The notes under the pieces are model-generated. The model searched no databases and was not told where the DNA came from. It was given only the letters and a program-made list of their open reading frames with translations. DNA of 64,000 nucleotides from G963667145 sp963676515 [NCBI: Candidatus Cloacimonadota bacterium] (GTDB lineage: Bacteria; Cloacimonadota; Cloacimonadia; G963667145), in assembly GCA_963676515.1 (NCBI GenBank), contig OY781061.1:806001-870000 (forward strand). The letters run 5' to 3'. The position numbers and the translations under genes are program-made. Numbering within the stretch: position 1 is the first letter of the stretch; each line of letters opens with the position of its first letter. Below are positions 1 to 64,000 of the stretch, one piece after another.

Positions 1-25
1 TTATAGTAATGATATCTTTTTTCAT
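1..25 (-). CDS. Start of an unidentified gene running off the left edge (partial)
   Basis: Reading the minus strand from 25, an ATG is followed by codons for K-K-D-I-I-T-I and the frame is still open at the window edge. A GGGAG ribosome-binding-like stretch lies a few bases before it (30-34). Only eight codons are visible, so nothing can be said about the product. It would be the next gene downstream of prfB on the same strand, beyond the terminator at 44-80. Confidence 0.4.
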
Positions 26-43
26 AATTCTCCCTTTTTTTGC

Positions 44-80
44 AAAAAAAAGGACAATAGCTATAACTACTGTCCTTTTT
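44..80 (-). terminator. Rho-independent terminator downstream of prfB
   Basis: An A-rich arm (47-56, AAAAAGGACA) pairs perfectly with 71-80 (TGTCCTTTTT) around a 14-nt loop. Read on the minus strand, the GC part of the stem is followed by eight T residues (51-44), the classic intrinsic terminator form. It lies about 175 nt beyond the prfB stop and just ahead of the partial gene at 1-25. The T-run on the other side means it could also work on the plus strand. Confidence 0.75.
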
Positions 81-256
81 CAAAATGGTCGCCTTTTTTG
101 TCTCAAAAAAATCTCCTGTTCTTTTTTGAATATGAAAAATGAGCGGGGATTTTTGTCAAGGACTTTGGTCATTATCGTGAGAAGAGCAAATAGAGATTAA
201 AAGCGTCAAAAAATGTCCAGCATTTAGGGTTCATCTCCCGCAGTTGCCTTTTTTTA

Positions 257-1352
257 TTACATCTTATTAAATCGCAAAAACTCCTGAATGAAGCCATCCA
301 GCTCGCCGTTCATCACCTTTTCCGTGTTTTTTAGTTCAAACTTGGTGCGGTGATCTTTGACCATCTGGTAAGGATGAAAAACATAGGAGCGAATCTGATT
401 GCCCCAGCCAATTTCGGTTTTGGAGCTTTCCAGCTCTTTGTTCTCCTTCTTTTGCTCTTGGAGATAGTGCTGATATAGTCGGGACTTCAAGATTTTCATG
501 GCGTGGTCTTTGTTCTTTAGCTGGCTTCGTTCGTTTTGGCACTGCACCACTATCCCTGTGGGGTTGTGGGTAATCCGCACGGCTGAGTCGGTGGTGTTCA
601 CGCATTGCCCGCCCTTGCCAGAGGCTCTGTAGGTGTCTATGCGGAGCTCACTGGGGTCTATGTCCACCTCTATCTGGTCGTCCACTAGTGGGTATGCAAA
701 CACTGAGGCGAAGGAGGTTTGTCGCTTGCCTTGTGCGTTGAAGGGAGATATCCGCACCAAGCGGTGGACTCCTGCCTCACAAGCCAGATAGCCGTAAGCG
801 AACTGCCCTTTGATCTCCACGGTGGCACTCTTGATGCCAGCTTCGTCGCCTGCCTGTAACTCCACGATGTCCACCTTGAAACCTCGCTGTTCCGCCCATC
901 GCAGGTACATCCGCAGTAACATCTCCGCCCAGTCTTGGCTTTCTGTGCCTCCTGCTCCAGGATTGAGAGTCAAGATGGCATCACCTGCGTCCAGCTCTCC
1001 AGAGAGCAGTGTCTTGATTTCTAGCTCCTGCAGGAACTTCTCCCACTGCATCAGCTCGTTTCCAGCTTCCGTGAGCAGTCCCGAGTCCTCTTGCAACATC
1101 TGCAAGTACACGCCCAAATCTTCGACGATTGTGGCAAGATTTTTGCACTCCTCCTCTTTCGACTTGAGAAGATTAAGCTGTTTTATTATTTTTTGAGCTT
1201 TGCCCGTGTTGTTCCAGAATTCGGGTTGCATCGTCTGCTTTTCTAGCTCTGCTATCTCTTTTTCTAATTTGACGAAGTCAAACCAACCTCCCAAGCTGCT
1301 CAGCTTTCAGGATTAGTTGGCTGGCTCTCTCTTTGAAATCTTGCATTTCCAT
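257..1352 (-). CDS. prfB: Peptide chain release factor 2, expressed by programmed +1 frameshift
   Basis: RF2 recognises UGA and UAA stop codons and triggers peptide release on the ribosome. The protein carries the RF2-type SPF anticodon motif and the GGQ catalytic loop (GKGGQCVN). The reading frame is interrupted: a 24-codon first part starts at ATG 1352-1350 (ribosome site AAGGAG) and meets an in-frame TGA at 1280-1278. The rest is in the +1 frame, entered at GAC (1279-1277). Joined, the protein is about 364 residues, the normal RF2 length. An open frame from the TTG at 1294 would miss the true N-terminus. The start lies 2 nt after the stop of the upstream antiporter gene, whose last codons contain the ribosome site, so translation is probably coupled. 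Seen directly: frame structure and motifs. Known: autoregulation of RF2 by this mechanism. Confidence 0.96.
1277..1292 (-). promoter_or_regulatory. prfB programmed +1 frameshift site
   Basis: On the minus strand a Shine-Dalgarno-like GGGAGG (1292-1287) is followed by six bases TTGGTT, then the stop TGA (1280-1278) and C. The same spacing (SD-like hexamer, six bases, TGAC) defines the well-known RF2 shift site. Here the slip codon is GTT rather than the common CTT. Low RF2 lets the ribosome pause at UGA and slip forward, making more RF2. Confidence 0.93.
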
Positions 1353-1354
1353 CG

Positions 1355-3124
1355 TTACTCCTTATTTTGCAATGATGAAGCTATCACCTTTATTGCTTGT
1401 AAATGTTGTTGTGGATTCTTCGCTCCGGTCAAGATTAAAAAAACTTGCTTGACCATATTCTGCTTTTTGTCCCAAATCAAAGGCTCTTTCAAATCTATTT
1501 TTACCAAATATGGCTGCTCTAAACTTTCCAATCTGCAGTGTGGGATTGCCACATTTTGGGACATATAGGTAGAAGAGAGCTTTTCTCTTGCCATAAGTGA
1601 ACTCAAAATCTCCGAGAAATTATCATCGCGGACGATGTTTAGCTCTCGCAAACTCTCCAGCCCTGAGATTAGGAGAGCTTTTGGGCTTTCTGCCTGAAGC
1701 AACAAACTCCTAGTTTCCAAAAAACAATCTTGCAGACTACTCTTTTTATTAACCGTCTGAGAGTAAATCTCCTTCTCGCCGATTGTCCAGTTTTTCCACT
1801 TAATCAGAGTCCTCTCCGAGAGTATCGCTCCACCCACTTCAAAAAAGACCAAAGCAGGGATGATGATATTGAAAATCATCTCGCCTCCACTGCCAGCAAG
1901 CACTGTGGCAACCAAAATCGTCTCTACCGCTGCCATGCCAGCTTGTGGGAGCATCAATTTAGGGAAAAAAGCCACAATCATGGGATCTTGCCCTGTGTAT
2001 TTCGTGCCAAGGTGATTTCCCAGCAGTTTCCCCACAGTTCGCAAAGCTACATAAGCTAACGACAGACCTATGGTTGACCATGAGAAAGACTCTAGCTGGA
2101 TAGATGCTCCGATGATGGCAAAAAAGAGCAGATTAAAAATCGGCATCACATTGTCGATCTTTAGGGAATCAAAGATGGCGTGGTAATGCAGGTTTGCCAC
2201 CAAAAATCCAGCAAAAATAGCGGTGATGAGGAAAGGTAAATCGAGGTGAAGGCTGAAGGCTATCCCCACCGACACGACTCCGATAATAAACAAGAGCACT
2301 TCCACGGAGGGTGTGGGATGGTCGGACAGAAATGTGGACAGAAACCTTTCTTCTTTGCTGTCTTTGATTTCGTCTTGTGGACTTTTACCCCTCAGGAAGA
2401 AAAAAATTAGCACGAAGACAATAAAACCCAGAAGCAGCGACAAAGCTAGTTCCACCAAAAGGTGCTTCCCTAAGGCGAAAAAGCTCACCTCTTTGCCCAT
2501 CTGGAGATACACTGCTACACCCAAGAAAACAGAAAAGAAGATGACCTCCATCAAATCGTCAAGCACTACCACATTTGCCAGCAGGTTTTTTAGCTTCCCC
2601 TCTATGCTCAGCTTCCGCATCAGGATGAAAGTCAACGCTGGAGCGGTGGCAATGCCTATCGAGCCGATGATAAGCGAGTTGATGAGAGAAAAATCGAAGA
2701 AGAAATAAAAAGGGATACTCAGAACCACAAAAGTGATAACACCCTGCACGACGCAGATCGTCACCGCCGAGAAGCCCACCTCTTTTAGCCTGTCCAGATG
2801 TAACTCTTCTCCCAGAGAAAAGGCGATGAGTCCCAGAAAAAGGAAGACGAAAAAGTGAAAGCTCTCGATGATAGACTCATAGGAATGAAACCCGTCTGTG
2901 TGCACAAAGTGGTAGAGCCCCTGAAAGATAGCGGGCAACTCTTGGCTGTCGTTCCAGCACCCGAGCAACGCTTGTAGCAAGTGAGGACCGACCAGCACAC
3001 CGCCTACCATCTGCCCAATTACCTCACCTATCTTGAGCTTTTTGGCAACAACTCCGCCCAAATAGCCAGCCAGCACTATCAAACCGATAGCCAAAATTTG
3101 CAATTTCATATACTGTAAGTTCAT
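1355..3124 (-). CDS. CPA2-type cation/proton antiporter fused to a PTS EIIA domain
   Basis: A 589-residue membrane protein. Residues 1 to about 450 hold roughly a dozen hydrophobic segments typical of the KefB/CPA2 monovalent cation:proton antiporters, including the conserved early stretch with IGEVIGQMVGGVLVGP. After a hydrophilic linker, residues 470-589 resemble a fructose/nitrogen-type PTS EIIA domain, with the phosphorylatable histidine in AIPHCR (about H529). Family knowledge: EIIA domains accept phosphate from HPr, and CPA2 proteins exchange Na+ or K+ for H+. Inference: antiporter activity is tuned by the phosphorylation state of HPr, whose gene is at 21.1 kb. Ion specificity cannot be read from the sequence. 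The start at 3124 has an AGAGG/AAGGCG region upstream; an in-frame ATG five codons later is an alternative. It is the gene before prfB in the operon. Confidence 0.88.
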   Translation of the reverse strand: MNLQYMKLQILAIGLIVLAGYLGGVVAKKLKIGEVIGQMVGGVLVGPHLLQALLGCWNDSQELPAIFQGLYHFVHTDGFHSYESIIESFHFFVFLFLGLIAFSLGEELHLDRLKEVGFSAVTICVVQGVITFVVLSIPFYFFFDFSLINSLIIGSIGIATAPALTFILMRKLSIEGKLKNLLANVVVLDDLMEVIFFSVFLGVAVYLQMGKEVSFFALGKHLLVELALSLLLGFIVFVLIFFFLRGKSPQDEIKDSKEERFLSTFLSDHPTPSVEVLLFIIGVVSVGIAFSLHLDLPFLITAIFAGFLVANLHYHAIFDSLKIDNVMPIFNLLFFAIIGASIQLESFSWSTIGLSLAYVALRTVGKLLGNHLGTKYTGQDPMIVAFFPKLMLPQAGMAAVETILVATVLAGSGGEMIFNIIIPALVFFEVGGAILSERTLIKWKNWTIGEKEIYSQTVNKKSSLQDCFLETRSLLLQAESPKALLISGLESLRELNIVRDDNFSEILSSLMAREKLSSTYMSQNVAIPHCRLESLEQPYLVKIDLKEPLIWDKKQNMVKQVFLILTGAKNPQQHLQAIKVIASSLQNKE

Positions 3125-3142
3125 CGTTTCGCCTTTTTCCTC

Positions 3143-3826
3143 TTAACTTTTACCCAGCGGGAACTTCAAAGAGATGTTTTCCTGGAGCTTTGCAAAAAAC
3201 CGATACAAACCCTCTTTTACCTTTGTCTCATAATACGCTATCATCAGCTCGTCGTACTCTCCCTTTTGCTCGGGAGAAATATTTAAAGGCAAATATCCAT
3301 TATCAACAAGAAAACCATTCATCATACAAAAAGCGGTTCGTTTATTGCCATCAAAAAAATATTGCGTGTCACACAGTGCTAGGTAATAATCTATGCCCGC
3401 TTTAAACTTGTCGGGGTTCTCTTGCGTAGATTTTAGCAACTTTTGATAAGCACCTTCCAACTCTGTAACAGGGATTGGTTTCCAAATTTTTGTTCCTCTG
3501 ATAGAAACAGCACTTGTCCGAAAGCTTCCCCACAGCAAAGCTTCATTCTCTGCGATTATGCCCTGATATTTTCGTAATCTTTGCACAGAAAGGTCGAACT
3601 TTTCGCTTTTCACCTCATTTAACATCGTTTGCCAACAGTTGACCATTCTCTTCGCTTGAAAAATCTCTTCTAATCGACCAGTTATTGGGCTATTGCGACA
3701 ATAACGAATATCTTCTATCTGGGCGACAGTCGTATTATTGCCCTCGTGAACTGCTAAGCTGTCATGCACAAATTGTGCAAAATACTTGTCTGCCACAAAA
3801 ATTGCCCAATCTCTCTTGCTTATCAT
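3143..3826 (-). CDS. Fic/Doc-family protein with degenerate active site
   Basis: A 227-residue Fic-fold protein. The family signature HxFx(D/x)GN(K/G)R is visible near the C-terminus as TQYFFDGNKRT (residues 154-164). The position normally held by the catalytic histidine is Gln155 (codon CAA), while Gly160, Asn161 and Arg163 that bind the nucleotide phosphates are kept. N-terminally, SLAVHEGNNTT (23-33) resembles the inhibitory helix or peptide-binding part of many Fic proteins. Fic enzymes usually transfer AMP or phosphate to a protein hydroxyl; loss of the histidine generally abolishes this. The gene has a GAGGGA ribosome site just before its ATG and lies between fba and the antiporter with no partner antitoxin gene visible. 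It may be an inactive or repurposed Fic protein. Confidence 0.8.
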   Translation of the reverse strand: MISKRDWAIFVADKYFAQFVHDSLAVHEGNNTTVAQIEDIRYCRNSPITGRLEEIFQAKRMVNCWQTMLNEVKSEKFDLSVQRLRKYQGIIAENEALLWGSFRTSAVSIRGTKIWKPIPVTELEGAYQKLLKSTQENPDKFKAGIDYYLALCDTQYFFDGNKRTAFCMMNGFLVDNGYLPLNISPEQKGEYDELMIAYYETKVKEGLYRFFAKLQENISLKFPLGKS

Positions 3827-3851
3827 CTTTCCCTCATATTAAATATAGTAA

Positions 3852-3880
3852 GACGAAGGCAAAATAACTTTACCTTCGTC
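3852..3880 (-). terminator. Likely terminator between fba and the fic-like gene
   Basis: GACGAAGG (3852-3859) pairs perfectly with CCTTCGTC (3873-3880). On the minus strand the stem follows the fba stop by about 15 nt and is succeeded by a T-rich stretch that is interrupted, so it may be a leaky terminator. Confidence 0.55.
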
Positions 3881-3895
3881 CATTTTTCTTTTTGC

Positions 3896-4870
3896 TTATA
3901 ATAGTATCGATGTGCTTTTTGCTCCTGCTATCTCAACCAAGCTCTCTACAGCCGATTGCATCGCATTCTCGCCTTTTACCAGCCATTTACGCGGGTCAAA
4001 CCTGCTTTTATCTGGAGAGTAGTGTTTCGCATCCGTGCCGCTAGGACACACGATAGCATCCTTTTCCACTTCCCAATACCCTTGCACAGCCGCAGCTATC
4101 TCCATTTGGTAACGAGTGTCTTTGTTAATCTTGACCACACCATTAGCGACAGCATCTTGTTGTTGTTTGACGGTAAGCCCCGAAGCTCCGTGCAACACCA
4201 AGCCCGCATCGAGCTTCGCTTTAGCCAGCAGCAAGTCGATCTCTTTGATGAGCCCTAACCTGAGCACCACATCCGCACCCTTAGTCACTCCGTGATTTGT
4301 CCCCACAGACGCCGCAAATAAATCTACGCCAGTTTTTTGCACAAATTCCAAAGCCTCTTGGGGATTAGTATAAAGCTCGCCTTCGCTCACTAGCTCGTCC
4401 TCATTACCTTTGATGTAGCCAATCTCGCCTTCCACCAACACATTATGTTTGTGAGCAACAGCCACTACCTCTTTGGTAATTCGCACATTCTCGGCAAAGT
4501 CCTCATGAGAAGCGTCAATCATCACAGTAGACACCAGCCCTTGCTCTATGCAATACACGATGAAGTCAAAATCTTTGGGAGCACCGTGGTCGATATTCAG
4601 ACCGACACCGCTGTTCTTGTATTGTCCTGCGATATTTTTGACCATATCGGAAATAAATCGTGCACCTAGTTTCAAATCTTTCGTCTGCCCAGCAGCAAAC
4701 TTGCAAGCACCAGAGGAAATTTGTAGCAGTCCATCAGCCTGCATCGCGTTATATCCCTGGATCATCGCCCTCACAGAGGTGTCGAACACCACATTAGAAG
4801 CAATAATGCCGAACCGTTCTTTTTTCGCCTTCATAATAACTTTCTTCATCTGATCACCACTCAAAAACAT
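3896..4870 (-). CDS. fba: Class II fructose-bisphosphate (ketose-bisphosphate) aldolase
   Basis: A zinc-dependent aldolase of 324 residues that reversibly splits fructose 1,6-bisphosphate into dihydroxyacetone phosphate and glyceraldehyde 3-phosphate in glycolysis and gluconeogenesis. Family blocks are present in order: NIDHGAP with a metal-ligand histidine, MIDASH, VEGEIGYI, SVGTNHG and LHGASGL. The two later His-Gly motifs supply the remaining zinc ligands. The start at 4870 follows a GGGAGG site by 4 nt. An in-frame ATG lies seven codons downstream, but the spacing favours the first. A relative using tagatose bisphosphate cannot be excluded from sequence. It is 13 nt downstream of guaD on the same strand, at the end of a metabolic run. 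Confidence 0.92.
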   Translation of the reverse strand: MFLSGDQMKKVIMKAKKERFGIIASNVVFDTSVRAMIQGYNAMQADGLLQISSGACKFAAGQTKDLKLGARFISDMVKNIAGQYKNSGVGLNIDHGAPKDFDFIVYCIEQGLVSTVMIDASHEDFAENVRITKEVVAVAHKHNVLVEGEIGYIKGNEDELVSEGELYTNPQEALEFVQKTGVDLFAASVGTNHGVTKGADVVLRLGLIKEIDLLLAKAKLDAGLVLHGASGLTVKQQQDAVANGVVKINKDTRYQMEIAAAVQGYWEVEKDAIVCPSGTDAKHYSPDKSRFDPRKWLVKGENAMQSAVESLVEIAGAKSTSILL

Positions 4871-4883
4871 CTATCCTCCCTTT

Positions 4884-6209
4884 TTATCTTAATTTATCTT
4901 CATCCACTATCTCGATCCGCTCACCCATAATGTAAGTCGCCAAGATATTGCGGTCGTCGCCCATCATCTGCAATCCAAAGAGCATCTTCTCCACATCCCA
5001 CTTGCTTTCCCTTTGCAGATAATCTGTGCGAAGTTTTTGCAAGTAGGGCTTTTTGTAGCTCAGCACGATGAAATCTGCCTCTTTGCCTTTGCCAAAAGAA
5101 CCAATCTTATCTTCCAGATGCAGAGCTTTGGCAGCACCCAGAGTCGATTTGTAAAAACTCTCGTAAGCGTTCATGGGATAACCGTTGAGCTGCTGAATCT
5201 TGTAAGCCTCGTTCATCGTACGCAAGAGCGAAAAGCTCGTGCCAGCTCCCACATCTGTGGCAATGGTCGTCTGCACGCCCATCTTGTTGGCTTTACCCAT
5301 ATCAAAAAGTCCACTGCCCAAGTAAACATTGGAAGTCGGAGAGTGTGCAATAGATGCACCTGCTTTGGCTATCCTGCACATCTCGCTATCACTCAGGTGG
5401 ATACCGTGAGCAAAAACGCTTCTGGAAGTAAGTAATCCGTGTTTCTCATAGATTTCCAGATAGTCCTCGCATTCTGGAAATAACTCCAAAGCAGTCTTTA
5501 TCTCCAGTTTGTTTTCCGATATATGGGTTTGGAAATAAACGCTTGGATTTTCCCGCAAGAGTTCTCCCGACACCTTCAGTTGCTCTGCCGAACAGGTCAA
5601 AGCAAAGCGAGGAGTCACCGCGTAGGAGGCTCTGCCCTTATTATGCCACCTGTCGATCAGTTTTTGCGTCTGCTTCTTGTAATCTTTGCCGTCCATCAGG
5701 CACTCGGGGCAATTACAGTCCATCAGCACTTTTCCGGCGATAATCCGCATATTGAATTGCGATGCCACCTTGAAAATCGCCTGTGCAGATTGTGGATGCA
5801 CAGAGGCGTAGCACATACAGGTCGTCGTTCCGTAGCGAAAAAGCTCTTTGATGAAAATTTTCGCTATGCGAGTGGCGTATTCCGCATCGGCAAACTGACT
5901 TTCCACAGGGAAGGTGTAATTTTGCAACCAATCGATAAGTTGCTTGCCGTACGAGCCGATCATCTCCGTCTGCGGATAGTGGATGTGCGTATCAATAAAG
6001 CCCGGCATTATCAGGTTTTCGCCGTAATCTATCACCCTCGTGTCGGGGTGTTTTCGTTCCAGCTCATCGCTTTGCCCTACTTCCAAAATAAGACCATCTT
6101 CGATGCAAATCGCCCCTTTCGGCAAATACACACTGAAATCTTGAGGATTTTTTCCCAAGGAAGGAGCGTCCGTAAAATAAAAGATTTCGCCTTTTACAAT
6201 TTTTTTCAT
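4884..6209 (-). CDS. guaD: Guanine deaminase
   Basis: Converts guanine to xanthine and ammonia, a purine salvage or degradation step. The 441-residue amidohydrolase shows the metal site DTHIHYPQ near residue 70, followed by the guanine-deaminase block around IGSYGKQLIDWL and TFPVESQF. A zinc-ligand histidine lies in THISEN and the catalytic aspartate in ATDVGAGTS. The length is normal for the family. It sits 32 nt downstream of deoC, so guanine deamination and deoxyribose phosphate breakdown are probably co-transcribed, a nucleoside-catabolic pairing. Confidence 0.94.
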   Translation of the reverse strand: MKKIVKGEIFYFTDAPSLGKNPQDFSVYLPKGAICIEDGLILEVGQSDELERKHPDTRVIDYGENLIMPGFIDTHIHYPQTEMIGSYGKQLIDWLQNYTFPVESQFADAEYATRIAKIFIKELFRYGTTTCMCYASVHPQSAQAIFKVASQFNMRIIAGKVLMDCNCPECLMDGKDYKKQTQKLIDRWHNKGRASYAVTPRFALTCSAEQLKVSGELLRENPSVYFQTHISENKLEIKTALELFPECEDYLEIYEKHGLLTSRSVFAHGIHLSDSEMCRIAKAGASIAHSPTSNVYLGSGLFDMGKANKMGVQTTIATDVGAGTSFSLLRTMNEAYKIQQLNGYPMNAYESFYKSTLGAAKALHLEDKIGSFGKGKEADFIVLSYKKPYLQKLRTDYLQRESKWDVEKMLFGLQMMGDDRNILATYIMGERIEIVDEDKLR

Positions 6210-6241
6210 TTTAACTTCTTTTTTATTTTTCTTTACTTCTC

Positions 6242-7012
6242 TTAAAGATTTTCACCTCGGCAAATCCTTACCCCTTCCGAAGCTCCTATTCTATTCGCTC
6301 CCGCTTTTAGCATCGCCAGAGCTGTCGCTCTATCACGGATGCCTCCAGACGCTTTCACGCCCATCTTATTGCCTACCACCTTTCGCATCAAAGCCACATC
6401 TTGCTTGCGAGCTCCAGCCATAGAAAAGCCTGTAGAAGTCTTCACAAAATCGGCTCCCTCTTTCTTCGCCAGCAAACAGGCAACGATTTTTTCGTCCTCA
6501 GTTAGTAAGCAGGTCTCTATTATCACCTTCAGCTTTGCTCCAAATTTATGGCATTCTTTAGCCAAGAGGTTTATCTCTTTTTGGACTTTGCCCAAATCGC
6601 TGTCTTTTAGAGCTCCGATATTTATCACCATATCCACTTCATTCGCTCCTGCTTCTAGCACTTCTTTCGTCTCCGCTAACTTCACCTCTGGCGTGCTAGC
6701 TCCCAAAGGGAAGCCCACCACACAGCACAGCGGCACAGTTGGCAAGTGCTTCTTCGCCTCTTTCGCCCACACAGCGTTGACGCACACACTGACAAAATTA
6801 TACTCCTGAGCCTGCTTACACAAGCGAGCGATGTCGGCTTGTTGAGCGTCTGGTTTCAAAAGCGTGTGGTCTATATATTGTGCTAGGTTTTCCAAATCAA
6901 CTGCCACTTGGTCTGGCTCTGCTGACCTCTCTTGTTCCCAAAGGAAAAACTCCTCTTTGCCCTTATCGCCGAAAATATTTCGAATCTCTTGCTCTACTCT
7001 TTCGTCTTCCAT
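6242..7012 (-). CDS. deoC: Deoxyribose-phosphate aldolase
   Basis: Class I aldolase splitting 2-deoxyribose 5-phosphate into glyceraldehyde 3-phosphate and acetaldehyde in deoxynucleoside catabolism. The core motifs are all present: YIDHTLLKPDA, VGFPLGA, EVDMVINIGAL, the Schiff-base lysine in DFVKTSTGF and the second lysine in GVKASGGIR. At 256 residues it is about 35 longer than usual, owing to an acidic, uncharacterised N-terminal extension before the TIM barrel. It begins 1 nt after the proA stop, whose final bases include the ribosome site AAGGGGA, so it is coupled to proA. Confidence 0.95.
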   Translation of the reverse strand: MEDERVEQEIRNIFGDKGKEEFFLWEQERSAEPDQVAVDLENLAQYIDHTLLKPDAQQADIARLCKQAQEYNFVSVCVNAVWAKEAKKHLPTVPLCCVVGFPLGASTPEVKLAETKEVLEAGANEVDMVINIGALKDSDLGKVQKEINLLAKECHKFGAKLKVIIETCLLTEDEKIVACLLAKKEGADFVKTSTGFSMAGARKQDVALMRKVVGNKMGVKASGGIRDRATALAMLKAGANRIGASEGVRICRGENL

Positions 7013-7013
7013 T

Positions 7014-8255
7014 TTATCCCCTTATCTGTCCATCGCCAGAAATAACATATTTGTAAGTTACCAGCTCATTTAATCCCATCGGACCTCTAGCATGCATTTT
7101 TTGGGTGCTAATGCCCATTTCACAGCCAAATCCGAAAACCGCTCCATCTGTAAATCTGGTGGAAGCGTTCACATACACAGCAGCAGCGTCCACCTCCGTC
7201 TGAAACCTTTGGCAAGCATCATAATCGCTACTCACTATCGCCTCAGAATGCAAACTTCCGTATTTGCCTATATGCTCTATGGCTTGCTCGATATTTTCCA
7301 CCACTTTTACCGCTAATATCAAATCCAAGAACTCTTCTGCCCAGTCACTCTCTTCTGCTGGCTTGCACTTTATCACCTTTTGCGTTTGTGTGCAACCTCT
7401 TATCTCTACGCTGCCAGCGAGTTTTCCAGCCAAAGCTGGCAAAAACTCACCGCAAATTTCTTTGTCCACCAGCACAGTTTCGCAAGCGTTACACACGCCC
7501 GGTCTTTGTGTTTTGGCATTTTCGATGATGTCCAGAGCCATCTGTTGGTCTGCCGAAGAGTGCACATAGATGTGGCAGTTTCCCACTCCTGTCTCAATCG
7601 TCTTGACTTTGGCGTTATTTACCACCATCTTGATGAGTCCTGCTCCTCCGCGAGGAATGATAAGGTCCAAATAGTCTGTCAGTTGCAGCATCTGCTCCAC
7701 TTGTTTGCGGTCGGCTTTTTCCAGAAGTTGCACTACTTCGGGCGAGATTTTACTCTTGGCAAGTCCCAGTTTGATAGCCTTTACCAAAGCTTTGTTCGAA
7801 TGCAAAGCCGAAGAGCTTCCTCGTAGCAAGATAGCATTACCACTCTTGAGAGCCAAAGCAAAGGCGTCTACAGTGACATTGGGTCGAGATTCGTAAATCA
7901 TCCCCAAAACTCCCATCGGCACGCTTATCTTGCTTATCTTCAAGCCATTGTCTATCTGCCAACCTTCAAGTACTCTGCCCACAGGTTCTTTCAGGTTTGC
8001 CACTTCTCGCAGACTATCGCTTATATCTTTTATTCTGCCTTCATCCAAAAGCAGTCGGTCTATCAGAGGGGCACTCATTCCTGAGGTTTGTGCCACTGCC
8101 ACATCCAAAGCGTTAGCTTGTAAGACAGCAGACATCTGCTCTATCAAGCAATCTGCCACAATCTTCAGAGCTTCATTTTTGTCTGCAGGTTTACAGGTAG
8201 CCAAAAAACTTTTTGCTTCTTTTAAAAGTTTTGCTTTCTCTATCAACTCTTTCAT
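7014..8255 (-). CDS. proA: Gamma-glutamyl phosphate reductase
   Basis: NADPH-dependent reductase making glutamate 5-semialdehyde, the second step of proline synthesis. The 413-residue sequence carries the aldehyde-dehydrogenase fold blocks RGSSSALHSN, RGGAGLI, ETGVGNCHIYVH and the catalytic cysteine in GVCNACET (about residue 255), followed by the diagnostic C-terminal ARGPMGLNELVTYKY block. Its usual partner proB (glutamate 5-kinase) is not in the window. It lies 17 nt downstream of the dCMP deaminase gene in the same minus-strand run. Confidence 0.96.
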   Translation of the reverse strand: MKELIEKAKLLKEAKSFLATCKPADKNEALKIVADCLIEQMSAVLQANALDVAVAQTSGMSAPLIDRLLLDEGRIKDISDSLREVANLKEPVGRVLEGWQIDNGLKISKISVPMGVLGMIYESRPNVTVDAFALALKSGNAILLRGSSSALHSNKALVKAIKLGLAKSKISPEVVQLLEKADRKQVEQMLQLTDYLDLIIPRGGAGLIKMVVNNAKVKTIETGVGNCHIYVHSSADQQMALDIIENAKTQRPGVCNACETVLVDKEICGEFLPALAGKLAGSVEIRGCTQTQKVIKCKPAEESDWAEEFLDLILAVKVVENIEQAIEHIGKYGSLHSEAIVSSDYDACQRFQTEVDAAAVYVNASTRFTDGAVFGFGCEMGISTQKMHARGPMGLNELVTYKYVISGDGQIRG

Positions 8256-8272
8256 TTTATTCGCTTGCCTAT

Positions 8273-8716
8273 TTATTTTAGCCGAACGAGCTCTATTCCT
8301 GCTTCTTGTAAAATCTGTTTCGCCAAGTTATCTTCATAGTCATCAGCAATATAAATCTTCGTGATCTCGGCGTTTACCAATATTTTCGCACAGATGCTAC
8401 AAGGAGAGTTCGTGCAATACAACACAGCCCCTGAGATGCTTACTCCGTTTACAGCTGCTTGGATCACGGCGTTTTGTTCAGCATGCACAGCTCGGCAAAT
8501 CTCATGCCTTTGTCCTGAGGGGATTTTTAGCTCTTCCCGCAAACATCCTCGTGACTCGCAGTGCTCTAGCCCTTTGGGCGAGCCGTTGTATCCCGTGGAC
8601 AAGATTTGCTTATTCTTGACGATAATCGCACCCACTTGACGCCTTAAGCATGTCGACCTTTTCGCTACCACTTTCGTTATTTCCATAAAATATTCATGCC
8701 AATTGAGCCTTTTCAT
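8273..8716 (-). CDS. Deoxycytidylate (dCMP) deaminase
   Basis: Zinc enzyme converting dCMP to dUMP, the substrate of thymidylate synthase. The 147-residue sequence has the family start [14 protein letters not shown], the zinc/proton-shuttle motif VHAEQNAV and the second zinc block PCSICAK. The GYNGSPKG loop typical of dCMP deaminases is also present. Its ATG overlaps the stop of the DUF512 gene by 4 nt (ATGA), indicating translational coupling. The same run contains thyX about 2.4 kb upstream, so dUMP supply and methylation are co-directional. A ComEB-like competence role is an alternative label for the same family. Confidence 0.93.
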
Positions 8717-9951
8717 ACGACCTCCCAGCCTTTGAAAACTTCATCAACTATTAACAAATAGCGACAATCCAGCCTGCTTTTAAGCTTTTCTTTGCTTACT
8801 CCGTCCAGCGTTATTCCTTGCGTATTGAAAACAGACGAAGACAAGCAAACCACTTTTCCGCTTCCGTTTACTTGCTCCACTATGTCCACAGCAGTCAGAA
8901 GTCCACTCACCGTCACAGAAGTTCCGAAAAAAAAGTTTTTCACTTTCACCACTTCCGTCAAAATATTTGTCTCAACCTCTATTTCCCCGCTTATTTGCTC
9001 GATATATTTAGCGATAGACTCTCCGCAGACGAAAATCAAATCTGTCTGCAAATCTTTTACAAAGCGACAAAACTTTTTTTTTTCTTCTTCCCAGCCAAAA
9101 AGCATCTGTCTTATTAGCCCGATACCGTTTTCCAACTGAGGAAAATCTTGATAGTCATCAAAACTCGGCAAAGGCAAATCCGCCTGCAAAAACATCTCGT
9201 CGGAGCAAAACACATTGGGAAACTTTTGGGCTGTCTCTATGACCTTCTTTGCCTCTTGTGGTGTTAGTTTTCGCAGTGGTGTTAGTCCTTGGCGATATTT
9301 AGTCAAGCCTACAGGAACTATTCCTACAGACTCTGGCTCGAACTTTTGTAAGCCAAGCAATGTCTTTTCAAACACTTCACCATCGTTATATTCTGGCACC
9401 AAGACTATTTGAAAATGAAACCTAATTCCTTGTGAAAAAAGATCTTGCAAAATTGGCTCAATATCTGTCACACCGCTGCCAGCGATCATTTTTTTGCGAA
9501 CTTCTCGATCCAAGGCGTGCACAGAAACATAAAGCGGAGACAGGTTTTGCTCTTTTATCTGCCTTATGTCTTGCGGGGTAATATTAGAAAAAGTAATGAA
9601 ATTGCCATAAATGAAGGAGAAAAGGAAATCGTCGTCCCTGAGGTAAAGAGTGGGTCTCATCCCCTTGGGCAATTGGCGGACGAAACAAAATACGCAATTA
9701 TTTTGGCACTCTCTGCAACGATGTTGATGCGGCACTAAGCCCAAAGGTGTTTGCAAATCCAGCTGGCTTTGCTTCATTTTCCCCTCAGCAGATTTCCACT
9801 CTAAGCAAATTTTAGGGTCTGCACTGTAAAACTGCAAATCGAGAAAATTGTTTATTGCGCTTCCATTGATAAAAAAAACTTCGTCTTCGGGCTGAATGCC
9901 AATCATTGCAGCTGGAGATCCGCTAACAACCTCTTTAATTTTAAGGCTCAT
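8713..9951 (-). CDS. DUF512 radical-SAM-like iron-sulfur protein with N-terminal PDZ
   Basis: A protein of about 412 residues. A short PDZ-like segment ([20 protein letters not shown]) leads into a cysteine cluster [11 protein letters not shown] near residue 85 and the family block [17 protein letters not shown] and GNFITFSN, characteristic of the widespread DUF512 family. The cysteine spacing resembles a radical-SAM iron-sulfur site. The function of the family is not established to my knowledge, and I do not assign one. I choose the ATG at 9951: it lies 10 nt after the upstream stop and begins right at the PDZ. An in-frame TTG at 9975 would overlap the upstream gene. No strong ribosome site is visible for either. 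Confidence 0.85.
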
Positions 9952-9961
9952 TTGACAAATA

Positions 9962-11095
9962 TTACTTGTAGTCAAGCCTTAAGATGGACTCGCTATTCAC
10001 GGTAATCAAACTGCCATTGTACACCAACGGTAAAGATTTTTTATTCGCAAATTTCTTATGCCAGACCTCTCTATTCGAGAGCAAATCTACCGCCATAAAG
10101 TAGCCTCCTACATCTTGAGAGTAAGCATAACTACCCACCACCATCGTCGGCAATTGGATATCTCCACCGCTTTTGATTTTTTTGATGAATTCTCCGTTTC
10201 GCTTGTCCAAAATGTATAAGTAATCGTCGTAAGAACCAACGATAAGTTTATTTTTGTAAATAGACGGTGAGCCTGTCACCCAGTAACCTGTTTTGTAGCT
10301 CCATTTTTCTTTGCCATTATTTACATCCAAGCAGTACACATTGTAATCTCTGCTCCCGATATAAACAGAGCCACCATCTATCACTGGGGCTGTCTCGATG
10401 TAATCTTGCGTCGAGAATTTCCACTTAATCTCACCAGTTACCAAATCGCTCGCATACAAATTCCTATCTCCATACACAACTACGCCGCTTTTTTCGTCTA
10501 TAGAAGGTGAGGTGTAAATTCTGCCGTCCAGCTTTACTTTCCACACCAGCTCGCCATTTTTGCAGTTCAAAGCGTACAAGTAATTATCCCAGCTGCCAAA
10601 ATAGACGATACCGCCATAAACGACTGCGGAAGCTGTGATATAATTATCAGTCTTAAATTTCCAAATAAGCGAACCGTTAGAAGCGTTAATGGCATAAAAA
10701 TGTTTATCGTAACTTCCCACATACACAGTGTTGTTCGCCACTGCAGCACTGGCTGAGTTCCGGCGTTTGGTGCGAAAAACCCAATCACAAACTCCTGAAT
10801 TATAATTTATCGCCATAATGCAATTTTCGTAATCGCTAACTATTATCTTTTCGTTGTATATCACAGGAGAGGAGTAAACCGCTTTGTTTACAGGATATTG
10901 CCACTTTACCAATGATGGTGCTTGCTCTCGCAAAGATTGAGTAAAATAAAAGCCACTTCTGCCCAAATCTGACTGAAACATACTATTCTCACTATTGATT
11001 TCTTGTGAAATGTTGCGGTATTTCCCTTTTATCACATCTTTCCCGCATCCCCACAAAATCAAGGCAATCAAACTTGTTTTAAGCAAAAATTTCAT
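9962..11095 (-). CDS. PQQ-like beta-propeller lipoprotein
   Basis: A 377-residue predicted lipoprotein. The signal peptide has a lipobox around LILWGCG, with Cys at about residue 17. The body consists of about seven repeats of the form (V/I)Y.GS.D.Y.YA(L/I)...G...WK(F/V), the pattern of PQQ-type WD-like propellers such as BamB. BamB assists outer-membrane protein assembly, but many propeller lipoproteins have other roles, so this is a fold assignment only. It overlaps the end of thyX by 17 nt and is followed closely by the DUF512 gene. Confidence 0.85.
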   Translation of the reverse strand: MKFLLKTSLIALILWGCGKDVIKGKYRNISQEINSENSMFQSDLGRSGFYFTQSLREQAPSLVKWQYPVNKAVYSSPVIYNEKIIVSDYENCIMAINYNSGVCDWVFRTKRRNSASAAVANNTVYVGSYDKHFYAINASNGSLIWKFKTDNYITASAVVYGGIVYFGSWDNYLYALNCKNGELVWKVKLDGRIYTSPSIDEKSGVVVYGDRNLYASDLVTGEIKWKFSTQDYIETAPVIDGGSVYIGSRDYNVYCLDVNNGKEKWSYKTGYWVTGSPSIYKNKLIVGSYDDYLYILDKRNGEFIKKIKSGGDIQLPTMVVGSYAYSQDVGGYFMAVDLLSNREVWHKKFANKKSLPLVYNGSLITVNSESILRLDYK

Positions 11096-12452
11096 CTTTT
11101 CCTCCCAGAATTTTCCCAGCCAAAGGTGCTTTCTCTTTTACCAACACATCTATTTTTTTGGCAATCTCTTGTATCTCCCACTGTGCGTGCCTGTCGCCTC
11201 TTAATCTAGAAAAATGGTAAATCTCCCTCAGATTTGCTTTGAATAAAACGGTCGTTTTGTGAGCATTGGTTAAAATGTAATTTCCAAGCCCTTTTTTATA
11301 AGATTCCAGCTCAAGATAAAGCTCATTAGTTTGCTGCATAACTTTGCTTATTTTGTCTTCCATCTGCAAAGAGTTGATTAGCTCCGGTGTAACAAAACCT
11401 TTCTCTGGATGATACCCAGATTTTAGCATGGTCGACATTCTGTGCCTTTTTAGCTGTCCAAAACAACAAGCCGAACAGCAAATCTCAAAAGTAAAATCTG
11501 CCAACTCAAAACCTCTGGGCATCGCAGAATAAAACTTTGCTTTCGCAAATAAAGATGTAAAAATCTTTTCTTTTTCTGAGATACTAGCCTGAGCTAAATA
11601 TTCGTTGCTCTGATGGTAAGAGAACCCTTCATCCAGAAGTAGCCCTTGCAACACCAGATCATCTGGGTTTTCGGAGCAACGCAAAAGTCGCACTTGTTTT
11701 TCACTCGATGTTTGCTTTGGTAAGGCTATCTGCAAAGAGTGTTTGCCAAAGTCATCTGCACTTGTGTAACGAATCAAAGAAGGTGCAATTTTTTTTGCTT
11801 CTTCTTTCAGCTTTTCTCTTAGCTCTTTTGCTTCCCACAAATCTAGCTTATCTAGCCTCACGAGCAATTTTTGTAAGCTTCTAGCGTTAATGGTCATCCC
11901 CATCTGGGTTTGCGTAGAAAGAGATAAAAAATAGCGTGCATCTTCTTTAGCTTTTCCGTATAGTTCTCGTTTACTGCCCGCAAAGTTTTCCGCTTCCAGC
12001 TTTTGCTTCGCTTTTTCATACAACGCAAAATAAAGCTCGTTTTGCTTCTCTATTGTTGAAACAAACTTCTCTTCCAGTGGGCTATTCTTTAGCTCTTGCG
12101 GTAAGTAAAAATCCCCTGCGAGAGTTACATATCTTTGCGATTTCTCGGTGAAAGAAGCTAAGCGACTTCGCTGGATAAACTCTGTCAAATAGCGAGAAAT
12201 ACCGATTAAATCAAAATTGAAAACCGTATGCTCAGCCACAGATGAGTGTCCCATCTCGAAGACGATGCTGTTATTTGAAAGTTTCGCTTTTTCCACATCT
12301 TGGATCGCCTCTTCTCTCAATTTATCAACACTTTTTTTGCTCCTACTGATCCTTGCATAAGCTGCCGAAATCGTCTCAGGGGTACTTTTCTGAGTCTTTT
12401 TCTTACCAATAAGATTTACATCTAAATTGTAACCAGACAAAAGAACTTTCAT
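11079..12452 (-). CDS. thyX: Tandem-domain FAD-dependent thymidylate synthase (ThyX-like)
   Basis: ThyX methylates dUMP to dTMP using FAD and methylenetetrahydrofolate. Typical ThyX is 220-250 residues; this one is 457 and contains two ThyX-like halves. In the first half the signature RHRx7S appears as RSRLASFTEKS (95-105), with Ser for the central His. In the second half RHRMSTMLKS (336-345) keeps RHR but the following Ser is one residue closer. The C-terminal ThyX block is clear in the second half (REIYHFSRLRGDRHAQWEI). Long two-domain ThyX proteins exist in some bacteria, so this may be a family trait. It begins 1 nt after lptB. No thyA is visible in the window, so this may be the sole dTMP route together with the dCMP deaminase at 8.3 kb. 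Confidence 0.85.
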   Translation of the reverse strand: MKVLLSGYNLDVNLIGKKKTQKSTPETISAAYARISRSKKSVDKLREEAIQDVEKAKLSNNSIVFEMGHSSVAEHTVFNFDLIGISRYLTEFIQRSRLASFTEKSQRYVTLAGDFYLPQELKNSPLEEKFVSTIEKQNELYFALYEKAKQKLEAENFAGSKRELYGKAKEDARYFLSLSTQTQMGMTINARSLQKLLVRLDKLDLWEAKELREKLKEEAKKIAPSLIRYTSADDFGKHSLQIALPKQTSSEKQVRLLRCSENPDDLVLQGLLLDEGFSYHQSNEYLAQASISEKEKIFTSLFAKAKFYSAMPRGFELADFTFEICCSACCFGQLKRHRMSTMLKSGYHPEKGFVTPELINSLQMEDKISKVMQQTNELYLELESYKKGLGNYILTNAHKTTVLFKANLREIYHFSRLRGDRHAQWEIQEIAKKIDVLVKEKAPLAGKILGGKDEIFA

Positions 12453-12453
12453 C

Positions 12454-13209
12454 TTAGATTAGTTCCTCTTGTTTATCAAAATTGTGTTGTAAAAAACTAT
12501 TTCCCAAGTAAACTTCTCGTGCCCTTTTATCGTTTACCAATTCTGCTGATGTCCCCGAAAAAAGAATTTTCCCGTCAAAAACGATGTACGCTCGCTGAAC
12601 AATTTTTAATGTTTCGATCACATTATGATCTGTTACCAGCACTCCGATATTTTTTTCGCCCAACTTCTTGATAATATTCTGAATGTCTTCCACGGCTTTG
12701 GGGTCAACCCCTGCAAAAGGCTCATCTAACAACAAGAAAGATGGGTTTGTCACCAACGCTCTGGTTATTTCTAGTTTACGCCTTTCCCCACCAGACAAAG
12801 TATAAGCTTTTTGCTTGCTAAGTTTAGTAAGATCAAGGTCTGCCAAGAGCTCATCTAGCCTTCTTTTTTTTTCCGCTTTAGAAATCTTGAGCATCTCCAA
12901 GATAGCCATCACATTTTGTTCAACGGTAAGATTATGGAAAATAGAAGGCTGCTGTGCAAGATAACCAATGCCCAATCTTGCTCTTTTGTACATGGGTAGA
13001 TGATTGATTAACTTTCCATTGTACAAAATTCTACCTTCGGTAGCTTTTATCAGCCCCAGCACGATGTAAAAAGTGGTCGATTTGCCAGCTCCGTTTGGTC
13101 CCATTATGCCGACACACTCACCTTGGGTAATTCTTACACTGATGTCTCGCAAGACCAGCTTAGACCCATAATACTTTACGATATTCTCAATTCTTATTTC
13201 ATTTTTCAT
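12454..13209 (-). CDS. lptB: LPS export ABC transporter ATPase LptB
   Basis: Cytoplasmic ATPase that drives LptFG-mediated extraction of lipopolysaccharide from the inner membrane. The 251-residue sequence has Walker A GPNGAGKST, the LptB-type Q-loop segment YLAQQPSIF, the signature LSGGERRK, Walker B FLLLDEPFAGVDP and the switch H in VTDHNV. Together these distinguish LptB and its close relatives from other ABC ATPases. It lies 5 nt downstream of lptA; lptFG are not in the window. It is embedded in kdsC-lptC-lptA-lptB, the order widely conserved in LPS-bearing bacteria. Confidence 0.96.
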   Translation of the reverse strand: MKNEIRIENIVKYYGSKLVLRDISVRITQGECVGIMGPNGAGKSTTFYIVLGLIKATEGRILYNGKLINHLPMYKRARLGIGYLAQQPSIFHNLTVEQNVMAILEMLKISKAEKKRRLDELLADLDLTKLSKQKAYTLSGGERRKLEITRALVTNPSFLLLDEPFAGVDPKAVEDIQNIIKKLGEKNIGVLVTDHNVIETLKIVQRAYIVFDGKILFSGTSAELVNDKRAREVYLGNSFLQHNFDKQEELI

Positions 13210-13214
13210 AATTT

Positions 13215-14339
13215 TTAATTACTAAATTTAAAGACGCCTTTCACTTTCTTACTTTTCATCGTCATATATTCCAGCTTTTTATTGTCATTAAGACGCAAAA
13301 GCAAAGTGTCTCCATATATTTTATTCACTGACACCCCCGAACTGTCTTCGTTTATCAAACTAAGAGCCACATTTTCCGTGGCAACAATATCTTTAAGGTT
13401 AGATTCGCAAAAATCTAAATCTACTTTCCCCGAGGTCAACTTATTATCAAAGTTTTTCCCTTCTCCCGAAGGAAAAACTACTTCACAATCTTCTTCAAGA
13501 ACGATATTTTTTATGTTTTTAAAAGATAAATCAGAATAAAAATAAAACCTTTTTGCCTTCGCATTCAATTTTTCGGAGTAAAATTTTGGCTCTCCCAATA
13601 AAATCACTTTTTTTTCTTCGCTCAAATATATCAGCTCTTCGCTTTCTGTCCTGTGATAAGTCGAAAAAGTCTTCACTCCATACATTGCCCTTATTTTGCT
13701 ATATCCATCCAGTATCTCTATCTTCTCCGCAATCAGTTTGGTAGAATCGTCGCTCGTGGAAAAAATTTCGGGGTCGTCCACCAAATAACCTTGCTTCGTT
13801 TTTAAGTTGTAACGCATCTTGCCACAATATATTTTTAATTGCCTTTCTTGATCATAAACCCTTACATCTTTATCTGCTTTCATTTGCCCTGTTTTACGAT
13901 CTATCTCCGCACGATTACAAGAAAAAGTTTTTATTTTATCGCTATTTGTTGTTTCAATTTTTATAAAAACATTGTCTACTAAATAAATTTTGTCTTCTTT
14001 TTTGAAATAAGTTACATCCTCAGCTTTTACTGTGATTGTATCTTTTTTTATCTTCACATTTCCCAAGAGTTGCACTTTCTGTTGGTTTTCGTAAATATTA
14101 GCTCTATCGCCATAAAATTCAATGTCATCATAAAAAAAATGAACATTACCCCTCATCTGAGAAATATTTTCATTGTTGCTTTTTTTTAGTTTAAGAACAT
14201 CAGAGTTAATTATGCTATAGTTTTTTTTATTGTTCCTTACTTTTCTACTTTCTAAACTTTTTACTTTGGCTCCATAGCAAAAACTAACAGATAGAAAAAT
14301 AAAAAAACTAAAAGTTAAGGTTCTCAGTTTCAACCTCAC
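13215..14339 (-). CDS. lptA: LptA/OstA-family periplasmic LPS transport protein
   Basis: Predicted periplasmic bridge protein carrying LPS from LptC to the outer-membrane LptD. A signal peptide ending near residue 23 (FCYGAKV) precedes a long stretch of beta-jellyroll OstA repeats such as MRGNVHFFYDD, YENQQKVQLLGNV and TYFKKEDKIYLVDNVFI. At 374 residues it is about twice the size of E. coli LptA, so it may contain more repeats or a longer bridge. It begins at GTG 14339 with AAGGAG just upstream, inside the last codons of lptC (32-nt overlap). Assignment rests on repeats and position between lptC and lptB. Confidence 0.82.
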   Translation of the reverse strand: MRLKLRTLTFSFFIFLSVSFCYGAKVKSLESRKVRNNKKNYSIINSDVLKLKKSNNENISQMRGNVHFFYDDIEFYGDRANIYENQQKVQLLGNVKIKKDTITVKAEDVTYFKKEDKIYLVDNVFIKIETTNSDKIKTFSCNRAEIDRKTGQMKADKDVRVYDQERQLKIYCGKMRYNLKTKQGYLVDDPEIFSTSDDSTKLIAEKIEILDGYSKIRAMYGVKTFSTYHRTESEELIYLSEEKKVILLGEPKFYSEKLNAKAKRFYFYSDLSFKNIKNIVLEEDCEVVFPSGEGKNFDNKLTSGKVDLDFCESNLKDIVATENVALSLINEDSSGVSVNKIYGDTLLLRLNDNKKLEYMTMKSKKVKGVFKFSN

Positions 14340-14871
14340 CTTCTCCTTTTATGTTGTCTAATTTCGCCGAGTTCAATTCAATATCTGTAAATAAATTTTT
14401 GCCATACATTACATTTTCTCCACGAGTTATTTTTACTTTTTCTTGAGTAAAAACGCTATTATTTGCTAAGTTCCAATAAAGTTTCGTTGTCTCTAGCACG
14501 CCATTTTCGCTCAAGATTTTTACATTACTCCAAGCTTCCAGCATCTTTTTCACTTCGTTAATCTCAGCACTATCCGCTGTCATGGTTGACACTATCCGAT
14601 CGTTATCGTCAAAGGCATAAATCTCTATTTCTTTCGCAAAAATTTGTTTTTTTTTCGCAAACTCTGTTATATGTTTCGCTTTCAAATACCAGTTAATTTT
14701 TTCGTTCTCAAGAGATATTAAAGTAACAGTGTCACTAGTTTTTTCGGGTAATTCGTCTTTACCTTTAAATTTTTTGTTGCGTTTTAGTATGTCTTCACCT
14801 TTTACACAACCCAAAAAAAGAAAACTAAGAAAGAAAACTAGATAAACTTTTGATAAAAATATTTTGTGCAT
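14308..14871 (-). CDS. lptC: LptC-like lipoprotein of the LPS export system
   Basis: A 187-residue protein with an N-terminal hydrophobic segment ending in LFLGC, a lipobox. It is followed by an LptC/OstA-like beta-rich domain with blocks INWYLKAKHITEF, SAEINEVKKML and ITRGENVMYGKNLF. LptC normally is a single-pass inner-membrane protein receiving LPS from LptFG; here the lipobox suggests a lipid anchor instead. It overlaps kdsC upstream by 47 nt and lptA downstream by 32 nt. Confidence 0.82.
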   Translation of the reverse strand: MHKIFLSKVYLVFFLSFLFLGCVKGEDILKRNKKFKGKDELPEKTSDTVTLISLENEKINWYLKAKHITEFAKKKQIFAKEIEIYAFDDNDRIVSTMTADSAEINEVKKMLEAWSNVKILSENGVLETTKLYWNLANNSVFTQEKVKITRGENVMYGKNLFTDIELNSAKLDNIKGEGEVETENLNF

Positions 14872-15358
14872 TTTCTAGCTCTTCTTTGGAATTCAAAATG
14901 TAATCTATTACCTCTCTTACACAACCTTTGCCTCCACCTTTATTGCAAACATAATCGACTTTATCAAGAAGAAATTCGTTTGCATCAGCAGGACAAACAC
15001 TAAAATTTGCCTTGGTTAGGCATTGATAGTCATTCAAATCATCTCCAACATAAGCTATATTTTCCCAAGATAAACCTAATTCTTCTTTAAGCTTCTTTAA
15101 AACCTTTAACTTATCTCTTACCGCTTGGAACAAATATTTTATTTTCAAATCTTTACATCTTTTTGCCAAGGCTTCGCTTTCTTTACCTGTAATTATCGCC
15201 ACGGTATATCCAATTTGTTGGAACATCGCTATACCTAAACCGTCTTTGGTATTAAAACATTTTATCTTTTCGGGAAATCCATAATAAAAGAAACCTGGAG
15301 AAAGAACTCCATCGCAATCAAGAACCAATAGCTTAATTTTGTTTACTTTACTTTGCAT
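14825..15358 (-). CDS. kdsC: 3-deoxy-manno-octulosonate-8-phosphate phosphatase
   Basis: HAD-family phosphatase producing KDO, the inner-core sugar of LPS. The 177-residue, capless sequence is typical of KdsC. Motif I LVLDCDGVLSPG carries the nucleophile D14 and acid/base D16. TKDGLGI follows, motif II is AIITGKES, and motif III/IV is YVGDDLND with CPADAN. It overlaps def upstream by 16 nt. KdsC presence implies that the organism makes a KDO-containing LPS or LOS. Confidence 0.95.
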   Translation of the reverse strand: MQSKVNKIKLLVLDCDGVLSPGFFYYGFPEKIKCFNTKDGLGIAMFQQIGYTVAIITGKESEALAKRCKDLKIKYLFQAVRDKLKVLKKLKEELGLSWENIAYVGDDLNDYQCLTKANFSVCPADANEFLLDKVDYVCNKGGGKGCVREVIDYILNSKEELENAQNIFIKSLSSFLS

Positions 15359-15855
15359 TTTAATTTATCCAATTTGTTCTTAATTTTCAATAAGTCTAGT
15401 TTATCTAAATAATCTACAAAAAGTTTCCCTTCTAAGTGGTCATTTTCATGTTGGATAGCTACAGCCAACAATCCTTCTGCTTTTATGGTGAATTTTTTGC
15501 CATCAATTCCGAGTGCTTCCGCTTCTACATATTCAGCCCTAGGAACATCTGCATATATTCCTGGAACACTCAAGCATCCCTCTTCTCCTATATTTTTACC
15601 CACTAATTTTAAAATCTTAGGATTTATAAAAACTTTGAGATCATTTTTTTTAGAACTTATATCTATAATGAACAACCTCAAATTTTTCCCTACCTGCGGA
15701 GCAGCCAAACCTACTCCGCTATTATTATACATCGTAACGCTCATATCTTCTATCAAATTAGTAATATAATCGTCTATCTTTTCTATTTTTACACTGGTTT
15801 CCCGTAAAGATTCTTGCCCATAAACAACGATAGGGAATCTATTTTTGATTTTCAT
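15343..15855 (-). CDS. def: Peptide deformylase
   Basis: Metalloenzyme removing the formyl group from nascent proteins. All three family motifs are seen in the 170-residue sequence: GVGLAAPQVG, EEGCLSVPG (metal-ligand Cys) and QHENDHLEG (HExxH). It overlaps yajC upstream by 17 nt and kdsC downstream by 16 nt, continuing the chain of overlapping genes. Confidence 0.97.
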   Translation of the reverse strand: MKIKNRFPIVVYGQESLRETSVKIEKIDDYITNLIEDMSVTMYNNSGVGLAAPQVGKNLRLFIIDISSKKNDLKVFINPKILKLVGKNIGEEGCLSVPGIYADVPRAEYVEAEALGIDGKKFTIKAEGLLAVAIQHENDHLEGKLFVDYLDKLDLLKIKNKLDKLKCKVK

Positions 15856-16150
15856 TTTCTCCAGTTTTTAATATTTTTGTAGCTATTGTTGATTTAAAAA
15901 AATCAATTTTAACATTGTCACTAACTTTTATAGTAACAATATTTTTATCTGCTTTTATATTAGCTACAACTCCATTTATTCCGCCATTAGTTATAACTTT
16001 ATCTCCAATCTTAAGCTCTTCAAGCATCGTGTTGTGCTCTTTTTGCCTTTTCTTTTGTGGCCTTATTATCAAAAACCAAATTATTACAATCATCGCCACG
16101 AAAGGCAACAACCCAAGCATGCTTTGTTGAGCTAAAAATAAATAGTTCAT
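15839..16150 (-). CDS. yajC: Preprotein translocase accessory subunit YajC
   Basis: A 103-residue single-pass inner-membrane protein of the Sec-DF-YajC complex. The transmembrane segment (about 13-29, LLPFVAMIVIIWFLIIRP) is followed by the family block RPQKKRQKEHNTMLEEL and then GDKVITNGGINGVV. It lies 12 nt after the parvulin lipoprotein gene. No secD or secF is in the window. Confidence 0.95.
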   Translation of the reverse strand: MNYLFLAQQSMLGLLPFVAMIVIIWFLIIRPQKKRQKEHNTMLEELKIGDKVITNGGINGVVANIKADKNIVTIKVSDNVKIDFFKSTIATKILKTGENENQK

Positions 16151-16162
16151 ATTTTCTCCTGT

Positions 16163-16930
16163 TTAATTATATTTTAGATTTATTTCGACTTTATTGTTTC
16201 TTTTTAATTTTTCTAATTCTTGTTTTAGTAAGTTTTCTCTGTTTTTCTTTATTAAAATCTCTTGTATTTTATCTTTTACTTGATCAAAGCTAAGTTGCAT
16301 CTTAAAATCTTTTCTATCATACCATCTTCCTATTACATAGCCATCTGGCACATCTATCCACAAATATTTGTTTCTTTCGGAATTTATGAGTTTTTCCCAG
16401 ACTATATCTTTTATGCTGTTTTTGTCTACAAATCCAGTATAACCTCCATTTTTTCCATAAATATCTTCTGAAAATTGCTTTGCTAAATCACTAAACTTAA
16501 CGCCTACATTTTGCGATATTTTATTTATAATTACATCTTTTTTCTTTTTATTAGAGACATAAATTTTTTGAAACTTATATTTTGTAATTGTTTTATAAAA
16601 ATTTTGGTAGTTTGCGTTGTAATAATCAAGCAATTCTTTCTTTTCAATCTTCTTACTTTTAAGCAAGTTAGAAATAAAATAATTTGCTTTTACTTTGTCT
16701 TTATAATTTATAGTTTTCAATTTAATTAACTCATTATCTTTTACAGAACTTGCAAAAAGTTTCATTTTAACCCATTCATTAATAAACTTTTCTTGATTTT
16801 CTTTTTCAATATTTAGTGTATGTAAATCTTCTTGTGTTAATTTATTGTTATTTACTTTAGCTAAAATTTGCCCAGAATCAAAACACCCCGTTAAAAAAAA
16901 AGGGATAAAAAATAAGAGAAATTTCATCAT
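16163..16930 (-). CDS. Parvulin-type peptidyl-prolyl isomerase lipoprotein (SurA/PrsA-like)
   Basis: A 255-residue lysine-rich protein with a lipobox FFLTGC (Cys about residue 16). An N-terminal chaperone-like helical segment is followed by a parvulin region (about 118-175) with KYKFQKIYV, FSDLAKQFSED and GGYTGFVDK, the latter matching the GG-G-F pattern of rotamases. It probably assists folding of envelope proteins at a membrane surface. It is the gene immediately beyond the candidate replication origin and is exceptionally AT-rich. Confidence 0.82.
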   Translation of the reverse strand: MMKFLLFFIPFFLTGCFDSGQILAKVNNNKLTQEDLHTLNIEKENQEKFINEWVKMKLFASSVKDNELIKLKTINYKDKVKANYFISNLLKSKKIEKKELLDYYNANYQNFYKTITKYKFQKIYVSNKKKKDVIINKISQNVGVKFSDLAKQFSEDIYGKNGGYTGFVDKNSIKDIVWEKLINSERNKYLWIDVPDGYVIGRWYDRKDFKMQLSFDQVKDKIQEILIKKNRENLLKQELEKLKRNNKVEINLKYN

Positions 16931-17150
16931 GTATCATATCCTTATTACTAATTACTATTTTATTATTTAAAATTAGAAGTAGTAGGGTTTGTTTATTTGT
17001 GTTTTGTCACCTTAATCTACTTTTAAATATATTTTTATATATGTGTCTAATTTGTGGGTTTTTTATTTATATGTCATTTGTCTTTTTTATTTTTTTTATT
17101 TTATACACTTTTACACATTGATTTGGTTTAGTTTTACACAGAGTGTTTTT
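16931..17150. other. Candidate chromosomal origin (oriC) next to dnaA
   Basis: This 220-nt non-coding stretch adjoins the 3' end of dnaA. It contains two exact TTWTNCACA DnaA boxes (17109-17117 and 17132-17140, both TTTTACACA). Two more sites have one mismatch: TTATACACT at 17101-17109, and TTAGACACA on the minus strand at 17050-17042. Next to them (about 16940-17100) is very AT-rich sequence that could serve as an unwinding element. Origins commonly flank dnaA. Against it, gene orientation does not switch here but at about 23 kb. No gene is visible in the stretch. Confidence 0.5.
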
Positions 17151-18482
17151 TTAATATTTTATGTTTTCTATTAACCTTTGGATTTCCAAGTAAAAAGACT
17201 TGTCTTCTTCCATTTTTTTTTGGATTAATCTTCGTGCATTTATAACTGTGGAGTGATCTTTTCTTTTGTAATATTGGGCAATGTGTCTGAGAACTAGCTG
17301 AGGGATGAGGAAGTTGGATAGGTACATGCCTATCTGGCGAGGAAATACTATGTTTTTCTTCTTAGTTTTTGATAAAATATCTTTGGATGTTATTCCATAT
17401 TTTTCGCACACTTTTTCCTTTATATTGTCTAAAGTTAATGATTCCATTTTTTTGGAAATAAGAGAAGATAAAATGTCTTTAGCCAAGCTCACCTCTATCT
17501 CTTCTGTTTTTATGTCGTGAAATGAAGAGTAAGCAACCAACTTTGTTATTGCTCCTTCCAATGTTCTTATGTTGTCTACGATGTTTTCGCAGATGAAATC
17601 TATAATATCTCGGGATAACCTTGTGCCATCTCGTTTTATCTTGTTTTCAACGATGGCAACTCTTGTCTCGTATTCAGGGATAGAGAGGTCAACAGTGAGA
17701 CCTCCTTCAAATCGACTAACTAACCTTTTCTCTATTCCATCCAAATCTTTGGGTGGTTTGTCGCTAGTTATCACTATTTGTTTGTTTGTATCGTACAAAA
17801 TATTAAAAGTGCTAAAAAATTCTTCTTGGGAGGATTCTTTTCTTTTAAAAAATTGGATATCATCGATGAGCAAAATATCTACATTACGAAAACTGTTTCT
17901 AAAGCTTTCTCCGCTTTTTGTTTGAATAGCACTTATGAGTTGGTTAGTAAAGTTTTCGGAAGTTGTATAGACTATTCTTTTTTTAATGGAACTGTTTTGG
18001 ATGTAATGTCCGATTGCTTGCATTAAATGAGTTTTTCCCATTCCAGAATTTCCATAAATAAATAAAGGATTGTATTTTATGCCTGGATTTTCGGCAACAC
18101 CATAGGCTGCAGAGTAAGCGAAGTTGTTGTTTTTTCCGACGACAAATTGGTCGAAAGTAAATCTGTCGTTTAGTTTTATATCTCTTGAGTTAGTCCTACT
18201 TTCTACGACTGGAGGAGCGTTGACTGATTTTCTATTTTTACCATAAAATTTTATGTTGTATTTTTTGCCGTATATTTGCAAAGCTATTTCTTCCAGCGTT
18301 TTAGCGTAATTTTTATTTAAAAAACTAGAAGCGAATTCTGTTTCTACTTCTACGGACAATTTGTTATCGCTTAGTTCTATTAGTTTTGTAGATTTAAAGA
18401 AAGTGTTGAAACTTTTTTCGTTTATATTTTCTTCTAAGTTGTTGAGAATGTTATCCCAAATATCTTGATCTAAAGAATTCAT
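17151..18482 (-). CDS. dnaA: Chromosomal replication initiator DnaA
   Basis: AAA+ ATPase that binds oriC and opens the duplex. The 443-residue sequence has the N-terminal domain I, Walker A GNSGMGKT (144-151), Walker B ILLIDDIQFF, the sensor region around SRFEGGLTVDL, and the C-terminal DNA-binding signature KDHSTVINA. The context is unusual: instead of dnaN, recF, gyrB or rpmH, dnaA follows ptsH-ptsI-yggT-lspA and a small membrane protein gene. A short gap of 8 nt separates it from that gene, suggesting co-transcription. Confidence 0.97.
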   Translation of the reverse strand: MNSLDQDIWDNILNNLEENINEKSFNTFFKSTKLIELSDNKLSVEVETEFASSFLNKNYAKTLEEIALQIYGKKYNIKFYGKNRKSVNAPPVVESRTNSRDIKLNDRFTFDQFVVGKNNNFAYSAAYGVAENPGIKYNPLFIYGNSGMGKTHLMQAIGHYIQNSSIKKRIVYTTSENFTNQLISAIQTKSGESFRNSFRNVDILLIDDIQFFKRKESSQEEFFSTFNILYDTNKQIVITSDKPPKDLDGIEKRLVSRFEGGLTVDLSIPEYETRVAIVENKIKRDGTRLSRDIIDFICENIVDNIRTLEGAITKLVAYSSFHDIKTEEIEVSLAKDILSSLISKKMESLTLDNIKEKVCEKYGITSKDILSKTKKKNIVFPRQIGMYLSNFLIPQLVLRHIAQYYKRKDHSTVINARRLIQKKMEEDKSFYLEIQRLIENIKY

Positions 18483-18490
18483 CTAAAACC

Positions 18491-18769
18491 TCATTTGATA
18501 AATGTTCCCAAAAGATAAAGAATTATTATCAAATTTGCAATGATAACAAAAATAAATTTATTCTTTAGGGAATTAAGTTTGTAATTTAAACTGTTTATTT
18601 TTTTTTCTAAAGACAGGATCTTTTTTTCAAAATCAAGTTTTATTTGGTATTTTTCCAAAGTAGATTTACTGTTTTGGTTATTTAAAACAGCTGAAAAGAT
18701 TTGTTTTATAACAAATTGGGCGATGTTTGTTTTATTACTTGCAATATTTTCAGTTATTTTTTTTTTCAT
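18491..18769 (-). CDS. Small coiled-coil membrane protein, unknown function
   Basis: I do not recognise this 92-residue protein. It has a basic N-terminus (MKKKITENIAS), a predicted coiled coil in the middle (KKILSLEKKINSLNYKLN) and one C-terminal transmembrane segment (FIFVIIANLIIILYLLGTFI). I choose the ATG at 18769 because AAGGA lies 6 nt before it; an earlier in-frame start at 18796 would overlap lspA more. The gene still overlaps lspA by 20 nt and precedes dnaA by 8 nt. A tail-anchored, inward-facing topology is plausible. Confidence 0.7.
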   Translation of the reverse strand: MKKKITENIASNKTNIAQFVIKQIFSAVLNNQNSKSTLEKYQIKLDFEKKILSLEKKINSLNYKLNSLKNKFIFVIIANLIIILYLLGTFIK

Positions 18770-19250
18770 TTTTTTCCTTAATTGTTTGAATAACAAAAAG
18801 AGATACTGCTATACAAATATAAGAGTCAGCTAGATTAAAAACAGGCCATCTTTGTAAGATAATATTTGGAAAGTCACAATCAATAAAATCTATAACGAAA
18901 CCTTGTAAAATTCTATCGGTAAAGTTTCCCAGAGCTCCTGCTATTATAAAATAGAAAGCTAAAATTTCTAAAACTTTTTTGCTTTTGGAAAGAAGGTAAA
19001 TTATAAAAAAAACAGCAAAAAAAGTAAGTGTTGAGAAAATATAGTTATTTGTTTGTGGATTTTGGGAAAAAGCTAAAGAAAATGCCGCCCCGTGGTTTTT
19101 AGCGAATGTCAATTTAAGATACTCGCCAATTATGGGGTAAGAGTAGTAACCAAATTGCTCGTAAAAAGCTAGTGCAACATATTTGCTGGCTTGGTCTAAA
19201 GCTAAAAGGAAAAGAGCTAAAGGGATTCCAATTGTTTTAATTTTAGACAT
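18750..19250 (-). CDS. lspA: Lipoprotein signal peptidase (signal peptidase II)
   Basis: Inner-membrane aspartyl protease cleaving prolipoprotein signal peptides, in keeping with the many lipobox proteins in this window. The 166-residue sequence with four hydrophobic segments carries ALDQASKYVA, KNHGAAFSL, GALGNFTDRI and FNLADSYI; the last two blocks contain the catalytic aspartates of the family. It overlaps yggT by 8 nt and the small gene before dnaA by 20 nt. Confidence 0.96.
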   Translation of the reverse strand: MSKIKTIGIPLALFLLALDQASKYVALAFYEQFGYYSYPIIGEYLKLTFAKNHGAAFSLAFSQNPQTNNYIFSTLTFFAVFFIIYLLSKSKKVLEILAFYFIIAGALGNFTDRILQGFVIDFIDCDFPNIILQRWPVFNLADSYICIAVSLFVIQTIKEKNEKKNN

Positions 19251-19497
19251 AAGTTTTTATGAGAATCTTTTTTATAAAATCGATGAGAAAAATAACAATG
19301 ATGGGTGATAAGTCTATAGGAAGATTGAGTTTAAGGGAAACGAAACGGAATCTATCTAAGATAGGATCTGTTATTTTGCAAAGAAAAAGATAGATATGCC
19401 CGTGCAAGTTTGATGTGCCAGCCCATGAGAAAATAGCTCTCAGGAAAATAATTAGCGAGTACAAATTTAGCAGTTTTATCGTTATGTTTATTATCAT
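19243..19497 (-). CDS. YggT-family small membrane protein
   Basis: An 84-residue protein with two hydrophobic segments and the YggT family pattern: an early FLRAIFSW, the central TDPILDRFR and then PIDLSPI. YggT proteins are implicated in membrane-protein or envelope organisation and osmotic tolerance, without a settled mechanism. It overlaps lspA (8 nt) and ptsI (4 nt), so it is part of the ptsH-ptsI-yggT-lspA-dnaA chain. Confidence 0.82.
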   Translation of the reverse strand: MIINITIKLLNLYSLIIFLRAIFSWAGTSNLHGHIYLFLCKITDPILDRFRFVSLKLNLPIDLSPIIVIFLIDFIKKILIKTYV

Positions 19498-21128
19498 TCG
19501 TGATTTATTACCTTTTCTTTGATTGTTAATATTGAACTTGTATTTACGCTAAGTTCGTCAATACCTAAATCTAAAAATTTGTCTATTTTTTCAGAATTGG
19601 ATGCGATCTCTCCACACAACGAGGTTGGTTTCTGTTCTTTTTGGGTTGTTTGCAAAACAATATTTAAGGCCGCCAAGACAGAAGGGTTCGTCTCATCGTA
19701 GTGCTCACCGATATGGTTATTGTTACGGTCGATAGCCATAATATATTGTGTAAGGTCGTTTGTGCCGATGCTAAAAAAGTCACATTTTTTTGCAAAAGAT
19801 TCAATTAGGAAAACAACGGAAGGGACTTCTATCATTATGCCGATTTGAACATTTTTATCGTAAGGTAAATTCTCATTTTCTAGTTTGTCTTTGCAGCTTT
19901 CTAAAATTTTTTTACTTTCTTCTAGTTCGTCTATTCGGGAAATCATTGGTAAAAGAATTTTTACTTTTCCGTATGCGGAAGCCATTAAGATAGCTTCTAA
20001 TTGAGTTGCAAAGATTTCTGGATTTTTTAGAGAAAACCTTATTCCTCTTAGCCCAAGAGCGGGATTTTCTTCCTTTTCTAAGTTTAAAAACCCAAGACTT
20101 TTGTCGCCACCAAAGTCGAAAGTTCTGATAGTTACAGAATTTTTAAATTTTTCAACTATTTTTTTGTAGTAGTTAAATTGCTCTTTTCGCGATGGCAAAG
20201 TAAGTTTTTCCAGATAAAAGATTTCCGTACGAAGTAGACCTACTCCGCAAGCACCATTTTTTATTGCGATCTCTATCTCTTCTTCAAAATCTATATTGGC
20301 TCTTATTTTGATAAGTTTCCCGCTTTTGGTTAGAGAAGGTTTTTTTATGAGAAGCTTCAATTTCTCTGTTTTTGCTTTTTCTGCTTTTATTTTTTCTTCA
20401 CACTTTTCGAGATCTTTTGTGTCAGGATTTAGAATTAAGGTGTTATCAATAGTATCGATGATAACTTTTGCTCCTTCTTCTAACTTCTTGTAATTGCTTT
20501 TGGTCTCTATGATAGAAGGTAAATGTAACGATTTAAGGATGATAGAAGCGTGTGAAGTTCTGCTACCGTATTTTAGGCAGAAGCCAACCACATTTTTGTT
20601 TTTGTGATAATCTATAACTTCTCTGGGGGAGATGTCTTCTAAAACAAGAACGGTTGGTCTACTTATTTTTTTTTGGCTTAGCTCGTCATATTCCTCGATA
20701 AGAGAATTTTTCACAAACTTATAATCGTTGATTCTTTCTTTTAGATAAGGGTTTTTTATGGAGGTGAACTTTTTCTCAATTTCCCCAAATTTCTTGTTTA
20801 TAGCTGTTTCCATGGAGTGTAATTTTACTTGGATGAGATGTGTAATATCTTTTTTTATTTCGGGATCGTTCAAGATAGATTTGTGGACATTTATTATTTT
20901 ATTGAAATTTGTGTCCTTAGTTTCGGCTAGATGGCAAAGGGTTTTGTCTATCTCTTTGTTAGCTTTTGCGATTGCATTTTCAAATTTATTTAGCTCTTTG
21001 CTTATCTGATTTTCTCTAATGTTTTTTTTTGCTCTAACTTTTTGAGATGAGGTTCTTTTATGAATGAAACCTATTGCATACCCTTCCGTTAAGGGGGTGC
21101 CTGCGGTTTTTATAACTACTCTTTTCAT
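19494..21128 (-). CDS. ptsI: PTS enzyme I (phosphoenolpyruvate-protein phosphotransferase)
   Basis: Takes phosphate from PEP and passes it to HPr. The 544-residue protein shows the swivelling His domain with the active histidine in SRTSHASII, then the PEP-binding barrel blocks VGLLRTEIFYL, RTFDFGGDKSL, PALGLRGIRFS, GIMIEVPS, SIGTNDLTQYI and SLCGEIAS. The length fits a single-domain EI without GAF. It overlaps ptsH by 4 nt. No sugar-specific EIIB or EIIC gene occurs in the window; the visible EIIA-type domains belong to ion-transport genes. Confidence 0.96.
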   Translation of the reverse strand: MKRVVIKTAGTPLTEGYAIGFIHKRTSSQKVRAKKNIRENQISKELNKFENAIAKANKEIDKTLCHLAETKDTNFNKIINVHKSILNDPEIKKDITHLIQVKLHSMETAINKKFGEIEKKFTSIKNPYLKERINDYKFVKNSLIEEYDELSQKKISRPTVLVLEDISPREVIDYHKNKNVVGFCLKYGSRTSHASIILKSLHLPSIIETKSNYKKLEEGAKVIIDTIDNTLILNPDTKDLEKCEEKIKAEKAKTEKLKLLIKKPSLTKSGKLIKIRANIDFEEEIEIAIKNGACGVGLLRTEIFYLEKLTLPSRKEQFNYYKKIVEKFKNSVTIRTFDFGGDKSLGFLNLEKEENPALGLRGIRFSLKNPEIFATQLEAILMASAYGKVKILLPMISRIDELEESKKILESCKDKLENENLPYDKNVQIGIMIEVPSVVFLIESFAKKCDFFSIGTNDLTQYIMAIDRNNNHIGEHYDETNPSVLAALNIVLQTTQKEQKPTSLCGEIASNSEKIDKFLDLGIDELSVNTSSILTIKEKVINHE

Positions 21129-21394
21129 TGGTTAAAGCTGCAGTCAAAGAGATCAAGCATTGCCTCTAGAGCGTCGTCTTCGTCATCACCAATGGTAGTT
21201 ATTTGGATTTTGTCTCCGCATTCACCAGCCATAGCCATAACATTGAAGATGCTTTTAGCGTTCGCCTTGAAACCTTCTTTGATTTTTTCCAAAAAGATAT
21301 CGCTGACAAACTCTTCGGCTGTTTGTACGATCAGTTGAGCAGGTCTGGCGTGAATGCCAGACTTCAATTTTACGGTGGTTTCTTGTGATATCAT
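21125..21394 (-). CDS. ptsH: HPr phosphocarrier protein
   Basis: An 89-residue HPr. With the ATG at 21394 the phosphoacceptor histidine in GIHARPAQL falls exactly at residue 15, as in the family, which supports this start over longer in-frame options that would overlap hprK. A regulatory serine lies in NAKSIFNVM (residue 48, equivalent to Ser46), the target of HPr kinase encoded just upstream. No clear ribosome site is seen; the start is 4 nt after the hprK stop, so it is probably translated by coupling. Confidence 0.95.
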   Translation of the reverse strand: MISQETTVKLKSGIHARPAQLIVQTAEEFVSDIFLEKIKEGFKANAKSIFNVMAMAGECGDKIQITTIGDDEDDALEAMLDLFDCSFNQ

Positions 21395-21398
21395 ATTT

Positions 21399-22337
21399 TT
21401 ATTTGAAGAAGTTTTTTTGTTTTTCGATGTAAGTTTTTGCTGCATCGTACCCAAAAGAGATAGTCAAGAAGTTGAGGACAGCGGTTTCTATCAATATAGA
21501 CATATTTTTGCCAGGGGAGACAGGGAGTTGGAAAAGTGGAACGGGAGTTTGTAATAGGTTTTTGAATTTTTTGTTGTCCAGCCTTTCGGTGTTGACAGAG
21601 TCGTAGTTGCGATTTGCATTGTAAGGGATCAGCTCAATGATCATTTCTAAGCTTTTTTTCTTTCGGACAGCTTGGATGCCAAACATTTTCTGGATATCAA
21701 CGATGCCGATGCCTCTTATCTCCATAAAGGACATATCTTCTCTTGTGGAAGCTCCTTCTAGTACGCCGTTGGAAAGTTTGGTAATGCTCGTGGAATCGTC
21801 GCAGATCAGTCGGTGACCTCTTTCTATCAAGTCTAGGGCACTCTCACTTTTGCCTACACCGCTTTTCCCGATAATGAGCACGCCTGCACCATAAATGTCC
21901 ATAAATGTAGAGTGTTCGATGGTACGAGGACAAAACACGGCATCTAACTTCTGGCTAATCATTCTGATAAGGCTGTCTGTAGATATAGGCGTCTGAATAA
22001 TGGGAATGTTAGATTCGTTAGCGAGGATAGTGATGTACTGGGGGACGGTGTTTCCTTTGCTAAAAAAAAGACAAGGGATGCTGTAGGTGAAAACTTTTTT
22101 TAGCTTGTCGTAAATCTCTTCCTTGGTGGAGCTTTGGATATAGCCAACTTCAGGATCGCCCAGTATTTGTACGCGGTCGTACGAGAACCTTTCCAAATAT
22201 CCAGAAAGTGCTAAGCCCGGGCGATTGATGTAAGGATTAGAAATAATAGTAGAAAAGGTTTTTTCATCCGTAACTTTGTTAAAGATGTTCTCTTTTTCTA
22301 ATAGTTCAAAAAGTTCCTGAGTTGTAATTTTTTTCAT
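21399..22337 (-). CDS. hprK: HPr kinase/phosphorylase
   Basis: Bifunctional enzyme that phosphorylates or dephosphorylates HPr on its regulatory serine in response to metabolites. The 312-residue sequence has the N-terminal domain, His142 in the loop before the P-loop (EHSTFMDIYG), Walker A GKSGVGKS (157-164) and the family signature EIRGIGIVDIQ. In diderm bacteria HprK is usually tied to regulation rather than classical catabolite repression. Its operon with hpf upstream and ptsH-ptsI downstream resembles the hpf-hprK-npr clusters of nitrogen-type PTS systems. Confidence 0.95.
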   Translation of the reverse strand: MKKITTQELFELLEKENIFNKVTDEKTFSTIISNPYINRPGLALSGYLERFSYDRVQILGDPEVGYIQSSTKEEIYDKLKKVFTYSIPCLFFSKGNTVPQYITILANESNIPIIQTPISTDSLIRMISQKLDAVFCPRTIEHSTFMDIYGAGVLIIGKSGVGKSESALDLIERGHRLICDDSTSITKLSNGVLEGASTREDMSFMEIRGIGIVDIQKMFGIQAVRKKKSLEMIIELIPYNANRNYDSVNTERLDNKKFKNLLQTPVPLFQLPVSPGKNMSILIETAVLNFLTISFGYDAAKTYIEKQKNFFK

Positions 22338-22355
22338 TTAGTTTGTGGCAGTAGT

Positions 22356-22898
22356 TTACGCTTCGATAATCTTGTAATGTTCGTCGTCAATTTTAACAAT
22401 TGTGTTGACTTTGCCAGATTTGTTGTCTCTATAAACGAAATAGTTCAAGTTGCTTTCTTCCAAAGATTCGATAGCGAGGTCTGTATCCATACTCTCGGTG
22501 AAAAACTTTTTGGACTCAAGTTCTATTACACTTTCATCCGAGCTTCCTTTTTTGTAAATTTGGCTCTTAGATCTTTTGGAATAGTTTTTTTGTTTCGCTT
22601 TGTAGAGGTCGGCTTTCTTCTCATGGTCTTTTTTCAGCTGAGTCTCTATTTTGTGTGAGCACTCATCAATAGCTTTGAAAAGATCTTTGTTTTCTGCTTC
22701 AGCTCTAAAATCGTTACCAGAACAATGCACAGAAATCGATACGGAAAGGTCTTCGGCTTTGGATTTATTGTAATCTAAGGTAGCTTTTACATCTATTATT
22801 TTCTCGAAATAGTGAGAAAAATGCTCACAGGCGGACTCTAGGTAATCTTTGACAGAGTCGGTCAAATCGAAATGTCTGGCGGTAATACTAATTTGCAT
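22356..22898 (-). CDS. hpf: Long-form ribosome hibernation promoting factor
   Basis: Binds the small ribosomal subunit and drives 100S dimer formation in slow growth. The N-terminal S30AE domain (MQISITARHFDLTDSVKDYL) is followed by a linker rich in Lys and Ser and a C-terminal dimerisation domain (about 120-180, ending DEHYKIIEA). I choose the ATG at 22898, which has AGGAGG 4 nt upstream; the in-frame start five codons earlier lacks this. Protein length is 180, in the long-HPF range. It is the first gene of the minus-strand run next to the divergent promoter region. Confidence 0.94.
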   Translation of the reverse strand: MQISITARHFDLTDSVKDYLESACEHFSHYFEKIIDVKATLDYNKSKAEDLSVSISVHCSGNDFRAEAENKDLFKAIDECSHKIETQLKKDHEKKADLYKAKQKNYSKRSKSQIYKKGSSDESVIELESKKFFTESMDTDLAIESLEESNLNYFVYRDNKSGKVNTIVKIDDEHYKIIEA

Positions 22899-23059
22899 AA
22901 TGCCTCCTTGCAAAATGATGTTATTTTTATCAGTATGAAGACGAAAAACAGGTCAAAATGTCAAGTTTATTTTGTTTTTCAGTTAAATTTGATTGACACC
23001 CGTAGTTATTTTTTTTCATTGCCTGAATTGTTAATGAAATTCTTTAGTTGAGGGTGAAT
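22899..23059. promoter_or_regulatory. Divergent intergenic region between hpf and ychF
   Basis: All genes to the left are on the minus strand and the next long run is on plus, so both promoters must lie here. Minus-strand sequence contains CTTGACATTTTGACC (TTGACA -35-like) and plus-strand sequence contains GATTGACACC (also TTGACA). I see no convincing -10 element at the right distance for either, so exact promoters are uncertain. No DnaA boxes are present. Confidence 0.45.
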
Positions 23060-24139
23060 ATGAAATTAGGTATTGTTGGATTGCCGAATGTCGGGAAAAG
23101 CACACTTTTTAATGCGATAACTTCTGCTGGGGCAGAGTCTGCTAATTACCCATTTTGTACTATCGAGCCAAATGTGGGTGTCGTGAGCGTGCCTGATGAC
23201 AGACTGGAATTTCTCGAAGATTTCTACAAAGCCAAATCTAAGGTTTACACTTCCATTGAGTTCTTTGATATCGCTGGGCTGGTAAAGGGTGCATCCAAAG
23301 GTGAAGGATTAGGAAATAAGTTTTTGGCTAACATTAGGGAAGTGGAAGCTATTATCCATGTGGTGAGATGTTTTGATGATGAGAATGTTGCTCATGTGAA
23401 TGGGGAGGTCGATTCTGTGAGTGATGTGCAGACGATTAACTTGGAGTTGATGCTCGCCGATCAGCAACTTCTCTCAAAGCAAATAGATAAGGCGAAGAAG
23501 CAGTTGAAAGCGGATAAGTCTATTGCCAAAAAGCTCGCATTGCTAGAGAAGATATTTGCCCAGCTTGATCAAGAGAAAGCGATAAAAGATTTGCAACTTT
23601 CCGATGAGGAAAAGGCGGAAGTCAAGAGTTTGAACTTGCTGAGTAGTAAACCTGTTTTGTATGTGGCGAATGTAAGTGAGGAAGCCGTGGCAGATGGCAA
23701 TGAGTATGTGAAACAATTGAAGGAATTGGTGGGGGAAGAGCAGGTTTTGCTTATTTCCGCAGCTATCGAGAATGAAATAGCTCAGCTGGAGCCCGAAGAG
23801 AAGAAAGATTTTTTGCAAGATTTGGGATTGAGTCGATCGGGATTAGACAAGATTGTGCTTCGCAGTTATGAGCTTTTGAATTTGATTAGTTTTTTGACAG
23901 CGGGAGAAAAAGAGGTGAGAGCGTGGACGATCAAGAAAGGAACTTTGGCTCCCGAAGCTGCAGGCAAGATTCACTCAGATATCCAGCGAGGATTTATTAG
24001 AGCAGAGACGATATCTTATGATGACTTTGTAAAATGTGGATCTTTGGCTATGGCGAAAAGCAAAGGGTTGCTCAGGCTAGAAGGCAAAGAGTATCTTGTT
24101 AAAGATGGCGATATTGTAAGTTTTAGATTTAATGTTTAA
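23060..24139 (+). CDS. ychF: YchF/OLA1-type ribosome-associated ATPase
   Basis: Obg-family P-loop protein that prefers ATP and interacts with the ribosome. The 359-residue sequence has G1 GLPNVGKS (residues 7-14), the segment [13 protein letters not shown]3 [10 protein letters not shown] and a C-terminal TGS domain with [21 protein letters not shown] shortened here to its key AWTIKKG and IHSD parts, ending in [11 protein letters not shown]. Start ATG 23060 follows GAGGGTG; an in-frame TTG four codons earlier is less likely. It opens the plus-strand run and is followed 6 nt later by ftsK. Confidence 0.95.
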
Positions 24140-24145
24140 GTTTTG

Positions 24146-26467
24146 ATGATGAATAAAAGACGCCTTTTTTGGGGAGGAGTGCTAATCCTCTTTTCGGTGC
24201 TTTTTTTTGTGGCTTTGTCCGCAGGATATGTAAACACACTTTTTGATTATCGCACTTTTTCTGGTTTGTCTGGTTCTAGGAAGTTTGGAGTGTCTACCAC
24301 GAATCCAGTGGGAATTTTTGGAATGGTCGTTAGCTATTGGGGGTACAGTGTCTTTGGTAATCATTTTGTCTATTTGGTAGATTTTGTTTTTTTGTTGGCA
24401 GGATTGATTCTTTTTGTTCCTCAAAAATGCTTTTTTCTTTTGACGAAGCTCTTTAGTTTTTTTGTTTTTTCTATATTTTTGTATTTCTTTTGTGCCCAGC
24501 TGGGTCTTTTCTCTACTCCAATAGGTGCTATAGCGGATAACTTTTTAGTTTTCCTTGCACACATTTTTGGAGAGACGGGCTCTGTCATTATCACTTTTTT
24601 TCTTTTATTTTTCTTTTTGGTCGTTTTCGTAGAGTTGAAGAAGATTTGCGAGTTTTTCGGATTCACAGGGATGGTAGCACGGAAATTTTATAGAGGCTCG
24701 GAATATGCTTACCAAGAAGCAAGAAAAATAAGCTGGAAGAATTGGGCTCTTTTTGAGTTTTACGAAAGAAAGATTCTTCCTTTTTTGCAAAACAAAATTT
24801 CCTCTTTCCCCTTAAAAAAAAGAGATAGCGTAAAACTGGAAGAAGAAGTTTTTAAGTTACCTGAGCAAGAATTTGTGGAAATGGATGACGGTTTTCTTGA
24901 AAATGAGGATATCTTTAAGATAGAGGAAAGCAAGCAAGATACGAAAATTACTGAAAAAGTTGTTCCACATAGAACTTCGGCGGAAACAAAGCAAAATCAA
25001 GCAGTTAGCGGTGAGAATAAATTTGTTTTGCCTTCGATGGAAAAATTTTTGAATAAATTGCCAGTAAGTACGGCGAAAGATAGTGCGAAGTTAAAGAAAA
25101 GGGCGGAAAAAATTTCTTCCATCTTGGAGAAGAAGTTGGCTGAATTTGGGGTAGAGGCGGAAGTTGTGGGGGTTAGTTATGGCCCAGTTATTACGCAGTT
25201 CGAGATGAAGCCCTCTCCGGGGGTGAAAGTTAGTCGGTTTGTTTCTTTGCAAGACGACCTCTCTCTGGCTCTGAAGGCTCGCTCTCTGAGGGTGCAAGCA
25301 CCTATTCCGGGCGAGGACAAGATAGGCATCGAGATTCCTAATCAGGAGATGGAGCTGATCTCTTTGCGGAAGGTGCTGGAAGGTTATCGGGGAGACAAGT
25401 TTTTGCCGATGGCTCTGGGCGTGGATATAGCGGGCAATCCTGTAATAGCTGATTTGGCGAAGACGCCTCATCTGCTCATCGCAGGAGCTACGGGAGCGGG
25501 GAAGAGTGTTTGTGTGAACACTTTGATTAACTCTTTGCTTTTTTATCTGAAGCCTGACGAACTAAGAATGGTGATGATAGATCCCAAGAAGATAGAGCTT
25601 TCGGGATATGCAGACATTCCTCATCTCATCCAAGAGATAGTTACTTTGCCAGAAGAAAGCTTGGCGGCTCTGAATTGGGCAACCAAGGAGATGGATGAAC
25701 GATACTCTTTGCTCCAAAAATATGGGGTTCGCGATTTGCGTTCTTTTAATGAGGTGGTGGGGAATCTAGACCAGAGTAAGGTGCTGGAGGAAGAGAAGGT
25801 AGATAAGTTGCCTTACATCGTTTTGGTGGTTGATGAGTTTGCAGACCTGATAATGACCGCAGGCAAAGAGATTGAGAAGCCGATCACTCGCTTGGCTCAG
25901 ATGGGACGAGCAGTGGGCTTTCATTTGATATTGGCGACACAAAGACCTTCTACGCAAGTTATTACGGGCGTGATAAAGGCGAATTTTCCTTCCAGAATAG
26001 CGTTTAGAGTTTCCTCGAAGATAGACTCTCGCGTGATTTTGGATGTTAATGGAGCAGAAAAACTTCTGGGAAGAGGCGACATGTTGTTCTTGGCTCCTGG
26101 CAAATCGGATGTGATTCGTGTACACGGTGCTTTTATCTCCGATACAGAGATAGAACGAGTGGTGGAGCATCTGAAGACTCAGCCTAAGCCGAAGAAAAAT
26201 TTTGTCTTATTTAACGATGAAGAAGATTCTGTGAGCGGAGGCTTTGAAAGTGAAGACGAACTGTTTGTAGAAGCCGCAAAGTTTATCGTAGCGAGCAAGA
26301 CGGCTTCGGTTTCGATGTTGCAGCGGCATTTTAAGATAGGTTATGCCAGAGCTGGTCGCTTGATAGATTTGCTGGAGCAAGCGGGAATAATAGGTCCTCA
26401 CCTCGGGAGTAAGCCAAGAGATGTGAGAGCGACAGAAGAGGAATTGAAAGTTTATGGGTATATTTAA
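24146..26467 (+). CDS. ftsK: DNA translocase FtsK/SpoIIIE
   Basis: Septal DNA pump that clears and aligns chromosomes at division. The 773-residue protein begins with about four transmembrane segments (residues 5-165), continues with an acidic linker of about 150 residues, then the RecA-like motor with Walker A GATGAGKS (about residue 450) and Walker B VVDEFADL. The C-terminal winged-helix gamma domain contains VSMLQRHFKIGYARA and LGSKPRDV and would read polar DNA motifs. The start is one of TTG-ATG-ATG at 24143-24151; no ribosome site helps decide. It overlaps lolA by 14 nt. Confidence 0.94.
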   Translation: MMNKRRLFWGGVLILFSVLFFVALSAGYVNTLFDYRTFSGLSGSRKFGVSTTNPVGIFGMVVSYWGYSVFGNHFVYLVDFVFLLAGLILFVPQKCFFLLTKLFSFFVFSIFLYFFCAQLGLFSTPIGAIADNFLVFLAHIFGETGSVIITFFLLFFFLVVFVELKKICEFFGFTGMVARKFYRGSEYAYQEARKISWKNWALFEFYERKILPFLQNKISSFPLKKRDSVKLEEEVFKLPEQEFVEMDDGFLENEDIFKIEESKQDTKITEKVVPHRTSAETKQNQAVSGENKFVLPSMEKFLNKLPVSTAKDSAKLKKRAEKISSILEKKLAEFGVEAEVVGVSYGPVITQFEMKPSPGVKVSRFVSLQDDLSLALKARSLRVQAPIPGEDKIGIEIPNQEMELISLRKVLEGYRGDKFLPMALGVDIAGNPVIADLAKTPHLLIAGATGAGKSVCVNTLINSLLFYLKPDELRMVMIDPKKIELSGYADIPHLIQEIVTLPEESLAALNWATKEMDERYSLLQKYGVRDLRSFNEVVGNLDQSKVLEEEKVDKLPYIVLVVDEFADLIMTAGKEIEKPITRLAQMGRAVGFHLILATQRPSTQVITGVIKANFPSRIAFRVSSKIDSRVILDVNGAEKLLGRGDMLFLAPGKSDVIRVHGAFISDTEIERVVEHLKTQPKPKKNFVLFNDEEDSVSGGFESEDELFVEAAKFIVASKTASVSMLQRHFKIGYARAGRLIDLLEQAGIIGPHLGSKPRDVRATEEELKVYGYI

Positions 26468-27068
26468 AAGAGCTTTGTTTTGTTTGTTTTTTAGCTTGGG
26501 ATGCGTGTGGGCAGAAGAGATTCCTCGAGACTTGCAAGGGTCTGCAGATAAATTTCTAGAGATTTCTTCTTTTCGGGCGAAGCTAGAGCAGACAACTTTT
26601 GTAAAAATGACGGATGAAAAAGAGGTTTACAAGGGAGAGATTTTTTTTGAGAAAGATAAACTTTTGATAAAATATGACTCTCCAAGTTTGCAGCTGGTCT
26701 ATTCGGATAAGCAAGAGACGGTTGTTTATTTGCAGGAGAGTAACCAAAAGATTGTTTCGTCTCCAACTTTGATTTTTTGGCCGAACAAGATGATTTCTAA
26801 GTTTTTGTTGGGTGGTCGAGATTTTGTGCGGAAAGGCACAGCTTTAGAGTTTTCTTACGAGTTTGTCCCTGATCTGGAACTAAGTGAAAATGTAGCTAAA
26901 GTAGAGATTGGTGTAAAAGAAGAGATGATTAATTTTGTAAAGTATTACGATTTTGAAGGGAATTTTACGCAATATGAGTTTTTTGAACTGCTTCTTGGAG
27001 CGGAGATTGACTCTTCTTTTTTTAGGGTAGCTTACCCAGAAGATGTAGAAGTGATAGAAAATAGGTAA
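26454..27068 (+). CDS. lolA: LolA-like outer-membrane lipoprotein carrier
   Basis: Periplasmic chaperone moving lipoproteins to the outer membrane. A cleavable signal peptide (residues 1-20, ending VWA) precedes a 184-residue LolA-type half-barrel with FRAKLEQTTFVK, YKGEIFFEKDKLLIKYDSP and a late PNKMISKFLLGG. The gene overlaps ftsK by 14 nt, and ftsK-lolA is a widespread pairing, which strengthens the call. LolB and LolCDE are not in the window. Confidence 0.86.
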   Translation: MGIFKRALFCLFFSLGCVWAEEIPRDLQGSADKFLEISSFRAKLEQTTFVKMTDEKEVYKGEIFFEKDKLLIKYDSPSLQLVYSDKQETVVYLQESNQKIVSSPTLIFWPNKMISKFLLGGRDFVRKGTALEFSYEFVPDLELSENVAKVEIGVKEEMINFVKYYDFEGNFTQYEFFELLLGAEIDSSFFRVAYPEDVEVIENR

Positions 27069-27174
27069 CTCTTTGGTTGGCAAAGATATGTCAAAAAAAA
27101 CAAAAAGTTAAAGAAAAGAGAAAAATTCCTTATCTTACTGAAATTTAAAGAAAAAGGTGCGTTGTTCTATGTGG

Positions 27175-27200
27175 AACTTCTTCAAGTAGAAAAGAAGTTA
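27175..27200 (+). terminator. Possible hairpin terminator after lolA
   Basis: AACTTCTT (27175-27182) pairs perfectly with AAGAAGTT (27193-27200), followed after about a dozen bases by a T6 run. The stem is AT-rich and the T-run distant, so termination is only a suggestion. The remaining 90 bases up to fusA presumably hold its promoter, but I cannot identify it confidently. Confidence 0.3.
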
Positions 27201-27291
27201 AACTAGGGCATTTTTTATAGAATTTTCGTGTAGATTTTGAGAAAAATATTTTATTATAGTAGAAGTGCAATTTGAAAACTTAGGAGTTTGC

Positions 27292-29367
27292 ATGGCGAAG
27301 AAAGAAGATATCCGAAATATCGGCATAATGGCACATATCGATGCTGGGAAGACTACTACTACAGAGAGAATTTTGTTTTATTCTGGAAGAATCCACAGAA
27401 TGGGAGAGGTGCACGACGGAAACGCGACGATGGATTGGATGGACCAAGAGCAGGACAGAGGAATAACGATTACCTCGGCGGTCACTACGCTTAGTTGGAA
27501 AAAGAGGCAGATTAACATTATCGATACTCCTGGGCATGTAGATTTTACCGCAGAAGTGGAGAGAAGTTTGCGAGTTTTGGATGGAGCGGTAGGTGTTTTT
27601 TGTGGTGTAGGCGGTGTAGAGCCTCAGAGTGAAACAGTTTGGGCACAATCGGAGAGGTATAATATTCCCAAAATAGCATATGTAAATAAGCTGGATCGGG
27701 TAGGTGCGGATTTCGAGAAAACTTTGGAAAGCATCAAGCAAAGACTGGTTGGGGGAGCTTTAGCTATCCAATTTCCTCTGGGGAAAGAGGGAGAGTTTGA
27801 GGCGATAGTGGATGTGGTAAAAGGTGTTGCTTACTATTTTGACCAAGAAGAGTACGGTAGCAAGATGGTGGTCAAAGATATTCCTGATTTTGCTCAAGAT
27901 GAGTTTCATATGTATCGAGAGCTACTTCTGGACGCTTTGTCGGAAGTTGATGACGATTTTATGGAAAAGGTTTTGGAAGAGCAAGAGCTTGACCCAAACG
28001 AGATTGTGGCTGTTTTGCGTAAGGCGACGATCGCTTTGAAGGTTACACCTGTGCTTTGTGGCTCTTCTCTTAAGAATATGGGCGTACGGCTTTTGATGGA
28101 CGCTGTGGGTGATTTGTTACCTTCGCCTGTAGATAAGAAAGATTTCCAAGTTTTGGAGAAAGGGGAGTTGAAAAGTTTTTCTCCGAATGATAAAGATTCT
28201 TTGGCGTTGGTGTATAAAATCCAATTGGACAAACATATGGGTAAACTTTTGTTTGCGAGGATTTATTCTGGTAAAATCAGAAAAGGCGACCTTCTTATTA
28301 ACCAAGAGACGGGTAAAAAAGAGAAGGTGATGCGGATTTTGCAGATGCATTCTAATAAGACGACCGATTTGAACGAGGTAAGTTATGGCGATATCGCTAC
28401 TTTTGTGGGACCAAAAGATGTAAAGACTGGTCAAACTCTGGCAGGGAAAGGCGTGAGTGTAGAATTGCCCAAGATGAACTTCCCCGAAGCGGTAATATCG
28501 ATGGTGGTAGAGCCGCAAACTAAGGGCGATTACGACAAGTTGATAAACTCTTTGAAGCGATTGGAAGAGGAAGATCCTACTTTTTTCGTGAGAGAAGACG
28601 GCAACTCGGGGCAGATAGTTATCTCTGGAATGGGTGAACTGCACTTGGAGGTCTTGGTTTATCGGCTCAAGAATGAGTTTGGTGTGCAGGCAAATGTCGG
28701 CAAACCGCAAGTGGCGTATCGGGAGACAATCCTGAATGCTGTGGAGTATGAAGAGACTTTTGACAGAGAGATAAAAGGTAAAAGCCACTATGCGAAGGTG
28801 AAAGTTAGGGTTTCGCCTCTGTTGCAAAGCGAAGGAACGGGCAACAAAAACCTTTACCAGACAGCTCTTAGCTCTAACGAATTGTCGGAAGAATTTTTGC
28901 TGGCAGCCAAAGATGGTTCGTTGGGTGGTTGTGCCGCTGGTCCTATCTTTTCTTGGCCGGTCCGAGGCGTAAAAATAGAGCTTTTGGCAGCGGAGATGAA
29001 AGATGGCGAATCTTCGGGGTTGGCTTTTTCTATAGCTACCTCTACAGCTGTTAGTAGGGCTTTGTCACAGGCAAACGCTACCTTTTTGGAGCCAATCGTG
29101 AAGGCTGTTGTGTTGTCTCCAGAGGAGTATGTTGGCGACATTATTGCGGATTTGAATGGGAAAAGAGGAAAAGTTGTTGATATTCAGAATTTGGGTATTC
29201 GCCAGCAAGTAGTTTGCGAGGTTCCGATCAGCGAATTATTTGGTTATACGACCAGATTGCGGAATTTGTCGAAAGGTAGAGCTGTGATGAGTATGGAATT
29301 TTTGAAATACGATTTAGTGCCGAACAAGATAAAAGAGGCAATAATCGAAAAAACAAGAGGATTTTAA
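27292..29367 (+). CDS. fusA: Translation elongation factor G
   Basis: GTPase that moves tRNAs and mRNA through the ribosome. The 691-residue protein has G1 AHIDAGKT (14-21), switch I with RGITITSA, G3 DTPGHVDF, G4 NKLD (about 132) and the later EF-G domains ending with a domain IV/V block TRLRNLSKGRAVMSMEF. ATG 27292 follows AGGAG by 6 nt; a GTG nine codons earlier is in frame but lacks a site. It is isolated from str-operon partners (rpsL, rpsG, tufA), so it may be a second or relocated EF-G. Confidence 0.93.
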   Translation: MAKKEDIRNIGIMAHIDAGKTTTTERILFYSGRIHRMGEVHDGNATMDWMDQEQDRGITITSAVTTLSWKKRQINIIDTPGHVDFTAEVERSLRVLDGAVGVFCGVGGVEPQSETVWAQSERYNIPKIAYVNKLDRVGADFEKTLESIKQRLVGGALAIQFPLGKEGEFEAIVDVVKGVAYYFDQEEYGSKMVVKDIPDFAQDEFHMYRELLLDALSEVDDDFMEKVLEEQELDPNEIVAVLRKATIALKVTPVLCGSSLKNMGVRLLMDAVGDLLPSPVDKKDFQVLEKGELKSFSPNDKDSLALVYKIQLDKHMGKLLFARIYSGKIRKGDLLINQETGKKEKVMRILQMHSNKTTDLNEVSYGDIATFVGPKDVKTGQTLAGKGVSVELPKMNFPEAVISMVVEPQTKGDYDKLINSLKRLEEEDPTFFVREDGNSGQIVISGMGELHLEVLVYRLKNEFGVQANVGKPQVAYRETILNAVEYEETFDREIKGKSHYAKVKVRVSPLLQSEGTGNKNLYQTALSSNELSEEFLLAAKDGSLGGCAAGPIFSWPVRGVKIELLAAEMKDGESSGLAFSIATSTAVSRALSQANATFLEPIVKAVVLSPEEYVGDIIADLNGKRGKVVDIQNLGIRQQVVCEVPISELFGYTTRLRNLSKGRAVMSMEFLKYDLVPNKIKEAIIEKTRGF

Positions 29368-29425
29368 GGAATTTCGCTTAAAATTCAGTAAAAGTCGCGT
29401 AATTTTTTGTTTTTAGGAGGTTTTT

Positions 29426-30424
29426 ATGCAAAATTTAATCATTTGTGGAGGTGCTGGCACAAGACTTTGGCCGATCAGTACTCCCGAAAATCCTAAGCAA
29501 TTTCTGCAAATTTTTCAAAAAAAATCGCTTTTTCAGTTAACATTGGAGCGAAATTCTCATTTTTGTGAGCGATTTTTGGTAATTTTAGGGCAAAAACAGC
29601 GAAATATTGCCAAAAAGCAGGCAAACGCGGCTTTAAATACAAATTTTATGTTAGAACCCGTAGGAAGAAACACGGCTCCGGCGATTGGTTTGGCATGTTT
29701 TTCTGTAAACCCAGAAGAAATCTTTTTGGTGAGTCCAGCCGACCATTTAATAAAAGCAGATGAATCTTACAAGTTGGCTTTGCAAAAAGCGGAAACTTTG
29801 GCAAAGAAAGGAAATTTGGTGACTTTTGGAATTAGTCCGACTTATGCCGAGACGGGCTATGGATATATAGAAGCTAAAGGCGAAGCGGTTTTGTCTTTTT
29901 GTGAAAAACCAGAGCTTGCGGTGGCTCAGAGCTATCTGGAAGCGGGCAATTATCTCTGGAATAGCGGGATGTTTTGCTTCAAAGCGGGAGTTTATTTGCA
30001 GGAGCTGAGTCGGCACGCTCCCGAGATTTTTCAGGCTTGCAAAGCCGCTTACCAGAACAGCTCAGAGGGTTTAGTACGGATGGAAGATATGCTGCAAATT
30101 CCCAAAGAGAGCATCGATTATGCGGTGATGGAAAAGTCGGATAAGGTAAAAGTTGTACCTTTCGCTGGAGGATGGAGCGATTTGGGGAGTTTTGACTCGC
30201 TTTTTGGCGTGGTAAACTCCGATGAGAGTGTTTCCATAGATAGTAGCAACAATTTGGTGATAGCTGAGGGTAAAACGGTGGCTTTGCTGGGTGTGAGAGA
30301 TAGCATTGTCGTGGCAGATGGCGACAATATTTTGGTTTGTCACAAGGGTGAGAGTCAAAAAGTGAAAGATGTCTGTGAAATGTTAGCAAAAAAGAAGAAA
30401 AAAAGAGAGGCTGGAAGCCTTTAG
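29426..30424 (+). CDS. manC: Mannose-1-phosphate guanylyltransferase
   Basis: Makes GDP-mannose from mannose 1-phosphate and GTP for surface glycans. The 332-residue sequence has the nucleotidyltransferase start GGAGTRLWP (8-16), the lysine in NPKQF, EPVGRNTAPAIG, the SPADHLI block, FCEKPE and the late GGWSDLGSF, all typical of the GMP class. It lacks the extra C-terminal isomerase domain of bifunctional ManC. AGGAGG lies 6 nt before the ATG. The next gene is a DUF368 lipid-phosphate transporter, consistent with glycan assembly. Confidence 0.93.
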   Translation: MQNLIICGGAGTRLWPISTPENPKQFLQIFQKKSLFQLTLERNSHFCERFLVILGQKQRNIAKKQANAALNTNFMLEPVGRNTAPAIGLACFSVNPEEIFLVSPADHLIKADESYKLALQKAETLAKKGNLVTFGISPTYAETGYGYIEAKGEAVLSFCEKPELAVAQSYLEAGNYLWNSGMFCFKAGVYLQELSRHAPEIFQACKAAYQNSSEGLVRMEDMLQIPKESIDYAVMEKSDKVKVVPFAGGWSDLGSFDSLFGVVNSDESVSIDSSNNLVIAEGKTVALLGVRDSIVVADGDNILVCHKGESQKVKDVCEMLAKKKKKREAGSL

Positions 30425-30556
30425 CTATAAAGAAGAAAGCTCTATTCAACTTATCGGATGTCTGCATATTGTTTTGGCTTTCTTTTTTCTCTAAAATTTT
30501 CCTGCGAGTGATTCGGGGAATATTTGTGTAAATCAATACTTTTCAAGGAGATAGAC

Positions 30557-31582
30557 ATGATGGAGTTTATTTTTGGAGCGGTAATAGGTTTGGCGAACAT
30601 TATTCCCGGAGTCTCGGGCGGTACTTTTGCCCTTGTGCTGGGCATTTACGACCGATTATTGCAGACGGTGGCTGCTTGGAATGTTGCTTATTTGCAAGAG
30701 CTGTTTGCGGATTTGAAGCAAGGAAAGTTTCGTCTGCTATTAAAGAAGGTTCTCGATGAGGAAAATCTCTTCTTGGGGAAGATAATGGTCGGTGCAGGAG
30801 TGACAATCTTGCTGGTGAGCAAATTGATGAAGTATCTTTTGGCAGAGCATTATGCTCCAACTTACGGTTTTTTCTTCGGTTTAATCCTTTTTTCCATCTA
30901 TTTGCCGTATAAAATGACCGAAAAGCGAAAATTTTCGCATTTTTTTTGGTTATTGTTGGGATTAGCTCTCACTGTGTTTATTTCAGCTTCGGTCGATCCT
31001 TCCGTGAAAATTTTGCAAAAAAGTGCTAATTTTCAGCAAATTTTGCTCTCGGGAGTAGATTTTCGCTCTGCTTACGGGTTGGGCGAGTATGTTTCTCTGT
31101 TTTTTGTGGGTGCTTTGGCTATCTCGGCGATGGTGCTCCCTGGGATAAGTGGGTCTTTCATCCTTTTGCTGTTTGGCAGGTATTCACAAATAATCGGGGC
31201 GATTTCGCGGTTAAACCAGTTTTATATGGAAGATATCGCCTTATTGGCTGTTTTTGGGCTAGGTATCGTTTTTGGAATGGTGGTTTTTGTGCGTTTGCTG
31301 ACATTTTTGTTTGCTCGCTTCAAAGATCAAACGCTTTTCTTCTTGCTGGGGCTGATGCTCGGCTCGCTGTACGCTTTGTGGCCTTTCAAGGGCGTGAAAG
31401 TCGTGGACATCTTCGCCAAAGTCGAGGGAAAAGTTGTGTTGCTGGCTGACCAAACACTGGTAACAAACAAACTCGCACTTCCATCAGATGTCCGACAACT
31501 GCTACCTGTGGCAATCGCTGGTGTGGTAGGGATGTTGGTCATGGTTTGGTTTATCAGATATGAGGCAAAACAAGGGAAGTAG
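30557..31582 (+). CDS. DUF368 membrane protein, likely polyprenyl-phosphate translocase
   Basis: A 341-residue protein with about eight transmembrane segments and the duplicated DUF368 signature: GLANIIPGVSGGT near the start and MVLPGISGSFILLL later. DUF368 proteins (PopT) have been identified as transporters that recycle undecaprenyl phosphate across the membrane; applying that here is by family. The ATG at 30557 follows AAGGAG by 6 nt. Placement right after manC fits a role in surface polysaccharide supply. Confidence 0.87.
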   Translation: MMEFIFGAVIGLANIIPGVSGGTFALVLGIYDRLLQTVAAWNVAYLQELFADLKQGKFRLLLKKVLDEENLFLGKIMVGAGVTILLVSKLMKYLLAEHYAPTYGFFFGLILFSIYLPYKMTEKRKFSHFFWLLLGLALTVFISASVDPSVKILQKSANFQQILLSGVDFRSAYGLGEYVSLFFVGALAISAMVLPGISGSFILLLFGRYSQIIGAISRLNQFYMEDIALLAVFGLGIVFGMVVFVRLLTFLFARFKDQTLFFLLGLMLGSLYALWPFKGVKVVDIFAKVEGKVVLLADQTLVTNKLALPSDVRQLLPVAIAGVVGMLVMVWFIRYEAKQGK

Positions 31583-31590
31583 GGGAGAAA

Positions 31591-33270
31591 ATGGCGATTT
31601 GTTCTTACCATGGGTGCAATAGGGAAGTGTATGAGGGTGACAGGTGCATCTTTCATTGTGAGAAAAGAGATTGGTATGTGGAGGATGAAAAAGGGAAGAG
31701 GGATTGGGGAAAATCTTACGAAAAATGTAGAAAGTTTGAGAAGCTATTTAATGATGAATTAGCAAAAAATGAGAGTACAGATGAAGTAGAGAGTCATTTT
31801 TTTTCTGGATATAGCTTTCCTTCGACCGCTCATATGAACCTTTTTTTTTATCGGAAGGAAGATTTTAAGTCTTTAATACAAGAGTTTGAAAAACCGTTTA
31901 AATTTGAAAGTTGTACTTTTTGTGGTAACTTTCATCCATTTGAAACACCAATATTTAAAAAAGGTGCTGAATTTTTTCTTTGTTCTTTTGAAGGGAGACT
32001 CGAATTTATACAATATTTTTTTGATCTAAATAATTCTTTTTTACTAAAATCTGTCCTTTTTGATTCTTGTACTTTTGAAGAGAGCATATATATTGAAAAA
32101 AATTATAGTCTTTTAAATGAAGGGCTTGCTTTAAACAACATCAATCTGGAAAAAGCTAAAATGGACGAAATTTCCTTTTCTAATCCTAACTTTGGGGAAA
32201 AAGCTAAAGTTTTCATTGAGAATGTTTCAGTAAAGACACTAAAATTTTGTTATTTTTCTAATCTCGCACAAGTTTTTCTGATTACAGATGTTGATGTGAC
32301 TGAGAAGCTTTCTTTTTTTCACAGCAACTTGGTAGGGGTGGATTTCAACAACTTCGATGTATCAAGAGCAAAGAAGATAAATTTAGAAAAATCTTCGTTT
32401 ATTGGTTCATCTGGGAATGCCATTTTCAATGGTGTCAATTGGGGGGATAATCTTAGTTATAGGCTTGAGGGAGAAACCAGAGATATTTTGCGACAGCTGA
32501 AGCATGTAAACGATTTGCAAGGCAATATAATCGATGCAAATATTTTTTATTCTTTAGAAATGAGTAAAGTTTTTTTGGAAGGAAATTTAACTTTTTCAAA
32601 AACTTTGCTTTTTCTCTTGAATAAAATGATTTCCAATTTTTCTGAAATTTGGTATTTACCTGTTATTTGGTATTTTGCTATAGCTGTTTTTATATATAAA
32701 TATGCCGTTTTTAAGATTTTCTTTAAAACTGCTTCTGCAAAATTTTTTGTTTTGGGATATCTTGCTTTTTTTTCTTTCACTTCAGTTATTTGGATTAAAA
32801 TAAAATTTATTAAACAATTTGATGTGGGGTATAAAATGGGCTTAGCTTTGTTCTTTCATCTCTCTACATTATATCTTACATTAATGGGTTATGTTTTTTA
32901 TAATTTTCCTAAGAACTCTTTGCTTGTTTGTAAAATAAGTTTGCTTATTGTTTTTGTTTCTATCTTTTGTTTTTATATAAAAGGTTACCAAGGATTTCAG
33001 AATTTAAGTGCGGATAAAAAATTTGAAAAAGGAGTGTATAGCTTTTTTGTAGTACCTTTTTTTGGATTTTTATGTTTTTTTTCAATAATTTTGGTAGCAT
33101 CTTTTATAGAAAAAGATTTGAATTTTATTTCTTTCCTCGATCCTTTTAATACAAAATTTGTGGGGACAGAATTAGGAGAGAAAATTTCATTTGTTCTCTT
33201 CAAGCTAATCTCCATTTTCCTCGGATACCAGCTGATAACGGCACTCCGCCATTACACGCGAAGGAAGTAA
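31591..33270 (+). CDS. Unknown protein: N-terminal Cys/His motif, pentapeptide-like region, C-terminal membrane domain
   Basis: I do not recognise a named family for this 559-residue protein. The first 22 residues hold CSYHGC and CIFHC, a likely zinc site. Residues about 110-310 contain irregular five-residue-like units (FESCTF, NINLEKAKM, FNNFDVSRAKKINLEKSSF), resembling a decayed pentapeptide-repeat solenoid. A segment LRQLKHVNDLQGNIIDAN plus FYSLEM follows, a pattern seen before membrane domains in some pentapeptide-repeat proteins. About six transmembrane segments (335-500) and a C-terminal FLGYQLITALRHYTRRK close it. The gene is visibly more AT-rich than its neighbours, suggesting acquisition. 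It begins 8 nt after the DUF368 gene. Confidence 0.6.
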   Translation: MAICSYHGCNREVYEGDRCIFHCEKRDWYVEDEKGKRDWGKSYEKCRKFEKLFNDELAKNESTDEVESHFFSGYSFPSTAHMNLFFYRKEDFKSLIQEFEKPFKFESCTFCGNFHPFETPIFKKGAEFFLCSFEGRLEFIQYFFDLNNSFLLKSVLFDSCTFEESIYIEKNYSLLNEGLALNNINLEKAKMDEISFSNPNFGEKAKVFIENVSVKTLKFCYFSNLAQVFLITDVDVTEKLSFFHSNLVGVDFNNFDVSRAKKINLEKSSFIGSSGNAIFNGVNWGDNLSYRLEGETRDILRQLKHVNDLQGNIIDANIFYSLEMSKVFLEGNLTFSKTLLFLLNKMISNFSEIWYLPVIWYFAIAVFIYKYAVFKIFFKTASAKFFVLGYLAFFSFTSVIWIKIKFIKQFDVGYKMGLALFFHLSTLYLTLMGYVFYNFPKNSLLVCKISLLIVFVSIFCFYIKGYQGFQNLSADKKFEKGVYSFFVVPFFGFLCFFSIILVASFIEKDLNFISFLDPFNTKFVGTELGEKISFVLFKLISIFLGYQLITALRHYTRRK

Positions 33271-33298
33271 TTTTGTTGTTTATTACAAAGGATGTTGT

Positions 33299-34039
33299 GT
33301 GTTAGAAGAGATTTTGATTAACTTGGCGTTGATGGCTGCGGGCTTTTTGGGTGCTTTCATCAATGTGATGGCTGGAGCTGGCTCTATCGTGGTGCTCACG
33401 ACGATGCTCTTCTTGGATATTCCTTCTCTCGTGGCTCTTTCCACTTTTCGGGTGGCTCTGGTGTTTCAGTCTTTTTTAGGGGCGAATATGCTCCACCGCA
33501 AGCACAAGAAGATAGACTTAGATTGGCGGATTTTTGTGCCGATATTGATCGGAAGTGCCATCGGAGCACACTATTCAGCTTTTTTGCCTCACAATGTTTT
33601 TGACTACCTGTTGACTGGGGTGATTGTCTTTGTGGCTTTGTTCGTGGTTTTGCATCATCACAATTTGATTCACTATGTGCAAATTCCTCTGTGGCTGGAG
33701 TTTTTGCTTTTCTTGGTTATCGGTTTTTATGGCGGTTTTGTGCAAGTGGGAACTGGCTTTTTGCTTTTGGCAGGATTGCATATGGTGAAAAAGCAAGATT
33801 TGATTTCGGCGAATGCGACCAAACTTTTGATAACGATGGTTTATAGCGTCGTGGCTGTGGCGATTTTGGCGTATCATGGCAAGATTTATTGGCATTACGC
33901 TCCAGCACTGGTGATAGGCGGCTGTATGGGCTCTTATGTTTCCTGCCATCTGGCTCTGAGGAAAGGCGAAAGTTTTGCGAAGGTTTTGCTTTTGGTGGCT
34001 GTGGCGATGAGCATGGTGAAGCTCGTAGTGCAATGGTAA
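33299..34039 (+). CDS. TauE/SafE-family sulfite or organic-anion exporter
   Basis: A 246-residue membrane protein with about eight hydrophobic segments. The glycine-rich repeats GFLGAFINVMAGAGSIV near the start and IGFYGGFVQVGTGFLLL in the middle are the two internal repeats of the TauE/SafE (DUF81) family, which exports sulfite, sulfoacetate or related anions. Substrate cannot be inferred. GTG start at 33299 is preceded by AAAGGA. The next gene encodes an EIIA-CBS protein 25 nt downstream. Confidence 0.86.
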   Translation: MLEEILINLALMAAGFLGAFINVMAGAGSIVVLTTMLFLDIPSLVALSTFRVALVFQSFLGANMLHRKHKKIDLDWRIFVPILIGSAIGAHYSAFLPHNVFDYLLTGVIVFVALFVVLHHHNLIHYVQIPLWLEFLLFLVIGFYGGFVQVGTGFLLLAGLHMVKKQDLISANATKLLITMVYSVVAVAILAYHGKIYWHYAPALVIGGCMGSYVSCHLALRKGESFAKVLLLVAVAMSMVKLVVQW

Positions 34040-34064
34040 AATTTTATCCTTTAGGGAGGTTAAA

Positions 34065-34961
34065 GTGAAGTTAGACAATCTGTTAAATCAGGAGTTGGTT
34101 TTTTGGGATGTGGATGCGAAGAGTTCTTTGCAAATCTACCAGATGATAGCAGAGCGAGTGCAGCAGATGTTTGCTCTGGATGAGCAGGAAGTTGTGGACG
34201 CTTTTTTGGAAAGAGAGAAGCTGGGCTATGTGATTTTCCCCGATGGTAGTTCTTTCCCTCATGGTCGTTTGGAAGGTCTGGACGACTTGATAATCGCGAT
34301 GGTGAAATGTAAAACTCCGCTAGATTTTTGTGGCAAAAAGGCGGACCTTTTTTATTGTGTGCTGACCTCTAATGCGGGAAGTAACCGCTATTTGATGGTG
34401 CTGGCATCGTTTGCCAAGCTGGCACAATATCATCAGGAAAAGATTCGCCTCACGCAATCTCCGCGAGAGCTGATAGAGCTGATAAGGGCTCTGCAACTGG
34501 ATGTGGACAAGAGCCTTTTGGTGTCGGATGTGATTAACTCTGACGAGGTGCTGACGGTTTGTGTCGATGACAACTTGTCGGTGGCGGTGGACCTGATGAA
34601 GGAGAAGGGGATTAAATTCCTGCCAGTGGTGGACAAAAATGGCTTGTACAAAGGCAAGTTGAACGCTCTGGACATCGTCAAGGCGGCTTACCCTCGGTCT
34701 TCCTTCCTGATGTCGGATATCGGCTTTATGTCCACCAGTCGGAGCTTTGAGGGGTTTCATCGCAAAGAGGCAACCATGAAGGTCTCGCAGGTCTATTCGG
34801 AAGACAAGCAAAGGGTGGCAAGGCTAGATGAGCAGATGATCCAGATAGGGTTCAAGATGGTGAAGAACGATTGGCATCATTTGACTGTGCTGGATGATGA
34901 GAAGAAACCCGTGGCTGTGATTAGTGATCGCTCTTTCGTGAGCAAAGTTTTGAGGGCTTGA
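34065..34961 (+). CDS. PTS EIIA domain protein with C-terminal CBS pair
   Basis: A 298-residue soluble protein. Residues 1-150 look like a fructose/nitrogen-type EIIA domain with the phosphohistidine in SSFPHGRL (H66). Residues 155-298 form two CBS motifs (for example VDDNLSVAVDLMKEKGIKFLP and later LTVLDDEKKPVAVI in part), which commonly bind adenine nucleotides. GTG start has GGGAGG 7 nt upstream. The ArsB/NhaD-type permease gene begins 4 nt after its stop, so it is probably a regulator of that transporter, receiving phosphate from HPr and sensing nucleotides through CBS. That role is inference; the domain content is seen. Confidence 0.86.
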   Translation: MKLDNLLNQELVFWDVDAKSSLQIYQMIAERVQQMFALDEQEVVDAFLEREKLGYVIFPDGSSFPHGRLEGLDDLIIAMVKCKTPLDFCGKKADLFYCVLTSNAGSNRYLMVLASFAKLAQYHQEKIRLTQSPRELIELIRALQLDVDKSLLVSDVINSDEVLTVCVDDNLSVAVDLMKEKGIKFLPVVDKNGLYKGKLNALDIVKAAYPRSSFLMSDIGFMSTSRSFEGFHRKEATMKVSQVYSEDKQRVARLDEQMIQIGFKMVKNDWHHLTVLDDEKKPVAVISDRSFVSKVLRA

Positions 34962-34964
34962 GCT

Positions 34965-36227
34965 ATGATTGCCGCTGTATCGATTTTTGTTGTGGCTTAT
35001 CTGATGATAGCCTGGGAGAAGGTGAATAAGACCCTGATAGCTCTCTTGGGGGCGTCGCTTATGTTGATTTTCCACATATTGCCTCAGGATGTGGCGATGC
35101 ACCATATCGACTTCAATGTCATCACTCTTTTGATTAGTATGATGGTGCTGGTGAGCATCGTGGAGCAAACGGGGGTCTTTGAGTTTGTGGCGATTAAGCT
35201 GGCGAAGCTGGTGGGTGGCTCACCGATAAAGATTCTGGTGATGCTTTTTCTCATCACTGCTGTTTTTTCGGCACTGCTGGACAACATCACGACCGTCTTG
35301 CTGATAGCACCCGTCTCTGTGCTGATAGCCGAGGAGTTGCGGATATCTCCGTTGCCGTTCTTGCTCTCGCAGATATTTGCGTCCAATATCGGTGGCACGG
35401 CTACGCTCATCGGCGATCCGCCAAACATTATGATAGGTAGTGCCGCTGGGCTGACCTTTATGGATTTTGTGATAAATTTAGCACCTTTGGTTGTGCTGCA
35501 GTTGTTGCTGATTTCGGTGTTGTTTTATTTCCTCTTTGGCAAAAAGATGAAGGTGAGCAACGAGGACAAGGCTCGGATTATGGCTTTTGATGAGAGAATG
35601 TCCATAAAAGATACGGGGTTGCTGTTCAAATCTCTTTTCGTTTTAGGTTTGGTGATAATGGGCTTTGCTATTCACGGATTTGTCGATTTGGAAGCCGCCA
35701 CGATAGCTATGGCGGGAGCTTCTGTGCTGATGATCGTGGGTGATATCGACGCAGAGCAGCTCTTTAGCAAAGTTGAGTGGTCGAGCATTTTCTTCTTTAC
35801 GGGTTTATTCATCATGGTTGGTGGCTTGGTGGAAGTGGGAGTCATCTCTTATTTCAGCCAAAAGATGCTGGCTTTTACGCATGGCAATGTGCATGTCACA
35901 GCCCAAGTTTTGCTGTGGTTCTCTGGTGTCGCATCTGCGGTGGTGGACAATATCCCTTTCGTGGCGACGATGATTCCTCTTTTGCAAGATGTGCAGTCGC
36001 ACTTGGGCAGCTCTGGCAATAACGGACTCTGGTGGGCGTTGTCTTTGGGCTCTTGTTTGGGCGGCAACGGCTCGCTGATCGGAGCTTCAGCGAATATTAT
36101 CGTCGCTAATATGGCAGCAAAAACAGGCAACAAAATAGGCTTTGCGAGCTTTTTGAAATACGGGATTCCGATTACGATTCTTTTGTTGGCTGTGTCTCAT
36201 ATTTACTTGATGCTAAGATACTTCTGA
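34965..36227 (+). CDS. ArsB/NhaD-type ion permease (SLC13-like superfamily)
   Basis: A 420-residue membrane protein with about eleven hydrophobic segments. Family blocks include LLDNITTVLLIAPV, IFASNIGGTATLIGDPPNI and, in the second half, VVDNIPFVATMIPL and CLGGNGSLIGASAN; the paired DN-T and GG-TLIG motifs define the ArsB/NhaD permeases. Members export arsenite, exchange Na+ for H+ or move dicarboxylates, so the substrate remains open. It directly follows the EIIA-CBS gene (3-nt gap), implying a regulated transport unit. Confidence 0.87.
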   Translation: MIAAVSIFVVAYLMIAWEKVNKTLIALLGASLMLIFHILPQDVAMHHIDFNVITLLISMMVLVSIVEQTGVFEFVAIKLAKLVGGSPIKILVMLFLITAVFSALLDNITTVLLIAPVSVLIAEELRISPLPFLLSQIFASNIGGTATLIGDPPNIMIGSAAGLTFMDFVINLAPLVVLQLLLISVLFYFLFGKKMKVSNEDKARIMAFDERMSIKDTGLLFKSLFVLGLVIMGFAIHGFVDLEAATIAMAGASVLMIVGDIDAEQLFSKVEWSSIFFFTGLFIMVGGLVEVGVISYFSQKMLAFTHGNVHVTAQVLLWFSGVASAVVDNIPFVATMIPLLQDVQSHLGSSGNNGLWWALSLGSCLGGNGSLIGASANIIVANMAAKTGNKIGFASFLKYGIPITILLLAVSHIYLMLRYF

Positions 36228-36244
36228 AAAAGTGCTTGCATAAA

Positions 36245-36269
36245 AAAAGCCGAGAAAACCTCGGCTTTT
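36245..36269. terminator. Bidirectional intrinsic terminator
   Basis: AAAAGCCGAG (36245-36254) pairs perfectly with CTCGGCTTTT (36260-36269) around a 5-nt loop. It serves the plus-strand permease gene ending at 36227 and the minus-strand lipoprotein gene ending at 36297. A near-copy occurs at 36937-36961. Confidence 0.88.
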
Positions 36270-36296
36270 GATTTATTGACAAGAGTCAGGAAATCT

Positions 36297-36824
36297 TTAC
36301 TCTTTTTCAAATGTGGAAGAATAGACTAGAGTAGAATCAGAAAAAGATGCAATAAGCTTTTCATTTTCGAGTTTGTAAAAAAGTGTTAATTCATATAATG
36401 TATCTACTGATTCACTATAATTAGTGCGTCCACCATTTTCTATAGAATAAGTCTGGTAGCGAGTATAAGAAGTTTTTAAGTATTGGACGGAAGTATTGAC
36501 TGTTGTCCCAGAATTGGTGACTTCTCCAAAATATACTTGGTTGAGAGTATCCGTTTCATTATATAGATCGAAAGTAGGATAAGAGATAGAGAAGATCATT
36601 TTAGCAACTACTATATTTTCGCTTGTTATGTTTCCTGTCCAATCTCCATCTAGGGGATGTGTTTCTGTAGTAGCTGTGGTGTCGGTCGTAGTTGTAGTGT
36701 CTGTGGTAGTTGTAGTGTTAGTGTCTTTTGTGTCATCATCATCGTCATTCCCAAAGATATTGCAAGCAACGAGAAGCAAGCTCAAGCCTACGATTAACAG
36801 CAATAATTTTAAAGATTTTTTCAT
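36297..36824 (-). CDS. Small surface lipoprotein A with Asp and Thr/Asp-rich linker
   Basis: A 175-residue predicted lipoprotein with lipobox LLVAC (Cys about residue 21). After NIFGN come five aspartates, then a low-complexity Thr-rich linker of repeated TTTTTD-like units, then a beta-rich body starting near HPLDGDWTGNI. The body is unlike that of its neighbour (36978-37490), while the first 36 residues are nearly identical (one Val/Gly change). The acidic stretch after the lipid-anchored cysteine may act as an outer-membrane or surface sorting spacer. Function is unknown. It has its own promoter copy and terminator. Confidence 0.85.
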   Translation of the reverse strand: MKKSLKLLLLIVGLSLLLVACNIFGNDDDDDTKDTNTTTTTDTTTTTDTTATTETHPLDGDWTGNITSENIVVAKMIFSISYPTFDLYNETDTLNQVYFGEVTNSGTTVNTSVQYLKTSYTRYQTYSIENGGRTNYSESVDTLYELTLFYKLENEKLIASFSDSTLVYSSTFEKE

Positions 36825-36916
36825 TTTTTCTCCTTAATGTTTTAATTCTTTATTTTCTGGTTAAAGTTTGAATGTGTAAAATGTCAAGAAATTTTATAGC
36901 AAAATAAAGAGAAAAG
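36728..36916. repeat. 189-bp duplicated 5' module, copy A
   Basis: This segment matches 37394-37582 with only a handful of substitutions and no length change. It spans the promoter, the 5' leader with AAGGAG, the signal peptide codons and the aspartate run of lipoprotein A. Homology stops abruptly inside the coding region just after the aspartates. Together with the shared terminators it marks a duplicated expression cassette. Confidence 0.92.
36860..36887 (-). promoter_or_regulatory. Promoter of lipoprotein A
   Basis: On the minus strand a perfect -35 TTGACA (36887-36882) is followed after 16 nt by TTTAAC (36865-36860) as -10-like hexamer. The layout equals that of copy B, where the -10 is TTTAAT. 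Confidence 0.6.
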
Positions 36917-36936
36917 TTGAAAAGTGCTTATATAAA

Positions 36937-36961
36937 AAAAGCCGAGAAAATCTCGGCTTTT
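36937..36961. terminator. Intrinsic terminator after lipoprotein B
   Basis: AAAAGCCGAG (36937-36946) pairs with CTCGGCTTTT (36952-36961), plus an additional A-T pair in the loop. Sequence and flanks (AAAGTGCTT...AAAAAAAGCC, TTGATTTAT) are nearly the same as at 36245-36269, showing that the terminator was duplicated with the lipoprotein gene. Confidence 0.88.
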
Positions 36962-36977
36962 GATTTATCAACTCGTC

Positions 36978-37490
36978 CTATTCTTTTTTAAATTTGTCCG
37001 CGTTTTCCCATGAACTAGAACTTGAGGAAAGGTAAAGAGTATCGTTTTCATTTTTGTAATAAAATGTGTCTTTGTTGTCGGCAGTTGTCCAAGCTTCCTC
37101 AGCCCACACTTCATCAGGATCTTCGACCGTTTTTTTTCTGAATTTTATATAAGTTAACACAACAACTTTAGGGTTGGCACTAGTGTCATTTTGGGAAACT
37201 TTGCTATAGCCTTCTTCTTTATTGAAGCTTGTTCTTGTGACAAATTTAATGTTGAGTTTATTTGTGTTTGATGGATATCGTGTGGAGTAATAATGGACAT
37301 CTGTTCCATTAGAAATAATCATTTTATCAGAACTAGATGGAGAATTGGTTTGATTCCATGTTCCATTTTGATCCCAAACTGTATCAGCAGTAGTTGTGTC
37401 ATCATCATCGTCATTCCCAAAGATATTGCAAGCAACGAGAAGCAAGCTCAAGCCTCCTATTAGCAGCAATAATTTTAAAGATTTTTTCAT
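36978..37490 (-). CDS. Small surface lipoprotein B, paralog with different body
   Basis: A 170-residue predicted lipoprotein. Signal peptide, lipobox LLVAC, NIFGN and the five-Asp run match lipoprotein A almost exactly. The remaining 135 residues (WDQNGTWNQTNSPSSS onward, with a late serine run SSSSSS) share no evident similarity with A, apart from ending in FKKE/FEKE. The body is polar, Asn/Ser/Thr-rich and probably beta-structured. Function is unknown. It is transcribed toward gene A but separated by its own terminator and the copy-A promoter, so each gene is a monocistronic cassette. Confidence 0.85.
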   Translation of the reverse strand: MKKSLKLLLLIGGLSLLLVACNIFGNDDDDDTTTADTVWDQNGTWNQTNSPSSSDKMIISNGTDVHYYSTRYPSNTNKLNIKFVTRTSFNKEEGYSKVSQNDTSANPKVVVLTYIKFRKKTVEDPDEVWAEEAWTTADNKDTFYYKNENDTLYLSSSSSSWENADKFKKE

Positions 37491-37582
37491 TTTTTCTCCT
37501 TAATGTTTTAATTTTTTATTTTCTGATTAAAGTTTGAATGTGTAAAATGTCAAGAAATTTCATAGCAAAATAAAGAGAAAAG
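37394..37582. repeat. 189-bp duplicated 5' module, copy B
   Basis: Partner of 36728-36916, covering promoter, leader, signal peptide and aspartate run of lipoprotein B. Differences are scattered single substitutions, including within the -10 region and the signal peptide. Confidence 0.92.
37526..37553 (-). promoter_or_regulatory. Promoter of lipoprotein B
   Basis: Minus-strand TTGACA (37553-37548), 16-nt spacer, TTTAAT (37531-37526). A start of transcription about 25-30 nt before the AAGGAG site and ATG follows from this layout. Confidence 0.65.
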
Positions 37583-37773
37583 CAGGTTTCACCAAGATTT
37601 AATAATATCTTGACATTGCTACGCTTCTTTTTAATTCATCGAAATATCTAAGAGGAAGGAGGTAAGGCTCTGACATCAAGGAATCTTAAAGAGAAATTTT
37701 CTCGAATTGGGTTTTTTTAGATCCAATAATTCCTATTAAAATTTTGATTTCTGGATGTTTGCCATTATTTGTT
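37583..37773 (+). promoter_or_regulatory. Leader/promoter region of the hydG operon
   Basis: This 190-nt gap separates lipoprotein B and the hydrogenase regulator gene. A perfect TTGACA lies at 37610-37615, but no good -10 follows at 16-18 nt. A purine-rich AGGAAGGAGG occurs at about 37653-37662 without a start codon behind it, and an ATTGG/CCAAT inverted repeat flanks a T7 run at 37708-37730. I see no open reading frame worth calling. Confidence 0.4.
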
Positions 37774-38037
37774 ATGGAAAATTATTCTGTTTTGACGATT
37801 ACCGTTTACGATGTCGACACCAGCTACGAAAAGGTCAATGTCTTGCTACATCAGTATGCGTCGGTGATCTCTTTGCGAGTGGGGTATCCTATTCCCGACG
37901 AAAGCGTGGCGGTTATTTTTTTGATAGTGAAAACTGATGGTGACACTTTGGGTGCTTTCAGTGGGAAATTGGGGCAAATCTCAGGAATAAAAGTTAAGTC
38001 TTCTACATTGAAGATATCCAACAGGGAGGCATTATGA
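37774..38037 (+). CDS. [FeFe]-hydrogenase system regulator, TM1266 type
   Basis: An 87-residue small protein of the ACT-like TM1266 family found beside hydrogenase maturation genes. The conserved core SLRVGYPIPDESVAVIF and the late LGAFSGKLGQISGIKVKS are clearly recognisable. ATG 37774 gives the usual family length; a longer in-frame start ten codons upstream is possible, and no ribosome site decides it. The stop overlaps the hydG start (ATGA), so the two are translated together. The family is presumed regulatory; ligand and mechanism are not established to my knowledge. Confidence 0.88.
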   Translation: MENYSVLTITVYDVDTSYEKVNVLLHQYASVISLRVGYPIPDESVAVIFLIVKTDGDTLGAFSGKLGQISGIKVKSSTLKISNREAL

Positions 38038-39533
38038 ATGTCAAGAAGTGGTGTGAGAATGTGATAAAACAAGAAGAGATTGATAAGTTTTTGCTTAATG
38101 GGGAAGACTTTATCGACGAGCAAAAAATCTGGAAGCAGATAGAAGCGGCTGCCAATCCGAGTGCAGAGGAGATTAGGGCAATTATCGCCAAAGCTCTGTC
38201 TATTCAGACACTTACTCCAGAGGAGACGGCGAAGCTCATTAACCTCAAAGATGAAAATCTTTGGCAGGAGGTTTTTCAAGCTGCCGGAGAGATTAAGCGG
38301 AAAGTTTACGACAATCGGATAGTTTTTTTCGCTCCGCTGTATGCTGCTAATTTGTGCGTGAACAACTGTGCTTATTGCAGTTTCAAAACCGACAATTTGC
38401 AAGAGGTGCGGAAGATATTGACGATGGACGAGGTAAAGCAAGAGACGGCTGCGGTGGTGGACGAAGGGCATAAACGCATGATCTTGGTTTTTGGGGAGCA
38501 TCCGATGTCCGATGCGAATTATATGGAAAAAGTGGTGAAAGCTGTCTATAGCGTGAAGCGGAAGACACCCAAAGGCACGGGCTACAACAACATTCGCCGA
38601 GTGAACATCAATGCCGCTCCGATGTGTACCGACGACTTGAAGAAGATAAAAGCTGCTGGTATCGGCACTTATCAGGTTTTTCAAGAGTCTTATCACAAAG
38701 CCACATACGCCAAAATGCATCCCGCTGGGACTCTCAAGGGGAATTACCGCTGGCGACTGTATGCGATGCACAGAGCGATGGACGCTGGGTTGGACGATAT
38801 GGCAATAGGGGCGTTGTTCGGACTTTATGACTGGCGATTTGAGGTAATGGGACTTTTGTATCACGCCCTTGATTTGGAAAAGCAAACGGGGATAGGTCCT
38901 CACACGATTTCGTTCCCGAGATTGCAAGAGGCTCTGGGTGCGGAAGCTAGCACGAACTCGAAATATCTGGTAAGTGACGAAGATTTCAAGAAGGTTGTGG
39001 CGATACTTCGCCTGTCTGTGCCTTACACGGGGATGATTATCACCGCCAGAGAGACCGAAGAGATGCGTAAGCAGATGATGGCTATCGGTTGCACGCAGAC
39101 GGACGCTTCCACCAAGATAGGTGTGGGTGCATACAGTGCACACGAATTGCAAGAGGACAATCCCGAGAAAGTGCAGTTCAAGCTCCGCGATGAGTCGTCA
39201 CTCGACCATATGGTGGGAGAGTTCGCCAAAATGGGTCACATCAGCTCTTTTTGCACGGCAGGCTACCGCTGTGGCAGGACAGGCGATAAAATCATGGGAC
39301 TACTGCGTAGTTGCACAGAGGGGAAATTTTGCAAGCTGAACGCGGTGCTGACCTTCAGAGAGTTCCTCAACGACTATGCTAGCCCCGAGACGGTGAAAGC
39401 CGGCGAAGCGGTTATTCAGAAAGAGATAGAGCAGATTAAAAAAACGCCTTTTTTCCAAGAGCACAACTTGTTGGAGATTTTTTTCCAAGATTATGAAAAA
39501 ACTTTGCAAGGCGAGCGGGACTTGTATTTATAA
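38034..39533 (+). CDS. hydG: [FeFe]-hydrogenase H-cluster maturase HydG, with altered C-terminal cluster motif
   Basis: Radical-SAM tyrosine lyase that makes the Fe(CO)2(CN) unit of the hydrogenase H-cluster. The 499-residue protein has the radical-SAM motif CVNNCAYC (C108, C112, C115). At the C-terminus the auxiliary [5Fe-5S] cluster normally needs CX2CX22C in the context CTACYRxGRTG. Here the text is CTAGYRCGRTG: first Cys407 and third Cys433 are kept, the second is Gly410, and an extra Cys appears at 413. Otherwise the family blocks, including LNAVLTFREFL and DYASPET, are intact. The gene is coupled to the regulator upstream and overlaps rnhB by 1 nt (TAATG). No hydrogenase structural gene is in the window. 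Confidence 0.95.
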   Translation: MNVKKWCENVIKQEEIDKFLLNGEDFIDEQKIWKQIEAAANPSAEEIRAIIAKALSIQTLTPEETAKLINLKDENLWQEVFQAAGEIKRKVYDNRIVFFAPLYAANLCVNNCAYCSFKTDNLQEVRKILTMDEVKQETAAVVDEGHKRMILVFGEHPMSDANYMEKVVKAVYSVKRKTPKGTGYNNIRRVNINAAPMCTDDLKKIKAAGIGTYQVFQESYHKATYAKMHPAGTLKGNYRWRLYAMHRAMDAGLDDMAIGALFGLYDWRFEVMGLLYHALDLEKQTGIGPHTISFPRLQEALGAEASTNSKYLVSDEDFKKVVAILRLSVPYTGMIITARETEEMRKQMMAIGCTQTDASTKIGVGAYSAHELQEDNPEKVQFKLRDESSLDHMVGEFAKMGHISSFCTAGYRCGRTGDKIMGLLRSCTEGKFCKLNAVLTFREFLNDYASPETVKAGEAVIQKEIEQIKKTPFFQEHNLLEIFFQDYEKTLQGERDLYL

Positions 39534-40129
39534 TGAACTGCTTTAGAGAATTTTTGACCGCTGGCGTAGATGAAGCTGGCAGGGGTCCATTGGCTGGTCC
39601 CGTGGTGGTTGCAGCGGTTATTTTGGATAAGCAAAACGCCATCGAAGGGCTGGACGATTCCAAAAAGCTCTCTGCCAAAAAGAGGGAAAAACTTTACGAT
39701 GAAATCGTGAGTAAGGCTCTGGGCTACGCCATCGTGGAGATAAGCCACAAAGAGATAGACGAGATCAATATCTTGCAAGCGACTCTTAAGGGGATGAGTT
39801 TGGCGGTGAAGCAGTTGTCGCCAAAGCCAGAGTTTGTGCTGATAGATGGCAACAAAGTGCCTGACGATTTGGTGGAGATAGCCAAGGCGGTGGTGGGAGG
39901 CGACAGGCTGCACAAATGCGTTTCAGCGGCATCAATTTTAGCCAAGGTGACTCGCGACCGCATCATGGTCGCTTTTGCACAAGAATACCCACAATTTGGC
40001 TTCGAGAAGCACAAAGGATACCCGACCAAGGCACACAGAGAAGCACTGAAGGAGTTTGGAGCTTGCCCTATACACAGGAGAAGTTACCAGCCAGTGCGGG
40101 AAGTGCTGGAACCAACTCAGAAAGTTTGA
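39533..40129 (+). CDS. rnhB: Ribonuclease HII
   Basis: Removes ribonucleotides from DNA and RNA-DNA hybrids. The 198-residue sequence has GVDEAGRGPLAGPVV with the catalytic Asp-Glu pair, IDGNKVP with a further Asp, and KVTRDRIM. Its ATG overlaps the hydG stop by one base, so it rides on hydG translation, an unusual partnership. Length and motifs are normal. Confidence 0.96.
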   Translation: MNCFREFLTAGVDEAGRGPLAGPVVVAAVILDKQNAIEGLDDSKKLSAKKREKLYDEIVSKALGYAIVEISHKEIDEINILQATLKGMSLAVKQLSPKPEFVLIDGNKVPDDLVEIAKAVVGGDRLHKCVSAASILAKVTRDRIMVAFAQEYPQFGFEKHKGYPTKAHREALKEFGACPIHRRSYQPVREVLEPTQKV

Positions 40130-40175
40130 AAAATCTTGACAAGTTACTTGAAGGTAAAAATTTGTAATCAACATA

Positions 40176-40220
40176 CCCTTCGGGCCTCTGATTTAAGCTC
40201 ACTCGAGGGGTTTTATTTTT
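40176..40220 (+). ncRNA. Structured RNA element before the Abi_2 gene (also possible rnhB terminator)
   Basis: CCCTTCG (40176-40182) can pair with CGAGGGG (40204-40210). Alternative pairings use a C(UUCG)G tetraloop (40177-40184) and CCTC (40185-40188) with GAGG (40205-40208). A T-rich stretch follows, so it may simply terminate rnhB transcription. However, the GAGGGG arm is also the only ribosome-binding-like sequence before the abi start (11 nt away), so folding would hide it. Structured RNAs are, from memory, associated with some Abi_2/AbiF genes; membership here is unproven. Confidence 0.45.
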
Positions 40221-40221
40221 T

Positions 40222-41106
40222 ATGAAATATTCTAAAAAGCCTTTAACCTTGGAGCAGCAAGCAGAGCTTCTCTTGAAAAGGGGTTTACTGGCTGATAAAA
40301 ACAGCTTAGTCAAGATATTAAGCTCTATCAACTATTACCGTTTGAGCGGTTATCTTTACCCTTTTAGAGAGAGAGGTTCTAGCTTTTTTGTAAAAAATAC
40401 AAAACTAGAGGATATCATAGAGATTTATGATTTCGACAAAAGTTTGAGATTTTTGTTGTTCGAGGGATTAAAGAAAATCGAAATCTATTTTAAAACAAAA
40501 GTTGCTTACACTTTTTCGCACAGATACGGATGTTTTGCTTACTCAAAGAAAGACTGTTTTCCAAATATGACAGAAGACTCTTTTTCTAAATTTTTTGCAA
40601 AAATTAAGAGCGAAACGAAAAGAAGCAAAGAGAGTTTTGTGAGGCATTTTTTTGAAAGATATGGTGATTGTCACGAGATTTTACCGCTTTGGATGGCAGT
40701 AGAACTTTTTTCTTTTGGTTCAATAAGTTTGTTTTTTAGTGGTTTAGAGAACTCTTTAAAGGCAGAGATAGCTCTTATTTTTGGGGTTAATCATCGTATT
40801 TTGAGGAGCTGGATTATAAGTTTTTGTTATGTCAGGAATCTTTGTGCTCATCATTCTCGCTTGTGGAATAGACAGTTAGCTATAAAACCGAAAATTCCTA
40901 AAAAGTATAATTACTTGAAGGACTTGGGTCTACGAAATGATAAGCTTTTTTTTGTTTTTTTGCTTATGTATAAAATAGTTGAGGAAATTGATTTTTCTTG
41001 CGAATGGACAAAGAAAGCAAAGTCTTTATTTTTGGGGAATAGTAATTTTCTTAAAGGAATGGGGTTTATAAAAAAATGGGAAAAATATTTTGATGAAATT
41101 GTCTAA
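40222..41106 (+). CDS. Abi_2-family (AbiD/AbiF-like) abortive-infection protein
   Basis: A 294-residue protein of the Abi_2 family, associated with phage-induced growth arrest. Diagnostic stretches are SSINYYRLSGYLYPF near the start, IEIYDFDKSLRFLLFEGLK, and the HEPN-type RX4-6H motif in YVRNLCAHHSRLWNR near residue 215. HEPN proteins commonly cleave RNA, so an RNase toxin is plausible. It is AT-richer than adjacent genes and sits between rnhB and a dehydrogenase gene, overlapping the latter by 14 nt. No protein antitoxin gene is adjacent; the only candidate control element is the RNA fold just upstream. Confidence 0.88.
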   Translation: MKYSKKPLTLEQQAELLLKRGLLADKNSLVKILSSINYYRLSGYLYPFRERGSSFFVKNTKLEDIIEIYDFDKSLRFLLFEGLKKIEIYFKTKVAYTFSHRYGCFAYSKKDCFPNMTEDSFSKFFAKIKSETKRSKESFVRHFFERYGDCHEILPLWMAVELFSFGSISLFFSGLENSLKAEIALIFGVNHRILRSWIISFCYVRNLCAHHSRLWNRQLAIKPKIPKKYNYLKDLGLRNDKLFFVFLLMYKIVEEIDFSCEWTKKAKSLFLGNSNFLKGMGFIKKWEKYFDEIV

Positions 41107-42058
41107 AATCGTTGTCTTGAACGAAACTTTTTTGCAAAAAGAGCATTTTGCCGAATTGCAAAAACTGGTGGAAGTGGAAATATATGCAGACACGAAAACT
41201 TTGCAAGAAGCCCAAAAAAAGTTGAAAGGTGCTGATATCGCTGTTGTTGACAGCTTTGTGCTGGCTTTGGACGAAGCGTTTTTTCGCAGTTGCTCTCACT
41301 TAGATTTGGTGGTGATTAACTCAACTGGTTACGACAAGGTAGATTTGCAAGCGGCGAAAAAGCACGGTGTGCAGGTGGCGAACACGCCTGATTTCTCTAG
41401 TAACTCTGTGGCGGAATTAAATGTGGCTTTGATTTTTTCTTTGGCTCGGAAGCTGCAAATCTTGGATAGCAAGTTTAGAGAAAATCCTGCAAAGCCAGAC
41501 TGCGAAACTTTTGATCCTCAGATGTCTCCTCTATTTGGGATGGAAATTGCCGGCAAAGTCTTGGGAACTATCGGGTTTGGCAACATAGGCAAGTCCCTTG
41601 CTAATAAGGCGAAAGCTCTGGGAATGAAGGTGCTTGCGTGCTCGAGGAGTCCTCGTAAAAGTGAAACGGTAACTTTTGTGGATTTGCAAACTTTGCTCAG
41701 AGAGAGCGACTTTGTTACCATAAACACGCCGCTAACCGCTGAGACCAAAGGGATGATCGGGCAAGAGGAGTTGAAGATGATGAAGAAGTCGGCTTATCTA
41801 ATCAATACGGCCAGAGCTGGTGTCGTGCAGACGAAGGCTTTGACGCAGGCTTTGCAGAGCGGTAAGCTAACTGGAGCGGGCTTGGAAGTGGTGGAGGCTT
41901 TGCCACCAGAGCATCCTCTCTTGCAGATGGAGAATGTCGTGTTTAGCTGGCACAGCGGGTCGCTAACCCAAGAAGCCAGCAAAAAAAACTTGCCCGATAT
42001 TGTGGTGCAGACGATTCTTGCTTTTGTGCAGGGTCGTCCGATTAACCTGTTAACTTAA
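41093..42058 (+). CDS. D-isomer-specific 2-hydroxyacid dehydrogenase
   Basis: NAD-dependent enzyme reducing a 2-keto acid to a D-2-hydroxy acid or the reverse. The 321-residue sequence has the Rossmann motif GTIGFGNIGKSLA, INTARAGVV with the substrate-binding Arg, GAGLEVVEALPPEHPL with the catalytic Glu, and the catalytic His in SWHSG. Substrate (glycerate, lactate, phosphoglycerate or other) cannot be fixed; lack of an ACT domain argues against typical long SerA. ATG 41093 lies inside the end of the Abi_2 gene. Confidence 0.9.
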   Translation: MKLSKIVVLNETFLQKEHFAELQKLVEVEIYADTKTLQEAQKKLKGADIAVVDSFVLALDEAFFRSCSHLDLVVINSTGYDKVDLQAAKKHGVQVANTPDFSSNSVAELNVALIFSLARKLQILDSKFRENPAKPDCETFDPQMSPLFGMEIAGKVLGTIGFGNIGKSLANKAKALGMKVLACSRSPRKSETVTFVDLQTLLRESDFVTINTPLTAETKGMIGQEELKMMKKSAYLINTARAGVVQTKALTQALQSGKLTGAGLEVVEALPPEHPLLQMENVVFSWHSGSLTQEASKKNLPDIVVQTILAFVQGRPINLLT

Positions 42059-42085
42059 TGAATTTGAAACTTTTAAGGAGTAAAA

Positions 42086-42811
42086 ATGGAAACAAAAAAA
42101 AATATAGCTTTGCTTATAGATTGTGACAATGTGAGTGCTAAGTCTATAGATGGAGTGCTAGAAGAGCTTGCAAAGGAAGGCGTTACCAACATCCGTAGAG
42201 CGTATGGCAACTGGAAATCGTCACGGCTAAAAAGCTGGGAGGATCAGCTACATCGACAAGCTATTTTGCCGGTACAGCAGTTCGATTACACCAAAGGGAA
42301 AAACGCCACGGATGCGGCGATGATTATCGATGCGATGGATATCTTGTATTCCAAAAATGTGGACGGATTTGCTCTGATGACCAGCGATAGTGACTTTACG
42401 CCACTAGTGATGAGGCTTTTGTCGGATGGTTGCGTCGTTTATGGTTTTGGTGAGAAAAAGACGCCAGAGCCCTTTGTGAACGCTTGCTCACGGTTTATTT
42501 TTACTGAAAATCTGGAAGAGAGCGAAGAGGAAGAGACGAAGCAGGCGAGCAAGTCTAAGAGGTTCACCAAAGAGCAACTTAGGTCGGATACCAAGCTGGT
42601 GAAGTTGCTCCGCACGGGCGTGGAACAGATTTGCGATGACGACGGCTGGGCGAATTTGGCAACAGTGGGTCAGTACATTTCTAATAACTCATCTTTCTCG
42701 CCATTGAATTACGGCTATAAAAAGCTTAGCGATTTGGTGCGAGTTTCGGCACTTTTTGAGTTCAAAAAGGTTGACAGTAAAGGCTTGCATATCAAAGACA
42801 GTCGCGATTAA
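42086..42811 (+). CDS. NYN-domain (PIN-like) protein with C-terminal OST-HTH/LOTUS domain
   Basis: A 241-residue protein of the LabA/DUF88 type. The NYN nuclease-like domain shows its acidic residues in LLIDCDNVS (D12, D14), NATDAAMIIDAMD and TSDSDF. After an acidic, lysine-rich linker, residues 165-240 resemble a LOTUS RNA-binding domain, with YGYKKLSDLVRV. Family members are suspected RNases or RNA-binding regulators. AAGGAG lies 6 nt before the ATG. It appears to be a single gene with no partner. Confidence 0.87.
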   Translation: METKKNIALLIDCDNVSAKSIDGVLEELAKEGVTNIRRAYGNWKSSRLKSWEDQLHRQAILPVQQFDYTKGKNATDAAMIIDAMDILYSKNVDGFALMTSDSDFTPLVMRLLSDGCVVYGFGEKKTPEPFVNACSRFIFTENLEESEEEETKQASKSKRFTKEQLRSDTKLVKLLRTGVEQICDDDGWANLATVGQYISNNSSFSPLNYGYKKLSDLVRVSALFEFKKVDSKGLHIKDSRD

Positions 42812-42835
42812 TTTTCCCAAAAAAAGAAATCAATT

Positions 42836-42865
42836 TTTATTTAGTTGACAAGTCAACCAAATAAA
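42836..42865. promoter_or_regulatory. 30-bp inverted repeat, probable MarR operator
   Basis: Two 14-bp arms (42836-42849 and 42852-42865) around an AA centre match at 13 of 14 positions: TTTATTTAGTTGAC-AA-GTCAACCAAATAAA. A TTGACA (42845-42850) inside would serve as -35 box. It lies 16 nt before the marR start, the usual place for autoregulation by MarR proteins. Confidence 0.8.
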
Positions 42866-42881
42866 AAAGAGATGCCTGCCT

Positions 42882-43322
42882 ATGGAAAAAGAAAAAAGTT
42901 TAGGTAGATCTTTTGGGAAAGCTCATCGAGCACAGTCAAAATTTTTGGATGAATTGCTAAAGCCTTATGGTCTTTGGCATGGGCAGTTGTTTTTGCTCAA
43001 GCACATTTTGAGCGGAGGCATTAAGTGCCACAAGGAACTTTGCCGTAACCACCTGATAGATAAGGCTGCTGTGAGTAGAACAGTCAGTAAATTGATCGAC
43101 AGTGGCTATCTGCAAAAGCAACAAGACCCCGAAGATAAACGCAAAAGCGTTCTTTTGCTAACCGAAAAGTCTCAAAAATTTTCCCTTATTTTACAAGAGT
43201 TGTTGGACTCTTTTCAAAAGCAAGCTTTGCGAGATTTTACTGCTGAGGAACAAGATAGGTTCTTTGATTACCTAGAAAGGGTAGCCGAGAATCTTGCCAA
43301 GGGAGAGCAAAGTGCAAAATAA
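42882..43322 (+). CDS. MarR-family transcriptional regulator
   Basis: A 146-residue winged-helix dimeric regulator. The DNA-recognition part contains LCRNHLIDKAAVSRTVSKL and the wing QQDPEDKRKSVLLLTEKS, with DxRKR-like residues typical of MarR. It overlaps the first MATE pump gene by 11 nt, so regulator and pumps form one operon, most likely controlled through the palindrome at 42836-42865 and derepressed by a compound the pumps export. Confidence 0.93.
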   Translation: MEKEKSLGRSFGKAHRAQSKFLDELLKPYGLWHGQLFLLKHILSGGIKCHKELCRNHLIDKAAVSRTVSKLIDSGYLQKQQDPEDKRKSVLLLTEKSQKFSLILQELLDSFQKQALRDFTAEEQDRFFDYLERVAENLAKGEQSAK

Positions 43323-44676
43323 AAAAACAGCTCGCCTAGGAACTGCTCCTGAGTTTAGCTTGCTGATGAAAATGTCGATCCCTGCGATGATGGGGATGTT
43401 GGTGCAAGCGACTTATAACATCGTGGACAGTATTTTCGTGGGGCATCACTCTAGTTTGGCGTTGTCGGCTCTCAGCTTGTGTTTTCCTATCCAGATGATA
43501 GTGATGGTGGTGGGTGTTGGCATCGGGGTTGGCAGCTCTTCGCTGATTTCTCGCACATTAGGTAAGAGGGATAACGAGCGGGCTAACAATGTCGCTTTAC
43601 ACAGTTTTTCGCTGATAATCTTTTTTGGAGTTTTGACTACGATTCTGGGAGGTGTTGGTAGTCGCTTTATTTTGAGATTTTTCGTTTCCGACAGCCAACT
43701 TTTGGTGATGTCGGAGGAGTATCTGAGGATTGTTCTTTATGGCTCTTTTTTCGTTTACTTGCCGATGGTGCTTAATAATATTTTGCGTGCAGAGGGCAAC
43801 ACGATAGTTCCGATGCTGACGATGTTTGTGGGAGCTTTTCTCAATATCGGGCTCGACCCGCTTTTCATTTATGGTATCGGGTTTTTCCCTGCGATGGGCG
43901 TGAAGGGAGCTGCTCTGGCGACGGTGATTTCCAGAATTGTTAACTCTCTATTTATTTTGGGTGTTTTTTATTGGGGAAAGAATCAAATCTCGCTCAAATT
44001 GAAATTTTTCAAATTTGATTGGAGTATTTACAAAGGGATTTTTTCTGTGGGTTTCCCCGTGTGTTTGATGCAACTTTTAGGAAGCTTTGCGATGGCAGGA
44101 GCTAACAAAATTTTGAGCTATTACGGGACAGAGCCTTTGGCAGTCTTGGGTCTTTTTTACCGTTTGCAAGCTTTTATCTTGATGCCAGTGTATGGACTTG
44201 GTCAGGGACTTATGCCTATTATCGGATACAACTTTGGGCATAAAAAACCCGAAAGGATTGTTAATGTGGTAAAAATATCGTTTATCTTGGGGAGCGTTAT
44301 TTGCTTTTTGGGGTTTTTGCTGATGCGGTTTTTCCCTGAATATTTGTTGCAAATGTTTGGAGCAGGGGATAGAGTGATGCAGGTCGGCAAGATAGCTTTC
44401 GAATCTGCCAGTTATGGCACACCTTTTGTGGCAGTGCTGATGTTGGGAGGTATGGTTTTTCAGGCTTTGGGGATGGGAGCACCGTCTTTGATTTCCACTT
44501 TGATTCGTCAAGTGGTGGTGCTTTTCCCAATTATGTGGTTTTTGAGTAATAAATTTGGGCTAAATATGTTGTGGTTTTCTATACCTATCTCGACTTTTGT
44601 CGCTTTTGCTTTTATGGTTGGTTTGTTGTTTTTTATTTTACCAGGTAAGTTGCAGGCGATTACTGCCAAGAATTAG
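43312..44676 (+). CDS. MATE-family multidrug efflux pump, first of pair
   Basis: A 454-residue membrane protein with twelve hydrophobic segments and two MATE repeats. Conserved stretches are PAMMGMLVQATYNIVDSIFVG at the start, here with the VDS motif, and GQGLMPIIGYNFGHKKPER in the second half. I take GTG 43312 as start because AAGGGAG lies 6-7 nt upstream; an in-frame TTG six codons earlier is possible. MATE pumps use Na+ or H+ gradients. The next gene is a close paralog 8 nt downstream. Confidence 0.93.
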   Translation: MQNKKTARLGTAPEFSLLMKMSIPAMMGMLVQATYNIVDSIFVGHHSSLALSALSLCFPIQMIVMVVGVGIGVGSSSLISRTLGKRDNERANNVALHSFSLIIFFGVLTTILGGVGSRFILRFFVSDSQLLVMSEEYLRIVLYGSFFVYLPMVLNNILRAEGNTIVPMLTMFVGAFLNIGLDPLFIYGIGFFPAMGVKGAALATVISRIVNSLFILGVFYWGKNQISLKLKFFKFDWSIYKGIFSVGFPVCLMQLLGSFAMAGANKILSYYGTEPLAVLGLFYRLQAFILMPVYGLGQGLMPIIGYNFGHKKPERIVNVVKISFILGSVICFLGFLLMRFFPEYLLQMFGAGDRVMQVGKIAFESASYGTPFVAVLMLGGMVFQALGMGAPSLISTLIRQVVVLFPIMWFLSNKFGLNMLWFSIPISTFVAFAFMVGLLFFILPGKLQAITAKN

Positions 44677-44684
44677 AGGAAAAA

Positions 44685-46055
44685 ATGCAAAAAGAAAGAA
44701 CGAAAATGTTGGGGACAGCTCCAGAGATGAGGCTGCTTATTAAGCTGTCTGTGCCTGCGGTGATAGGTCTTTTCGTGCAAGCTTTGTATAATGTGGTGGA
44801 CAGTGTGTTTATCGCTCATTATTCCACAGAAGCCTTGTCCGCGTTGACACTTTGTTTTCCGGTGCAGTTGGTGATTATCTCGCTGGCTGTGGGGATAGAA
44901 GTAGGTGGGAACTCTTTGATTTCCCGTTTGTTAGGAGCAAATAGATTGCTAAGAGCTAACGAGGCAGCAGAGCATTTGCTAGGATTGATTTTTATTTTCG
45001 GGATACTTTCTGCTTTAGTGGGCTTTTTTTTTAGTAGAGATTTGATAGCCCTTTTTAGTAACGACCCGCGATTGTTGGATGTAGGGGCGTCTTATCTGAA
45101 GATTATTCTCTTGGGATCTGTTACTGTTTACATCCCGATGGTGTTATGTGGCATCTTGCGAGCGGAAGGTAATTCTATTATTCCGATGGTCACCATGGTT
45201 TTGGGTGGTGTCCTCAACATCGCTCTGGATCCTTGGTTCATTTTCGGAGGTTGGGGATTAGCACCGATGGGTGTGGAAGGTGCAGCTTGGGCTACGGTTT
45301 TGGCGAGGGTCGTCTCCAGTCTTTTTGTGATTTTTGTGCTCCTTTTTGGGAATAATCAGATAGCCGTGAAAAGATTTCATCTTGCTTTTGATTATCGGTT
45401 GATTTTTGAGATATTCAAAGTCGGCTTCCCGATAGCTATGGTGGAATTTTTGGGAAGTGTGATGATGGCAGTGGCGAACAAACTTGTTGGTGTTTTCGGT
45501 ATCAACGCTTTGGCAGCACTGGGAATATATTTTAGAATGCATCTTTTTATACTCTTGCCAGTGTTGGGTATAGGGCAAGGGCTTATGCCGATTGTGGGCT
45601 ACAATTTTGGTCACCAAAAGATGACGAGGGTAAAAAACACGATAAAGCACGGTTTGGTATTGGGAAGTTTGCTCTGTTTCTTGGGTTTTATTTTCTTCTT
45701 TTGTTTTCCCGAACTACTTTTATCTTTGTTTGGTGCAGAGGGAGAGCTACGAGAAATCGGGATATCTGTGTTGAAAATTGCAAGTTTGGGCTTTCCGCTG
45801 CTTGGAGTTAGTGTTATCGGCAGTATCTCTTTTCAAGGTTTTGGCGTTGGCTATCCTCCATTTATAGAGTCTTTGATCCGCCAGATAGTTGTCTTATTGC
45901 CAGCGATGTGGATTCTAGGAAAACTTTACGGATTGCCATGGTTGTGGTACTCCATACCCTTGTCCGAGTTGTTTTCATTTTTAATAATAGTAGCTTTTAT
46001 GGTCGTTTTGTTACCGAAACTAATGGCACAAAAAGAGCCCGTAAGTGATGTTTAG
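44685..46055 (+). CDS. MATE-family multidrug efflux pump, second of pair
   Basis: A 456-residue MATE protein clearly paralogous to its neighbour: both begin near LGTAPE, share VQAxYNxVDSxF and ALSALxLCFPxQ patterns and have the GQGLMPIxGYNFGH block. Divergence elsewhere is substantial, so the duplication is not recent. GAGG lies 7 nt before the ATG. Whether the two pumps act separately with different substrates or together is not known. Confidence 0.93.
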   Translation: MQKERTKMLGTAPEMRLLIKLSVPAVIGLFVQALYNVVDSVFIAHYSTEALSALTLCFPVQLVIISLAVGIEVGGNSLISRLLGANRLLRANEAAEHLLGLIFIFGILSALVGFFFSRDLIALFSNDPRLLDVGASYLKIILLGSVTVYIPMVLCGILRAEGNSIIPMVTMVLGGVLNIALDPWFIFGGWGLAPMGVEGAAWATVLARVVSSLFVIFVLLFGNNQIAVKRFHLAFDYRLIFEIFKVGFPIAMVEFLGSVMMAVANKLVGVFGINALAALGIYFRMHLFILLPVLGIGQGLMPIVGYNFGHQKMTRVKNTIKHGLVLGSLLCFLGFIFFFCFPELLLSLFGAEGELREIGISVLKIASLGFPLLGVSVIGSISFQGFGVGYPPFIESLIRQIVVLLPAMWILGKLYGLPWLWYSIPLSELFSFLIIVAFMVVLLPKLMAQKEPVSDV

Positions 46056-46143
46056 CAGAGCAGTTTTTGCTGAAATGTATTGACTAAAGAAGCTGCGTTA
46101 TTTTGACAAGGGCAATAAGATTGCGATTCAAGGAGAATTAGGA

Positions 46144-48180
46144 ATGAAAAAAGAGAAATATTTGGTTACTTCGGCTTTGCCTTACGCCAATGGTGATTTA
46201 CATGTAGGACACATTGCAGGTGCATATTTGCCGGGCGATGTTTTTGTTAAATTTTTGCGACTAAAAGGCGAAGAGGTTCTTTATTTCTGCGGTTCGGACG
46301 AACACGGAGCTCCTATTTCTATCAAGGCGGAAGCTGAGGGCAAGACGCCGAAGCAGATTGTGGACTATTATCACCAAAGGATGGAAGAAGATTTTGCGGG
46401 GCTAGGCATCGAGTTTGATAATTTCTCGGGAACTGCCAGAGAGCCACACCATAAAATCTCGCAAAAATTTTTCTTAAATCTTCTCGAAAAAGGGTATATC
46501 GCCACTCAGGAGTCGGAGCAATATTATTGTGCCAAGTGCCAGAGATTCTTGGCAGATCGCTATGTGGAAGGGGTTTGCCCGCACTGCGGAGCGGAAGGTG
46601 CTAGAGGCGATCAGTGTGATGCTTGTGGGAAATTGATGGACTCTGTGGGTTTATTGCAGCCAGCGTGCAAAATCTGTGGAGCGACACCAGAAATTCGCTC
46701 AACCAAGCATTGGATGTTTGATCTGCCTGCTTTTGTGCCGAGGCTACAAGAGTGGCTGGGAAGTCGTAAAGATTGGAAGGAGAATATCTTGCGGTTCATC
46801 TTGGGGCTTGTCGAAGAGGGACTCAAGAAAAGAGCGGTGACCAGAGACATAGACTGGGGAGTGCCAGTGCCGCTAGAGGGAGCAGAGGGTAAAGTGCTTT
46901 ATGTGTGGTTTGATGCACCCATCGGCTATATTTCCAGCTCAATAGAGTATTTTGCTAAGACCGACAATCCTGATGGTTGGAAAGATTTCTGGAAAAATCC
47001 TGATACCAAGCTGATTCATTTTATCGGAAAAGATAACAATATTTTTCATGCGATTTTTTGGCCAGCGATGTTGATGGGACAAGACGAAGGCTATATTTTG
47101 CCTCACGATATCCCAGCCAATGAGTTCTTGAACCTAGAGGGCAATAAACTTTCCACCAGCAAAAATTGGGCGATTTGGGTCAGAGACTTTTTGGCAGAGT
47201 TCGATGGTGAGCTTTTGCGATATTACATCGCACGGATAGCTCCAGAACACAAAGATGCAGACTTTGCGTGGAAAGATTTCCAAGCCAAAGTGAACGGTGA
47301 ACTGGCTAATATTTTGGGGAATTTGGCAAATAGGGTGTTTAGCTTTGCCCAGAAAAATTTTGCAGGTAAAATCTTGTGTCCAGCTCAGTTGGACGAAAAG
47401 GCAGAAGCTGTGTTGAAAGAAGCACAAGAGATTGCTCAGCAGATGGATAAGAATTATCTCCGCTATCAGTTGAGGCGGAACGCTGAACTGGGGATGAATA
47501 TTGCTCGTCTGGGGAATAAATACTTCGATGAGACCTCGCCGTGGAAAAGTGTGAAGAGCGACAAGAGCTTGGCAGAGCAATCTCTGTTTGTTTGTAGTGA
47601 ACTGTTGAGAATTTTTAGTATAGTTTTCACTCCTATTTTGCCCAGATCTTGTGGTAAATTACGCCAGATGATGAGTTTGAGTGGAGAATTTAGTTGGCAA
47701 GATTTGCATCAGAAGCGGGAAGAGTATGTTTTTGTGGGAGTGAAGCCTTTGTTTCCGAGGATAGACGATGAGAAGATACAGGCACAAATAGAAAAATTGC
47801 AGAACGCTAGCCAAGTCGTAAAGAATGAGAAGCCAGCCGTGCCCGAGTTTAAAAAGGCGACAACTTTTGATAATTTCTTGGCGATGGATTTGCGAGTCGG
47901 TAAGGTCTTGAGTTGTGAACCTGTGCCAAAATCGAAAAAATTATTGAAATTTGAAATAGACCTGGGAGCTGAAAAAAGGCAGATTTTGTCGGGAATTTCA
48001 GCACATTACGCTCCAAGTAAGCTTATCGGTAAATCTGTTGTCGTTTTGGCGAATTTGCCCACGAGAAAGATGATGGGCTATGAGTCACAGGGGATGATTT
48101 TGGCAGCTGAAGATGGTAATGGAGAATTGTCAGTTTTGCTTGCCGATAAGCTAATAGGCTCTGGCAGTACGATTAGTTAG
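46144..48180 (+). CDS. metG: Methionyl-tRNA synthetase with C-terminal tRNA-binding domain
   Basis: Charges tRNA-Met. The 678-residue sequence has the class I HIGH motif (HVGH in GDLHVGHIAG), a zinc knuckle region with four CxxC pairs (CAKC, CPHC, CDAC, CKIC), and the KMSKS-equivalent KLSTSKN near residue 338. C-terminally, residues 575-678 are an EMAPII/Trbp111-like OB domain (AMDLRVGKVLSCEP). The two-zinc, OB-containing form is common in diderm bacteria. AAGGAG lies 8 nt before the ATG. A strong terminator follows. Confidence 0.97.
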   Translation: MKKEKYLVTSALPYANGDLHVGHIAGAYLPGDVFVKFLRLKGEEVLYFCGSDEHGAPISIKAEAEGKTPKQIVDYYHQRMEEDFAGLGIEFDNFSGTAREPHHKISQKFFLNLLEKGYIATQESEQYYCAKCQRFLADRYVEGVCPHCGAEGARGDQCDACGKLMDSVGLLQPACKICGATPEIRSTKHWMFDLPAFVPRLQEWLGSRKDWKENILRFILGLVEEGLKKRAVTRDIDWGVPVPLEGAEGKVLYVWFDAPIGYISSSIEYFAKTDNPDGWKDFWKNPDTKLIHFIGKDNNIFHAIFWPAMLMGQDEGYILPHDIPANEFLNLEGNKLSTSKNWAIWVRDFLAEFDGELLRYYIARIAPEHKDADFAWKDFQAKVNGELANILGNLANRVFSFAQKNFAGKILCPAQLDEKAEAVLKEAQEIAQQMDKNYLRYQLRRNAELGMNIARLGNKYFDETSPWKSVKSDKSLAEQSLFVCSELLRIFSIVFTPILPRSCGKLRQMMSLSGEFSWQDLHQKREEYVFVGVKPLFPRIDDEKIQAQIEKLQNASQVVKNEKPAVPEFKKATTFDNFLAMDLRVGKVLSCEPVPKSKKLLKFEIDLGAEKRQILSGISAHYAPSKLIGKSVVVLANLPTRKMMGYESQGMILAAEDGNGELSVLLADKLIGSGSTIS

Positions 48181-48197
48181 AAAATAAGTTATAAAAT

Positions 48198-48235
48198 AAA
48201 AAACTTCCCGCCAAATATGGATGGGAAGTTTTTTT
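48198..48235. terminator. Bidirectional terminator between metG and groES
   Basis: AAAAACTTCCC pairs with GGGAAGTTTTT around a 13-nt loop, with a T7 run on the plus side and an A-run on the other. It stands between the convergent metG (ends 48180) and groES (ends 48251). Confidence 0.9.
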
Positions 48236-48250
48236 GTTAAACAGATTTTG

Positions 48251-48520
48251 TTATTCTATAACAGCCAAAATGTCGTCTTGGGACAAGATTATATACTCTT
48301 TTCCCTCAAGCTTCACTTCGGTGCCTCCGTACTTGGAGTAGAGAATCTCGTCTCCTATTTTCACCAGCTTTTGCAAATCGGTGTCGCTACCTACAGCTAC
48401 GATTTTGCCTGTTTGAGGTTTCTCTTTGGCGGAATCTGGCAAGATAATGGTTCCGACAGTTTTTTCTTTGACTTGGCTCATCTCTATGACAACTCTTTTG
48501 TCTAAGGGTTTAATTTTCAT
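48251..48520 (-). CDS. groES: Co-chaperonin GroES
   Basis: An 89-residue GroES heptamer subunit that caps GroEL. It has the start [13 protein letters not shown], the mobile loop [16 protein letters not shown] and the C-terminal [18 protein letters not shown] precedes the ATG by 6 nt. groEL is not adjacent: the convergent metG lies downstream on the other strand, so groES is monocistronic here, which is unusual. Confidence 0.95.
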
Positions 48521-48573
48521 TTTGACACTCCTTAAAATTTTATTAGCAGTGCAACCCTGCGTTTGCTACTTTT

Positions 48574-48597
48574 TTAGTCAAGAAAAAATTTGACTAA
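48574..48597. promoter_or_regulatory. Perfect 8-bp inverted repeat between groES and the HtrA-like gene
   Basis: TTAGTCAA (48574-48581) and TTGACTAA (48590-48597) are exact inverted copies separated by 8 bases. Each arm carries a TTGACT that could be a -35 box for one of the two divergent genes, but no good -10 hexamers follow at normal spacing. It may be back-to-back promoters or an operator shared by groES and the envelope gene. Confidence 0.55.
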
Positions 48598-48649
48598 TTT
48601 TTACTTGCTTTTAAATGCGACAATATGAGAAATTTAGGTGGAGGTTTAG

Positions 48650-50002
48650 ATGAAAAAGTTGCTGACTGGTTTTGTTTTTTTATATGCTTTTAGTGTTAGT
48701 TTGTGGGGTGCTACCGATTGGCAAAGGGTGATAGGTAAGGTCTCGGGTTCTTTGGTAAATGTGGTAATGCAAGAAAGTGTAGACAAGGGCAAAAACGCAG
48801 AGGTTGTCAGCATGGGGTCGGGGGTTATTTTTCAAGAAGAGGTTGGGAGTTGTTATTTTGCTACTATCAATGTCAATTTAGAGGGCTTAGAGTACAAAAA
48901 ATGTTATGCTGTTTTGTCGTCGGGGCAACAGTTTTTGGCTAAATTTATAGGGAAAAACGAGAGCGTGAATCTGGCAGTGTATAAGATTAGTCCTAATCAA
49001 AATGTGGAGATAGTGTCGCAGAATAATGGTGAAGTTACTTTGGGTCAAGAGATTTGTGCGGTGTCAGCAGGCTTGCAACCAGAGGGCGGACTGCAGGTTT
49101 CTGTTTCCGCAGGGATTGTCTCGAAAACGGGAGTTTTCTTGCAAGAAGATGTGACTAGCTCGCATATTTTTGAGGTGGATGCGAATATTACCGCTGGTGG
49201 CATGGGTGGAGTTGCGATAGATAATTCTGGAAAGATGGTGGGTTTTGTGATAGATGGCACGAGTTTTGTCGAGGGTGGCAGATTGCAGCAACCTTTGGTT
49301 CTTTCCTCTCTATCTTTTGCTAATCTTACTTATGGGCTGATCTCTGGCGAGAGTTCTGGGGTAGATGACGATGATCTGGAACCTTTATTTCCTGTCGAAA
49401 AAGCTTTTCATGGTTTGGTTTTGAGAAATGTAAGCGAGCAAGATTTGCAAGGGTATAGTTTATCTTCCGCAGAGGGAGTAATAGTAGAAGCTATCAAGCC
49501 AGGTAGTGCTGGAGCTAAAGCTGGTTTCACTCCTGGAGATCTGATAATTGGGGCGGAAAGTTATAAGGTAAGTAATGTTTCTACTTTTAAGAAGATCGAA
49601 AAGAGGGTGAAAAATAAAGGACAAATGTCTGTTATCTTGTCAAAAAACGGTAAGAGAGAGATTATTGTGTTAAATTTAGAAGAAAAAAAGACAATTACTA
49701 GTGATTTGCCGGGGTTAGCGCTTCTTTCACAATCAACTTCTGATATTGTGGTGAAATCTCTAAGTGATGCCCAAAGAGGAGATTTGGATTTCGGAGTGGT
49801 GATCTTCTCTGTAATCGCAGGCTCTGCTTACGAGAAAGCGGGGCTTAATAAGGGTGATGTCATCCAAGAGATTCAAGATGTTTTGGTGGAAGGTAAAGAG
49901 CAGTTCGAGCGAGAGTTGGCTAAAGTCAAGGAAGGCGATCGGGTGCTTTTTTATGTGGTACATGCTGACGGCAGCTATGGATATGTAACTGTGGATATTT
50001 AG
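48650..50002 (+). CDS. HtrA/DegP-like PDZ protein lacking the catalytic triad
   Basis: A 450-residue exported protein. The signal peptide (1-20, ending LWGA) leads into a trypsin-like domain recognisable from MGSGVIF, GQEICAVSAG, SAGIVSKTG and DANITAGGMGGVAID. Aligned with HtrA, the triad is lost: His in TNxHV is Val75 (INVN), Asp in SDLAV is Asn107 (VNLAV), and Ser in GNSGG is Met185 (GGMGG). Two PDZ domains follow (about 265-350 and 365-450; SAGAKAGFTPGDLI and SAYEKAGLNKGDVI). It should therefore bind peptides without cutting them, perhaps as a periplasmic chaperone or sensor. GGAGG lies before the ATG. It diverges from groES and precedes ispD by 11 nt. Confidence 0.86.
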   Translation: MKKLLTGFVFLYAFSVSLWGATDWQRVIGKVSGSLVNVVMQESVDKGKNAEVVSMGSGVIFQEEVGSCYFATINVNLEGLEYKKCYAVLSSGQQFLAKFIGKNESVNLAVYKISPNQNVEIVSQNNGEVTLGQEICAVSAGLQPEGGLQVSVSAGIVSKTGVFLQEDVTSSHIFEVDANITAGGMGGVAIDNSGKMVGFVIDGTSFVEGGRLQQPLVLSSLSFANLTYGLISGESSGVDDDDLEPLFPVEKAFHGLVLRNVSEQDLQGYSLSSAEGVIVEAIKPGSAGAKAGFTPGDLIIGAESYKVSNVSTFKKIEKRVKNKGQMSVILSKNGKREIIVLNLEEKKTITSDLPGLALLSQSTSDIVVKSLSDAQRGDLDFGVVIFSVIAGSAYEKAGLNKGDVIQEIQDVLVEGKEQFERELAKVKEGDRVLFYVVHADGSYGYVTVDI

Positions 50003-50013
50003 ATCGAGTAGTT

Positions 50014-50688
50014 GTGCCAGAATTTGTAGCTATTATCACTGCTGCCGGCAAAGGAAGTCGGATGCACGCGAAGTGCAAAAAGCAGTTTCTTTTGCTTCAA
50101 GGTAAATCTATCTTGGAGCATACGATTGAAAATTTTTTATCTTTAGATGTGTTTACTTGTGTTGTGGTTGTGTTGCCAGCGGAAGAGTTTGCTACACAAA
50201 GCAAAATTTTAGCTTCGCTTTACCCATCTTTGGAGTTTGTTAAAGGTGGTAAACTAAGGCAAGACTCGATTTTTAACGCTCTGGATTTCATAAAAAGTAC
50301 CGATTATGTTTTTGTTCACGATGGAGTTCGTCCCTTTGTGAGTGAGGCAGTTATCCGAAAATTGCTCGATAAAGTGCAGACGCAAAAAGCTGTTATACCA
50401 GCTGTACCCACGACGAATAGTTTGAAGCAGGTTGCTTTTGATAAGGTGCAGATGAGTCTAGATCGGGCAAAAATTTTTGGGGCAACGACACCGCAAGCCT
50501 TTTCTTATAAGCTACTTAGGGACTCTTATCAGCAAGCAAGGAGTGAGGCGATAGAGTTTACGGATGACGCTAGCCTTTTGGAGTTTTTGGGGCATAGTGT
50601 GTACTGGATTGAGGATGTTCCTGCAAACATTAAGATTACCACTCCTTTTGATCTTTTAGTGGCTAAAGCTATCTTGCAGGGAATTTAG
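50014..50688 (+). CDS. ispD: 2-C-methyl-D-erythritol 4-phosphate cytidylyltransferase
   Basis: Third enzyme of the MEP isoprenoid pathway, joining MEP and CTP. The 224-residue sequence has AIITAAGKGSRM with the CTP-binding lysine and arginine, KKQFLLLQGKSILEHT, FVHDGVRPFVSE, and FTDDASLLE. GTG start at 50014 lies 11 nt after the HtrA-like stop. It overlaps the 3' end of the convergent xseA by 20 bp with no terminator between. ispF, often adjacent, is absent. Confidence 0.95.
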   Translation: MPEFVAIITAAGKGSRMHAKCKKQFLLLQGKSILEHTIENFLSLDVFTCVVVVLPAEEFATQSKILASLYPSLEFVKGGKLRQDSIFNALDFIKSTDYVFVHDGVRPFVSEAVIRKLLDKVQTQKAVIPAVPTTNSLKQVAFDKVQMSLDRAKIFGATTPQAFSYKLLRDSYQQARSEAIEFTDDASLLEFLGHSVYWIEDVPANIKITTPFDLLVAKAILQGI

Positions 50689-51880
50689 TTTTTTTTATAT
50701 TTTTGACCTCGAGATAAGCATAGCCGTCGGGGAAGATTATCTCCAAAGGCTTGTTTTCTGATAGATTTTCCAGTTTTCTTACAGTTTTTCCGTCTTGCCT
50801 TGTTATTGTGTAGCCTCTTGACAAAGTTTTCAGTGGTGACAGCTCTAACAGTTTTCCCTCGCTTGCTTTGAAATTTTCGTTAATTTTGTGCAATGCTGAC
50901 GCCAGCAAATAGTTTAGTTTAAGTCGATAGTTGACGATTTTGGCGTCAATTTCTTTCAATTTCGTGAACGGAGACAGCGTAAGTAAAGTTTGCTGTAGCA
51001 GGTTTATTCTTTGTCGGTGGATTGTTAATTTTGTTTTTACCTTTAGAGTTATGAGGCTTTGAGCGTCTTGAAGCTTTTCTAATAAGTCTTGCTTGTCTGG
51101 TACGGCGAGTTCCGCTGCTGCAGAAGGTGTGGGGGCTCTCATATCTGCCACAAAATCGGCTAGAGCGAAGTCTGTTTCGTGTCCCACAGCAGAAATTATA
51201 GGAGTTTTAGCGGCAAAAATTGCTTGGGCAAGCTCTTCTGCGTTGAAACAGAAAAGGTCTTCTTGGCTACCACCGCCTCTACCGATTATCAGGGTGTCTA
51301 CTGGGAATTTTTCTTCAAAATATTTTATTCCTTGGATGACAGTCTTAGCAGCTTTTTCGCCTTGTACGGTGGCGGGATATAGGTAGATTTGGCAGGGGAA
51401 TCTTCGCGAGAGTACATTTTTGATATCTTGGATAGCCGCTCCAGTTGCAGAGGTTATGATGCCGATTTTGCGGGGATATTTGGGAATCTTTTTTTTGTGA
51501 GCAGCGTCAAAAAGTCCTTCCGAAGCTAGTTTGTTTTTTAGTTCTTCAAACTTTTTGTTGAGGTCTCCAGCTCCTTTTTTCTCCATTTGTGACACCACTA
51601 TTTGGTATGTGCCTCCGACTTCATAAACATCTAGTTTGCCAAAGCAGATAACCTCTTCACCGTTTTGTGGGACAAAATCAAGCCTGGAGGAGTAATAGCG
51701 AAACATGATGCCTCTGATGGTGGCTTTGTCGTCTTTGAGACTAAAGTAAAGATGCCCAGAACGGTGTAGTGTGCAGTTGGAAAGCTCACCTTTTATAAAC
51801 AGGTTGGGGATATTGTTTTTTACGATGTTTTTAAGGTGTCCGTTTATTTCGCTAACGCTAAAAATTTCTCTATTTTCCAT
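50669..51880 (-). CDS. xseA: Exodeoxyribonuclease VII large subunit
   Basis: Catalytic subunit of exonuclease VII, degrading single-stranded DNA. The 403-residue sequence shows the N-terminal OB fold (FSVSEINGHLKNIV, GELSNCTLHRSGHLYFSLKD in part), the catalytic block GRGGGSQEDL, SAVGHETDFALADFVAD and RAPTPSAAAE. Small subunit xseB is not seen nearby. It lies 14 nt downstream of hydF and may be co-transcribed with hydE-hydF. Confidence 0.95.
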   Translation of the reverse strand: MENREIFSVSEINGHLKNIVKNNIPNLFIKGELSNCTLHRSGHLYFSLKDDKATIRGIMFRYYSSRLDFVPQNGEEVICFGKLDVYEVGGTYQIVVSQMEKKGAGDLNKKFEELKNKLASEGLFDAAHKKKIPKYPRKIGIITSATGAAIQDIKNVLSRRFPCQIYLYPATVQGEKAAKTVIQGIKYFEEKFPVDTLIIGRGGGSQEDLFCFNAEELAQAIFAAKTPIISAVGHETDFALADFVADMRAPTPSAAAELAVPDKQDLLEKLQDAQSLITLKVKTKLTIHRQRINLLQQTLLTLSPFTKLKEIDAKIVNYRLKLNYLLASALHKINENFKASEGKLLELSPLKTLSRGYTITRQDGKTVRKLENLSENKPLEIIFPDGYAYLEVKNIKKTKFPAR

Positions 51881-51894
51881 AAAGTCCTGTTTGT

Positions 51895-53085
51895 TTAGTT
51901 GAAAGGTTGGAGAGCTTTGTCTAAAATTCCGTTAATTTTGCAAATCAACATACCGTAGTTTGTAATTGGTGTGTTTTGCTCCTTGGCTCGGTAAAGTCGT
52001 CTTTTGACTTCCGTGTTGTTCATCATACAGCCTCCACAGTGGATTACCAGAGCCAGATGCTCCATATTTTCGGGGTAATCGCTGCCGACACTGAAGACGA
52101 ACTTTAGCTCTTTGCCTGTATATTTACTGAGCCATTTGGGAATTTTGTAGCGACCGATGTCGTCGCCTTGTGTGTGATGAGAGCAGGCTTCGGCTATCAA
52201 TATTGTATCGCCGTCTTGAAGTTTATCGATTTGCTCTATTCCTTCTAAGAGTAAATCAAGGTCTCCTTTGTAGCGAGCGAACACGATCGAAAATGTAGTA
52301 AAGAGAACATTCTTGGGAATAATCTCTTTTATTTGTGTTACAGCTTGCGAATCTGTGATAATCATCTTGGGATTGTCTAGCAAAGCTTCCGCCAGTTGTT
52401 CCGACTGGGTAACTATGGCGATTGCGTCGTTATCTAAGATATTTCTTAGCACCTGTACTTGAGGCAATATTAAGCGAGATTTGGGGGCGGAGTCATCAAT
52501 TGGGCAGTTTAGAACGACTTTATCGCTCTTTTTCAGCAGATCATCGAGTAAAAATTGCTTTTTTTTATGCTTTTCAGGCAAAATTTCGATAATTTTTTCT
52601 TTTAGTGCGACAATAGAGCTTTGATCTAAGCAAGAAACTTCTTGGCAATAAATGCCTAGATTATGACAAAATTTCTTGTTTTTAGGGTCAATTTTCAGTA
52701 AATCTACCTTGTTGAAGACAATTATTGTCTCAATTTCGAGATTTTTTAGCTTTTTTATCAATTCTTCGTCTTCACTAACGATTCCTTCCTCGGCGACGAC
52801 TAAGATAGCTAAGTCTGTTCTCATCAAGATTTGTAGACTAGCTTTGCGTCTTTTCTCTCCGAGTATTCCTTTATCATCTATGCCAGCTGTGTCGTAAAAA
52901 GTTACAGGTCCAACAGGAATGAGTTCGTATCTTTTGGCTACAGGGTCGGTGGTCGTGCCTCGCGTGGAGTCCACGATCGAGATATTTTGTTCTGTTAGGG
53001 CGTTTATCAGAGAAGATTTACCAGCGTTTATTTTGCCTATGATGGCGATATTGAGCCTTTCTCCTTTGGGTATAAGCTGTTTCAT
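51895..53085 (-). CDS. hydF: [FeFe]-hydrogenase maturation GTPase HydF
   Basis: Scaffold GTPase that carries the H-cluster precursor to the hydrogenase. The 396-residue protein has G1 GKINAGKSS, TTTDPVAKRYEL as switch I with G3 DTAGIDDKG, G4 NKVD, and the C-terminal iron-sulfur ligands in EACSHHTQGDDIGR and HCGGCMMN (the CxH...HCxxC pattern). It overlaps hydE by 4 nt (ATGA). Confidence 0.96.
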   Translation of the reverse strand: MKQLIPKGERLNIAIIGKINAGKSSLINALTEQNISIVDSTRGTTTDPVAKRYELIPVGPVTFYDTAGIDDKGILGEKRRKASLQILMRTDLAILVVAEEGIVSEDEELIKKLKNLEIETIIVFNKVDLLKIDPKNKKFCHNLGIYCQEVSCLDQSSIVALKEKIIEILPEKHKKKQFLLDDLLKKSDKVVLNCPIDDSAPKSRLILPQVQVLRNILDNDAIAIVTQSEQLAEALLDNPKMIITDSQAVTQIKEIIPKNVLFTTFSIVFARYKGDLDLLLEGIEQIDKLQDGDTILIAEACSHHTQGDDIGRYKIPKWLSKYTGKELKFVFSVGSDYPENMEHLALVIHCGGCMMNNTEVKRRLYRAKEQNTPITNYGMLICKINGILDKALQPFN

Positions 53086-54125
53086 AGTAATATCTCCTTA
53101 GATTGTTTAGTTTTTGTTTTATTGATGAAGTGTTTGGGATCTCCTGCGAGCCCTGGGTTTATGGTTTCGTTTAAGATAGTGGCGTAGTTTAACATTTCAG
53201 AATCGTCCACGAGGGCTTTATTTTCGTAAAGGGAGTAGTTATTTTTATAAGATTCGGGTGTTAAGTTTGGCATTAGGACATTGGCGCCTGCTTTTATACC
53301 TTTCAGATATCCTTCATTCTCTATAGTTTGTAGGGCTGTAGACGCCACGATATTTATATCTGGGAGCAATATTCGGCAAATAGCAATGACTTTTAAAGTT
53401 AGTTCTAGATTTTGTCGAAGGCTTATGCTGCTTGATTTATGCCACATAGGGGTGTTTTGGCAAGGGATATAAGGTCCTAGCCCTAGCATATCAACATCGA
53501 GTTTTTGGAAGAAGAGGATGTCTTGGGCGATGCTTTCCAGAGTTTGCCCAGGAAAGCCAACTAAAATACCAGTTCCTGTCTGATATCCGATATCTTTAAG
53601 AAAATGTAAGCATTCTAATCTGTTGCTGTAGCTCATCTCCGGTGGATGGATTTCTTTGTAGAGAGACGGGTTAGATGTCTCAATCCTCAAGAGATAACGG
53701 TCAGCTCCAGAGTCAAACCATCTTTGATAAGTTTCTTTTGTTTGTTCCCCTGTAGACAGCACAACTTTAAAGTTTTTGTTAGTTTTTTTGGCAAATTTGA
53801 TGATATTGTTTATATTTTTGACAAATTGTTGGTCTGTTCTTTCTCCTGATTGGATCACAAAAGATGCGTATCCTTGCTTATTTATTTTCTCAATATTCAT
53901 TTTCATCTGAGGCAAAGAGATTTCAAACCTTTCTATTTTTTCATTTTTTGCTCGAATGCCACAATAGAAACAGTTTCTCGTGCAAAAATTACTGTACTCA
54001 AGCAACGCTCTGAGGAATGTCACAGCACCCAAATTGGTTAATTTTGTGTGGTAGGCACGGTTAAAGAGCTCTTGACTCTCTTTTTTGCTCAGGAGAGCAA
54101 GAATCTCTTTTTTATTCATTTGCAT
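53082..54125 (-). CDS. hydE: [FeFe]-hydrogenase H-cluster radical-SAM maturase HydE
   Basis: Radical-SAM enzyme that processes the HydG product during H-cluster assembly. The 347-residue sequence has the cluster motif NFCTRNCFYCGIR, SGERTD, RIETSNPSLY, GILVGFPGQT and GLGPYIPCQNTP, typical of HydE. The ATG at 54125 has no ribosome site and begins only 7 nt after a -10-like TCTTAT, so the transcript may be leaderless; a second ATG lies two codons in. It leads the hydE-hydF unit, divergent from a FadR-type regulator gene. Confidence 0.96.
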   Translation of the reverse strand: MQMNKKEILALLSKKESQELFNRAYHTKLTNLGAVTFLRALLEYSNFCTRNCFYCGIRAKNEKIERFEISLPQMKMNIEKINKQGYASFVIQSGERTDQQFVKNINNIIKFAKKTNKNFKVVLSTGEQTKETYQRWFDSGADRYLLRIETSNPSLYKEIHPPEMSYSNRLECLHFLKDIGYQTGTGILVGFPGQTLESIAQDILFFQKLDVDMLGLGPYIPCQNTPMWHKSSSISLRQNLELTLKVIAICRILLPDINIVASTALQTIENEGYLKGIKAGANVLMPNLTPESYKNNYSLYENKALVDDSEMLNYATILNETINPGLAGDPKHFINKTKTKQSKEILL

Positions 54126-54131
54126 TTGAGC

Positions 54132-54160
54132 ATAAGAAAAGATTTTATGGTTTGAGTCAA
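54132..54160 (-). promoter_or_regulatory. hydE-hydF promoter, with back-to-back -35 of the regulator gene
   Basis: Minus strand: -35 TTGACT (54160-54155), 17-nt spacer, -10 TCTTAT (54137-54132). On the plus strand TTGACA (54171-54176) lies 10 nt away and could be the -35 of the divergent regulator, though no clear -10 follows. The two form an inverted repeat GTCAAG-8 nt-CTTGAC that might also be an operator. Confidence 0.65.
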
Positions 54161-54242
54161 GAAATAAAACTTGACAGTTAAAACTTGTCGGACATCAGAG
54201 GAGAAAGGCGAATGTTTGCTTTGTAGGCATAAAGGAGAACGA

Positions 54243-54953
54243 ATGGCGATAAAAAGAGAAAAGCTTTCTGAATTGGTTAGGAAAAAGTTGCGTAAAATAG
54301 TGCAAGGTAAGCCGACGGGATTTAAATTACCATCAGAAAATGATTTGGCGAAGCAGTTCTCGGTGAGCAGGTCTACTATCAGAGAAGCGGTCAGTACCTT
54401 AATAGCTGAGGGGCTAATATTGGTGCGACAAGGTAAAGGGTTGTTTGTCAGAAGTGAGCAAAAAGATCCAGTTTTAGGAGCAAAAGAGTCGCTGGAGGAT
54501 AAAGATAAGCTTTGGCATGCCTATATTATGTCTAATTTATTGGAATGCAATAATATTATCGATATTGCTTCAGATATTTCCGAAGATCAGGTAAACAGAC
54601 TTGAGAAAAATATCAAAAGATTTGTTGATTGTACAGAGAAAGAGGTTGATCAGGAGAAAAGATTACATACTTTGATGGAAATAGATCATGAGTTTCATTT
54701 CTTGTTGGCTAGTTTTTCTCATAACAGTTTTCTTTTTGCCTTTTTGGACTACCTTTTTATTAGGACAAGAGCGTCTCGTCGTTATTTTTTGGGTTCTGCG
54801 GAGAAGGAGCAAAGAATGATCTGGGAACACAGAAGTATGGTGGAAGCTTTGGCTAAAGGAACGGGATTAGCGGCAAAAGCTTTAATGGAAGGACATTTAG
54901 ACAATTATTTGGAATATTTGGTACACGAATTGGGTAATTTTAAAAAAAATTAG
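54243..54953 (+). CDS. GntR/FadR-subfamily transcriptional regulator
   Basis: A 236-residue regulator. The winged helix (about 5-75) reads LPSENDLAKQFSVSRSTIREAV and RQGKGLFVR. The C-terminal FCD ligand domain contains DHEFHFLLA, IWEHRSMVEAL and GHLDNYLEYL, where the Asp/His residues usually bind a metal and a small carboxylate. ATG 54243 follows AAGGAG by 6 nt; a TTG 72 nt earlier is in frame but overlaps the -35 box. Divergent orientation from hydE suggests control of hydEF, which is inference. The ligand is unknown. Confidence 0.9.
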   Translation: MAIKREKLSELVRKKLRKIVQGKPTGFKLPSENDLAKQFSVSRSTIREAVSTLIAEGLILVRQGKGLFVRSEQKDPVLGAKESLEDKDKLWHAYIMSNLLECNNIIDIASDISEDQVNRLEKNIKRFVDCTEKEVDQEKRLHTLMEIDHEFHFLLASFSHNSFLFAFLDYLFIRTRASRRYFLGSAEKEQRMIWEHRSMVEALAKGTGLAAKALMEGHLDNYLEYLVHELGNFKKN

Positions 54954-54983
54954 CACTTTTCACCTTTTTTCAGTAAAAAGTGC
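54953..54983. terminator. Convergent terminator between fadR-type gene and trpB
   Basis: GCACTTTT (54953-54960) pairs with AAAAGTGC (54976-54983) around a 15-nt loop, beginning at the regulator's stop codon. It is placed to end transcripts of both the plus regulator gene and minus trpB (ending 55000). Confidence 0.65.
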
Positions 54984-54999
54984 CAAAATAATTGCTTTT

Positions 55000-56178
55000 T
55001 TACATATAGTTAGATTCAATATATTCTAAATCTTTGTCTCCTCGTCCAGAGAGATTTATCAGTATTTTCTCACTATTTTTGCATTTTTTTGCTAGTTTTT
55101 TTACAAAAGCAACAGCATGAGAGCTTTCTAGAGCAGGAATTATCCCTTCACTCTTGCATAAAGTGAAAAAGCCTTCTAGAGCTTCTTTGTCTGTAATAGT
55201 GTGATAGCTTACCTTTTTTATATCTTTTAGATAGCTGTGTACCGGACCTACTCCTGGGTAGTCTAGTCCACTGGCGATGGTGTTTACTGGAGAAGGATTT
55301 CCTTGTTCATCTTGGAGCAAGTAACTTCTGAAACCGTGTAAAATGCCTGGAGTTCCTTTAGTGAGAGTGGCAGCGTGTTCTCCTACCTTGAAAGACTGTC
55401 CTGCTGGCTCTACTCCGTGCATTTTTACGCTTTCATCTTCGAGAAAAGCTCTAAAAAGACCGATAGCGTTGCTACCTCCACCGATGCAAGCTACTAAGTG
55501 ATCTGGTAATCCGCCAGTGAGTTCTAAAAATTGTTGGCGAGCTTCTTGCCCCACGATGGACTGGAAATCTTGTACCATTTGAGGAAAAGGGTGTGGTCCT
55601 ACAACTGATCCGATAGCATAAAATTGGTTTTTGATGTCTTTTAGGTACTCTTGGAAAGCGATGTCAACGGCTTCTTTTAGTGTAGCGAGCCCGATAGTTA
55701 CTGGTATTACCTTGGCACCCAGTAATTTCATTCTGATTACATTCGGTTTCTCTTTTTCAATATCTACTGCTCCCATATATATATCGCACTCCAGTCCGAG
55801 TAAAGTAGCAGCGGTGGCTAGAGCTACACCGTGTTGTCCTGCACCTGTTTCGGCGACAACTTTCTTTTTGCCCATTTTTTTGGCTAAAAGCACTTCCCCG
55901 AGACAATGGTTGAGTTTATGAGCTCCTGTGTGGTTCAGGTCTTCTCTCTTTAAGTATATTTGAGCTCCGTATTTTTTGCTCAAACTCTTGGCAAAGTATG
56001 TGGGAGTAGGTCTGCCTGAGTAGTGTTTATAGAGATCGTGTAGCTCTTCTATGAAGTTGGGATCTTTTTTTAGTTGTTGGTACTGTTTATCGATATAATT
56101 TAGTTCTTTTTTAAGTTCTTCGGGTACGAAAACGCCTCCGTATTCTCCGAAAAATCCATTTATAGTGTCAAATTGCAT
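55000..56178 (-). CDS. trpB: Tryptophan synthase beta subunit
   Basis: PLP enzyme joining indole and serine to give tryptophan. The 392-residue TrpB1-type sequence has [12 protein letters not shown], the PLP lysine in HTGAHKLN (K88), [11 protein letters not shown] and the phosphate loop [10 protein letters not shown], ending LSGRGDKD. There is no trpA or other trp gene nearby, so the subunit may use free indole, or partner genes lie elsewhere. AAGGA lies 6-7 nt before the ATG. A leader peptide with two terminal Trp codons is 94 nt upstream, implying control by tryptophan supply. Confidence 0.96.
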
Positions 56179-56258
56179 ATTATTTTCCTTGAGTTATGAT
56201 TTTTTTAAAGGGTATGGGATAATGCGAGTCTAAAGAAAGCCCGCAATTAGGATTTTTA

Positions 56259-56277
56259 TGGTAGGGTAGCCCTACCA
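56259..56277 (-). promoter_or_regulatory. Attenuator-like hairpin in the trpB leader
   Basis: TGGTAGGG (56277-56270) pairs perfectly with CCCTACCA (56266-56259) around a 3-nt loop. The 5' arm contains the second Trp codon and the stop of the leader peptide, so a ribosome stalled there would prevent folding. A second, weaker stem (GCGGG with CUCGC) lies about 15 nt downstream. I see no U-run that would make a classical terminator, so the switch may act on translation or differ from the E. coli type. Confidence 0.65.
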
Positions 56278-56349
56278 CCATCGCAATGTAGAACAAAAGT
56301 TATTGGAGAAAAGAAGAGAGTAACGAAAAAGAACACAGGTTTTTTTCAT
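56272..56349 (-). CDS. trp leader peptide (25 residues, ends Trp-Trp)
   Basis: Minus-strand ATG 56349 is preceded by a perfect AGGAGG (56365-56360) with 10-nt spacing. The frame runs M-K-K-T-C-V-L-F-R-Y, continues through a Ser/Leu/Phe-rich middle, and ends L-R-W-W-stop (TAG 56274-56272). Two adjacent TGG codons right before the stop are the hallmark of tryptophan-sensing leader peptides. It lies between an aminotransferase gene and trpB on the same strand. The role is inferred from position and codons; the peptide itself has no other expected function. Confidence 0.8.
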   Translation of the reverse strand: MKKTCVLFRYSLLFSNNFCSTLRWW

Positions 56350-56366
56350 ATTGTTACTACCTCCTT

Positions 56367-56395
56367 TCAATGAAAATTTTGAGTCAATGAAAATT
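56367..56395. repeat. 12-bp direct repeat upstream of the trp leader
   Basis: TCAATGAAAATT occurs at 56367-56378 and again at 56384-56395, a 17-bp period, ending within the aminotransferase stop codon. The position just before the leader ribosome site suggests a possible regulator site or chance duplication. On the minus strand it includes a TTGACT. Confidence 0.5.
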
Positions 56396-57692
56396 AAGCG
56401 GTACTTTTGTCAACAATTAAATATTGGTGGAGCAGTTCGGATAATAAGTGAGGAATCTCTTTTATCTCTTCAGGAGAAGCAACATATGAAAGACGCAGTT
56501 GATAGTGCTTGTATTTTGAGTTTGAGAGATAAAAACTGGTTAATGGGGAAAAAAGTAGAGTAAAATCACCATTTTTTGTGCAAACTTTGCCTTTTTCAGC
56601 ACAAAATTGACAAAATTTTTCTATTTTAAAGCTTTTTGGTACGAGATTTCGCAAATCCACGATAGAGTAGAGAGCAGATTCAGGGGAAGAGACGATAACC
56701 TTTGGAATCCTCTTTTTTAGTTCAATTGTAGTAGAAATTATCAATTTTTGGTAGTATTTTCGTAAATCTTCGTACCATTTTTGTAAATCTTCCTCTTTTT
56801 CAGTGGAAATACCTCCAACTATGTATTGACCTATCGCTCCAGCACAAAGATGAGATGATGCGGAGATGATAGCTTTTTGGATAAACTTTTTGTTGTCGCT
56901 GACCAAAGCTCCAATTCTTAGTCCGCATCCGTTTAATCCTTTGGAGACGGTTTCGATGCTTATTCTTCTCTTGCTGATGCCGGGAGCTTTTTCTTCGTCG
57001 ATTTTCCAGATGGAGGGAGATTCTAATTGTGTATAGTGCAAAAATCGGTAAGCTTCGTCGCTAATCATCCACAGGTTGTATTTTACGCAAAGTTTAGCTA
57101 TTTTGACCATTTCTTCTTGTGAGAGCAATTTTCCTGTGGGATTGTCGTAAGGTATGACGAGAATAGCACTAGGGTTGTGTTTTTTGATGATTTCTTCTAA
57201 ATCTGTGTCACAGCGGAAGTGTCCATCTGTGCAGAGAGAGTAGGGTAGCACGACTATTGGTATCTTGTAGGAGTTTGCTATGCTGATGTAGTTGGAATAG
57301 GTAGGCTCGGAAATGATGAGGGGTCTTTGAGTTTGGCAGCAGCCCAGAAGTGCCAAATCCATAGCTTGTGAGCCGCCATTGGTGACGATTAGTTCTAAAT
57401 CGTCTGTTTTGGCTCCGCAGAGCGAGATCATCTTCTTGAAAGCTCTTTTCGTGTCTTCTCTGCCAGAAGTGGCGGTGTATTTCACTATACCTTGTCCCAG
57501 TTCGGGGTCTTTTCCGATCTCTTTGAGTCTTTTTAACATAGCTGGGTGTATCGGCAGGCTGACATTTCCGATGGAGGCGTTGATTGCTTTTGTGGAGTCT
57601 GTGCGGTTGGAAAAGCATTGCTGAGCTTGTCTGATAGCCGAAATTGTTAAATTTTGAAAGTATTTGGAAAAATCAAGTTGTTTATCACACAT
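56394..57692 (-). CDS. Class I/II PLP-dependent aminotransferase
   Basis: A 432-residue fold-type I aminotransferase. Conserved parts include GQGIVKYTATSGRED, TNGGSQAMDLAL, PYDNPTGKLL, DEAYRFLHY and the PLP lysine in ETVSKGLNGCGLRIG with its Arg ligand. The substrate cannot be deduced; aspartate/aromatic types are possible. AGGAG lies 6-7 nt before the ATG. The gene precedes the trp leader and trpB on the same strand, so a link with tryptophan or indole-pyruvate metabolism is conceivable but unproven. Confidence 0.9.
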   Translation of the reverse strand: MCDKQLDFSKYFQNLTISAIRQAQQCFSNRTDSTKAINASIGNVSLPIHPAMLKRLKEIGKDPELGQGIVKYTATSGREDTKRAFKKMISLCGAKTDDLELIVTNGGSQAMDLALLGCCQTQRPLIISEPTYSNYISIANSYKIPIVVLPYSLCTDGHFRCDTDLEEIIKKHNPSAILVIPYDNPTGKLLSQEEMVKIAKLCVKYNLWMISDEAYRFLHYTQLESPSIWKIDEEKAPGISKRRISIETVSKGLNGCGLRIGALVSDNKKFIQKAIISASSHLCAGAIGQYIVGGISTEKEEDLQKWYEDLRKYYQKLIISTTIELKKRIPKVIVSSPESALYSIVDLRNLVPKSFKIEKFCQFCAEKGKVCTKNGDFTLLFSPLTSFYLSNSKYKHYQLRLSYVASPEEIKEIPHLLSELLHQYLIVDKSTA

Positions 57693-57802
57693 TGTTTTTC
57701 TCCTGTTTTTAGTTTAGAGTATTTTCGAGCTAAACAGGAAATCTGGAAACAAACTGTAAAGAGAAAAATGAGAAAATCGAGAAAACACTGAAAAACTCCC
57801 AA

Positions 57803-57842
57803 AAACACTCTTTTTTGCTGAAATTTGCAAAAAAGAGTGTTT
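57803..57842. repeat. Perfect 16-bp inverted repeat
   Basis: AAACACTCTTTTTTGC (57803-57818) and GCAAAAAAGAGTGTTT (57827-57842) are exact complements with an 8-nt loop. With internal T6/A6 tracts it resembles a terminator, but it lies between two divergent genes where no transcript should end, unless a small RNA is encoded here. Confidence 0.85.
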
Positions 57843-58152
57843 AGATATTAGGCAAACGCTGAAAATGTGCGATAAATTTTAGGAGAAAAAATAGAAATTC
57901 GTAGTGGGAGTAAAAAGAGCAAGATAAAGAAAACTGAAAAATTATTAAAAAACTAATTTTTAATAGTTAAAGCAATGAAAAGAAAGGAAATAACACTTCT
58001 TAGAATTTGTTAAACGGTAAAAATTGCTCAAAATCTTGTGCAAAAAGTGTGTTTTTCGTGGATAAAAGTGTGATTTTGCAGGTGATTTCTATTTCGTAAC
58101 CTTTTAATTTTCAGTGGATTAGGCGGGTGTGCATTATTTCAAAATAAATGTG

Positions 58153-58180
58153 TTGACAACTCTTTTGCCTCTTATCTTAT
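58153..58180 (+). promoter_or_regulatory. Promoter of the giant lipoprotein gene
   Basis: Perfect -35 TTGACA (58153-58158), 16-nt spacer, -10-like TCTTAT (58175-58180), the same -10 as the hydE promoter. It leaves a leader of about 80 nt before the AAGGAG site. Confidence 0.6.
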
Positions 58181-58266
58181 TGTTAGAGTGGGTGGATTGT
58201 GGACAATATTATGAAATTTCAGCACAATCTTTTGTTTCCCCTTATATTTATTGAAGGAGTTTTGTC

Positions 58267-61200
58267 ATCAAAGCATTGAGAATTTTTAGTGTTTTTGCTT
58301 TATTTTGTGCTTTCCTGCTAACAGGCTGTACCGATGTGATCATAAGTGAGGACGCTTTGGATCCGCCAGATACGGTCGCAGCCTCTATGGGAAGCTATGA
58401 TGATTATATTTTGGTGGACTGGTACTCTGCTGGTGAGAAGGTTAGTAGTCTTATTTCTTACGATTTGTATCGAGCAACATCGGAGAGTGGGGAGTATAAT
58501 CTGCTGGCTGATGGTACTAAGTCTCGGACTTATGCGGATGAGAGAAGCACTACCAATCTGGAGTATGGGCAGGTTTACTATTATAAAGTTCGCAAAGAGA
58601 AGGGTGATAGAAAATCTATTTATAGTCCTGTAGGTGCGGGATATTTGCAAGTGCATACTATCGTGGGTAACTCGCTAGAGGCTTCGAAAGGTACTTATGT
58701 GGGAAAGGTGAAGCTGAGCTGGTCGGCATCAGATGATATGGCTGATTACGATGCTCAAGAGTTCTTTTATCGGGTGTATTATGCGGCAGACGAGTCTCCT
58801 ACTTTGGAAAGCTCTTATCAAGATTTTGATGATTTGAGTGTGACTGAGGTCTTCGTAGAAGACCTATCTATTGGGGTTAATTACTATTTTGCTGTGCAGG
58901 TGGTTTCTAAGAATTTTAGCTTTATTAAGTCTAAGCTGTCCCTTGCAGCTCAAGGGTGTGTGAAAATACCATCACCAGAGACTGTAGAAGGGTCTAAGGG
59001 TACTTATGCGGATTCTGTGGAGGTTAGCTGGTCGGAAGTGACTGGAGTAGATGGCTTTATCGTTTATTACAAGAGAAATCTCGAGAGCGAAGATTATGTT
59101 ATCTTGGCAGAGGTTTCTGCGGGTAGTGCAGAGTATATTAGCAGAAAGGTTTATCATAAGCCTACAAGCAAGGATGTGACTTACTTATATGATGTGAGGT
59201 CTGTGCTTTCGGATGGTTTGTCCGAAATTGTGGAGCGTGTGGAAAGCGAGGATGGCTATTTGCAAAATCTTGGTTTCTGCGGAATAGGCGTGCCAGAGAA
59301 CTTTAGCCTTGAGTATCGAAATGAAGTTTTGGTTTTGAGTTGGGATAAATTAGAGAATGTTACTTTTTATGAGGTTACTGCTGCCAGAGACCTCTTCGGT
59401 GTAGCTTCAGATACGCTTCGCTTTGACCTTGATGATGTTGTGTCTGTGGGTGATAGGATGGAGTACTCTTTCCCAGATGAAAATCTTAGCTTGGGTGTTT
59501 CTTATGTGTTTGCTTTGAGAGGTGGTAGGAAAGTAGACGATTATCATGAAGTTTTTTCTGGATTTTCCAGTTTGATAAAAGGCTCTTTGCCTGTCCCTAG
59601 CCCGTATGTGCTGTATGCTAGCAAAGGGAAAGACGATCTGACTATTACCTGGAGAGTGGATGAGAATATCACAAAATGCCTTCTTTATTATGGTAAGTAT
59701 GTGGGTAAATACTACTATCTGGGAGAGGCTAAATCTGCAGATGGAGTGTTTAGTCTTGTGCATAATAAGGCGATGGATGCTAATTTCCAAGAAGGGACGA
59801 AGTATTATTATAAAGCTAAGTCTGTCGTTGGTACGAATACTTCTGACTTTTCGGAGATGGATACTGGATGGACCAGAGTAGCTCCGCCAGAAGGGTTTAG
59901 AGCTGATAGCACTTCTTGCTATACAATTGATTTGAGTTGGTTGCCGTCGAATGGAGCCTCTTATTATGTGCTGTATAGAGATCAAAAAGATGCACCTTTG
60001 GATACGATTTATGATGATGGCGAGTCTAATTATTACACCTATCACGATGAGGGAACGCTCTCTCCTAGCACAAGTTATACTTATTACTTGAGAGCGAGCA
60101 GTGACTTTGCGGGTGTTTCTGATTTCGCCGATACGGTGGTAACTACCGCCTTGGAAGCTCCTTACAATCTAGAGTGCGTGAATGATGCGGTAGGTTCTGT
60201 CAAACTGAGCTGGGAAGTGAGAGGTACAGAGAACTCGGCTTTGGTGACGAAGGTGTATCGCTACGAAAAAGATGCTCCTTTGACCTCGGGACAATGGCTT
60301 ACAGATGTGAGTATTATTGGGACTGAAGCGGAGGATTTCACGGGTGTGCCGGGCAAAGTTTACAATTACTATGTGACGGTGTCTCTGCCGAAGATAGGTG
60401 AGTCTGTACCGAGTAATGTGGTTGTGGGATTTTCCAAGCTGGAAGCTCCTACAGGATTGTCGGTGAGCAAAGGGAAGTTCTCGGACAAGATAGAGGTGAG
60501 TTGGACGGGAAATCCTGACCAAGGTGCTGAGCGTTATAAAGTTTATAGACAAACTTTTACACAAGCAAAAGTGGCAGAGGGTGTTTGGGAAGTAGTGGCG
60601 AGCGTGGCTTGTTCTGAAGAGAAGAAGACGATTACTTATTACGACTCTTACCTGATGAAAAGCGATAAGTATTACGCTTACTATTTGCAAGCTGATAGGA
60701 CCGACTATGCGGCAGCAGGTGGAGACGCTCTGACCTCTAGAATAGATACGGGCTATGTCTCTATCGCTCCAGTGACGATACTGGATGCTTCATGGGGAGA
60801 TTACGCAGATAGTGTGCGGATAGTGTTCGAGAGGAACGCTCTTGCCCAGCAGTATTGGGTGTATTATAGATTGGACACTTTTTCGTCGTTTAAGCCTCTG
60901 AATTTCCAAGCTGACGGATCTAATATCCTCTTGGCAAGTGTTGTGGGGAGCGAAGACACGCTGGAATACACCATGGATGTGAAGACGAATGCTGGTCTTC
61001 GCGATGGCGAGATGTTGCTTTTGTCGATGAGGGCTTTTAGCGATGCGTGTCACAATGTGGCGAGCGATGACTGGGCTTCAGCTTTTGGGAATCAATATCC
61101 AGCTTATCTGAAGTTCCCTGCTCCGAGTAGCTTAATTGCTGAGAAGGGTGGCAAGCTGAATGTAGAGCTCAGCTGGCAAGCGAACTTTGAGGCGAACTTG

Positions 61201-64000
61201 GATGGTTATGAGGTCTGGCGACGGGAGCGTAACAACACGAGTTCTGATTACGAGAAGATAGACGAAGTGAGTACAGAGAGCTACCAAGATTTGAAATATG
61301 ACAAGGGGCGAATGTACTCTTATCAGGTTAGGGCTTACAGCCAGAGCTTGCAGAAGAAACTCAAGCTGTTTTCAGGGCTGGATTCGGGATTAGTAGTTTC
61401 AGGGTTTTCAAATGTAGATTCTGGGTTTGTTCGTTTGGATGAGATTAGCGGTTTTGCTGTTTCGGGGGAAAATGGCACAGCGAAACCGGATACGATTTTT
61501 ATAGAGCTGAACTCTGTGGGTGATAAGGCTGAATATAGTTTTTATTACAAAGAAGAGGGAAGTAGTAATCCTTTCGCGGAGCTAAGTCCAGCATTGCAAA
61601 ACTTTAGGCTAGAGAGCGGAGTGTGGAAAGGTAGCTGGGCTGTGGTAGATCGCAATAAATATGAAATCTTTGCTACGGCGACCTCGGGGCATATCAAAGA
61701 CGATGGCTCGAAAGATAGCGTCAAGAGTGAGACATTGGTGGGATATCGGACTCCTGCTCCTCCCGACAGTATTACGGCGAGCAAGTTTAATTATCCTGAC
61801 AAAATAAAGGTAGAGTGGGAAAATGAAAACTCAGCCAACTCTTATAACATAAAAAGAACTACCTTGGAAACTGCTGATGTTACTTATTACCGTGGAGTGT
61901 CGGCAGATGATGACACACCATCTTACGGATTGGATGACGATGGTGGAACGAATGATATGACTCTTACTGATAAGGCTGTATCGAGAGGATACTCTTATCT
62001 GTATCAGGTAGAGGCTGTGTGCGATAACGGTGCGACGGGCTACTCTGAGTATGTGGATGCTACCGATAGTGTGGCAGCGACAGGATATGTTCAGCTGGGA
62101 GAGGTGGAAGCTGTCTACGCTAGCAAAGGGAAGTATTATCAATACATAGATGTTTCGTGGGATGCTGCGGCTTTAGCCGATAGCTATGCGGTTTATCGCT
62201 TGGACATGTCATCTGGAGATGATAAGTCAGATTTCCTCTACTATGGTAATGATCCTATAGCTACAGTGGACTCACTGCGGTATCTTGATGTTCCGCCAGA
62301 TGTGAATGCTTACTACTATCGGATATTGCCGTGCGTGTGGGTAGATGGCAATAAGATGGAAGCGGAAGCTTCTAAGGAGCTCTTTACAGATGAGCCGAAG
62401 GGATGGAGGGCTCTGGAGCCTCCGGTGATGGACTCGATTACGACGCACTTGGTGGACACTATCGAGATTAGTTGGGACAAGCTAACTGATGCGGTGAGCT
62501 ATCGCCTGTATAAGCAAGAGGTTGATTTGTTCGGCAAGGTCGACCCAACCTTCTTAGTGGCTGTGGGCGACACGATGATTTATCAAGATGTGATATCGCA
62601 AGAGTATGCGGGGCTTGGTTATTATTACTTCGTGCAAGGGGTAACGGCGACTGGTCAGACGACAGCACTGAGTGATGCCTCGGATGTGGGAGCGGCTAAG
62701 CTGTACCCAGTGCAAAGCATAGATATGACGGTGATATCTGCGGATGATAAGGTGCAAGTTACTTGGGTGGTTGCGGACAATACCGACTTCGTGCGGATTG
62801 AATATGCTTCAGCATCAAATACAAATGCGGGCAAAGTTTTCTCTGCGGAGTATGATAGCTGGAGACCGAACTTGAGTGAGGGCGAGTGGGGCTATGTGAG
62901 CATCGTGTCTATCGGCAAATACAATGAGTCCGAAGCGGTGAGGGACAGTGTGCTAGCACCGCTGAAAGCAGTGGAAATCATAAGCATATCCAGAGGCAAA
63001 GATGACACGATACAGGTGGTGGTGAAGACCAACAGAGAACCAACTCTGATAGCTGTATATCGCTGTGATGACTATGAGATTTGTCAAAACTCCGAAGATT
63101 CTCTCTACGCTTTCTCGCAAAGGGGAAGCGAGGGTGTTGAGAAGGTTCTCTTCTCTGCAGCAGGGCTAGCTCCTACGAAACCATGGGTGCAAGATGGAGA
63201 TGAGTATCAGCTCAACGATGTGGATGCTGCTTTAAATAAAGGTCAGAAATATTTTTATAGAGTAAATTATACGAGGGATGCGTCAAATGTCGTTTGGTCG
63301 GAGATGTCTAGCTACTCTAGCCAGACATATGGCTGGACGACACCAGAAGTGCCTGTGATAGATAGTGTGAGCAAAAATGAGCTAGGGGAAATCGAAGTTA
63401 AATGGAATCAGGTTGCTTATGGCGATGCTTATCGATTGTCCAAGAGCTGGGTGGAAGATGGAGTGCAGATGTATGATACGATAGCTGCTTCCAACCAAAA
63501 AAGCGACACTGTATATAGTGATGAGAAGGTGATACCAGGGAAATACTACACTTATGCTGTTCAGACTTATGTGCTCTTGAGTGATGCTTATTCTGCTCTG
63601 AGCCAAGCTGATAGTGGCTATGCGAAGCTAGTGGCACCTATTATTGATGCCTCCAAAGGTTTGTTTGAGGACTCTGTTCGGCTGCGGTGGGATGTGGGTG
63701 AGGGAGTAAAAGACCCGGGAGCAGGAGCAGAGCAGTTCATAATCTCCAGAGGGTCGGCTAGTGTGTCTGCATTGTTGCCGATAGATACGATAGATTATGG
63801 TGGAGAGCTAGAGGTCGTTTATTACGACACACTAGGGCTAAGTGCAGATGGCTTTGACTTCTACTATTATCGGGTGTCTGCAGTAGCTGGAGGCTTGACT
63901 TCTGAGGCGTCAGAGCTTGATTCTGGTTGGGTGAAGTTATCGCCTGTTTACGATTTGGCAGCTACAGATGGAAATTATACAGACAGTGTCTATATCACTT
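58267..64000 (+). CDS. Giant multi-domain fibronectin-type-III lipoprotein (3' end beyond window)
   Basis: One plus-strand frame is open from 58255 to the right edge, more than 1,911 codons, with no stop. Its N-terminus is a lipoprotein signal peptide with hydrophobic FALFCAFLLTGC (lipobox LTGC). The body is a chain of about 19 diverged fibronectin-III-like modules of 80-115 residues, each opening with a strand like ASKGTYADSVEVSW and containing YxVYR...YYYxV turns. Such arrays act as extended adhesins or surface scaffolds, which is inference here. The start is odd: AAGGAG (58254-58259) is 7 nt before an ATC codon (58267), and the first standard start in frame is TTG 58276, too far from that site. 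ATC or TTG initiation remains open. The minus strand beneath shows only short spurious frames. Confidence 0.88.
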   Translation, partial: MKALRIFSVFALFCAFLLTGCTDVIISEDALDPPDTVAASMGSYDDYILVDWYSAGEKVSSLISYDLYRATSESGEYNLLADGTKSRTYADERSTTNLEYGQVYYYKVRKEKGDRKSIYSPVGAGYLQVHTIVGNSLEASKGTYVGKVKLSWSASDDMADYDAQEFFYRVYYAADESPTLESSYQDFDDLSVTEVFVEDLSIGVNYYFAVQVVSKNFSFIKSKLSLAAQGCVKIPSPETVEGSKGTYADSVEVSWSEVTGVDGFIVYYKRNLESEDYVILAEVSAGSAEYISRKVYHKPTSKDVTYLYDVRSVLSDGLSEIVERVESEDGYLQNLGFCGIGVPENFSLEYRNEVLVLSWDKLENVTFYEVTAARDLFGVASDTLRFDLDDVVSVGDRMEYSFPDENLSLGVSYVFALRGGRKVDDYHEVFSGFSSLIKGSLPVPSPYVLYASKGKDDLTITWRVDENITKCLLYYGKYVGKYYYLGEAKSADGVFSLVHNKAMDANFQEGTKYYYKAKSVVGTNTSDFSEMDTGWTRVAPPEGFRADSTSCYTIDLSWLPSNGASYYVLYRDQKDAPLDTIYDDGESNYYTYHDEGTLSPSTSYTYYLRASSDFAGVSDFADTVVTTALEAPYNLECVNDAVGSVKLSWEVRGTENSALVTKVYRYEKDAPLTSGQWLTDVSIIGTEAEDFTGVPGKVYNYYVTVSLPKIGESVPSNVVVGFSKLEAPTGLSVSKGKFSDKIEVSWTGNPDQGAERYKVYRQTFTQAKVAEGVWEVVASVACSEEKKTITYYDSYLMKSDKYYAYYLQADRTDYAAAGGDALTSRIDTGYVSIAPVTILDASWGDYADSVRIVFERNALAQQYWVYYRLDTFSSFKPLNFQADGSNILLASVVGSEDTLEYTMDVKTNAGLRDGEMLLLSMRAFSDACHNVASDDWASAFGNQYPAYLKFPAPSSLIAEKGGKLNVELSWQANFEANLDGYEVWRRERNNTSSDYEKIDEVSTESYQDLKYDKGRMYSYQVRAYSQSLQKKLKLFSGLDSGLVVSGFSNVDSGFVRLDEISGFAVSGENGTAKPDTIFIELNSVGDKAEYSFYYKEEGSSNPFAELSPALQNFRLESGVWKGSWAVVDRNKYEIFATATSGHIKDDGSKDSVKSETLVGYRTPAPPDSITASKFNYPDKIKVEWENENSANSYNIKRTTLETADVTYYRGVSADDDTPSYGLDDDGGTNDMTLTDKAVSRGYSYLYQVEAVCDNGATGYSEYVDATDSVAATGYVQLGEVEAVYASKGKYYQYIDVSWDAAALADSYAVYRLDMSSGDDKSDFLYYGNDPIATVDSLRYLDVPPDVNAYYYRILPCVWVDGNKMEAEASKELFTDEPKGWRALEPPVMDSITTHLVDTIEISWDKLTDAVSYRLYKQEVDLFGKVDPTFLVAVGDTMIYQDVISQEYAGLGYYYFVQGVTATGQTTALSDASDVGAAKLYPVQSIDMTVISADDKVQVTWVVADNTDFVRIEYASASNTNAGKVFSAEYDSWRPNLSEGEWGYVSIVSIGKYNESEAVRDSVLAPLKAVEIISISRGKDDTIQVVVKTNREPTLIAVYRCDDYEICQNSEDSLYAFSQRGSEGVEKVLFSAAGLAPTKPWVQDGDEYQLNDVDAALNKGQKYFYRVNYTRDASNVVWSEMSSYSSQTYGWTTPEVPVIDSVSKNELGEIEVKWNQVAYGDAYRLSKSWVEDGVQMYDTIAASNQKSDTVYSDEKVIPGKYYTYAVQTYVLLSDAYSALSQADSGYAKLVAPIIDASKGLFEDSVRLRWDVGEGVKDPGAGAEQFIISRGSASVSALLPIDTIDYGGELEVVYYDTLGLSADGFDFYYYRVSAVAGGLTSEASELDSGWVKLSPVYDLAATDGNYTDSVYIT

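What the first reader, a model, noticed from the sequence alone, without database searches (positions are those of the whole stretch)
56179..56365. Trp-Trp leader peptide controlling a standalone trpB
AGGAGG, a 25-codon ORF ending Trp-Trp-stop, and a perfect 8-bp hairpin whose 5' arm includes the last Trp codon precede trpB. There is no classic U-run terminator, so the mechanism may be a translational or Rho-linked version. A leader for trpB alone, downstream of an aminotransferase gene, is uncommon.
Basis: partly seen in the sequence, partly recalled or inferred. Interest (0 to 1): 0.75.

Follow-up and report, generated by a model that had tools for sequence, protein, structure and literature searches.

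The report
Trp-codon leader before solo trpB
A short decoy gene ending in two tryptophan codons sits in front of a lone tryptophan-making gene and most likely switches that gene on when tryptophan runs short; this is a familiar kind of switch in an unusual, stripped-down form.

Summary
A short ORF with terminal WW and a good SD appears in 0.015% of shuffles. trpB has no trpA beside it. Homologous trpB loci show that such leaders recur: 17 of 165 distinct loci sampled carry tandem-Trp leaders, 15 of these with U-run terminators; 34 of 165 have trpR directly upstream; none has both. In nine of them the 1:2 helix covaries. The window's leader differs: its Trp codons are the last two (others have 2-15 codons after them), and it lacks a classic terminator and antiterminator. 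It has a weak composite hairpin made from the leader's own end, followed by GCTTTCTTT (-16.5 kcal/mol). Best reading: a ribosome stalled on Trp-Trp covers this hairpin and lets trpB be transcribed. Translational and Rho outputs are not excluded. No close relative was reachable, so the output step is inferred. A new variant of a known kind, of moderate interest.

The parts
56360..56365 (-). Shine-Dalgarno AGGAGG of the leader ORF
56272..56349 (-). leader ORF MKKTCVLFRYSLLFSNNFCSTLRWW, stop TAG
56275..56280 (-). two UGG control codons, the last two codons before the stop
   Evidence: 0 codons between last W and stop, versus 2-15 in 17 leaders of relatives
56308..56368 (-). hairpin that buries the leader's own SD (GAAAGGAGG/CUUCUUUUC and AGUAAC/GUUACU)
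   Evidence: -17.1 kcal/mol, z -3.65, 0 of 200 shuffles as stable; leader SD unpaired probability 0.02 in the free RNA
56258..56278 (-). hairpin over last Trp codon and stop, 8 perfect pairs plus an outer G-U, 3-nt loop
56241..56286 (-). composite terminator-like hairpin: 5' arm is the end of the leader (codons just before the Trp pair through the stop), 3' arm AUUGCGG
   Evidence: -16.5 kcal/mol; as strong in 0.3% of 3,000 shuffles of the spacer, 4.2% of 3,000 if the upper hairpin is kept; z -1.70 for 56240-56300, 9 of 200 shuffles as stable
56232..56240 (-). interrupted U-tract GCUUUCUUU after the composite hairpin
56223..56245 (-). second hairpin UGCGGG/CUCGCA, competes with the composite hairpin but has the U-tract in its loop
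56186..56190 (-). trpB Shine-Dalgarno AAGGA
55000..56178 (-). trpB, tryptophan synthase beta subunit, 392 aa, no Trp residue
   Evidence: TIGR00263 560.5 bits; 0 W of 392
54942..54986 (-). U-run terminator directly after trpB; the next gene is on the other strand, so no trpA follows
56394..57692 (-). upstream class I/II aminotransferase, possibly in the same transcript

Best explanation
The element is a Trp-codon leader attenuator for a standalone trpB. Ribosomes translate the 25-codon leader. When charged tRNA-Trp is scarce, a ribosome stalls on the two terminal UGG codons and physically covers the 5' arm of the hairpin built from the leader's own end (UUGCGAUGGUGGUAGGG). The composite hairpin then cannot form as RNA polymerase passes the GCUUUCUUU tract, and trpB is transcribed and translated. 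When tryptophan is plentiful the ribosome terminates at the adjacent UAG and leaves, the hairpin forms, and part of the transcripts end there. Because Trp codons and stop are adjacent, stalled and terminating ribosomes cover nearly the same RNA, so the signal would be how long the ribosome stays rather than where it stops. Shown: the leader, SD, WW-stop, hairpins (predicted), U-rich tract, trpB without neighbouring trpA, and the leader class at homologous trpB genes. Inferred: translation of the leader, stalling, termination at the tract, response to Trp.
For: Leader with terminal WW and SD is rarer than chance (0.015% of shuffles). It lies directly before a Trp-pathway gene that itself has no Trp in 392 aa, against 0.87% Trp across the 49 window proteins counted. 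Homologous trpB genes carry tandem-Trp leaders in 17 of 165 distinct loci, 15 of them with U-run terminators ending 46-141 nt before the position aligned with window TrpB residue 1; the window's composite hairpin ends 62 nt before trpB. Leader and adjacent trpR never occur together (0 overlap of 17 and 34 in 165), so the leader stands where another Trp sensor stands elsewhere. The composite hairpin plus U-tract is one of 12 such sites at or below -16 kcal/mol on both strands of 64 kb, among them the trpB-end terminator. Leaders whose codon runs overlap terminator hairpins have been proposed for actinobacterial ilvB (PMC1262725, passages).
Against: The composite hairpin is weak at its base (two G-U pairs at the bottom, a 2-nt and a 7-nt bulge) and its U-tract is interrupted; with the upper hairpin kept, 4.2% of shuffles do as well, the fold z-score of the stretch is only -1.70, and 5 of the 12 strong sites lie in sense coding sequence, so false positives are common. 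No antiterminator of the classic type was seen, and hairpin 2 has the U-tract in its loop. The leader's SD is buried (unpaired probability 0.02), so efficient leader translation would have to be co-transcriptional. In the source I saw, changing the candidate control codons of the S. coelicolor ilvB leader had no effect on regulation (PMC1262725), so an overlap of codon run and terminator need not mean codon control. No close relative was found, so nothing in the window's own lineage shows conservation; none of the 60 Spirochaetota or Verrucomicrobiota loci L095-L154 has a WW leader.
Confidence: 0.5

Rival explanations
1. Translational attenuation: leader codons just before the Trp pair (AUUGCG, 56287-56282) or the same motif in the spacer (AAUUGCG, 56248-56242) pair with the trpB start region (UGCAAUU, 56177-56171) and block initiation; a ribosome stalled on Trp-Trp covers the leader copy and frees the start codon.
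For: Both stems exist (-8.9 and -9.8 kcal/mol helix energy). Predicted accessibility of the start codon rises from 0.57 to 0.75 when the leader's end is masked. A uORF proposed to work by start-site occlusion and Rho is described for E. coli toiL/topAI (PMC12121999, abstract and outline).
Against: The effect is small and the SD hardly changes (0.31 to 0.34), and it is not specific: a ribosome on the stop, one at the leader start, or ribosomes covering the leader up to about codon 21 with the hairpin free give 0.74-0.76 too. 6-7 bp matches are common by chance over 200 nt; conservation could not be tested.
Confidence: 0.17
2. Rho-linked attenuation: after the leader ribosome leaves, Rho ends transcription in the untranslated spacer; a ribosome stalled on Trp-Trp blocks Rho loading, as in the tna operon but with the opposite signal.
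For: The spacer is C-rich and G-poor (23 C, 10 G in 93 nt; up to 16 more C than G per 78 nt, reached by 0.5% of sense coding windows and 3.2% of all windows). Leaders with codon runs near the stop and no terminator were assigned tentatively to Rho in mycobacterial cys operons (PMC1262725, passages).
Against: Four other gene-upstream regions in this window reach 15-17 and two more reach 14, so the signal is not special. A stalled ribosome would prevent the hairpin and expose more C-rich RNA downstream, which is the wrong sign.
Confidence: 0.12
3. The leader ORF is not a sensor: WW is accidental or the ORF encodes an unrelated small protein, and the hairpins have other roles.
For: No relative with this leader could be found; 114 of 165 distinct homologous loci (L022 counted among them) have neither a TGGTGG leader nor a detected adjacent trpR; one TGGTGG ORF in the survey, L022, looks accidental.
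Against: Chance estimate 0.015% in shuffles, position directly before a Trp gene, a hairpin on the Trp codons, and the recurrent leader class in the same gene clade.
Confidence: 0.1
4. TnaC-like arrest: free tryptophan makes the nascent peptide arrest at the stop codon and raises trpB.
For: Trp residues lie next to the stop, and there is no classic terminator.
Against: The wrong sign for a synthesis gene, and the peptide has no Pro or Asp; TnaC's critical Trp12, Asp16 and Pro24 are recalled, not taken from a call.
Confidence: 0.03

Closest known systems
trpL-type transcription attenuators (E. coli trp operon, recalled; trp operons of Corynebacterium and Streptomyces, PMC1262725, passages seen)
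   Same: SD, short ORF with tandem UGG codons, hairpin over the control codons, Trp-pathway gene downstream. That paper also reports a candidate attenuator before a trpB2A pair in C. diphtheriae.
   Different: No antiterminator and no classic U-run terminator; UGG codons are the last two before the stop; a single gene without trpA beside it.
Tandem-Trp leaders before trpB in Bacteroidota/Chlorobiota, Delongbacteria and the phylum of L052 (titled Neomarinimicrobiota), found here (L009, L012, L030, L155, L159 and others)
   Same: Same TrpB clade, tandem UGG leader in the upstream region.
   Different: They have a U-run terminator (15 of 17), 2-15 codons after the last Trp, and in the nine aligned leaders a covarying 1:2 helix.
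Chlamydia trpR-trpL-trpB intergenic leaders (PMC3937554, passages seen)
   Same: A proposed Trp-rich leader between an upstream gene and trpB in a reduced Trp locus.
   Different: There trpR is adjacent and trpA follows; here the upstream gene is an aminotransferase and no trpA follows.
Leaders with control-codon runs near the stop and missing attenuator parts (cys operons of Mycobacterium; ilvB leaders overlapping terminators; PMC1262725, passages seen)
   Same: Control codons near the stop; attenuator parts missing (cys) or codon run overlapping the terminator hairpin (ilvB).
   Different: Other amino acids and other lineages.

Membership tests
Leader-peptide (trpL-type) transcription attenuator | short ORF with SD and tandem codons for the regulated amino acid | tested here: met
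Leader-peptide (trpL-type) transcription attenuator | hairpin overlapping the control codons (1:2) | tested here: met
   (predicted)
Leader-peptide (trpL-type) transcription attenuator | U-run intrinsic terminator between leader and structural gene | tested here: inconclusive
   no classic one; composite hairpin with interrupted U-tract at 56286-56232
Leader-peptide (trpL-type) transcription attenuator | mutually exclusive antiterminator (2:3) | tested here: not met
   among the 40 strongest stems listed none joins the hairpin's 3' arm (56266-56258) to the segment between it and the U-tract; with the ribosome masked in, none forms there in the predicted folds
Leader-peptide (trpL-type) transcription attenuator | regulated gene belongs to the same amino-acid pathway | tested here: met
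   TIGR00263 trpB
Leader-peptide (trpL-type) transcription attenuator | response to charged tRNA-Trp level | not testable with these tools
   needs an experiment
TnaC arrest leader | Trp12, Asp16, Pro24 (recalled) | tested here: not met
   the peptide holds no Pro and no Asp
Rfam Trp leader, T-box and other curated RNA families | covariance-model score at gathering threshold | tested here: not met
   0 matches in 64 kb; only two weak miRNA matches (E 0.37 and 2.6) at 56100-56450
TrpR-regulated trpB | trpR gene directly upstream, or GTTTCT/AGAAAC operator half-sites | tested here: not met
   upstream gene is an aminotransferase; no GTTTCT or AGAAAC at 56150-56420. The half-site motif was judged by eye from spirochaete loci
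Standalone TrpB | trpB without adjacent trpA | tested here: met
   next gene downstream is on the other strand and the gene upstream is an aminotransferase. Whether trpA exists elsewhere could not be tested: no genome held

The most novel reading that the evidence does not exclude
A one-hairpin, time-coded attenuator: Trp-Trp-stop is folded into the 5' arm of the terminator itself, so the ribosome's dwell time at the leader's end, not its position, decides whether trpB is transcribed, with no antiterminator at all. It would be a minimal form of amino-acid attenuation.
Probability: 0.35. Interest if true: 0.55.

Novelty: new variant of a known kind. Interest (0 to 1): 0.4.

Why it matters
It adds a case where attenuation would control a lone trpB, plausibly a salvage gene (indole plus serine to Trp; function inferred from the family), rather than a full operon. 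The survey around it shows that sampled members of one widespread TrpB clade carry either a trpR next door or a Trp leader, never both in 165 loci. If the single-hairpin reading is right, it shows how little RNA is needed for amino-acid sensing by a ribosome, and it can be tested in E. coli with a short reporter.

Tried and rejected
Rejected as best reading: classic three-state attenuator (no antiterminator seen, no classic terminator). Riboswitch or T-box. TnaC-like arrest (peptide lacks the recalled residues, wrong sign). TrpR operator. Viral contigs gave no relatives. The organism could not be placed: no genome held, and its EF-G is at best 43-48% identical in 21 of 23 genomes searched (2 had no match at the cut-off), so the phyla reachable through my loci seem not to include it. 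The TrpB tree puts the window on a long branch beside L056 and L072, which have trpR, at SH-aLRT 92, below the starred level. trpB searches of the phyla of G001 and G002 gave 0 of 194 each at E 1e-172, with apparently the same genomes in both; the cut-off was too strict, since G001 and G002 themselves, which hold L056 and L072, were not counted, so those two answers show little. LBCA-TrpB is the best PDB match, but only 2 of its 6 standalone residues match by my reading of the alignment and an inferred numbering offset. Literature: the listings showed me no paper on leaders for trpB without trpA; the nearest are Chlamydia and C. diphtheriae trpB2A. Most subscription papers are not held, and most listed papers were not opened.

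Limits of the survey: L022 (GTG start, no terminator) was judged spurious and dropped from the leader count; 11 duplicate loci were merged; 6 of 176 loci have under 300 nt upstream. Only TGGTGG leaders within 450 nt were sought. trpR was sought with three TrpR proteins by tblastn (E 1e-5, within 400 nt), so divergent ones can be missed. Downstream ORFs were checked for trpA only for the 143 loci then held: 51 had a same-strand ORF over 150 codons starting within 250 nt, and trpA was not among the 25 of 31 Pfam families shown. The scan kept 80 of 282 relatives out of 400 pattern matches; searches kept the best 30 loci of 201 of 296 and 266 of 288 matching genomes; searches matched 3 of 13, 1 of 249, 18 of 149, 5 of 395 and 9 of 132 genomes at strict cut-offs. 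So 17 and 34 of 165 are not prevalence estimates.

Full report
Observation. On the minus strand the window holds AGGAGG (56365-56360), ATG at 56349, a 25-codon ORF MKKTCVLFRYSLLFSNNFCSTLRWW and TAG at 56274-56272. The last two codons are UGG UGG. A hairpin of 8 perfect pairs, 9 with an outer G-U, covers the last Trp codon and the stop. trpB starts 93 nt after the leader's stop (56178) and is a clear TIGR00263 member (560.5 bits, cut-off 392.45). The upstream gene, ending 44 nt before the leader ATG, is a class I/II aminotransferase. In 20,000 dinucleotide shuffles of the 215-nt intergenic region, a short ORF with WW near its end and an SD core of at least 5 nt arises in 0.015%.

Surroundings. 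trpB is not followed by trpA: a U-run terminator lies at 54986-54942 and the next gene is on the other strand. TrpB has no Trp in 392 residues, against 168 of 19,239 (0.87%) over the 49 window proteins counted. Whether trpA or other trp genes exist elsewhere is unknown, since no genome is held for this window. No Rfam family matches the window at gathering score, and only two weak miRNA models reach E<5 in 56100-56450.

Relatives. 176 loci with TrpB 61-72% identical were gathered from one collection scan and several whole-genome searches; 165 are distinct. By record titles and by the phylum searches they come from Spirochaetota, Verrucomicrobiota, Bacteroidota, Chlorobiota, Thermodesulfobacteriota, Pseudomonadota, Campylobacterota, Zixiibacteriota, Neomarinimicrobiota, Delongbacteria and others. 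Of the 143 loci held, 51 have a sizeable same-strand ORF just downstream, and trpA is not among the 25 of 31 Pfam families shown for them; as far as checked this is a clade of trpB genes without trpA next to them. TGGTGG leader ORFs occur in 17 of 165 distinct loci (L022 dropped as spurious); 15 of the 17 have a U-run terminator before trpB; L160 and L162 have a degenerate one. None of the 60 Spirochaetota and Verrucomicrobiota loci L095-L154 has a WW leader, two of them with under 50 nt upstream. A trpR gene is detected directly upstream in 34 of 165, and none has both (0.016 by a hypergeometric count that ignores kinship). Fifteen of 36 candidate upstream ORFs from the first loci match Pfam Trp_repressor. 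114 of 165 have neither.

The homologous leaders work as classic attenuators on paper. Nine of the ten Bacteroidota/Chlorobiota leaders were aligned (L069 left out), and helices were chosen by eye from these same sequences, which favours them. The helix between early leader codons and the post-leader segment keeps pairing through changes on both sides at 5 of 9 pairs, with 87% of cells paired. Over both helices 93.3% of cells pair and the covariation score is 0.245, reached by 0 of 500 shuffles; the number of pairs with a double change is reached by 19 of 500 and the number of pair types by 319 of 500; slid versions stay lower, the nearest (+3) at 60.9% and 0.186. The rows are related, so these are not probabilities. 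The terminator helix pairs in all nine, with 6 of its 8 pairs invariant. The antiterminator (AGGTGGAA with TTCCACCT) pairs in 87% of cells but shows no covariation (500 of 500 shuffles as high).

How the window differs. Its Trp codons directly precede the stop (0 codons between; 2-15 in the 17 relatives). Therefore a ribosome stalled at Trp and one waiting at the stop cover nearly the same RNA, and the classic position code (stall versus stop) cannot work; dwell time must carry the signal (inference). There is no classic terminator and no antiterminator stem among the 40 strongest stems. The trpB-end terminator is canonical, so at least one canonical terminator exists in this genome.

A candidate output. 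The end of the leader, UUGCGAUGGUGGUAGGG (56286-56270), and the following RNA fold into a composite hairpin ending in AUUGCGG (56241), followed at once by GCUUUCUUU. Its energy is -16.5 kcal/mol; only 12 sites on both strands of the 64 kb reach -16 with a U-rich tail by the scan's rules, 5 of them in sense coding. With the spacer shuffled 0.3% of sequences do as well; with the upper hairpin kept, 4.2%; the z-score of the slightly longer stretch 56240-56300 is only -1.70. It ends 62 nt before trpB, inside the range of terminator ends in relatives (46-141 nt before the position aligned with residue 1). A ribosome on UGG UGG would cover its 5' arm. This gives the right sign: starvation, stall, no hairpin, trpB on. 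The structure is weak at its base and bulged, so it stays a candidate.

Other outputs. Masking the leader's end raises predicted accessibility of the trpB start codon from 0.57 to 0.75 but the SD only from 0.31 to 0.34; placing the ribosome on the stop, at the leader start, or over the leader with the hairpin left free gives 0.74-0.76 as well, so the effect is not specific to stalling. Stems AUUGCG/UGCAAU and AAUUGCG/UGCAAUU could mediate it. C-over-G excess reaches 16 per 78 nt, met by 0.5% of sense coding windows and 3.2% of all windows, but four other gene-upstream regions here reach 15-17. A strong hairpin buries the leader's SD (z -3.65, 0 of 200; unpaired probability 0.02); a ribosome could load before the 3' arm is made, so leader translation may be limited to the time of transcription (inference; similar self-limitation of the E. 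coli trp leader is recalled).

Known kinds. Chlamydia has proposed trpL leaders between trpR and trpB (PMC3937554, passages). Actinobacteria have leaders with control codons near the stop and no terminator (cys), codon runs overlapping a terminator (ilvB, where codon changes had no effect in S. coelicolor), and a candidate attenuator before trpB2A in C. diphtheriae (PMC1262725, passages). An E. coli uORF proposed to control start-site occlusion with Rho is described (PMC12121999, abstract and outline). A TrpB with high standalone activity is described, with no leader mentioned in what I saw (PMC11917138, outline and passages). The window element is best filed as a new variant of leader-peptide attenuation, with the terminator feature inconclusive and the antiterminator feature not met; it works like an attenuator without being shown to be a trpL-type one.

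Limits. The organism's own lineage was not reached: EF-G at best 43-48% identical in 21 of 23 genomes searched, TrpB on a long branch. Conservation in kin, the strongest test, is missing. I put the probability that this is a Trp-sensing leader at about 0.8, and that the output is the composite hairpin at about 0.5 overall. On re-checking I lowered the translational rival from 0.18 to 0.17 because its effect proved unspecific.

Noticed in passing
loci L001-L190: In sampled loci of this trpB clade the local Trp sensor is either an adjacent trpR (34 of 165 distinct loci) or a tandem-Trp leader (17 of 165), never both; 114 have neither.
   Followed up: partly
window 56308-56368, minus: The leader's own SD and start lie in a hairpin more stable than all 200 shuffles (z -3.65), including AGTAAC/GTTACT arms.
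   Followed up: partly
window 58276-64000, plus: Giant open reading frame of 1,908 codons running off the window: lipoprotein-like N-terminus followed by many fibronectin-III-like repeats (judged by eye; no domain search done).
   Followed up: no
window 36297-37490, minus: Two tandem genes with nearly identical N-termini (MKKSLKLLLLI-GLSLLLVACNIFGNDDDDD) and different remainders, putative lipoproteins.
   Followed up: no
window 27265-29367, plus: EF-G is at best 43-48% identical to EF-G in 21 of 23 genomes searched, so either the lineage is very divergent or this is a secondary paralogue.
   Followed up: partly
window 51895-54125, minus: Adjacent hydrogenase maturation genes hydE and hydF suggest an anaerobe with an [FeFe] hydrogenase.
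   Followed up: no
L160 and L162 (from the phylum search around L052, titled Neomarinimicrobiota): Triple-Trp leaders before trpB whose terminator hairpin is separated from a short U-tract, a possible intermediate between the classic form and the window's.
   Followed up: partly
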